Below are positions 1 to 21,177 of a stretch of DNA of 21,177 nt, piece by piece. Location of the stretch: positions 1 to 21,177 of IMG/VR virus record IMGVR_UViG_3300044630_006926; one strand, 5' to 3'. The translations under genes and the position numbers were made by a program. Within the stretch, counting starts at the first letter, position 1, and each line of letters opens with the position of its first letter. A model generated the notes under the pieces. The model saw nothing but the letters and a program-made list of their open reading frames with translations, was not told where the DNA came from and did not search any database. Origin of the DNA: a virus.

Positions 1-1565
1 AAGCGGGGGTCTTCTGGTAAGTCTTCGTATGCTACAACAAGATTGTGATAAATTTCTGCCAATACATCGCCGTACTGCTCGTCGAATTGATCTTCTCCGA
101 TTAGATTCTTAAGTTTTTGTGCGGCGTCTTCAGCTCTGAAACGAACAAGATCGCCGACTGATATCATTTCGTTTTCGTCTCTGTATTCAACTTCAAAAAT
201 TAAATTAGCGACTTCGGCATCTGTCCTATCAAGAAAATATTGTTCGTCTTCTTCGCTATAGCCATAACGGTCATAGTAAGAGTCTACGAGTGATACATTT
301 TTTGGAAATTCTTTTCTTATTTCTTCAAGGTACCTTGCTCGCCGCTTAGCTGCTGGCTCTACATATAGGCTGATACCGTCTTCTCGACCGCTACGTCCTG
401 TTGAGTCAAGACCAAGACCGTCAACTGTGTCTGCATCAAGCGCATTGCCTTCAATGTCTGTGTAAATTGAACGAAGATAGTCCCAGCGGACGTCATCACG
501 TGTCAAGGCTGGTGCTGGTGGCTCGCCGATGCGCTCGTCGTACAGCTCTGGATCTCGGTTTTTAATGTACTCGGCAAACTTTTCACGCAGACGATCTGAG
601 TTTTCAGAATAAAGTTCTGCAAAGAAATCTCTTCTTGCATCGTCTACTCTAGCCCTGTCATCTTCGTTTCTTATATCGTCGTCAATTCCATTGTCGTCTA
701 AGTACTCTCTAAAGTTTTGTTCAGAGGTATCAACGCTATCTTCTAAAAACCTTTCAAGATTGAAAAGGTCATCATCTTTTACAAATTCAGAAAACAGCTC
801 ATCAATGTTACTATCGCGAGATGGGCCGCCTGTTGGTGCTTCGGCAACCTGTGGCTTCCTTGGGAAGCTTTCGCTGAAGTAGTCCTTTGGCTTTTCAAAT
901 TCGTCTCTAGCTTCCAGACCACGGGAGATCGTTTCTCCCATTTCGAGAACCTTTTCGTAATCGTCCTGGTCGGCAAGTGCTGCTTTTTGCATGTCGGCCC
1001 AGGAGTCGCCACGGCCTACTTCTTCGCCAATTGAGTTGTCACTGAGATCTGCACGGTGAAGTGTAAAAGTGTCGCCGTCTTTTTTAACAAAGTATCCGTC
1101 TTCTGAAGTCCAGATTTCTGGCTCGCCTTCAGGAGTTACCTGCTTTGTCCAGCCTGTAGGCTGCTCCATTCGCTTAAGATCTGCTGCGTTAATGGCAAGA
1201 CGCTCGGACGCGCGAACGTCGGCATCTGGGAGATCCTTTAGAGCGTCCCTGGGAAGAATGGCAGCTACAGAATCGCCTTTACTTGATGGCAGCGCGTAAA
1301 TACCGTCTGGAATACGGTCATCACCTTTTACTTCAATTTCAACATCTTCAGTACCAGACGCACCTACAACACGGCCAGACAGCTTGCGAACTCCATCCGG
1401 GAAGCGGATATTGAACATAAATCCGCCGCCCTGAAAGGCAAATTGGCCTTTGCGGTCACGACGTTGAAGTTTCGCGCGCATTGATCGCGCGGCCTTCGAG
1501 TTACCACCGAGGCCAAAGCCTAACGCAGCAATAATTGGGTCGAAATCGTTGTTTTCTTCGTTCAC
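1..1565 (-). CDS. Large head-region protein, paralogue A (3' end outside window)
   Basis: Open on the minus strand from a GTG at 1565 to the window edge, about 521 codons, with no stop. I do not recognise a named family. The first ATG (1481) begins MRAKLQRRDRKGQF, but the frame stays open upstream to GTG 1565, adding about 28 residues including DFDPII and GNSKAARS; a TAA lies nine codons further up. Residues after MRAK align closely with the next gene: RDRxGxFA, GGGF, GRVVG, DGIY, QPxGWT, GEPxxW, SSED/TSED, then RGxSWADxQKA. The two are therefore tandem paralogues over about 170 N-terminal residues, after which they diverge. The later part is acidic, rich in D, E and R, and probably helical. 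Its position downstream of portal suggests a head or internal virion protein (inference). Start choice is uncertain because no strong ribosome binding site precedes the GTG. Confidence 0.8.
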   Translation of the reverse strand, partial: MNEENNDFDPIIAALGFGLGGNSKAARSMRAKLQRRDRKGQFAFQGGGFMFNIRFPDGVRKLSGRVVGASGTEDVEIEVKGDDRIPDGIYALPSSKGDSVAAILPRDALKDLPDADVRASERLAINAADLKRMEQPTGWTKQVTPEGEPEIWTSEDGYFVKKDGDTFTLHRADLSDNSIGEEVGRGDSWADMQKAALADQDDYEKVLEMGETISRGLEARDEFEKPKDYFSESFPRKPQVAEAPTGGPSRDSNIDELFSEFVKDDDLFNLERFLEDSVDTSEQNFREYLDDNGIDDDIRNEDDRARVDDARRDFFAELYSENSDRLREKFAEYIKNRDPELYDERIGEPPAPALTRDDVRWDYLRSIYTDIEGNALDADTVDGLGLDSTGRSGREDGISLYVEPAAKRRARYLEEIRKEFPKNVSLVDSYYDRYGYSEEDEQYFLDRTDAEVANLIFEVEYRDENEMISVGDLVRFRAEDAAQKLKNLIGEDQFDEQYGDVLAEIYHNLVVAYEDLPEDPR

Positions 1566-1650
1566 TTGATAAGCTCGTACTTTCTGCGCTTAGTAGTCAA
1601 GGGCGGCTGTTGTTTATATTACTAGGTTCTGGGCGGGTTAACATTACTAC

Positions 1651-1669
1651 TTTGCTGCTTTTCAGCAAA
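1651..1669. repeat. Inverted repeat in the gap between the two large paralogues
   Basis: TTTGCTG and CAGCAAA form a 7-bp stem with a 5-base loop, just after the stop of the 652-codon gene on the minus strand. No T-run follows on that strand, so it is a poor intrinsic terminator. It may be an mRNA-stabilising or processing hairpin. The rest of the 110-base gap shows nothing else convincing. Confidence 0.35.
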
Positions 1670-1675
1670 AACTGG

Positions 1676-3634
1676 CTATGTAACAGATTGCCGTACTTGA
1701 GAGGCTCTAGAATCTTGGCTTTCTGCGCTGTATAGCGAGTGGTCACGACCGACAGCTAGTCTCATAATTTGATTTCTGCTTGAATTGGAAAGAAAATCTG
1801 GTGTAAAAAACTGTTCAATATTTTGAGACACCTGCGAATCTTGGTCTCCAGCTCTGTCAAGACGAGACGGATTTGTTCCCATGTGAATTTGATTTGTTAT
1901 CCCTAGATCGACTGAAATTTTTTGCAATAAAGCGTTGAATGCCGACTTGCGTGCGTCGGTATTACTAATTTCCATAATCCCTTTTTCAAAAATAATTGGC
2001 TCTATTCCATCTTCCCGTGCGCCGTAGGAGCCGGTTTTTGAAAGCTCGCGAATCGCTTCCGAAACTTGCTCTCTTGCAGAGACAATATCTGCAACATTAC
2101 TTACTGTTTTGTATGATCCGGCAGGGAACTTTAGTACTCCGCCAGCTTCCGGCGTAAAAAACGTATCTTCTGCAAGAATGTTATCAATTGAGCCTGGATT
2201 TGCTTCTAATAAGGCGCGAAGTGGAATAATAGCTATGTGACTGTTAGGGGGCCAGCCTCGCTCTTTAATAGGGTCAACAACGTGATTGAGAGCTGCATGA
2301 ATTGTGTGACGAGGTACAAATATTTCTCTACCGTCTTCAAGAGTTGTTGGGTACGCAGATGCTGGCTTAAGTGCAATATTGCCTTCATCGTCAATAGGAA
2401 ACGCATACTCAGTTTGATGAACCACATACAAATCATCAATAGAGCCATCTAAAATACGTTCTGCTGCCTTTTGATCTTCTTCTGACACTAAACCTTTGGC
2501 TATTCGCTCCCTAAGATTGGTTTCACTTTGCGGTTTAATGTCCCTGAGTGCGGCCTGTCTTTCACTTCGTATTTTTTCTACTTTTTGTTTACCAATTTCA
2601 GCCAGTTCTTCTAGTCGCGCCGAAGACGCTTCGTCTCCGCGAGCACCAGCGTATAAAAGCGCGTCAACTTCACTTGTAGATTTATAGCCCGTGCCGTCAT
2701 TACTGCTTAATGCTGATCTAGCGTACGCCCACTTAAGCGCGAGCTCTCTTCCTTCTTCACTGTCCATTTCTATGCCTGCGATTTTGTACGGATTGATAGG
2801 CACTATTTCTACATCGTCCATGTCTTCGCCGTACTTTACTACGTTGCGATCTTTTTCCATTCCAAAGTGAATTTTTTTACCGCCAATATTCCATACTTGC
2901 CCAATAGCAGCATTGACCGGATTTTCCAGTTCTGCTTTAGCTTTTTCTAAATCGTAATCACTAGTTACAAAACTCATGGAAGCTTCTTTTTCAAGACTTA
3001 CTGAATTATTTGGAAGTTTGTCTGTACTCTGAGCTGTTTCAGGGGCTGGTGAAAAAGGTTTGTCAATTTTTTCTTGTTTGCTGCTCGGCGCTGGCATTGA
3101 CGTTACATTGCCTTTTTCATAGTCAGCAGTTGCTTTTTGAATGTCCGCCCATGACTCTCCGCGCGCGATTTCATTTACGGGATTGCCTGCGCTATCGGAA
3201 TCGTACGCTACGTACGTATCAGCAAATTGGCGAACAATGAGTCCGTCTTCAGAAGACCATTCATTAGGTTCTCCAGGAGCGGTTTCTTTTGGAGTCCAGC
3301 CGCTAGGCTGCGCAGCTACTTTAAGACTGTTAATGTCAATTGCGTCTTCTTCTGTAATAGTTTGCTTAAGATTTTCTGTTTTTACATTAGTACCTTCAAT
3401 GTTAAGAACAGCTTTTACAGCCGTGCCTTTTCCTGAAGGTGCAGAGTAAATACCGTCTGGCACTCCTTTAACGCCGCGCATTTCAACTTCAATTAAGTCT
3501 TCGCCTGACTGGCCTACAACTCGTCCGGCGGCTGGACCGCTACTACCAGAAGAAAATTTAAAGTTGAAAGAAAAGCCTCCGCCCATTTCTGCAAAGCGAC
3601 CGAATCTATCTCGTCGCTGCATACGAGCGCGCAT
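1676..3634 (-). CDS. Large head-region protein, paralogue B; probably expressed as a -1 frameshift fusion
   Basis: 652 residues from ATG 3634. The N-terminal ~170 residues match paralogue A (RRDRFGRFA at 7-15, GRVVG 37-41, QPSGWT 109-114, SWADIQKA 161-168). Residues 185-215 are a low-complexity linker, and 320-400 look helical. A compact domain follows at about 401-510: LYVVHQTEY, a GNIALKP turn, PRHTIHAALNHVV, HIAIIPL, then a GGVLKFP strand. The HQT and later TIHAALNH elements faintly recall ADP-ribosyltransferase-fold proteins, but I cannot assign a function. No good ribosome binding site lies 5-12 bases before ATG 3634. The frame is open upstream for 24 more codons, and its last residues (SRAEKS) match paralogue A (SKAARS). 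Translation by -1 frameshifting from the 182-residue gene is therefore likely, giving an 857-residue product. Confidence 0.85.
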   Translation of the reverse strand: MRARMQRRDRFGRFAEMGGGFSFNFKFSSGSSGPAAGRVVGQSGEDLIEVEMRGVKGVPDGIYSAPSGKGTAVKAVLNIEGTNVKTENLKQTITEEDAIDINSLKVAAQPSGWTPKETAPGEPNEWSSEDGLIVRQFADTYVAYDSDSAGNPVNEIARGESWADIQKATADYEKGNVTSMPAPSSKQEKIDKPFSPAPETAQSTDKLPNNSVSLEKEASMSFVTSDYDLEKAKAELENPVNAAIGQVWNIGGKKIHFGMEKDRNVVKYGEDMDDVEIVPINPYKIAGIEMDSEEGRELALKWAYARSALSSNDGTGYKSTSEVDALLYAGARGDEASSARLEELAEIGKQKVEKIRSERQAALRDIKPQSETNLRERIAKGLVSEEDQKAAERILDGSIDDLYVVHQTEYAFPIDDEGNIALKPASAYPTTLEDGREIFVPRHTIHAALNHVVDPIKERGWPPNSHIAIIPLRALLEANPGSIDNILAEDTFFTPEAGGVLKFPAGSYKTVSNVADIVSAREQVSEAIRELSKTGSYGAREDGIEPIIFEKGIMEISNTDARKSAFNALLQKISVDLGITNQIHMGTNPSRLDRAGDQDSQVSQNIEQFFTPDFLSNSSRNQIMRLAVGRDHSLYSAESQDSRASQVRQSVT

Positions 3635-3682
3635 TGATTTTTCTGCGCGGCTATCCCCTGATGCTATAGTTGGTCGGAGGCT

Positions 3683-3712
3683 GCGGCCCGTACGAGCCGC
3701 TACTCTTTTGGG
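3683..3712 (-). other. Programmed -1 ribosomal frameshift signal (slippery site plus hairpin)
   Basis: On the minus strand CCCAAAA (3712-3706) lies in the phase C CCA AAA relative to the 182-residue gene, the canonical X XXY YYZ slippery arrangement. After a 5-base spacer (GAGTA, containing the first two bases of the zero-frame stop) comes GCGGCTC-GTAC-GGGCCGC (3700-3683), a 7-bp stem with one G.U pair and a tetraloop. After the shift, reading continues AGA GTA GCG into the 652-codon frame without a stop. All three required parts are visible in the sequence; only expression is unproven. Confidence 0.8.
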
Positions 3713-4248
3713 TAGTTATCGTTTTCGTATTGAATTGGGTCAATAGACGCTGTCAAAGGTACAATGCTTGGGCCAAGTGCAGACAGGCGAGCAAACGCAT
3801 GTGCGCGCTCAGTTGATCCTGGATTTGCAGCATGAGCACGAATAACAAGTTCGCGTGCTGATAAATCAACTAAAGGATCAGCAGCAATCCACTGCGCTTG
3901 TGCATGGCGCAATGCAGATGCTGTCATTGCATGCGGGCGAGTGGAGTTAGGGTGGCCGACAGGTAAAAGATCTGCATTACTCAGAGACATCGTTGATTCT
4001 TTATTGCGAGACGCTAATGACATAAAAGCAGACACTGCTTTAACTGCAGAAAAGATGCGGGCGCTAGGTTCGCTATTTCGTGTTTTACGCAGGTCACGGT
4101 TTGCTACTTCAATTGCGGTAGCAAACGGTACGCGACGTTCTGCCTGTAGGTACAAGTTTGACCGCTCAAGTAAAGCAAGAATTTCAGAACGAAGCTGTTG
4201 AGTATGCTGCTTTGTAAACGTTTTTCTTGTGTTTTTCTTTTTCATCAT
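3700..4248 (-). CDS. 182-residue head-region protein; zero-frame product upstream of the frameshift
   Basis: Starts with two adjacent ATGs (4248, 4245), 6 bases after the stop of the preceding gene and without a strong ribosome binding site, so it is probably translationally coupled. The N-terminus is very basic (MMKKKNTRK), then helical. Residues 92-111 carry ADLLPVGHPNST and MTASAL, the same two motifs found in the same order in the 349-residue neighbour. A further Ala/Arg-rich helical segment follows. The family is not recognised; its place after portal and Dps suggests a capsid-morphogenesis or internal protein (inference). The last codons contain the slippery heptamer, so this protein may be made both alone and as the N-terminal part of an 857-residue fusion. 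That resembles the G/GT logic of tail chaperones, but the setting here is a head region. Confidence 0.85.
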   Translation of the reverse strand: MMKKKNTRKTFTKQHTQQLRSEILALLERSNLYLQAERRVPFATAIEVANRDLRKTRNSEPSARIFSAVKAVSAFMSLASRNKESTMSLSNADLLPVGHPNSTRPHAMTASALRHAQAQWIAADPLVDLSARELVIRAHAANPGSTERAHAFARLSALGPSIVPLTASIDPIQYENDNYPKE

Positions 4249-4254
4249 ATTCGT

Positions 4255-5304
4255 CTAGCTTTCTGTTTTGTCAACAAATGTACGAGGAAGAAGATCAGTA
4301 TCTTTGTCGTTTTTATAGAGATTTATTGCAAGAGATTTTGCGCGCTCAAAAGGATCTTCTCGATCGTTTACGCCACGCATCCAAGCAGCACGGAAAGCTG
4401 GAACTGTTTCATAGCCAAGTCCGCTGTATTCTGCAAAGGCTACGATCGCGTGCTCAGGTGATTGATACTCGTCTTCGTTTTTCAGCGCGATGATTAGTTC
4501 ATTCTCAGCTAAGGCAGAAGCGGTCATTGACTCTACTGAGTTTGTTGACTTTGGATGTGCTTTTGGAAGAAGATCATTGTCTTGCTTGTAGTTTGGATTT
4601 GTTGGTCGTCCGGACCTAAGAAGCTTGAGGTACGCATTAACTCGAGCCATTGCCCATTGATCACGAGTTTTGCCGGGACGGTGCGAGCTTGAGTACGCGC
4701 CAGCGCCGCGACGATACACGGCTTTTAACTGACCTAAAGTTGCTTTACGACCAGCCGGTGCTTTTTCATTATGCTCTTTAACTTTATTTTTGAGCGCTGT
4801 TTCTACTTTTTTTGAAAAGACAATCTTTTTTCCACCAGCGGCAGAGCCTGGCTTGTTTTTCTTTGAGCCGTAGATGCGATCTTTTTTCGGAGCTCTACGA
4901 GAAGCCGCGGCAGCAACTGCATCTGGTTGGCGCTGAACTTCTTCTTGAGCTTCAATAGGCTTTGCAGCTTCTTCTTTTCTTTTTACTTCGACTGCAGAAG
5001 TAACAATACCGTCAGGGATTAAAGCAAAACGGCAATAACCTTCTGGTTCAACTTCATCATAAATAATTTTGCAAATAGTTCCGCCTGCGTAGAGAATGCA
5101 GTTTTCGCACTTAACTCCGATATCTTTATTTTCATTTTGTTCGGGTGGTTCGTAGCCAACCCAAACGCCGGTGTCGTCATCGTTAAACTTGCCGTACTTT
5201 TTTGCAATAGCAACTAAGGCATCAGCAAGCTCTTGTTCTTCAGGAACAATGGCAGAAGCAAGTATGCTTTCTACTTCTCTTTGTGCTCGCGTTTTCTTTA
5301 ACAT
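4255..5304 (-). CDS. 349-residue protein: four-cysteine cluster plus DUF5824-like domain
   Basis: Three parts are visible. Residues 60-100 hold four cysteines, C66-x2-C69-x8-C78-x12-C91, ending YCRFALIPDG; the pattern resembles small Fe-S (HiPIP-like) or zinc sites. Residues 100-160 are a low-complexity charged linker. Residues about 163-232 (FSKKVETALKNKVKEHN, LGQLKAVYRRGAGAYS, HRPGKTRDQWAMARVNAYL) recall the phage domain annotated as DUF5824, named here from memory. The C-terminal ~105 residues carry DNDLLPKAHPKST, MTASAL and a terminal TDLLPRTF. The first two are shared with the downstream 182-residue gene. The start ATG is 27 bases after the dps stop. Its role in the virion or head assembly is inferred from position. 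Confidence 0.85.
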   Translation of the reverse strand: MLKKTRAQREVESILASAIVPEEQELADALVAIAKKYGKFNDDDTGVWVGYEPPEQNENKDIGVKCENCILYAGGTICKIIYDEVEPEGYCRFALIPDGIVTSAVEVKRKEEAAKPIEAQEEVQRQPDAVAAAASRRAPKKDRIYGSKKNKPGSAAGGKKIVFSKKVETALKNKVKEHNEKAPAGRKATLGQLKAVYRRGAGAYSSSHRPGKTRDQWAMARVNAYLKLLRSGRPTNPNYKQDNDLLPKAHPKSTNSVESMTASALAENELIIALKNEDEYQSPEHAIVAFAEYSGLGYETVPAFRAAWMRGVNDREDPFERAKSLAINLYKNDKDTDLLPRTFVDKTES

Positions 5305-5331
5305 AATGACTGCCTAAATCCTAGTTACTAA

Positions 5332-5829
5332 TTAATGAAACATTGAATCAACAGGGGTGAGATGTGCGCGAAGCATCCATGCCCACTTTTGATGCATGTC
5401 AATTCGCCCTGCAATGAAATCAGCGATACCTTGCTGATTTGCCGCATCGGCTGCTGCAAAACTTTCTTTAAGGCAATCAAGCATTATTTCGTTTGCAGCA
5501 AAAAGATCATGGCACATGCTCATTGGGTTACAACCGCATTCCATGTCTTCAATACTTGTCAACGCGGCAAACTCTGCCAAACGGTACGGAGCAAGAGCAC
5601 CGAGCTTGCGAAGATTTTCTGCAAGTGGGTCAATTGATCCATACACATCGCTGTAAATTTCGCCAAAGAACTCGTGGTATTGCGTAAAGTCTGGGCCCAT
5701 AACATTCCAGTGATGTCCTTGAGCTTTAAAAGCAAGAACTACTGCGTTACCAAGACACTCTGCAAGTGATTCAGCAACAGCTGGGTCACCAACGCCGTAC
5801 CCAATTGGGTTCATTTCTTCTTTATACAT
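5332..5829 (-). CDS. dps: Dps-family ferritin-like protein
   Basis: 165 residues, the usual Dps length. Dps proteins form 12-subunit cages that oxidise ferrous iron with peroxide at inter-subunit ferroxidase sites and protect DNA. The signature is clear: HHWNVMGPDF at 39-48, YHEFF at 51-55 and IDPLAENLRKLGA at 66-78. Ferroxidase ligands H40, H52, D67 and E71 are present with canonical spacing (H, +12, +27, +31). The ligand expected at +16 (Asp or Glu) is Gly56, with Glu57 adjacent, so the site may be altered. Cysteines at 98, 100 and 106 are unusual for the family. The N-terminal tail is short and not basic, so DNA binding through a Lys/Arg tail is unlikely. The ribosome binding site is AAGGA before ATG. 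It sits 9 bases after the portal stop, presumably co-transcribed with head genes. Confidence 0.93.
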   Translation of the reverse strand: MYKEEMNPIGYGVGDPAVAESLAECLGNAVVLAFKAQGHHWNVMGPDFTQYHEFFGEIYSDVYGSIDPLAENLRKLGALAPYRLAEFAALTSIEDMECGCNPMSMCHDLFAANEIMLDCLKESFAAADAANQQGIADFIAGRIDMHQKWAWMLRAHLTPVDSMFH

Positions 5830-5838
5830 AAGTTATCC

Positions 5839-7602
5839 TTATTGTTCGGTCGGCGCTGGTGGCGCTGTTTCTTCTGTTGCTGGCTCAAGCAATCCAGTTG
5901 GCGCAGGAGCAGGTTCTGATTCTCCAGCAGGTTGCGCCATTGGTGGCATACCAGGTTGGCCACCTTGAAGCATTTGCTGAAGTTCTGGAGGCATTGGCGC
6001 TACGCTATTTGCCTGTTGTGCATTTCTTGTAGATGCCATAAGATCGGGAGCAATTGCACCAATGACTGCTTCTGTGAGTTCAGGAGTAATTGCGCCTTTT
6101 TCAATAATCATACGAAGTGCAACTTCTTCTGGGCTTGGTGCATCGGCTTCGCTAAATCCGTGCATTCTTCGCCAAGTGTCAAAGCTAACTGCCATCTTTC
6201 CAAAGCCAGACTCGGCGTCTGCAGCTCTGTCGTTGCGAGTAGCAACTGCAGATGGGTCGTACCAAATAACAATACGATCAACTTCAGCCTCGGGGAAACC
6301 GTTTGCAATAAGATACGGACGCAAGTACACAATTGTAAGCGCGTCTGCAATAAGCAGCATTAACGGTTCAATGTGCGACTTGTACAGTGACTCGTCAATT
6401 TGCATTGCATTGCTGTATTTGACATTTGCAAGTCCGGTAACGATATCTTTTGGAACATCCAAACCTTGCAAAATTCTTTCAAGCACACGATCCGAACGAG
6501 CAGCAAGTGCTGGGTCAAATGAACGCTCAAATTTGAACTGCTTAATTTTGTCGCCAAGTTCAGCAGGTCCGCGAATAATCAAAGGAACAACCGCACTGGC
6601 TGAGTCCTCATCACGAATTGGAGTTGTCATCGCGTCGATGAGCTGATCCTCGAACTCGTCTGCAGCTTCCTCTGGTGTAAACCCGGGATCAAGATCTGTT
6701 TCATCATCGTACGGGTAGTTCGGATCTGGAGATGCCGCAACGCTAAGACCGTCGGGCAGATAGAGCGCGCCAGCGTTCAGACGGGAACGCGCCGTTGCAC
6801 GGAACGTGCGGTTTAGCAAAAGAAGTTCTGCGCAAAGATCTAAAAGACCGCGCAGTGACGAATCCGCTTCGTCAGAAAATCTTGGGTGAGCACGCCAGAT
6901 ACGCCCAACGAAAGCGTTTTCTGGCAAAGGAATAATTCCTTTATTAACTTTGCTACTGCTTGACGACCCTGCATTTTGTCCGGGCAGATAATCTCTTCGA
7001 GCAACAATGCCGTACTTATTTTTGCTGTCGATTTGAACTTCGTCTACAGAGCGAATATCCCATGATTCTGGAATGCCAGAGCCAATACGGGCTGGCATCT
7101 GCACTAGATAGCACTCACCTGTCACTGAAAGGTTCAGAGCGGCATCTCGTAATAGACCAGCCTGACCGCCATAAGCAGAATCAAGACGTGATAGAGCCCT
7201 TTCTGCGGCCGCCCCAAGCCGTGCGTCAATATTGCTTGCATTACGGACTGAAACTGGGGTTTCAGCCGGGTTATCAATAACTGCTGCATACAAGCGAATA
7301 CGGGAAACTACAGAAGCAACGAGGTTAAATGCATACTTAACTTCGCCAATCGCGTCGTAGTACTCCCAGGCTTCTCCCTGCCATGCAGAGGAAGTTGACT
7401 GTCTACGATTCTTAAAATACTCAGCTTCGCCCTTGTCGTTCATGCGAACCTGAGCTGCCGCCGCGGTCAAAGCACGAGGAGCAGAAAATGGCGCTGATTC
7501 CGCAAATGTGAATCCAGCAGGCGGAACCTGCTGTACAACACGCGACGGCGGTGTAGCCGTTCTCCGTGTCGGTGGTACTTGTTCTCGGCGGAATACGCCC
7601 AC
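5839..7602 (-). CDS. Phage portal protein
   Basis: 587 residues from GTG 7602, preceded by AGGAG eight bases upstream. The portal forms the dodecameric ring at one capsid vertex through which the terminase packages DNA. Recognition rests on the actinophage-style segment EAWEYYDAIGEVKYAFNL (about 75-92) followed by VSRIRLYAA, the GECYLVQMP and IWRAHPRFSDEADSSLRG stretches, the clip/stem-like middle ending VPKDIVTGLANVKYSNAMQI, and IADALTIVYLRPYL in the wing region. The last ~70 residues are Pro/Ala/Met-rich and probably disordered. The length is in the normal range. It is followed directly by dps, with the terminase 5 kb upstream on the same strand. Confidence 0.92.
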   Translation of the reverse strand: MGVFRREQVPPTRRTATPPSRVVQQVPPAGFTFAESAPFSAPRALTAAAAQVRMNDKGEAEYFKNRRQSTSSAWQGEAWEYYDAIGEVKYAFNLVASVVSRIRLYAAVIDNPAETPVSVRNASNIDARLGAAAERALSRLDSAYGGQAGLLRDAALNLSVTGECYLVQMPARIGSGIPESWDIRSVDEVQIDSKNKYGIVARRDYLPGQNAGSSSSSKVNKGIIPLPENAFVGRIWRAHPRFSDEADSSLRGLLDLCAELLLLNRTFRATARSRLNAGALYLPDGLSVAASPDPNYPYDDETDLDPGFTPEEAADEFEDQLIDAMTTPIRDEDSASAVVPLIIRGPAELGDKIKQFKFERSFDPALAARSDRVLERILQGLDVPKDIVTGLANVKYSNAMQIDESLYKSHIEPLMLLIADALTIVYLRPYLIANGFPEAEVDRIVIWYDPSAVATRNDRAADAESGFGKMAVSFDTWRRMHGFSEADAPSPEEVALRMIIEKGAITPELTEAVIGAIAPDLMASTRNAQQANSVAPMPPELQQMLQGGQPGMPPMAQPAGESEPAPAPTGLLEPATEETAPPAPTEQ

Positions 7603-7641
7603 TACATTCTCCTAGTGTCTTTGATAACGGAACTGAGCAAC

Positions 7642-7667
7642 TTACTAATTTTATTATTCATTAGTAA
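7642..7667. repeat. AT-rich inverted repeat upstream of portal
   Basis: TTACTAAT and ATTAGTAA form an 8-bp stem around a 10-base loop, starting directly after the stop of the DUF1360 gene. No T-run follows. It may be an mRNA-processing hairpin or an operator at the head of the portal operon. Confidence 0.35.
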
Positions 7668-7955
7668 TTACCCAGCGCGGCTAAGGAATCCAGCAAACGC
7701 CGAAAGCGACAAGATTGTGCTCACGAAGATTGTTGGCTCGGTACTTATTTTATACATACTAAAAACCAATGATGCCACCCAAATGCTTGCACACCAGTTG
7801 CAGGTCACTAAATAGCCAATGCCGCCTTTATGTGGCGGAAACTTTTTCCAGACTGCTTCTCGTACGCGCTCAGAGACTGTGTCAGTTGTGATAAGCCTAG
7901 TCAAGCGATACGTAGCAAACGCGAGAATAAAGTAGTCAATAATGTTAATTGTCAT
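7668..7955 (-). CDS. DUF1360-family small membrane protein
   Basis: 95 residues from ATG 7955, not from the longer upstream start, because this ATG overlaps the previous stop as ATGA and AAAGGA precedes it. The features match DUF1360 as I remember it: a first hydrophobic helix ending in YRLTRLITTDTVSERVRE, then GYLVTCNWCASIWVASLVF with a CxxC at the start of a second helix, and a third hydrophobic stretch near the C-terminus. DUF1360 proteins are of unknown function and occur in Bacillus spores and many phages. A membrane location is predicted from the sequence. A role in lysis (holin-like) is possible but unsupported. Confidence 0.8.
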   Translation of the reverse strand: MTINIIDYFILAFATYRLTRLITTDTVSERVREAVWKKFPPHKGGIGYLVTCNWCASIWVASLVFSMYKISTEPTIFVSTILSLSAFAGFLSRAG

Positions 7956-8338
7956 TCTGTTGGGTCCTTTGTCGAGTGCACGATACGGTATGGATTCCAC
8001 CCACGAAGTCGCCCTCCGCAGCCGCAGCTGGCTTCATCGTGTGAGAAAACTATGGATTTCCCGCTGAGCGTGCGAACACGGGAAATGTCTTTTTTATTCT
8101 TACTTAAGACTATATCTTCTGAGTTGTACTTTTCTTGAAAGATCAAAACTGGCCCGGTAAATGACTCCGCGGCGATCATTACAACCTCGTCTGTGATGAC
8201 AACTCTTACGTCATTAACTCGGCGGGAATCGCGGATTTCTGTCATAAGATGCATTGTCGAGAACTCATATGTATCAAAGTCTCGTTTGGGAGGAGTTACT
8301 AACGCTTTCGCGGGGTAAACATCATAAAGTATTTTCAT
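7952..8338 (-). CDS. Hypothetical 128-residue phage protein
   Basis: Start set at ATG 8338 because AGGAAGA lies just upstream and the previous gene stops two bases away; the longer version would overlap that gene. The protein begins MKILYDVYPAKALV and has a strand-rich middle (VRVVITDEVVMIAA, PVLIFQ). Near the end CGCGGRLRGWNPYRIV has two cysteines and a glycine-rich turn. The family is not recognised. It overlaps the DUF1360 gene by 4 bases (ATGA), so both are translationally coupled in the portal-side operon. Confidence 0.7.
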   Translation of the reverse strand: MKILYDVYPAKALVTPPKRDFDTYEFSTMHLMTEIRDSRRVNDVRVVITDEVVMIAAESFTGPVLIFQEKYNSEDIVLSKNKKDISRVRTLSGKSIVFSHDEASCGCGGRLRGWNPYRIVHSTKDPTE

Positions 8339-8340
8339 TG

Positions 8341-8895
8341 CTATCTTCCTAGTCTTCGTGCCATTGCGCGATATGTTACTCCTGCGGCAAGCGATAACTC
8401 GCGAACAGATGCACCTGAATAATAAAGGCTTTTGCAAACATCAGTTAGTTCTCTGTTTGCTCGAGTATATGTGTTATTCGCTCCTGTGCGCGCTCTGTGC
8501 CTTCGGGCAAGCGGCGCAAGACGGGCAATTTTCTTTTTTTGCGCGGGCGAAATCTTTGGCTGCGTTGGGTCGTATACTCGGCGACGAATTTTTACTTTGG
8601 GCGCGGAGGCAGAAATGCTACTTTTTTCGCGGGCAGGTATTTGTTTATTTGAAGACGAAGAGGGAGAAGAGAAAGAAGGAGAGGGAGGTAAAGGAGGGTG
8701 AGTGTGTGAGGTGCGGGGGCTTTTTGAGATGGACCAGGCGCGAATGCTGGAGCGAGACTTAGGTGGGTCAAACGCTTCTGCGATTGCTGCAAGGGACCAG
8801 CCGTCTGTTGCTAGATCACGAACACGGTCACGAATAAGATGCTGCGGCAAAGAGTTGAGATACGCGCTTTCGTACTCGGGTAACCTTTGCTTCAT
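8341..8895 (-). CDS. Double helix-turn-helix DNA-binding protein
   Basis: 184 residues. An N-terminal HTH-like segment spans about 22-57 (RDRVRDLATDGWSLAAIAEAF). A Pro/Ser-rich disordered linker follows at 62-90, then a basic segment (KIRRR, KKKIARLAPLARRHRAR), then a C-terminal HTH at 148-184 (SLYYSGASVRELSLAAGVTY). The second HTH closely resembles the HTH of the 106-residue protein at 18325-18645. Possible roles are a small terminase subunit, since no other candidate is visible, or a transcription regulator; the sequence alone does not decide. A -10 box TACAAT ends 6 bases before ATG, so the mRNA is probably leaderless. Confidence 0.75.
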   Translation of the reverse strand: MKQRLPEYESAYLNSLPQHLIRDRVRDLATDGWSLAAIAEAFDPPKSRSSIRAWSISKSPRTSHTHPPLPPSPSFSSPSSSSNKQIPAREKSSISASAPKVKIRRRVYDPTQPKISPAQKKKIARLAPLARRHRARTGANNTYTRANRELTDVCKSLYYSGASVRELSLAAGVTYRAMARRLGR

Positions 8896-8901
8896 ACTTA
8901 T

Positions 8902-8910
8902 ATTGTATCA
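8902..8910 (-). promoter_or_regulatory. Extended -10 promoter, leaderless, for the double-HTH gene
   Basis: On the minus strand TGA-TACAAT lies exactly 6 bases before ATG 8895, placing the likely transcription start at the A of the start codon. No clear -35 box or ribosome binding site is present. Confidence 0.55.
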
Positions 8911-8945
8911 TTGTACAAAGGATATTAGCGTACTTGTGCTTTGTT

Positions 8946-11385
<2,440 letters not shown>

Positions 11386-11421
11386 AGCAGTGCACCTTTA
11401 CGTTGCTCACTTTACATTGCA

Positions 11422-11430
11422 ATCATAACA
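11422..11430 (-). promoter_or_regulatory. Extended -10 promoter of the fibre operon
   Basis: Minus strand TGT-TATGAT, predicted start near 11415, giving a leader of about 30 bases with AAAGGTG before ATG 11385. No obvious -35 box. Confidence 0.45.
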
Positions 11431-11436
11431 AAGATC

Positions 11437-11466
11437 TTCGACTACGATTTCTTCTTTTCATACAAT
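11437..11466 (+). promoter_or_regulatory. Candidate plus-strand promoter of the mini-unit
   Basis: TTCGAC, 18-base spacer, TACAAT. The -35 match is weak and the -10 is good. It is supported mainly by the plus-strand terminator 175 bases downstream, which needs an upstream transcript. Confidence 0.35.
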
Positions 11467-11536
11467 ACCGACGCGCGAAAAAATGCACTTTGAATAGGAG
11501 GCGCTTCTTCTACGCGGGCGCGGAGCGCCTACGCAG

Positions 11537-11629
11537 ATGAAGATGAGCGCGCAGAAGAAGAGGAGGCCTTTGTACAAACTGGAGAAGTTGTACATTAAGG
11601 TAAAGTGGTTTTGGCGTGTGAGAAGGTAG
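11537..11629 (+). CDS. Candidate 30-residue highly basic micropeptide
   Basis: ATG 11537 opens MKMSAQKKRRPLYKLEK and ends WFWRVRR before TAG 11627-11629, twelve bases upstream of a plus-strand terminator. About a third of the residues are Lys or Arg, with a Trp-Phe-Trp cluster, as in nucleic-acid-binding or membrane-active peptides. GGAG lies 11 bases before the ATG and partly inside a hairpin. No family is recognised and the ORF could be chance. The case rests on its fit between promoter and terminator. Confidence 0.3.
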   Translation: MKMSAQKKRRPLYKLEKLYIKVKWFWRVRR

Positions 11630-11640
11630 ACGTATATTCT

Positions 11641-11673
11641 GGAGCACTTCAAAAGTGTCTCCAACCTTTTTTT
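11641..11673 (+). terminator. Plus-strand intrinsic terminator
   Basis: GGAGCACTT pairs with AAGTG-T-CTCC (9 bp, one bulged T, 3-base loop). Four bases later comes TTTTTTT. This is one of the clearest terminators in the window and it points away from the flanking minus-strand operons. Confidence 0.7.
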
Positions 11674-11675
11674 CT

Positions 11676-11951
11676 ATGCGGCACCGGCAGAAACTGTGAG
11701 CCGTAGCGTAGCTCGCTGTGAGAGCGTGTGTGTGCCTGTGTGAGTGTGCGAAAATGCATGAGTGATTGAGACTACATGAGCTTGAGAAATGTATAGGTAA
11801 TAGCCTAGGTACAGAACATACTTGAGCATGTGTAATGCTAGTGGCGTTTACTGAGCAAGGCCTCTAGGCTCACGAGCTTGAGCAGACAGTGGCCTAGGGA
11901 AAAAGTTAGAAAAAACTTTGCACAATGGCGAGCTTTTCCTTGAGCATGTGT
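11676..11951. repeat. Noncoding stretch with CTTGAG and CCTAGG repeats
   Basis: About 280 bases without a convincing gene. CTTGAG occurs at 11781, 11821, 11877 and 11939. The 13-mer CTTGAGCATGTGT is exact at 11821-11833 and 11939-11951, and GAGCTTGAG is at 11778 and 11874. CCTAGG is at 11804, 11893 and, inside the next gene, 12021. A GT-rich run lies near 11725. The cluster ends on the -10 box of the plus-strand gene, so operator sites or a replication-related element are possible. Confidence 0.5.
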
Positions 11952-11957
11952 TATAAT
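11949..11957 (+). promoter_or_regulatory. Extended -10 promoter for the plus-strand 75-residue gene
   Basis: TGT-TATAAT, a perfect extended -10, with no -35 at normal spacing. Predicted start about 11964, giving a 40-base leader with AAAGGA eight bases before ATG 12004. Confidence 0.6.
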
Positions 11958-12003
11958 AGAATTATCAGGTACAACAAGCCTGGTAGACGAAAGGACAAAG
12001 AAA

Positions 12004-12231
12004 ATGATGCTTGCAGTTAGCCTAGGAATAAAGGTGGCCAAGTCGAAGACAGGTCGCAAGGTTGCAAAGGTTGCAGCGAAGAAAATTGCAGAGAATGTCG
12101 ATGTTGCGATTAGTGGTCGCGGCTTGGATGTGACAGTCGCTGGCAAAGAGTTTCGCGTTGACCGCACAACCTTTACCCGCACGACCAACGACGCTGTGCC
12201 TACCGCATACGACATCGAAGAATACTACTGA
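12004..12231 (+). CDS. Small basic hypothetical protein, only clear plus-strand gene
   Basis: 75 residues from ATG 12004 (a second ATG follows at once), preceded by AAAGGA and an extended -10 promoter. The N-terminal half is Lys/Ala/Val-rich and helical (IKVAKSKTGRKVAKVAAKKI). The second half looks like short strands (VDVAISGRGLDVTVAGKEF, RVDRTTFTR) with an acidic tail, YDIEEYY. The basic amphipathic start suggests nucleic-acid or membrane contact, but no family is recognised. It is oriented against all neighbours and has its own promoter, a moron-like arrangement. A structured GNRA hairpin follows its stop. Confidence 0.7.
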   Translation: MMLAVSLGIKVAKSKTGRKVAKVAAKKIAENVDVAISGRGLDVTVAGKEFRVDRTTFTRTTNDAVPTAYDIEEYY

Positions 12232-12232
12232 C

Positions 12233-12282
12233 CGCCTGCCTGCTGGGCCTACCCGCAAGGGATGGCTTGGCAGGCTTAGGCG
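12233..12282 (+). other. Structured 3' region with GNRA-capped hairpin
   Basis: GCCTGCC (12234-12240) pairs with GGCAGGC downstream. Inside it CCC-GCAA-GGG forms a GNRA tetraloop hairpin extended by GCC/GGC across a 2x2 internal loop. Outer CGCCT/AGGCG could pair alternatively. No T-run follows. It may stabilise the 3' end of the 75-residue gene mRNA. Confidence 0.45.
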
Positions 12283-12300
12283 TGTCCTGGCCAAATAGAA

Positions 12301-12329
12301 AAGACCTCCAGGAATAACCTGAAGGCCTT
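12301..12329 (-). terminator. Intrinsic terminator after the peptidoglycan-binding gene
   Basis: Arms AAGACCTCCAGG and CCTGAAGGCCTT pair over 12 positions with two mismatches around loop AATAA. On the minus strand the hairpin is followed by TTTTCTATTT, as expected for a Rho-independent terminator. It separates the terminase block from the plus-strand island and may also stop plus-strand readthrough. Confidence 0.65.
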
Positions 12330-12338
12330 GATCTATGA

Positions 12339-12365
12339 CCGCAATGGGTCCGCAATGAGTCCGCT
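12339..12365. repeat. 11-bp tandem repeat
   Basis: CCGCAATGGGT followed by CCGCAATGAGT and a partial third unit (CCGCT), one mismatch between the full units. It lies between the terminator and the stop of the peptidoglycan-binding gene. Function unknown. Confidence 0.6.
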
Positions 12366-12833
12366 CTAGTCGATGACTACCGTAACGTTGTGGTCACCCG
12401 CAAACAGCTCTTGGAACGTGTCGGCATCAATAAGGCCGTCACCTTCAAGACCATTGTCAGCCTGGAACTGAGATACAGCCAGCTTGGTCATATCGCCATA
12501 CCAGCCATCCTTGTCAGCGTCGGCTACCTTGTACCCAAGCTCAACGAGACGACGTTGTACATGGTGTACAGTCAGTGACTTGCGTGCAAATGAGTTCTTG
12601 TAAATACACTTGCTCAATAACACCGCGTCAGTCAACTCACCGCTGACCACCGCGTTGGTTGCTGCAGGCACATGAGTCTTTGGCTCTGCCTCTGTAGCCT
12701 TTGCAGTTTCTGAGGCGTCTACCTTTTCTTCTTCTGGCTTTACTGTTTGCTCTTTGAGAGGTTTTGGTTTTTCAACATCTGCCAAAACTTCTTCAGCTTC
12801 AGTTGTTGATTCCTGGGAGTTGTTATTGTCCAT
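12366..12833 (-). CDS. Peptidoglycan-binding-domain protein
   Basis: 155 residues. Residues 1-60 are acidic, Glu/Ala/Lys/Pro-rich and probably disordered. Residues about 84-145 form a PG_binding_1-like domain: SLTVHHVQRRLVELGY, DGWYGDMTKLAVSQFQ, DGLIDADTFQELF. This fold binds peptidoglycan in lysins and cell-wall proteins. There is no catalytic domain, so it is not a complete endolysin. It may be a virion or lysis accessory protein. It lies 18 bases downstream of the terminase stop, but has its own TATAAT 7 bases before ATG, which suggests a leaderless transcript. A terminator follows. Confidence 0.85.
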   Translation of the reverse strand: MDNNNSQESTTEAEEVLADVEKPKPLKEQTVKPEEEKVDASETAKATEAEPKTHVPAATNAVVSGELTDAVLLSKCIYKNSFARKSLTVHHVQRRLVELGYKVADADKDGWYGDMTKLAVSQFQADNGLEGDGLIDADTFQELFAGDHNVTVVID

Positions 12834-12840
12834 GCCTGTA

Positions 12841-12846
12841 ATTATA
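12841..12846 (-). promoter_or_regulatory. -10 box for a leaderless peptidoglycan-binding mRNA
   Basis: Minus strand TATAAT, then 7 bases (TACAGGC), then ATG 12833, placing the transcription start at or next to the start codon. No recognisable -35 box. A small GCCTA/TAGGC hairpin overlaps the terminase stop just upstream. Confidence 0.5.
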
Positions 12847-12851
12847 CACGC

Positions 12852-14273
12852 CTAGCGCTTAGGCATGAACACTCTTCCTCCACCGCTATTGCCATTACCG
12901 TTACGGAACGCTGGCATACGCCTAGCCGCAGGTGATTTGGCAGTAATCTTACCGCCCAAAAACCCTTGAGGTGGTTTGATCATTAGCGCTGTTAGTGCAT
13001 GCACCAATGCATCTACGCGGTCAGGTGATTTGCCTTCACCTGGAATCCAAGCGCACATTTGTGATTCAAGGTCCGCAAGGTATCCAACATGATGAATACG
13101 GTCTTGTTCGTATGCAAGCGTGATAGGCTCTGCGCGAAGTGCCTTGCCATATTTTGAATGCACTTCAAAAACTTTTACCGCAGGGTCAATTGCATTGATT
13201 GCATTCCGCACAAGCGCACCGCCTTGGTTTACTTCCGCTACAACTGGGCATGACCACTTGCGCGCCATTTCAACAACCTTGTTCGCCCAGGTTTCGGGTG
13301 AGCCATGTATTGTTGCATCCTCGAGTACCCATGCTTGACGTTTGTAAAGGTCACGGTCGCCAGTTGATGCGCAAACAACGATACCGCATTCGTCTCTTGG
13401 ATTTTCAGCTACAGATGGGTCAACGCCAATCACGCGCAAAGGCGTACCAATTGGGTACGCTGTTTGACGAGACCTTTCAATCATTTCAATTGTCCAAAGA
13501 GCGCCTTCAATATCGTCAAGCATTTCACCGTAAAGTTCTTGAGCCGCGAGACGTGTTCCTTCGTACACTCCAACAATTGTGTTCAAATAAGCGCTAGATA
13601 GGTTACCCGCATTGTCAAGCGTTGATCCACGCGACACTACAACGCGGCCAGGGTACTGATCAGACTCTTTAAGCAGTGAATACAGTAGCGGCACACGCTT
13701 GGGCGTTGTTGTAACCATGATCTGTGGATTAGCGCCAAGACGAGTACCTACGCGAAGGTTGTCAAACGCAGTCATACCTGCCGCATCTGGTGTCTGCCTC
13801 CAAGCCGCTACTTCGTCGCCCCAAGCATGCGTGAATTGAGGACCGCGAAGTGAGTCAGGTTCGTCTGCCGTAAAACAAGTTGCCGTATTTCCGTTAGGCC
13901 AAGTTAGTCGACGTTTTGACGGTTCATACAACGGTTTTTCACTAGGAGGCGAAACGTTGATGATTCCGGATTCACCTTCAACGATAACGTCACGAACGTC
14001 AGCTGCAGTACGTGCAACGAGCGCAAAACGTCGTTGACCTGTTGTTGTGTACTTGGCTTGTTCGCGTACCCATTCCGCTGCCGTGCGCGTCTTGCCGGCG
14101 CCGCGACCCGCAAGGAATAACCAGATTGCCCAATCGCCTTCTGGTGTTTGTTGCTCTGGTCTGCCCCAGGCTTTCCAATCCCAGACAAGCGATTCCATGT
14201 CAACGCCTTCAAGAGCCGCATTGCGCTCTTGTTCTGACAGTTTTGCAAGCTGCTCCATTAGGCTCATACCCAT
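12852..14273 (-). CDS. terL: Terminase large subunit (Terminase_6 type)
   Basis: 473 residues, normal length. TerL is the ATPase that pumps DNA through the portal and the nuclease that cuts the packaged DNA. Walker A AGRGAGKT is at 55-62 and Walker B THAWGDE ends at D153-E154; the coupling motif MVTTTPK is at 186-192. The C-terminal RNase H-like nuclease shows GVDPS (D285), VAEVNQGG (E348) and PDRVDALVHA (D418/D421). The C-terminus is Gly/Asn-rich and basic. Start ATG 14273 is supported by an extended -10 box, TGT-TATAAT, ending 6 bases upstream, implying leaderless mRNA. No small terminase gene lies directly beside it. Confidence 0.95.
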   Translation of the reverse strand: MGMSLMEQLAKLSEQERNAALEGVDMESLVWDWKAWGRPEQQTPEGDWAIWLFLAGRGAGKTRTAAEWVREQAKYTTTGQRRFALVARTAADVRDVIVEGESGIINVSPPSEKPLYEPSKRRLTWPNGNTATCFTADEPDSLRGPQFTHAWGDEVAAWRQTPDAAGMTAFDNLRVGTRLGANPQIMVTTTPKRVPLLYSLLKESDQYPGRVVVSRGSTLDNAGNLSSAYLNTIVGVYEGTRLAAQELYGEMLDDIEGALWTIEMIERSRQTAYPIGTPLRVIGVDPSVAENPRDECGIVVCASTGDRDLYKRQAWVLEDATIHGSPETWANKVVEMARKWSCPVVAEVNQGGALVRNAINAIDPAVKVFEVHSKYGKALRAEPITLAYEQDRIHHVGYLADLESQMCAWIPGEGKSPDRVDALVHALTALMIKPPQGFLGGKITAKSPAARRMPAFRNGNGNSGGGRVFMPKR

Positions 14274-14279
14274 GAAGCA

Positions 14280-14288
14280 ATTATAACA
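14280..14288 (-). promoter_or_regulatory. Extended -10 promoter, leaderless, for the terminase gene
   Basis: Minus strand TGT-TATAAT, a perfect extended -10, then TGCTTC and ATG. The 6-base distance puts the transcription start on the A of the start codon. There is no ribosome binding site. Confidence 0.65.
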
Positions 14289-14314
14289 CTACGCTGGTGT
14301 ATTCGCCTGTAGAA

Positions 14315-14881
14315 CTATAGACCAAACTTTTTACGACACTCTGGCCCTAGCTGAAGTTCACGAGAACGAGCGTCCGTAAGCTCTGCCCCACACGAACCGC
14401 AGCATGAGTAGTGCTCTCCAAAAAGTCGCGCATGCTTGTACGGATCTTTTGCAATAATCTTAAATAGAAACTCTACTTCGTCAGCTTTTAGTTTTACACG
14501 AGTGAAGCCGCCAGGCGCACCGTGTAAACGGCGAACATAGCGAACACCGTTGAACTCTTTTAGCTCTAGAAAAATGATATCTGTGGAAAACGAGTCTTCG
14601 TAGTCTGAAAGCATGAGTTCTTCGCTCGAGACGGCGTATTTTGACTTTGGTATGTCCGCAAGGAGCTTTTGCAGAGGCGAAACCGTAGTGGCGGTTTTAT
14701 TACGCGGCGCATTGACCAAAACGTCGATAGCCGCACTGGCTTGTGCCTTTGTCAATCTGTCTTTCATAATCAGATCGCTATGAATTTCACGAAACTCTGC
14801 TTCGCAAACGCGAGTCGCGAACAGATCAACCAAAAAGTCAATTTGCTTTTGGCTGGCTGGTATAAATGTTGATGATGTCAT
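14315..14881 (-). CDS. DUF6011-like zinc-binding protein
   Basis: 188 residues from ATG 14881, chosen because GGAAGGAC precedes it; the longer frame has no such site. The N-terminal SQKQIDFLVDLF motif is common in phage proteins of this kind. The C-terminus has CCGSCGAELTDARSRELQ and then GPECRKKFG: Cys161-x2-Cys164 and Cys182 with a further cysteine at 160. This resembles the short zinc-binding DUF6011 domain (CxxCgrxLtdxxS...GPeC), cited from memory. The function is unknown; a nucleic-acid role is possible. It lies just upstream of the terminase gene in the direction of transcription but is separated by the terminase promoter. Confidence 0.78.
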   Translation of the reverse strand: MTSSTFIPASQKQIDFLVDLFATRVCEAEFREIHSDLIMKDRLTKAQASAAIDVLVNAPRNKTATTVSPLQKLLADIPKSKYAVSSEELMLSDYEDSFSTDIIFLELKEFNGVRYVRRLHGAPGGFTRVKLKADEVEFLFKIIAKDPYKHARLFGEHYSCCGSCGAELTDARSRELQLGPECRKKFGL

Positions 14882-14932
14882 AATGTCCTTCCGTAGTAGC
14901 AAACTCAAGTTGGGAAAGTGGTAGTGCTGAGT

Positions 14933-14980
14933 GAGTAACTCTGACACCGCTCAGCGCGATGAGGTTTTGCGGTGTTACTC
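14933..14980. repeat. Long inverted repeat between two small genes
   Basis: GAGTAAC and GTTACTC form an outer 7-bp stem, and ACCGC/GCGGT continue it past a 6-base bulge around an 18-base loop; alternatively ACACCGC/GCGGTGT pair as 7 bp. It lies after the stop of the 69-residue gene and before the DUF6011-like gene. There is no T-run, so it is more likely a processing or attenuation structure than a terminator. Confidence 0.5.
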
Positions 14981-14992
14981 AACCGCTACACA

Positions 14993-15202
14993 TTAGAACT
15001 CTACTGGAGAGTCGGCTGCTGGTAGACCCCAGACTTGGCGCCACATGCTTGCAATAGCGTGAGCGTGTGATTCAGATGTCGTCGGCATCTCGAAGATGTG
15101 TGAGTCTGACGAGTCACCAGTTGGCGATGCCACCCAGATTTGTACAGTGCTTTCGAGTGTGAGAACCGCAACTACGGTGCCCTTTGTTGTAATCGTTTCC
15201 AC
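14993..15202 (-). CDS. Small hypothetical protein, paralogue of the 76-residue protein at 20345-20575
   Basis: 69 residues from GTG 15202, chosen because AAAGGAC lies just upstream. The longer ATG frame would start inside the promoter -10 box, which is untenable. The core VVAVLTLESTVQIWVAS, then TTSESHAHAIASMWRQVWGL, aligns with the 76-residue protein (IAITTDNSSLVFWFFA, VSEDHAEELAVLCHRAFGL). Both seem to be a few beta strands followed by a helix. No known family is recognised. It is transcribed from a copy of the 19-base promoter motif, with a palindrome in the 5' leader. Confidence 0.7.
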   Translation of the reverse strand: METITTKGTVVAVLTLESTVQIWVASPTGDSSDSHIFEMPTTSESHAHAIASMWRQVWGLPAADSPVEF

Positions 15203-15220
15203 GATTGTCCTTTCGTCATT

Positions 15221-15237
15221 CCAGCCACGGTGGCTGG
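15221..15237. promoter_or_regulatory. Perfect 17-base palindrome in the 5' leader
   Basis: CCAGCCACNGTGGCTGG (8-base arms, one central base) lies between the -10 box and the ribosome binding site of the 69-residue gene, starting about 2 bases after the predicted transcription start. It could be a protein operator or a 5'-end RNA hairpin (6-bp stem, 5-base loop). Confidence 0.5.
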
Positions 15238-15245
15238 TAAGTATC

Positions 15246-15264
15246 ATTATAACAACTTTAGTTT
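15246..15264 (-). promoter_or_regulatory. Repeated phage promoter motif, copy 1
   Basis: Minus strand AAACTAAAGTTGTTATAAT, identical to the copies at 20328 and 20873. It contains the extended -10 TGT-TATAAT and starts directly after the stop codon of the 138-residue gene. It drives the 69-residue gene. Confidence 0.75.
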
Positions 15265-15681
15265 TTACGAAAGCTTCCAGATTTCCTCGAGCATTGTAAT
15301 GTTCGGGTCGATATCAACTTCGTCGGCGCTGACCACACCTTGGTTAATCGCCTGAACTACCAAATGATCTATCATTGCAACCGCAATATCCCGACGATGT
15401 TTCCACTGCGCCGCTTCTTCTGGAGTCATTGCGTACGTTTCTCGGTCCATTGAAACATACTCGCCGATTTCGCAAAAACGAAGAATGTCATCAAACGGCA
15501 TTCCAGCTGCCGCAATCATTTTTTGCATGACCTCGTGTCGGTCATCTTGATCGACGTCGTCTTCTTGCTCTGCAAGCCGGCTCAACTCGCTAATGACGAT
15601 GTCATTCATAACGTCTACGAGGCGCACGCACTCGTTCGGTGTCATATTGTACCGATCAAACGGTTCTGAATGCTCAGTCAT
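15265..15681 (-). CDS. Hypothetical acidic helical protein
   Basis: 138 residues, preceded by GAGG eight bases before ATG. The composition is strongly acidic and the predicted structure all-helical: VRLVDVMNDIVISELSRLAEQ, then a D/E-rich turn (EDDVDQDD), MPFDDILRFCEIGEYVSM, MTPEEAAQWKHRRDIAVAMI. No family is recognised. It is the last gene of the run of small genes starting at the 18127 promoter; a new promoter begins right at its stop. Confidence 0.75.
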   Translation of the reverse strand: MTEHSEPFDRYNMTPNECVRLVDVMNDIVISELSRLAEQEDDVDQDDRHEVMQKMIAAAGMPFDDILRFCEIGEYVSMDRETYAMTPEEAAQWKHRRDIAVAMIDHLVVQAINQGVVSADEVDIDPNITMLEEIWKLS

Positions 15682-15723
15682 TTAGCGCCTCATTTCTTTT
15701 GCAACCTGTGCTGGTATTTTACT

Positions 15724-15885
15724 CTACTCTGAAGCCCGCACAAACCAATGGTCACTCTGTGTCTGCGCTTCGCGTAGTTTTTCTCTGAGAGAAAGTATTT
15801 CGTCAGCGGCTTCTTTTAGTTCTTCTCTTGTGCCAGTACGCATGTCCGCATGTGCGTCTAACAGTCTTTGCACGATGTCAGTCAT
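15724..15885 (-). CDS. Coiled-coil miniprotein, 53 residues
   Basis: Begins MTDIVQRLLDAHADMR and continues with a heptad-like helix (EELKEAADEILSLREKLREA), ending DHWFVRASE. GAGGA lies 9 bases upstream. It overlaps the stop of the preceding 56-residue gene by 8 bases in another frame, which supports coupled translation. The long amphipathic helix suggests dimerisation. No family is recognised. Confidence 0.7.
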   Translation of the reverse strand: MTDIVQRLLDAHADMRTGTREELKEAADEILSLREKLREAQTQSDHWFVRASE

Positions 15886-16048
15886 TTGCGGCGTCCTCAT
15901 AGTCTCGCACTGACGTAGATACGCCTGCGCCTAGATAGTAGTACTCGTATAAGCCTTTTGCAATAGCCTGCCACTTTTCTGCTTTTTCTTCCGCTTTTTG
16001 AAGCCGAACTTCAAGTTCGTCTACCGTAAGCTCGTAAGCGACTTCCAC
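15878..16048 (-). CDS. Coiled-coil miniprotein, 56 residues
   Basis: GTG start at 16048, with AAAGGCG six bases upstream. It reads VEVAYELTVDELEVRLQKAE, continues helical with Lys/Glu repeats and a YEYYYLG patch, and ends in an acidic tail. No family is recognised. It overlaps the next gene by 8 bases and follows the 82-residue gene by 41 bases. Together with the following gene it forms a pair of short coiled coils that could interact (inference). Confidence 0.65.
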   Translation of the reverse strand: MEVAYELTVDELEVRLQKAEEKAEKWQAIAKGLYEYYYLGAGVSTSVRDYEDAAND

Positions 16049-16089
16049 TGTGTGCGCCTTTCGTTTTCGTATGACGAACCGTATTTCGT

Positions 16090-16338
16090 CTACTCAACGA
16101 TTTTATACAAAGGCTCCCAGAATTTGGCTGGTTCTGATGCAGGATTTATCAACGGCATCGCATTGCCGTCAATGCCGGCGTCAGCCGCAATGGTTGCAAG
16201 CCACATGCGCAAATCTTCATAATCTTCAAATGGCCCAAATGTAAACGTGCCCGCATCTGTCCTTTGAATAAATATCCAGCCGGCAATTCGTTGCGTGTCA
16301 ACGTGCAACTGTGCTGTTGCTTTTGTTTTAGTTGTCAT
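16090..16338 (-). CDS. Hypothetical 82-residue protein
   Basis: ATG 16338 with AGAGGT upstream; it overlaps the end of the 51-residue gene by 11 bases. It reads as beta strands (IAGWIFIQR, GTFTFGPFEDYED) followed by a helix (LRMWLATIAADAGIDG) and a Pro-rich end. The strand-strand-helix order is like the 69/76-residue paralogues, but similarity is too weak to claim homology. Function unknown. Confidence 0.72.
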   Translation of the reverse strand: MTTKTKATAQLHVDTQRIAGWIFIQRTDAGTFTFGPFEDYEDLRMWLATIAADAGIDGNAMPLINPASEPAKFWEPLYKIVE

Positions 16339-16483
16339 TTTGACTTACCTCTCGCCATAGGCCCGTGCCCCAGCGACGATCAAGTTTGATTGACCAAGTT
16401 GCCAAGCGAAAACAAAAATGATGCCCGGTTAGCTCGCAAACTGTTTCCAGTCCAATAACAATTTTTCTTTTGATGTAGTTCAT
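16328..16483 (-). CDS. Hypothetical 51-residue protein
   Basis: ATG 16483 overlaps the preceding stop as ATGA, with AAGGA upstream. It reads MNYIKRKIVIGLETVCELTG, then CFRLATWSIKLDRRWGTGLW. It is Trp-rich and basic, with no known family. It overlaps both neighbours, which argues that it is really translated. Confidence 0.62.
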   Translation of the reverse strand: MNYIKRKIVIGLETVCELTGHHFCFRLATWSIKLDRRWGTGLWREVSQNDN

Positions 16484-16773
16484 TGTTCTTCCTTATCAAT
16501 GACGAGCTGGCCGTTTACCCAATTACGCGGAAGTTCCCATCCGCATTCACAGTAAAACCAATTATCTTCTCCGCTTGGGTACACATCTTTGGTTCCGCAA
16601 TGCCAGCATGAAATTGGTCTACGCAATCTGTCTTCGCGCTCTTTGTAGCCTGTGTCATGCTGTTCGATGACGTGACTCATGTGGTCAAACATTTTGATAA
16701 ACCGTTCACCGCAATAGGCGCACTCGTACTTGGTCTTATCTTTGACCACGCGTGCTCTAGTCTCCCCAGGCAC
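16480..16773 (-). CDS. C2H2 plus zinc-ribbon protein
   Basis: 97 residues if started at GTG 16773, which lies 17 bases inside the previous gene; GTG 16749, after that gene's stop, would give 89 residues. The first finger is classical C2H2: C18-x2-C21-x12-H34-x4-H39 (ECAYCGERF, HVIEQH). The second site is C56-x2-C59 (CWHC) with C75-x-C77 (YCECG), zinc-ribbon-like. Such small phage zinc proteins often bind nucleic acid or host factors; the target here is unknown. It ends in an ATGA overlap with the next gene. Confidence 0.75.
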   Translation of the reverse strand: MPGETRARVVKDKTKYECAYCGERFIKMFDHMSHVIEQHDTGYKEREDRLRRPISCWHCGTKDVYPSGEDNWFYCECGWELPRNWVNGQLVIDKEEQ

Positions 16774-16933
16774 GCGACGAACCTGAGCGAACAGAGTCTA
16801 CTGTTTTGATATCAATAGACTTCAATCGATTGTCAATTTTTTCAAGCGCCTCAAGTTTTTCACTGATCGCTTCTAAGTGATCGCTGATCCGCGTAACAGC
16901 CTCAACGAGTGCCTGCATCATTTCATAATTCAT
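16757..16933 (-). CDS. Coiled-coil miniprotein, 58 residues
   Basis: ATG 16933 with AAAGGT upstream, 23 bases after the DUF732-like gene. It reads MNYEMMQALVEAVTRISDHL, then EAISEKLEALEKIDNRLKSI, a long heptad-patterned helix, and a Ser-rich tail. No family is recognised. It overlaps the possible GTG start of the zinc-finger gene. Confidence 0.68.
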   Translation of the reverse strand: MNYEMMQALVEAVTRISDHLEAISEKLEALEKIDNRLKSIDIKTVDSVRSGSSRAWGD

Positions 16934-16956
16934 TTAGTTACCTTTACTAGTATTAG

Positions 16957-17418
16957 CTACTGGCCTACGTAGTTTTCTACAAGAACTTTGTATTCTGGGC
17001 AAAGGTACGTAACTGCGCCAAGCATTACCGCAGCCGCGTACTCTGAAGTAAACATCGAGCCTGTAGTGTACTTGCGCATTTCTTCAAGAATGTCACCAAC
17101 TGAAAAGCCGTCATCGAGAAGACTGCAAACAAAGTCACCAAATTCTAAAACTGATGCTTTGCTTTCTGAGTTAGCCATGCCGGACGCGTTCAAGACAGAC
17201 TGATAGTAGTCGTCATACTTGTTCCGACTTTGGCTGTCTTCGATTACCGCACTTGAGTTAGAACTTGGCGAAGAATTTGAGTCAGAGCCAGACTGAGTTA
17301 CAAAGATAGCAACCGCTAAAACTACGACTGCTACTGTCAACGCCGCTAGCCAAACATTCTTTTGAATAAAGTTTTTTGGAGCCGGAGGAACCGGCGGCGT
17401 AAATTGTTCATTTGACAT
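16957..17418 (-). CDS. DUF732-like membrane-anchored protein
   Basis: 153 residues, ribosome binding site AGGAG. A Pro-rich cytoplasmic start is followed by one hydrophobic helix (about 22-40, WLAALTVAVVVLAVAIFV), a Ser/Asn-rich linker (43-63), then a helical domain with FGDFVCSLLDDGFSVGDIL (93-111) and AAAVMLGAVTYLCPEY (128-143). The paired cysteines (C98, C140) and the final AVTYLCPEY resemble DUF732 domains of mycobacterial secreted proteins. The expected topology is N-in with an extracytoplasmic domain. A phage copy could alter the infected cell's envelope or act in superinfection exclusion, but that is inference. Confidence 0.75.
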   Translation of the reverse strand: MSNEQFTPPVPPAPKNFIQKNVWLAALTVAVVVLAVAIFVTQSGSDSNSSPSSNSSAVIEDSQSRNKYDDYYQSVLNASGMANSESKASVLEFGDFVCSLLDDGFSVGDILEEMRKYTTGSMFTSEYAAAVMLGAVTYLCPEYKVLVENYVGQ

Positions 17419-17437
17419 TTTTTATCTCCTAAGTTAG

Positions 17438-17788
17438 TTAGCTGTACAGACCAATTCCAATTGCTTCTTTGTCGGTTACATCGAGCATTGCTGCCCAGAC
17501 TTTACCGCAAGCAGAAGCGAACTTGTTACCGCGAGTTGAGTACACGCGATCTTTGAAATTTGAGTAGTCGAGACTTTCTACGTGCGATGCAAGAAAGTTT
17601 GTGAAATCGTCTTTGGCTACGAACACGCGATACGGGTAGTCCGCATTCTTGCTTTTGACAATTTCTTGCTGAGTAAGAGCCGCGAGAAGCTCGAGTGACT
17701 TCTTGTCGCGAGCTCGGACCGCGAGCTTGCCTGGGACGTGGCCGTTATCGACCGCACTGATAAATCCGTCTTGAGTAAATACCCACAT
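17438..17788 (-). CDS. Conserved-looking actinobacterial phage protein
   Basis: 116 residues starting MWVFTQDGFISAVDNG, then LAVRARDKKSLELLAAL and VFVAKDDFTNFLASHVESLDYSNFK, ending in a Gly-rich tail. The MWxFTxxGFxSxV opening is one I recall in many hypothetical proteins of actinobacteria and their phages, without known function. Ribosome binding is weak (AAAGAC). It sits between the 58-residue gene at the structured leader and the DUF732-like gene. Confidence 0.75.
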   Translation of the reverse strand: MWVFTQDGFISAVDNGHVPGKLAVRARDKKSLELLAALTQQEIVKSKNADYPYRVFVAKDDFTNFLASHVESLDYSNFKDRVYSTRGNKFASACGKVWAAMLDVTDKEAIGIGLYS

Positions 17789-17841
17789 ATGTCTTTTTGT
17801 CTTTCTGTAGAGGGGTGAATTGTTTTTGCTAAATTAGACAA

Positions 17842-18018
17842 TTAGTCTAAGATAACGTCTTCTGGAAGGTCAGCTTTTAGCATTCCTTCAGATTTGATGT
17901 TGCCGTATTCTGACGCCATCATTGCCGAGTAACCTCGCAAGTTTTCTGGAAGAACGTACGAAACCATTTCGTTGCCCATGTCATCGACTACTGTCACCTT
18001 GTAAACTTCTGCGGCCAT
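17842..18018 (-). CDS. Hypothetical 58-residue acidic protein behind the structured leader
   Basis: ATG 18018 with AAAGGAGAT upstream, one of the strongest ribosome binding sites here. It reads MAAEVYKVTVVDDMGNEMVS, then LPENLRGYSAMMASEYGN and a final LPEDVILD. No family is recognised. It is the first gene after a promoter copy, two hairpins and a terminator-like stem, so its expression may be attenuated. A TTAGAC/GTCTAA inverted repeat surrounds its stop codon. Confidence 0.72.
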   Translation of the reverse strand: MAAEVYKVTVVDDMGNEMVSYVLPENLRGYSAMMASEYGNIKSEGMLKADLPEDVILD

Positions 18019-18057
18019 AACCGTATCTCCTTTTGTGAATCTTGCTTCTATAGTACT

Positions 18058-18089
18058 AAAAGCGAAAGCGTCTGAGTTTGCCCAGACGC
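18058..18089 (-). terminator. Terminator or attenuator stem in the leader
   Basis: GCGTCTG and CAGACGC form a 7-bp GC-rich stem with an 8-base loop. On the minus strand it is followed by TTTCGCTTTT. It lies upstream of the 58-residue gene rather than after one, with its own promoter 40 bases before it. Confidence 0.6.
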
Positions 18090-18120
18090 CACGCCCCGTG
18101 CACAGCCTTACGGGCTGTAC
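18058..18120 (-). ncRNA. Candidate structured leader or small RNA (about 63 bases)
   Basis: Predicted transcript from the 18127 promoter. First hairpin 18120-18100: GTACAGCC with GGCTGTGC, 8 bp with one wobble, loop CGTAA. A GGGG segment next to it could pair with CCC of the first hairpin. The second hairpin is the terminator-like stem at 18089-18068. It matches no riboswitch class I can name. It is either an attenuator for the gene at 18018 or a free small RNA. Confidence 0.5.
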
Positions 18121-18126
18121 CAGGTT

Positions 18127-18145
18127 ATTATATCATTTTTAGTTT
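18127..18145 (-). promoter_or_regulatory. Repeated phage promoter motif, variant copy
   Basis: AAACTAAAAATGATATAAT matches the 19-base motif at 16 of 19 positions with identical spacing, and has a perfect extended -10, TGA-TATAAT. It drives the structured leader and the genes downstream. Confidence 0.65.
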
Positions 18146-18166
18146 TGCTGAATCTGCCAATTCTGG

Positions 18167-18328
18167 CTATCTTGACCGCGTGGCCAAAACCGCCGACGTG
18201 ACTCCAGCCACGCTGACAGCCGCAACTGAGGTCACACTTGCACCCGCAATTGCCATAATAACTGCGCCAACGTGCAGTCCGACGGAAAATACCGCCGGCC
18301 ACACGATTGCCTGGACAAAATCTTTCAT
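18167..18328 (-). CDS. Small hydrophobic membrane protein, 53 residues
   Basis: ATG 18328 overlaps the preceding HTH gene stop as ATGA. After MKDFVQ almost the whole protein is hydrophobic and Ala/Val/Gly-rich (AIVWPAVFSVGLHVGAVIMA, then VTSVAAVSVAGVTSAVLA), closing with TRSR. One or two membrane helices fit. A holin-like role is possible from size and topology, but there is no lysin beside it, so this is only a suggestion. Confidence 0.68.
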   Translation of the reverse strand: MKDFVQAIVWPAVFSVGLHVGAVIMAIAGASVTSVAAVSVAGVTSAVLATRSR

Positions 18329-18645
18329 GAGTTGATTTTGCGGGTGCGACCCTTGAGACGTGCTGAAGCGTCGCGAACTGGAGTACCGCTCTGCTCAATC
18401 AAACGACGAGCCTTACCGTAGGTGACGCTGAGCGCGCTTGCTACTTCGGCCACTGACTTGCCTGACGCGTAAAGCTCTCCGGCCTGGTTCGGGCTGACTT
18501 CTGTGGTCATTTCCATCTTCTTTCTTTGTGGTATTTGTTTTGTTTCTGTTGAGGGCGTTTCGGCTAGTGAGGCCAAAACTTCCCGGGACCTTTTGAAAAG
18601 ATCCTCGGCTTCTTTGAGCAACCGTACGTGAGTGTTTGCTGCCAT
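18325..18645 (-). CDS. HTH DNA-binding protein, 106 residues
   Basis: Residues 1-45 form a charged helix and linker. Residues 52-92 are a homeodomain-like HTH: GELYASGKSVAEVASALSVT, then YGKARRLIEQSGTPVRD. A basic tail (RLKGRTRK) follows. This style of HTH (YxSGxSVxEVAxxLxVTYGxxRRLLxxxG) is common in actinobacterial phages. It resembles the second HTH of the protein at 8341-8895. It is probably a regulator or nucleoid-associated factor; its targets are not visible. ATG 18645 follows the previous stop by 3 bases. Confidence 0.78.
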   Translation of the reverse strand: MAANTHVRLLKEAEDLFKRSREVLASLAETPSTETKQIPQRKKMEMTTEVSPNQAGELYASGKSVAEVASALSVTYGKARRLIEQSGTPVRDASARLKGRTRKINS

Positions 18646-18648
18646 TGG

Positions 18649-18855
18649 CTAGTACTCCGTAGGGCGTGCTTGATTTTCAGTCCATTCTTCGCCGGCAAAG
18701 GCAGACGACTGTACAAGAGTTTGGATGAATGCTTGAGCGGCTTCTTCAATAACCGCTCGTCTGTCATTGTCTAACGGCCGCACACGATACGTAACCTGCA
18801 CGTTGCCTTGAGCTATCGTCGTAGTTATCTCTTCTGTCGTTTCCATATTTGTCAT
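18649..18855 (-). CDS. Hypothetical 68-residue protein
   Basis: ATG 18855 with AGGAAGA upstream. It is Thr-rich at the start (METTEEITTTIAQG), has a strand VQVTYRVRPLD, then a helix RRAVIEEAAQAFIQTLVQ. No family is recognised. It lies directly upstream of the HTH gene and is presumably co-translated with it. Confidence 0.68.
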   Translation of the reverse strand: MTNMETTEEITTTIAQGNVQVTYRVRPLDNDRRAVIEEAAQAFIQTLVQSSAFAGEEWTENQARPTEY

Positions 18856-18891
18856 TTTATCTTCCTGTAGAGGAGAAAGCGAAATCTCCTG

Positions 18892-19050
18892 CTACTTTTT
18901 TTGTTCCATTTTGTAAGATTTTTTCGGGTGAGCTTCTGGGTTCGCGCACGAAGGAGGCGAAGACGGCATGACGTAAAAAGTGACCCGCTGCTTGCATTCT
19001 GGGCATTCCCATTTGTTTGGCTTCGGTTTTACGTTTTCTTCTTCTTGCAT
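18892..19050 (-). CDS. Small zinc-ribbon protein, 52 residues
   Basis: ATG 19050 with GGGAG seven bases upstream. It reads MQEEENVKPKPNKWECPECK, then VTFYVMPSSPPSCANPEAH and a Lys-rich tail. Metal ligands are C16-x2-C19 and C35 with H41, a compact zinc-binding pattern seen in small actinophage proteins. An overlapping reading frame (18857-19063) is a shadow. Function unknown; the basic tail fits nucleic-acid contact. Confidence 0.75.
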   Translation of the reverse strand: MQEEENVKPKPNKWECPECKQRVTFYVMPSSPPSCANPEAHPKKSYKMEQKK

Positions 19051-19092
19051 GTTGTACTCCCATTGAACGAACTGATGAAGAACTACCTTATA

Positions 19093-19368
19093 CTATTTCG
19101 CAATGCGAAGATTCACTTTTTGCGCTCGACGTGCTTTTCTTCTTTCATTTGCAGTCATGCCGCCCCAAACTCCGTACTCGTCGTGCTTCATTGCATGAGA
19201 CAAACACTGCTGTCTTACGCTACAGCCGGCACACACTTGCTTTGCTTCGCGAACAACAGTCAGTTTATGATCGCTGAAGAATAGTTCTTGCTTTCCTGAG
19301 CAAGCCGCATACTCTCTCCACGTGAGATCCGCGAGGGAGACTGTTCTGTGCGTATTTTCTTTTGTCAT
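19093..19368 (-). CDS. whiB: WhiB-family [4Fe-4S] transcription regulator
   Basis: 91 residues from ATG 19368; the longer frame would overlap the previous gene. WhiB-like proteins are specific to actinobacteria and their phages; they carry a [4Fe-4S] cluster and act by binding region 4 of the principal sigma factor. The four cysteines are C23 (YAACSGKQ), C46, C49 and C55 (CAGCSVRQQC), followed by GVWGG at 66-70 and a basic C-terminal tail (RRKARRAQK). All hallmark elements are intact. It follows the proteasome-like gene by 22 bases, so both are probably made together. A mycobacteriophage WhiB (TM4) represses a host whiB gene; a similar role is possible here. Confidence 0.93.
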   Translation of the reverse strand: MTKENTHRTVSLADLTWREYAACSGKQELFFSDHKLTVVREAKQVCAGCSVRQQCLSHAMKHDEYGVWGGMTANERRKARRAQKVNLRIAK

Positions 19369-19390
19369 TTCGTCTTTCTTTCTGCTGAGT

Positions 19391-19987
19391 TTATTTTGTA
19401 ATTGGCTGCGATTGATGCATGATGTGGAACGGTGACCCAGATCCCACATCGAGCTTTGCCGCAATTGTTAGCGATTCACGAATAACTTTCTTAGTAGTTT
19501 CTACCCCTGACTCCGCAAGACTGTCTCCAGTCATTGCGTACATCGCGCCCAGTGCGTAGTCTCCGCCGGAGCCGAACGAGTAGATGCCTGTTGTGTCCCG
19601 CACCCAAGCGTAGTCTTCGTCTATTTCATAGATCTGACCGTTCACGATTGCAAGAACTACTGAGCCGTGTTGCGCTTGTTCCTTCGATTCTCTCGAAGCG
19701 TAGCCATGCTCTTCGAAGCACGAACGTAAAGCCGGTACAAATTTGCTAGTAATGAATCGATCAAGTCGAACTCCTGTTAAGTCCATCGCCTTTGGCGGTT
19801 GAAATGAGTATGCAAGAATGTTGATTGCGCGAACATCGCCGGCAGCACCGAGAAGATACTGACCGTTTTTGACGACCTTCGACGAACCGCGACCGAGCGT
19901 GTACGATCGCCCACCTTCTTCTGTTACGCGAGAATCAAATCCTACGACTGCCCATGACGGGCCTTGAACAGCGATGATTGTAGTCAC
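19391..19987 (-). CDS. Proteasome beta/HslV-type Ntn hydrolase
   Basis: 198 residues from GTG 19987. The start MTTIIAV gives an N-terminal threonine after Met removal, as in HslV, with no propeptide. The catalytic set is recognisable in mature numbering: Thr1, Asp17 (GFDSRVT), a lysine near 36 (SSKVVK), the GSGGDYALGA motif (139-148 unprocessed) and a D-x-x-S pair (D180, S183) matching Asp166/Ser169 of proteasomes. The fold is therefore probably an active threonine peptidase that assembles into rings. No ATPase partner is encoded nearby, so it may use host unfoldases or act alone. It is next to whiB. A TGG-TACCAT box 7 bases before the GTG might give a leaderless transcript. Confidence 0.88.
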   Translation of the reverse strand: MTTIIAVQGPSWAVVGFDSRVTEEGGRSYTLGRGSSKVVKNGQYLLGAAGDVRAINILAYSFQPPKAMDLTGVRLDRFITSKFVPALRSCFEEHGYASRESKEQAQHGSVVLAIVNGQIYEIDEDYAWVRDTTGIYSFGSGGDYALGAMYAMTGDSLAESGVETTKKVIRESLTIAAKLDVGSGSPFHIMHQSQPITK

Positions 19988-20023
19988 ACCCGCTATGGTA
20001 CCAGGTTCGTAAGAGAAGTCCGG

Positions 20024-20299
20024 CTACGGGCGACCGTGATCTACCCAGTCGTCGTAGTCTCGATCGTCCCACTCGGACTCATCTCGCTCGTATGACGAGG
20101 TTGTCCCACACACTGGGCAGTCCCAGTCATAAGTGACAGTTCCGCCGTATGCTTCAGCGAGCACGTCTTGATCGTCCACATCAGTGCCGTACTCGGCGCA
20201 TTCTGTGTTTTCGCACGAAGCTGTGATTGTCAGTTCAGTCTCGACTCCGCCGGCAATTTCGTACTCGTTGCCTGTGACGCCTGGTGGATAGTTTGACAT
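20024..20299 (-). CDS. Acidic zinc-ribbon protein starting MSNYPPGVTGNEY
   Basis: 91 residues with GGAAGGA before ATG 20299. The opening MSNYPPGVTGNEYEIAG is a conserved N-terminus I recall from many actinobacteriophage proteins. Metal ligands are probably C29, C34 (ASCENTEC) and C61-x2-C64 (CPVC). The C-terminal 25 residues are very acidic (ESEWDDRDYDDW). Function unknown; acidic small phage proteins sometimes mimic DNA or bind host enzymes, which is speculation here. It is the first gene behind promoter copy 2 and is followed by the proteasome-like gene and whiB. Confidence 0.78.
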   Translation of the reverse strand: MSNYPPGVTGNEYEIAGGVETELTITASCENTECAEYGTDVDDQDVLAEAYGGTVTYDWDCPVCGTTSSYERDESEWDDRDYDDWVDHGRP

Positions 20300-20327
20300 T
20301 CAGTGTCCTTCCGTATCGTATAAGTAC

Positions 20328-20346
20328 ATTATAACAACTTTAGTTT
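20328..20346 (-). promoter_or_regulatory. Repeated phage promoter motif, copy 2
   Basis: AAACTAAAGTTGTTATAAT on the minus strand, overlapping the stop codon of the 76-residue gene. Predicted start about 20321, with a 21-base leader before ATG 20299. Confidence 0.75.
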
Positions 20347-20575
20347 ACAGACTGCAACCAATTTCTAAGTCTCGATGTAACAACCCTGTTGTAAAAGAGT
20401 TTTCTTTTGACCGCAGGCCGAAGGCTCGATGACAGAGCACTGCCAGCTCTTCGGCATGATCTTCGCTGACGCAAGGAATCTTTACGATCGACTCCTCGTC
20501 CGCGAAGAACCAGAATACGAGCGAGCTGTTGTCAGTCGTGATTGCGATTGGCTGCACTTCTACTGGCTGCTTCAC
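20345..20575 (-). CDS. Small hypothetical protein, paralogue of the 69-residue protein
   Basis: 76 residues if started at GTG 20575, which overlaps the preceding stop as GTGA; a TTG-started longer frame is less likely. The core IAITTDNSSLVFWFFADEES, then VSEDHAEELAVLCHRAFGL, aligns with the protein at 14993-15202 (Thr/Ser, Trp, Ser-Glu-x-His-Ala, Gly-Leu). Both are followed or preceded by copies of the same promoter. Family unknown. Confidence 0.65.
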   Translation of the reverse strand: MKQPVEVQPIAITTDNSSLVFWFFADEESIVKIPCVSEDHAEELAVLCHRAFGLRSKENSFTTGLLHRDLEIGCSL

Positions 20576-20673
20576 TTCTTGCGCTGGGTGATTGACATTC
20601 CTGCAATGAGGAAGACCGCAATTGCCCAAGCAACTGATGCGATTGTGTTTGTGAATTCAATGTTGAATTTCAT
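20572..20673 (-). CDS. Single-pass micropeptide, 33 residues
   Basis: ATG 20673 lies just after the previous stop, with GGAG nine bases upstream. It reads MKFNIEFTNTIASVAWAIAV, then FLIAGMSITQRKK. A hydrophobic helix (about 10-26) with a basic end predicts an inner-membrane miniprotein. It overlaps the next gene as GTGA. It is too short for family recognition. Confidence 0.55.
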   Translation of the reverse strand: MKFNIEFTNTIASVAWAIAVFLIAGMSITQRKK

Positions 20674-20675
20674 GA

Positions 20676-20843
20676 CTATTTTCTCCGTGTGTTGTAGTGT
20701 GACCGTGAGTGACGCTGAGTCCGGTGTTCTACCATGACCTTGCGACGTTCTCCTGGTGCGTAGTTAATCATATCGGCGACGATATACGATACGAAGCCGA
20801 ACAGCGCGAAAAGCGCCGCGATTGCGAGTAGTGTCTCTCCCAT
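20676..20843 (-). CDS. Small membrane protein, 55 residues
   Basis: ATG 20843 with AAAGGAG eight bases upstream and a perfect promoter copy 30 bases further up. It begins METLL-like (MGETLLAIAALFALFGFVSY), a single hydrophobic helix, then a basic tail rich in Arg and His (RRK, HRTQRHSRSHYNTRRK). N-out or N-in topology cannot be decided; the positive-inside rule favours a cytoplasmic tail. No family is recognised. Confidence 0.7.
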   Translation of the reverse strand: MGETLLAIAALFALFGFVSYIVADMINYAPGERRKVMVEHRTQRHSRSHYNTRRK

Positions 20844-20872
20844 GTGTGTCTCCTTTTGTTGTTGACAAGACT

Positions 20873-20891
20873 ATTATAACAACTTTAGTTT
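20873..20891 (-). promoter_or_regulatory. Repeated phage promoter motif, copy 3
   Basis: AAACTAAAGTTGTTATAAT on the minus strand, 18 bases after the stop of the partial gene at the window edge. It drives the three small overlapping genes at 20843-20345. Confidence 0.75.
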
Positions 20892-20909
20892 TGCTATAAA
20901 CGCTCAATG

Positions 20910-21177
20910 CTATGGCATGGCGATTTCTCCAGTGACAATAGAATTGTCGGAGAACCGTAGCCCGCTGAAGACAAGAGTTCGCTGCCCGGGCGAGTAAGTC
21001 ACCGAGTAAACTTCTATTTCGTTTGCCGCGTCAATGACAATTGTCTCTGCCCCGCTAGCCGGATCGTAGATTGTCAAAGTGTTTGATCCAGCAGAGGTTC
21101 CGGCAATGACAATTTTTGATTCGACAAGTTTGGCAAAGTACACATGCGAAACTGATGTAGGTACTCTTCGCACCGTG
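20910..21177 (-). CDS. C-terminal fragment of a beta-propeller-like protein
   Basis: About 88 codons, open to the window edge, so the true start is outside; the in-frame GTG at 21173 is probably internal. The visible part has repeated strand patterns typical of propeller blades: KIVIAGTSAGSNTLTIYDPA, then VYSVTYSPGQRTLVFSGLRF and IVTGEIAMP. The function cannot be told from the fragment; a phage surface or tail protein is possible. Confidence 0.6.
   Translation of the reverse strand, partial: TVRRVPTSVSHVYFAKLVESKIVIAGTSAGSNTLTIYDPASGAETIVIDAANEIEVYSVTYSPGQRTLVFSGLRFSDNSIVTGEIAMP

Follow-up and report, generated by a model that had tools for sequence, protein, structure and literature searches.

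Gene arrangement

The window, meaning the whole stretch of DNA that was analysed, corresponds to a virus record 21,177 bases long. The features treated below all lie on its minus strand.

5839-7602, minus: portal protein (phrog_776, E 1e-102), which places the cassette described here in the head module
4255-5304, minus: 349-aa protein with DUF5824 and a second HPxS-like region; its homologue in contig L008 bears a second cassette
3700-4248, minus: 182-aa upstream protein with a helical 'HPxS' domain (DLLPxxHPxS...MTASAL...AHAFARL), ending at the stop codon TAG 3702-3700
3712-3706, minus: slippery heptamer C_CCA_AAA (CCCAAAA), in phase with the 182-aa frame
3701-3705, minus: spacer GAGTA of 5 nt, a length also found in L001 and L008
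3683-3700, minus: putative stimulatory hairpin GCGGCUC-GUAC-GGGCCGC, 7 bp with a tetraloop; the stem is kept in L001
3635-3706, minus: 24-codon link in the -1 frame, RVAARTGRSLRPTIASGDSRAEKS, without stop or indel relative to L001
3404-3652, minus: RDRxGRF ('RGRF') domain, N-terminal in the large protein and made up of a helix plus a small beta domain (boundaries approximate)
1676-3634, minus: 652-codon downstream ORF, whose ATG at 3634 lacks a Shine-Dalgarno sequence and is TTG in L001
3-1565, minus: second RGRF protein, with a GTG start, continuing past the window edge

Several other genes of the window, again on the minus strand, can be described. A Ferritin/Dps-like protein (5332-5829; Pfam Ferritin, E 1e-17) comes directly after the portal gene and is present in L001 and L008 as well. 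Between terminase and portal lies a 694-aa collagen-repeat protein (8946-11030), and a peptidoglycan-binding protein (12366-12833) is encoded directly downstream of the terminase large subunit, an order shared with phage DSL-LC01. At 19093-19464 and 19391-19987 are a WhiB-like regulator (Pfam E 6e-19) and its neighbour; the start of the neighbouring protein, MTTIIAVQGPSWAVVGFDSR, looks proteasome-beta/Ntn-hydrolase-like by eye, and the protein has no Pfam match.

The frameshift site

Read on the minus strand, the 182-aa ORF closes with AAC TAC CCA AAA GAG TAG, so that GAG is the single codon between the heptamer and the stop. The hairpin stem takes in the G of the TAG, has one U-G among its 7 bp and, folded in isolation, has an energy of -12.0 kcal/mol. 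From AGA (3706) to TCA (3635) the -1 frame has 24 open codons, after which comes the ATG at 3634; a slip would therefore yield a fusion of 181+24+652 = 857 residues. A sequence-only reading of the window had proposed a programmed -1 frameshift here, and its account of the site was accurate throughout: heptamer phase, stop, spacer, hairpin, link length, downstream ORF and fusion length all hold.

Conservation in a close relative

The only close relative is L001, a single viral contig with protein identities of 82-91%; its large protein matches that of the window at 89% in the best segment and at 82% across the 200 residues following the slip, and the 182-aa genes share 85% nucleotide identity. 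L001 has the same heptamer, GAG TAG, spacer and stem, with GCAA in the loop where the window has GUAC. The link is open there with no indels, and TTG stands at the position of the window ATG. Stops in the link or a missing slippery site in relatives had been named beforehand as evidence against programmed frameshifting, and L001 keeps both the site and the open link.

Link substitutions between the window and L001 give dN 0.13 and dS 0.46 (dN/dS about 0.29, from two sequences only), and 7 of the 14 changes are at third positions, an excess that is not significant alone. This two-sequence pattern would support a coding link in a supplementary way. A 30-nt identical run covers the site; a longer one exists elsewhere in the pair.

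The downstream ORF of L001 has 1,591 codons (2614-7389), with an extra DUF3626 region. The RGRF protein of the window (1676-3634, minus) is without some 900 internal residues of its L001 counterpart, DUF3626 included, while both ends of the two proteins match at 74-89%, which amounts to domain turnover between close relatives.

In-frame fusions in other relatives

The 182-aa family was found at 16 loci in viral contigs, with further members from later scans; a scan of genome contigs with the family gave no relatives. Identity of the 182-aa protein to its homologues is 49-91%. Outside the lineage of the window and L001, the 182-type domain runs stop-free into RDRxGRF wherever the sequence extends far enough. 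We counted 90 distinct RGRF sites and 124 occurrences of in-frame HPxS-RGRF fusions, which reduce to 46 clusters when grouped at 90% identity. Actinomycetia phage DSL-LC01 (OQ999401) has both domains in one CDS of 3,289 aa, located between the portal gene and the capsid maturation protease and major capsid genes. More distant relatives are without the slippery site because they encode both domains in one frame. Since the domains are already joined in most relatives, the frameshift looks like a real, evolved switch. By sequence comparison the frameshift arrangement appears to be derived, with one-polypeptide fusion the state in most relatives.

A tree of RGRF domains (81 rows, 87 columns) is weakly resolved. 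The frameshift rows fall within an 11-row clade (97/86) alongside stand-alone and 349-fused forms; the L008 row pairs with a stand-alone copy from L010 (99/89) and is not sister to the window and L001, and the starred branches require that the frameshift label changed at least twice. The second RGRF protein of the window (3-1565) groups with the giant proteins of L008 and L010 that bear the 182-type domain in frame, at a fork of mixed support (95/54). The simplest history would have an accessory RGRF gene moving in behind the 182-aa domain and displacing the ancestral partner, which now has its own GTG. The cassette may have moved with the RGRF gene or arisen twice.

A second cassette at another gene

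A second -1 cassette lies at the end of the DUF5824/349-type gene at 3641-3680 of L008 (3562-3601 of L009). L008 and L009 are separate assemblies, L009 coming from another sample, and are identical in sequence; in terms of sampling, the cassette of the window and L001 is known from two contigs, and that of L008 and L009 is one sequence seen twice. Here the 349-type gene ends GAT CTT CTC CCA AAA TAG, then CA, and the hairpin ACGGCCU-UAGC-GGGCCGU repeats the 5-nt spacer, 7-bp stem and tetraloop, with A-U as the basal pair of the stem where the window has G-C. The -1 frame is a 679-codon RGRF ORF, and none of the 38 open codons ahead of its RGRF motif is ATG, GTG or TTG; ordinary initiation therefore cannot make the conserved domain. 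Gene callers would truncate or miss a large ORF of this kind in L008-like genomes.

L010, L063 and L090 have an in-frame fusion at the equivalent junction, from 349-type gene to RGRF. L008 alone uses the spelling CTC CCA AAA among 37 distinct loci that code for Leu-Pro-Lys at the junction. The 349-aa and 182-aa proteins have a DLLPxxHPxS...TASA region in common (read off alignments), so the modules ahead of the two slippery sites are partly related. That this geometry occurs a second time, leading into an ORF without a start, makes chance or simple initiation unlikely.

Features canonical for -1 frameshifting are present: an in-phase X_XXY_YYZ heptamer in the window, L001 and L008; in the same three, a structure within the usual 5-9 nt or so downstream (5-nt spacer, 7-bp stem, tetraloop); a coding-like -1 frame that runs open as far as the downstream ORF, backed by in-frame fusion counterparts; and retention across relatives though alternatives exist (1 of 37 Leu-Pro-Lys loci; two placements).

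Chance and folding controls

As a control we took 41,798 in-phase codon positions from long ORFs of related phages. Any X_XXY_YYZ heptamer occurred at 60 of these, CCCAAAA at 3, and a GC-rich hairpin of at least 7 bp at a spacer of 4-9 nt at 99; heptamer and hairpin together occurred at none. A 73-nt fold at the site is no more stable than its shuffles (z +0.44), but the 30-nt local folds are more stable, with z -2.0 for the window, -2.4 for L001 and -1.8 for L008. Searching 2.9 million contigs for the cassette returned five matches, including the contigs of L001, L008 and L009; the remaining two (L243 and L244) are not on RGRF genes. An Rfam scan of the site gave no match.

Domain structure

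Neither the HPxS nor the RGRF domain is named by any profile in Pfam or PHROGs, and the 652-codon ORF of the window has no significant profile match of its own. AlphaFold2 was run on a natural fusion, L008 6004-6897 (47 rows, one annotated-phage row left out). The model has a helical domain at about residues 2-166 (pLDDT about 95), a low-confidence linker at 173-186, a helix at 188-197 and a small beta domain at 212-265. In this model the predicted frameshift link corresponds to the low-pLDDT linker between the domains plus the helix. Foldseek returned no significant match for the model; the small beta domain is weakly SH3-like.

The link residues ahead of the window ATG (SRAEKS) had earlier been matched to those ahead of the first ATG of the paralogue (SKAARS). 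That match is real, and belongs to a family-wide helix with the consensus SSAARSARAxLQRRDR, in which a nearly invariant Ser is upstream of ATG 3634. The ATG falls inside the predicted helix, past a Ser that at least 90% of rows share.

Alternative explanations

The end of the 182-aa gene in this freshwater phage is very probably a programmed -1 ribosomal frameshift site, as judged from sequence. Support at that level covers its geometry, its conservation, the fusion counterparts and the absence of a start in L008; L001, the fused relatives and the second cassette all bear out the reading first put forward. The principal alternative, which we regard as improbable, is that there are two separate genes, the 652-codon ORF having its own start at ATG 3634 (TTG in L001) or at ATG 3622, whether leaderless-like or through coupled re-initiation 63 nt past the stop, with heptamer and hairpin incidental. 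A start codon is indeed present in both the window and L001, and some RGRF proteins stand alone. Those, however, begin 21-34 residues before RRDR, and a protein started at ATG 3634 would begin only 6 before it; the equivalent ORF of L008 has no start ahead of the domain at all. The link is moreover open and ungapped with protein-level conservation above that expected of a spacer, in-frame fusions are the rule, and the coincidence of heptamer and hairpin was absent from all 41,798 control positions. The lack of a ribosome binding site at ATG 3634, noted in the sequence-only reading, is correct as an observation, with no anti-Shine-Dalgarno pairing 5′ of it (+0.2 kcal/mol; background median -1.7). 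It carries no information here, since several other genes of the window, including the 182-aa gene and terminase, also lack a Shine-Dalgarno sequence, which equally leaves room for two genes. ATG 3634 or the second ATG at 3622 could initiate a shortened protein in the window lineage.

Decay or assembly error, in which a one-base indel broke an in-frame fusion and nothing is programmed, is very unlikely. Fusion in frame is the common state from which such a break would start, but the arrangement is common to the window and L001, whose 182-aa genes are 85% identical in nucleotides, and recurs, at another gene, in the separate assemblies L008 and L009; the heptamer is the same at both breaks, as is the 5-nt/7-bp/4-nt geometry, and the downstream frames are open for about 650-1,600 codons. 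Least probable of all is that the hairpin acts as a transcription terminator or attenuator and keeps expression of the two ORFs apart: its GC-rich stem right after a stop codon would suit this, yet no U-run follows it on the coding strand, a scan scored it as terminator-like on the opposite strand only, and in both lineages the stem includes the stop-codon G and sits 5 nt behind the heptamer. Of two other routes to a joined product, readthrough of the TAG was rejected, as it would meet another stop in the 0 frame ahead of the RGRF domain, and transcriptional slippage is unlikely, the run of A being only four.

Proposed mechanism and role

Under programmed frameshifting, ribosomes on UAC CCA AAA GAG UAG would meet the hairpin 5 nt ahead. 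The majority would terminate at the UAG and release the 182-aa protein; in a minority, tRNA-Pro and tRNA-Lys would slip to CCC AAA, presumably by simultaneous P- and A-site slippage stimulated by the hairpin. The slipped ribosomes would read the 24 link codons, the RGRF domain and the rest of the ORF into a fusion of 857 aa (about 1,800 aa in L001). The slippery cassette would in this way convert an obligatory fusion into a ratio of short to long product.

The sequence-only reading took the joined genes to be two head-region genes. They lie in the head module, near the portal gene; the frameshift partner itself is no classical head protein and forms the N-terminal part of a large protein, probably a polyvalent one. 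RGRF proteins of relatives have profile matches to kinase-like domains (L010), RNase_T and WYL (L020, L041, L011) and DUF3626 (L001, DSL-LC01), that of L008 has a HEXXH motif, and in Arthrobacter phage Atuin an RGRF gene annotated as DNA helicase comes directly after the portal gene. Microbacterium phage Big4 likewise has its RGRF gene beside that of the portal. They are thus like polyvalent proteins in being multidomain, in having effector-like matches (in relatives) and in being encoded beside virion genes (DSL-LC01). In L010, a stand-alone RGRF protein (2080-5418) has a PI3K/HipA/CotH-like kinase match and, after it, a stretch with homology to that part of the predicted L008 frameshift product in which HEXXH lies.

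With no profile for either domain and no significant Foldseek match, it is position that suggests the helical HPxS domain as a portal-proximal, head-associated anchor; the RGRF part would bear the variable effector-like domains. The ratio of short to long product may set the amount of large protein entering the particle, functionally like Gag/Gag-Pol or MuF-toxin fusions. Portal-adjacent polyvalent proteins have been proposed to be packaged and injected (PMC5512222), and since position and mixed domains match this idea, we favour the frameshift as a dosing device for a virion-carried protein, a hypothesis, with inclusion in the virion and injection both conjectural, to which we give close to an even chance. 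Should the long product be packaged, the dose of effector per virion would depend on how efficient the frameshift is. A broader proposal, put forward tentatively and with rather less than even odds, is of a mobile cassette (heptamer, 5-nt spacer and 7-bp hairpin) behind two different portal-proximal anchor genes of actinophages that doses a virion-carried, injected polyvalent protein as a DNA-phage counterpart of Gag/Gag-Pol, most relatives having the obligatory fusion in its place.

Comparison with known systems

Frameshifting by -1 in the tail assembly chaperones G/GT is widespread, in lambda and most siphophages. There too a short and a long product arise by a -1 slip from adjacent phage structural genes, but G/GT sits before the tape measure gene, whereas the RGRF fusion involves other proteins and lies between the portal gene and the capsid protease and major capsid genes (DSL-LC01). 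No tail chaperone profile matched, and with the locus in the head module we do not place it among the tail chaperones.

Parallels are also found among head genes. Lactobacillus phage A2 also uses CCCAAAA. In gene 10A/10B of T7 and T3 and in the A2 head gene a -1 slip near the end of a head-region gene likewise lengthens some of the product at its C-terminus; there the major capsid protein comes first and gains a short or Ig-like extension, whereas in the window and L001 the first product is a small portal-proximal protein, which would be extended by about 650-1,600 residues with an uncharacterised lead domain. The novelty initially suggested for a head-region case is reduced by these examples of T7/T3 gene 10 and A2 (PMC5009743), and holds for the proteins concerned, for which we found no open-access paper.

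MuF-toxin fusions have been discussed for SPP1 gp7 (PMC6316719) and for MuF-VIP2 fusions of Microbacterium phages (PMC7302621). Like the RGRF system, MuF-toxin and polyvalent proteins are portal-adjacent, have diverse effector-like domains and are proposed to be packaged and injected; in the RGRF system a different and unnamed helical domain is the putative anchor, and predicted frameshifting makes the fusion. No MuF profile in Pfam or PHROGs matched the 182-aa or RGRF parts, which we therefore do not class as MuF. The PRFect study counts MuF-like/VIP2 genes with its 'false positive' frameshift predictions and reasons that, where some genomes have a fusion, others may frameshift (PMC10885494); the argument made here from fusions is the same, with much more data and for a different family. 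In the open-access literature we found no published description of an HPxS-RGRF frameshift case, and the use of frameshifting to attach portal-proximal giant or polyvalent proteins was only hinted at in what we found.

In Gag-Pol frameshifting a structural domain is made in excess and a minority carries a C-terminal enzyme module (PMC5009743). The retroviral and totiviral systems would work alike by analogy, without homology; the present case is a DNA phage. It would take programmed frameshifting in phages beyond tail chaperones and major capsid proteins, to giant proteins encoded near the portal, and points to evolutionary interchange between two ways of joining the HPxS and RGRF domains, by a frameshift and by a gene that encodes them fused.

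Follow-up and report, generated by a model that had tools for sequence, protein, structure and literature searches.

A proteasome-like hydrolase encoded beside WhiB in a viral contig: a candidate accessory peptidase of the BPH/HslV type

The locus

We analyzed a viral record of 21,177 bases (IMGVR_UViG_3300044630_006926), here called the window, which is itself a fragment and carries its genes mostly on the minus strand. A gene for a proteasome-like peptidase lies in it next to a gene for a WhiB-family regulator. The features that matter for the analysis are given below; residue counts refer to the loci collected as described under "Relatives of the peptidase".

19391-19987 (stop codon included), minus strand: proteasome/HslV-like N-terminal-threonine hydrolase, 198 aa, GTG start, without propeptide
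19982-19984, minus strand: codon of Thr1, the predicted nucleophile (T in 160/160 loci)
19934-19936, minus strand: codon of Asp17 (D in 160/160 loci)
19877-19879, minus strand: codon of Lys36, the equivalent of proteasome Lys33 after a three-residue insertion (K in 160/160 loci)
19838-19840, minus strand: codon of Gly49, the equivalent of the oxyanion-hole Gly47 (G in 160/160 loci)
19568-19570, minus strand: codon of Ser139 in GSGG, the equivalent of proteasome Ser129 (S/T in 159/159 full-length loci)
19439-19450, minus strand: Asp179-x-x-Ser182, the equivalents of proteasome Asp166 and Ser169 (D and S/T in 159/159 full-length loci)
19369-19390, minus strand: 22-base gap between the peptidase stop codon (19391) and the WhiB ATG (19368)
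19093-19368, minus strand: WhiB-family regulator, ATG at 19366-19368, 91 aa, four Cys ligands, GVWGG
18892-19050, minus strand: small zinc-ribbon-like ORF (WECPEC...), 52 aa, the steadiest neighbor of this type of WhiB
18325-18645, minus strand: small helix-turn-helix-like ORF (AGELYASGKSVAEVA...), another member of this syntenic block (HTH_58 under its cut-off, E = 0.0041)
20024-20299, minus strand: 91-aa ORF upstream of the peptidase with two Cys pairs, zinc-ribbon-like by eye only
12852-14273, minus strand: terminase large subunit, given as context, some 4.7 kb downstream of the peptidase-WhiB pair
5839-7602, minus strand: portal protein (context; phrog_776, E = 1.1e-102)

A preliminary description of this DNA had placed a proteasome-like hydrolase with a complete catalytic set 22 bases upstream of an intact WhiB regulator and had suggested that the pair could serve as a take-over module. 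The spacing was confirmed, and no terminator-like site was predicted within the 22 bases. The regulator is indeed intact: it scored 69.8 bits against Pfam WhiB (cut-off 23.6; E = 3e-19) and displays the arrangement C-x22-C-x2-C-x5-C together with GVWGG. Members of the WhiB family bind an Fe-S cluster and region 4 of sigma factors. By the Pfam match, the four cysteines and the GVWGG motif the window protein resembles the WhiB-like proteins described from actinophages, such as TM4 WhiB (PMC8612146). Comparison with the 98%-identical neighbor L004 gave a dN of 0.029 and a dS of 0.591 for this gene. When close relatives were sought with WhiB as query, two contigs came up, neither of them new to the collection.

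Among the small ORFs around the pair, the 52-aa zinc-ribbon-like ORF matched no Pfam family above cut-off, and Pfam, PHROGs and PADLOC assigned no function to the 91-aa ORF upstream of the peptidase. The window further encodes a DUF732 protein (16957-17418, minus strand; E = 2.4e-7), DUF732 being the commonest domain reported around phage whiB genes (PMC8612146). A ferritin-like, possibly Dps-like protein (5332-5829, minus strand; PF00210, E = 9.8e-18; phrog_3636 'DNA binding protein', E = 1.8e-23) is encoded directly 3' of the portal gene, and a tail-fibre protein (8946-11030, minus strand) contains six stretches of collagen repeats (PF01391, E = 1.1e-28).

Relatives of the peptidase

A tblastn search with the peptidase matched 34 phage records. 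The closest was Actinomycetia phage DSL-LC01, a metagenome-assembled genome from Dishui Lake whose peptidase (WJZ48484.1) is 67.7% identical, while all others reached 41% or less. Scanning IMG/VR twice yielded 81 relatives in the first round and at least 490 in the second, and the 80 best of each round entered the analysis. These two lists by similarity, which share contigs, were combined with three annotated phage records, the window and one locus from a cellular genome collection (L084) to give 160 loci; they form 88 clusters at 95% identity, many with flanks that are cut.

The cellular locus came from a scan of GTDB genome contigs with two peptide patterns strict enough to miss distant cellular homologues. 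It was the only match (L084 5001-5627) and is labelled as a gammaproteobacterial MAG, yet a WhiB gene lies 648 bp from its HslV-like gene, so that this is probably an actinophage contig assigned to the wrong bin. As the single locus retrieved with these patterns sits on a WhiB-bearing contig, the idea of a cellular gene in a viral bin was rejected. The family, found in large numbers on phage contigs of actinobacterial type, thus looks viral and actinobacterial.

A distant homologue with 36% identity (tblastn) is present in OX376641 (LanE43-AprF5), a record without annotation. By its name we take it to be F5, which has been cultured on Ca. Planktophila LanE-43; the paper on these phages mentions genes for host-protein degradation (PMC10202952). 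Two further genomes encode two HslV-like paralogues each (G033: L244 2715-3251 and L245 2475-3044; G031: L246 2200-2769 and L247 2294-2827), which stem from different branches of the family and both have intact active sites. At another locus (L034 1579-2100) the HslV-like gene lies between ORFs that resemble, by eye, a primase zinc finger and TOPRIM.

A conserved active site under purifying selection

The sequence and the alignment indicate that the mature peptidase would start with TTIIAVQ and that Thr1 follows directly upon the start codon. Since the match to Pfam Proteasome stays below cut-off (E = 0.02; 15 bits versus 22.4), the HslV-like assignment rests on phrog_1040 ('peptidase HslV family', E = 1.7e-21), on a profile search against PDB sequences and on an AlphaFold2 model. 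The catalytic set that the preliminary description had listed is complete, comprising Thr1, Asp17, Lys36 and Asp179-x-x-Ser182, to which Ser139 in GSGG can be added. Relatives retain it throughout: Thr1, Asp17, Lys36 and Gly49 are invariant in all 160 loci, and S/T139, D179 and S/T182 are kept in every one of the 159 full-length loci.

Against L004 the peptidase showed a dN of 0.007 and a dS of 0.343, that is a dN/dS of about 0.02, and is under strong purifying selection. A chance ORF is ruled out by the conservation, the AlphaFold2 model and the dN/dS ratio, and a decayed enzyme is ruled out by the loss of catalytic residues in none of the 160 loci. Judged by its residues, the peptidase of the window is apparently active.

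A proteasome-type fold with BPH and HslV as nearest relatives

The AlphaFold2 model, built from 38 aligned sequences of the window and the fetched loci, shows a confident proteasome-type fold (mean pLDDT 92.2, pTM 0.89). Both helix pairs are present, with H1 and H2 and an H2-like helix at residues 71-92; the C-terminal S12/H5 element is absent from the model. When Foldseek was run against the PDB, the first four matches were the betaproteobacterial proteasome homologue BPH (Thiobacillus denitrificans, E = 1.7e-12), followed by HslV and proteasome beta subunits. VIA-align gave BPH a Z of 19.3 at 2.7-3.0 Å versus 18.7 for an archaeal proteasome beta subunit, which is a tie, as are all Z differences below 1. 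The family profile matched BPH with E = 1.8e-12 and HslV with E = 3.2e-10 among PDB sequences.

BPH (PDB 5ovs, 5ovt, 5ovu) is thus the best match by sequence profile and by Foldseek, and it shares with the window protein Thr1 and the lack of a propeptide. No partner unfoldase is known for BPH, which assembles into tetradecamers and binds epoxomicin (PMC5777263). In contrast to BPH, to which its identity is about 22%, the window protein is phage-borne, and its pore-loop segment (residues 93-108) reads as mixed in charge rather than acidic; the same segment is acidic in the alignment of several distant relatives, for example L041 and L067. HslV has the fold, the MTTI start and the GSGG motif in common with the window protein. 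The NCBIfam HslV model TIGR03692 matched all 15 family members scanned, but the window protein, at 24.1 bits, lies far under its cut-off of 157.75, and it contains equivalents of Asp166-x-x-Ser169, of which the Asp is missing from E. coli HslV.

Position next to the portal gene

Prohead proteases usually sit directly after the portal gene. We considered that the enzyme might replace the prohead protease and cleave scaffold, capsid or internal virion proteins during head assembly. In F5 (L259 17155-19491, OX376641) the HslV-like gene begins 15 bp after the portal gene; the major head protein is encoded beyond it on that strand, and a scan of ten F5 proteins revealed no other protease. The gene also abuts the portal gene, after the terminase, in one clade (L068, L069, L071, L072, L077, L078 and the truncated L083). 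This position suggests a head-assembly role in F5 and in that clade. Elsewhere the gene precedes the portal gene by about 300-400 bp (L027, L033, L134, L150) or by about 1.5-1.6 kb (L114, L115, L117, L119, L155), and a terminase gene lies 0.7-5.4 kb downstream in 14 of the 15 clusters that make up the clade of the window, the flank of the remaining one (L098) being short.

Overall we consider this role unlikely, though it is a serious rival. Five of ten large contigs with closely related terminases miss the gene, and a recognized terminase, portal or head-protein gene (six query proteins were used) was found within 5 kb in only 14 of 51 well-flanked clusters. The gene stands beside ThyX among tRNAs in phage Pumpernickel and lies at the right end of Hum25, and the two paralogues with intact active sites that coexist in G031 and G033 also speak against it. 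A combined history, in which an actinophage-own proteasome lineage with a fully canonical active site would act as head protease in some phages, such as the cultured Planktophila phages and the portal-abutting clade, and would have been redeployed in a WhiB-containing regulatory operon in the clade of the window, strikes us as quite unlikely.

Pairing of the peptidase with WhiB

We wondered whether the peptidase and WhiB act together, as the take-over proposal implies: the peptidase would remove host regulators of the WhiB family or sigma factors, and the phage WhiB would replace them. The pairing does recur in other actinophages. DSL-LC01 carries the same gene pair with a spacing of 24 bp, and WhiB lies at most 120 bp downstream in 12 of the 15 clusters of the window's clade, DSL-LC01 among them, within a block that includes the zinc-ribbon and helix-turn-helix-like ORFs. 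Five further clusters (L130, L125, L152, L026, L031) have an adjoining WhiB of a different subfamily (C-x24-C, DMHGVWAGLTSRQL). Moreover, of 30 long carrier contigs, a subset of the loci selected for length and possibly fragmentary, 29 encode WhiB, compared to 24% (711/2951) of sequenced actinophages (PMC8612146, section 7).

Against joint action, adjacency is confined to 17 of the 88 clusters, with some WhiB within the fetched flank in 29, and its distribution on the tree needs at least six changes. Synteny also breaks between the two genes. Five clusters (L006, L015, L017, L105, L104), as against the 12 that have all three genes side by side, retain WhiB beside the zinc ribbon while the HslV-like gene is not adjacent; in the last four it is displaced by about 0.8-3 kb. 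In L015 and L017 it directly precedes a LysM-like ORF, with the terminase further on, and in L105 it retains an upstream SH3-like ORF. Such contigs, where the WhiB block is elsewhere, also encode a subtilase at a distance of one or two genes from HslV: it comes after the LysM-like ORF in L015 (5222-6502; PF00082, E = 3.5e-32) and lies upstream in L017, the similar subtilases in L017 and L105 being recognized by eye.

A further comparison used contigs chosen by their terminase, and thus selected by neither gene. Among 25 such contigs (of 80, mostly the longest), six carried both HslV and WhiB, six HslV only, eleven WhiB only and two neither. WhiB is therefore found in 6 of 12 contigs with HslV versus 11 of 13 without, the peptidase count being lowered because some known carriers (e.g. 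L167, L170, L208) had been left out. All ten of these contigs with at least 75 kb carry WhiB regardless of the peptidase, which is present in five and absent from the other five. Going by these counts, WhiB is characteristic of these phages in general, and the peptidase gene is accessory. Phage lineage accounts for the presence of WhiB in 29 of 30 carriers, far over 24%, better than a tie between the two genes does.

An obligate HslV-WhiB pair was rejected on the terminase-chosen counts and the displaced HslV clusters. The pairing is hence real and recurrent but adjacent in a minority of clusters; as the two genes are distributed largely independently and WhiB is as common without the peptidase among terminase-chosen contigs, its reading as a take-over module is mostly not supported, and we regard joint action of this kind as distinctly improbable. 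The peptidase and WhiB look like two neighboring units rather than one joint weapon. No paper describing the pair appeared among the open-access PMC papers listed, and a search there joining Nanopelagic with proteasome gave no match. In term searches, the text of PMC8612146 contained no mention of protease or proteasome, and the main text of the Dishui Lake paper, which discusses WhiB of DSL-LC01, mentioned neither HslV nor protease.

A possible mode of action

On balance we lean, with some reserve, towards a reading in which the window derives from a tailed phage of aquatic (lake-dwelling) actinobacteria and its peptidase is an accessory, catalytically competent homologue of the BPH/HslV type that lacks a propeptide, self-assembles and functions without a dedicated phage ATPase, WhiB being a separate matter. 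Host methionine aminopeptidase would remove the initiator Met, and this removal would expose Thr1 without any propeptide having to be cleaved. Given the fold and the nearest relatives, the subunits would most likely form closed homo-oligomeric double rings as in BPH or HslV. Such rings may then cleave unfolded or short polypeptides during infection. BPH, with neither propeptide nor known unfoldase, is the biochemical precedent (PMC5777263). WhiB, which lies downstream in the same direction, is probably co-transcribed with the peptidase; together with the zinc ribbon it would constitute a separate small unit acting on host or phage transcription, and the products of the two genes need not act jointly.

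Unfolded or short proteins are proposed as substrates because no HslU/ClpX-type AAA_2 protein (PF07724) exceeded the cut-off in any of the 30 long carriers, which are possibly fragments. A PF00004 AAA protein did so in 18 of the 30. The proteins of two such carriers were examined, one CobS/MoxR-like (AAA_5 with a VWA partner) and the other an AAA protein of 528 aa. The latter (L242 566-2152; PF00004, E = 8.5e-24, with a weak AAA lid) is encoded in genome G004, that of L135, about 9 kb from the HslV-like gene, and by its domains could be a candidate unfoldase. The peptidase may therefore borrow an unfoldase. Counting against the reading that we favor are the PF00004 proteins in 18 of the 30 carriers, the tie between BPH and the archaeal beta subunit in VIA-align, the non-acidic pore-loop segment and the portal-adjacent gene in F5 and one clade.

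A monomeric enzyme that processes or ligates one substrate in the manner of connectase, or another non-degradative Ntn hydrolase, has its precedent within the wider family (PMC8665760), and the lack of an HslU-type partner over cut-off in the long carriers would fit it. However, no long connectase-type insertion is apparent in the model and the Asp166-x-x-Ser/Thr169 and GSGG-type motifs of degradative subunits are retained, which makes this very unlikely. Mixed rings with host PrcB, also raised in the preliminary description, in which phage subunits would enter or cap the host PrcBA particle, are suggested by the shared fold and by actinobacterial hosts often possessing PrcBA, but are hardly credible because the window protein is BPH/HslV-like: its nearest sequence relatives and nearest solved structures are BPH and HslV (the VIA-align Z values being ties), S12/H5 is absent from its model, and the bacterial proteasome beta model TIGR03690 (PrcB) left it unmatched at E up to 1 and matched 4 of 15 family members weakly.

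Place among known proteasome homologues

The accessory BPH/HslV-type peptidase that we favor belongs to a known phage family, as HslV-like proteins have been seen in phages before. Phrog_1040 and the annotated proteins of DSL-LC01, Pumpernickel (gene 135), Hum25 (gene 81), pT24 and 121Q are of the same family, although only DSL-LC01 is close and the gene contexts in Pumpernickel and Hum25 differ. The group I homologues include HslV, BPH, AAH, CPH and PPH, of which PPH and AAH have been reported in phages, and the new homologues were described as lacking informative genomic context (Fuchs, Alva and Lupas, 2021; PMC8665760, section 14). Like AAH and PPH the window protein is compact and without S12/H5; unlike PPH, which has about 140 residues and no H2, it has a mature form of 197 residues with H2 present (PMC8665760).

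The same paper states that its authors came upon AAH in no phage specific to actinobacteria (PMC8665760), a remark on the related form that the large actinophage family qualifies. Proteasome homologues occur widely in phages and have no assigned function there, and the family offers a conserved active site and recurrent contexts (portal, terminase, WhiB). Because F5, in culture together with its host Ca. Planktophila LanE-43, encodes a distant member, the role of the family is testable.

Plasmid-borne homologues from Rhizobium, Sinorhizobium, Streptomyces and Paraburkholderia fall together with proteins from a Bacillus plasmid, a Psychrobacter phage and a Moorella phage, and a branch with support 90/98 separates this group from the actinophage family. 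The Rhizobium, Sinorhizobium and Streptomyces proteins are likely AAH, judging by their taxonomy rather than by the alignments of Fuchs et al. The likely AAH representatives taken in this way differ from the family of the window at four active-site positions: in the plasmid group the position of Gly47 is occupied by Ser, that of Ser129 by Cys or Ser, that of Asp166 by Ser (so in the likely AAH proteins) or Val and that of Ser169 by Val, whereas the 24 actinophage sequences compared all retain T, T, D, K, G, S/T, D and S/T. The protein of Tenacibaculum phage pT24, which falls in neither group, likewise has D17, K, G, S, D and T.
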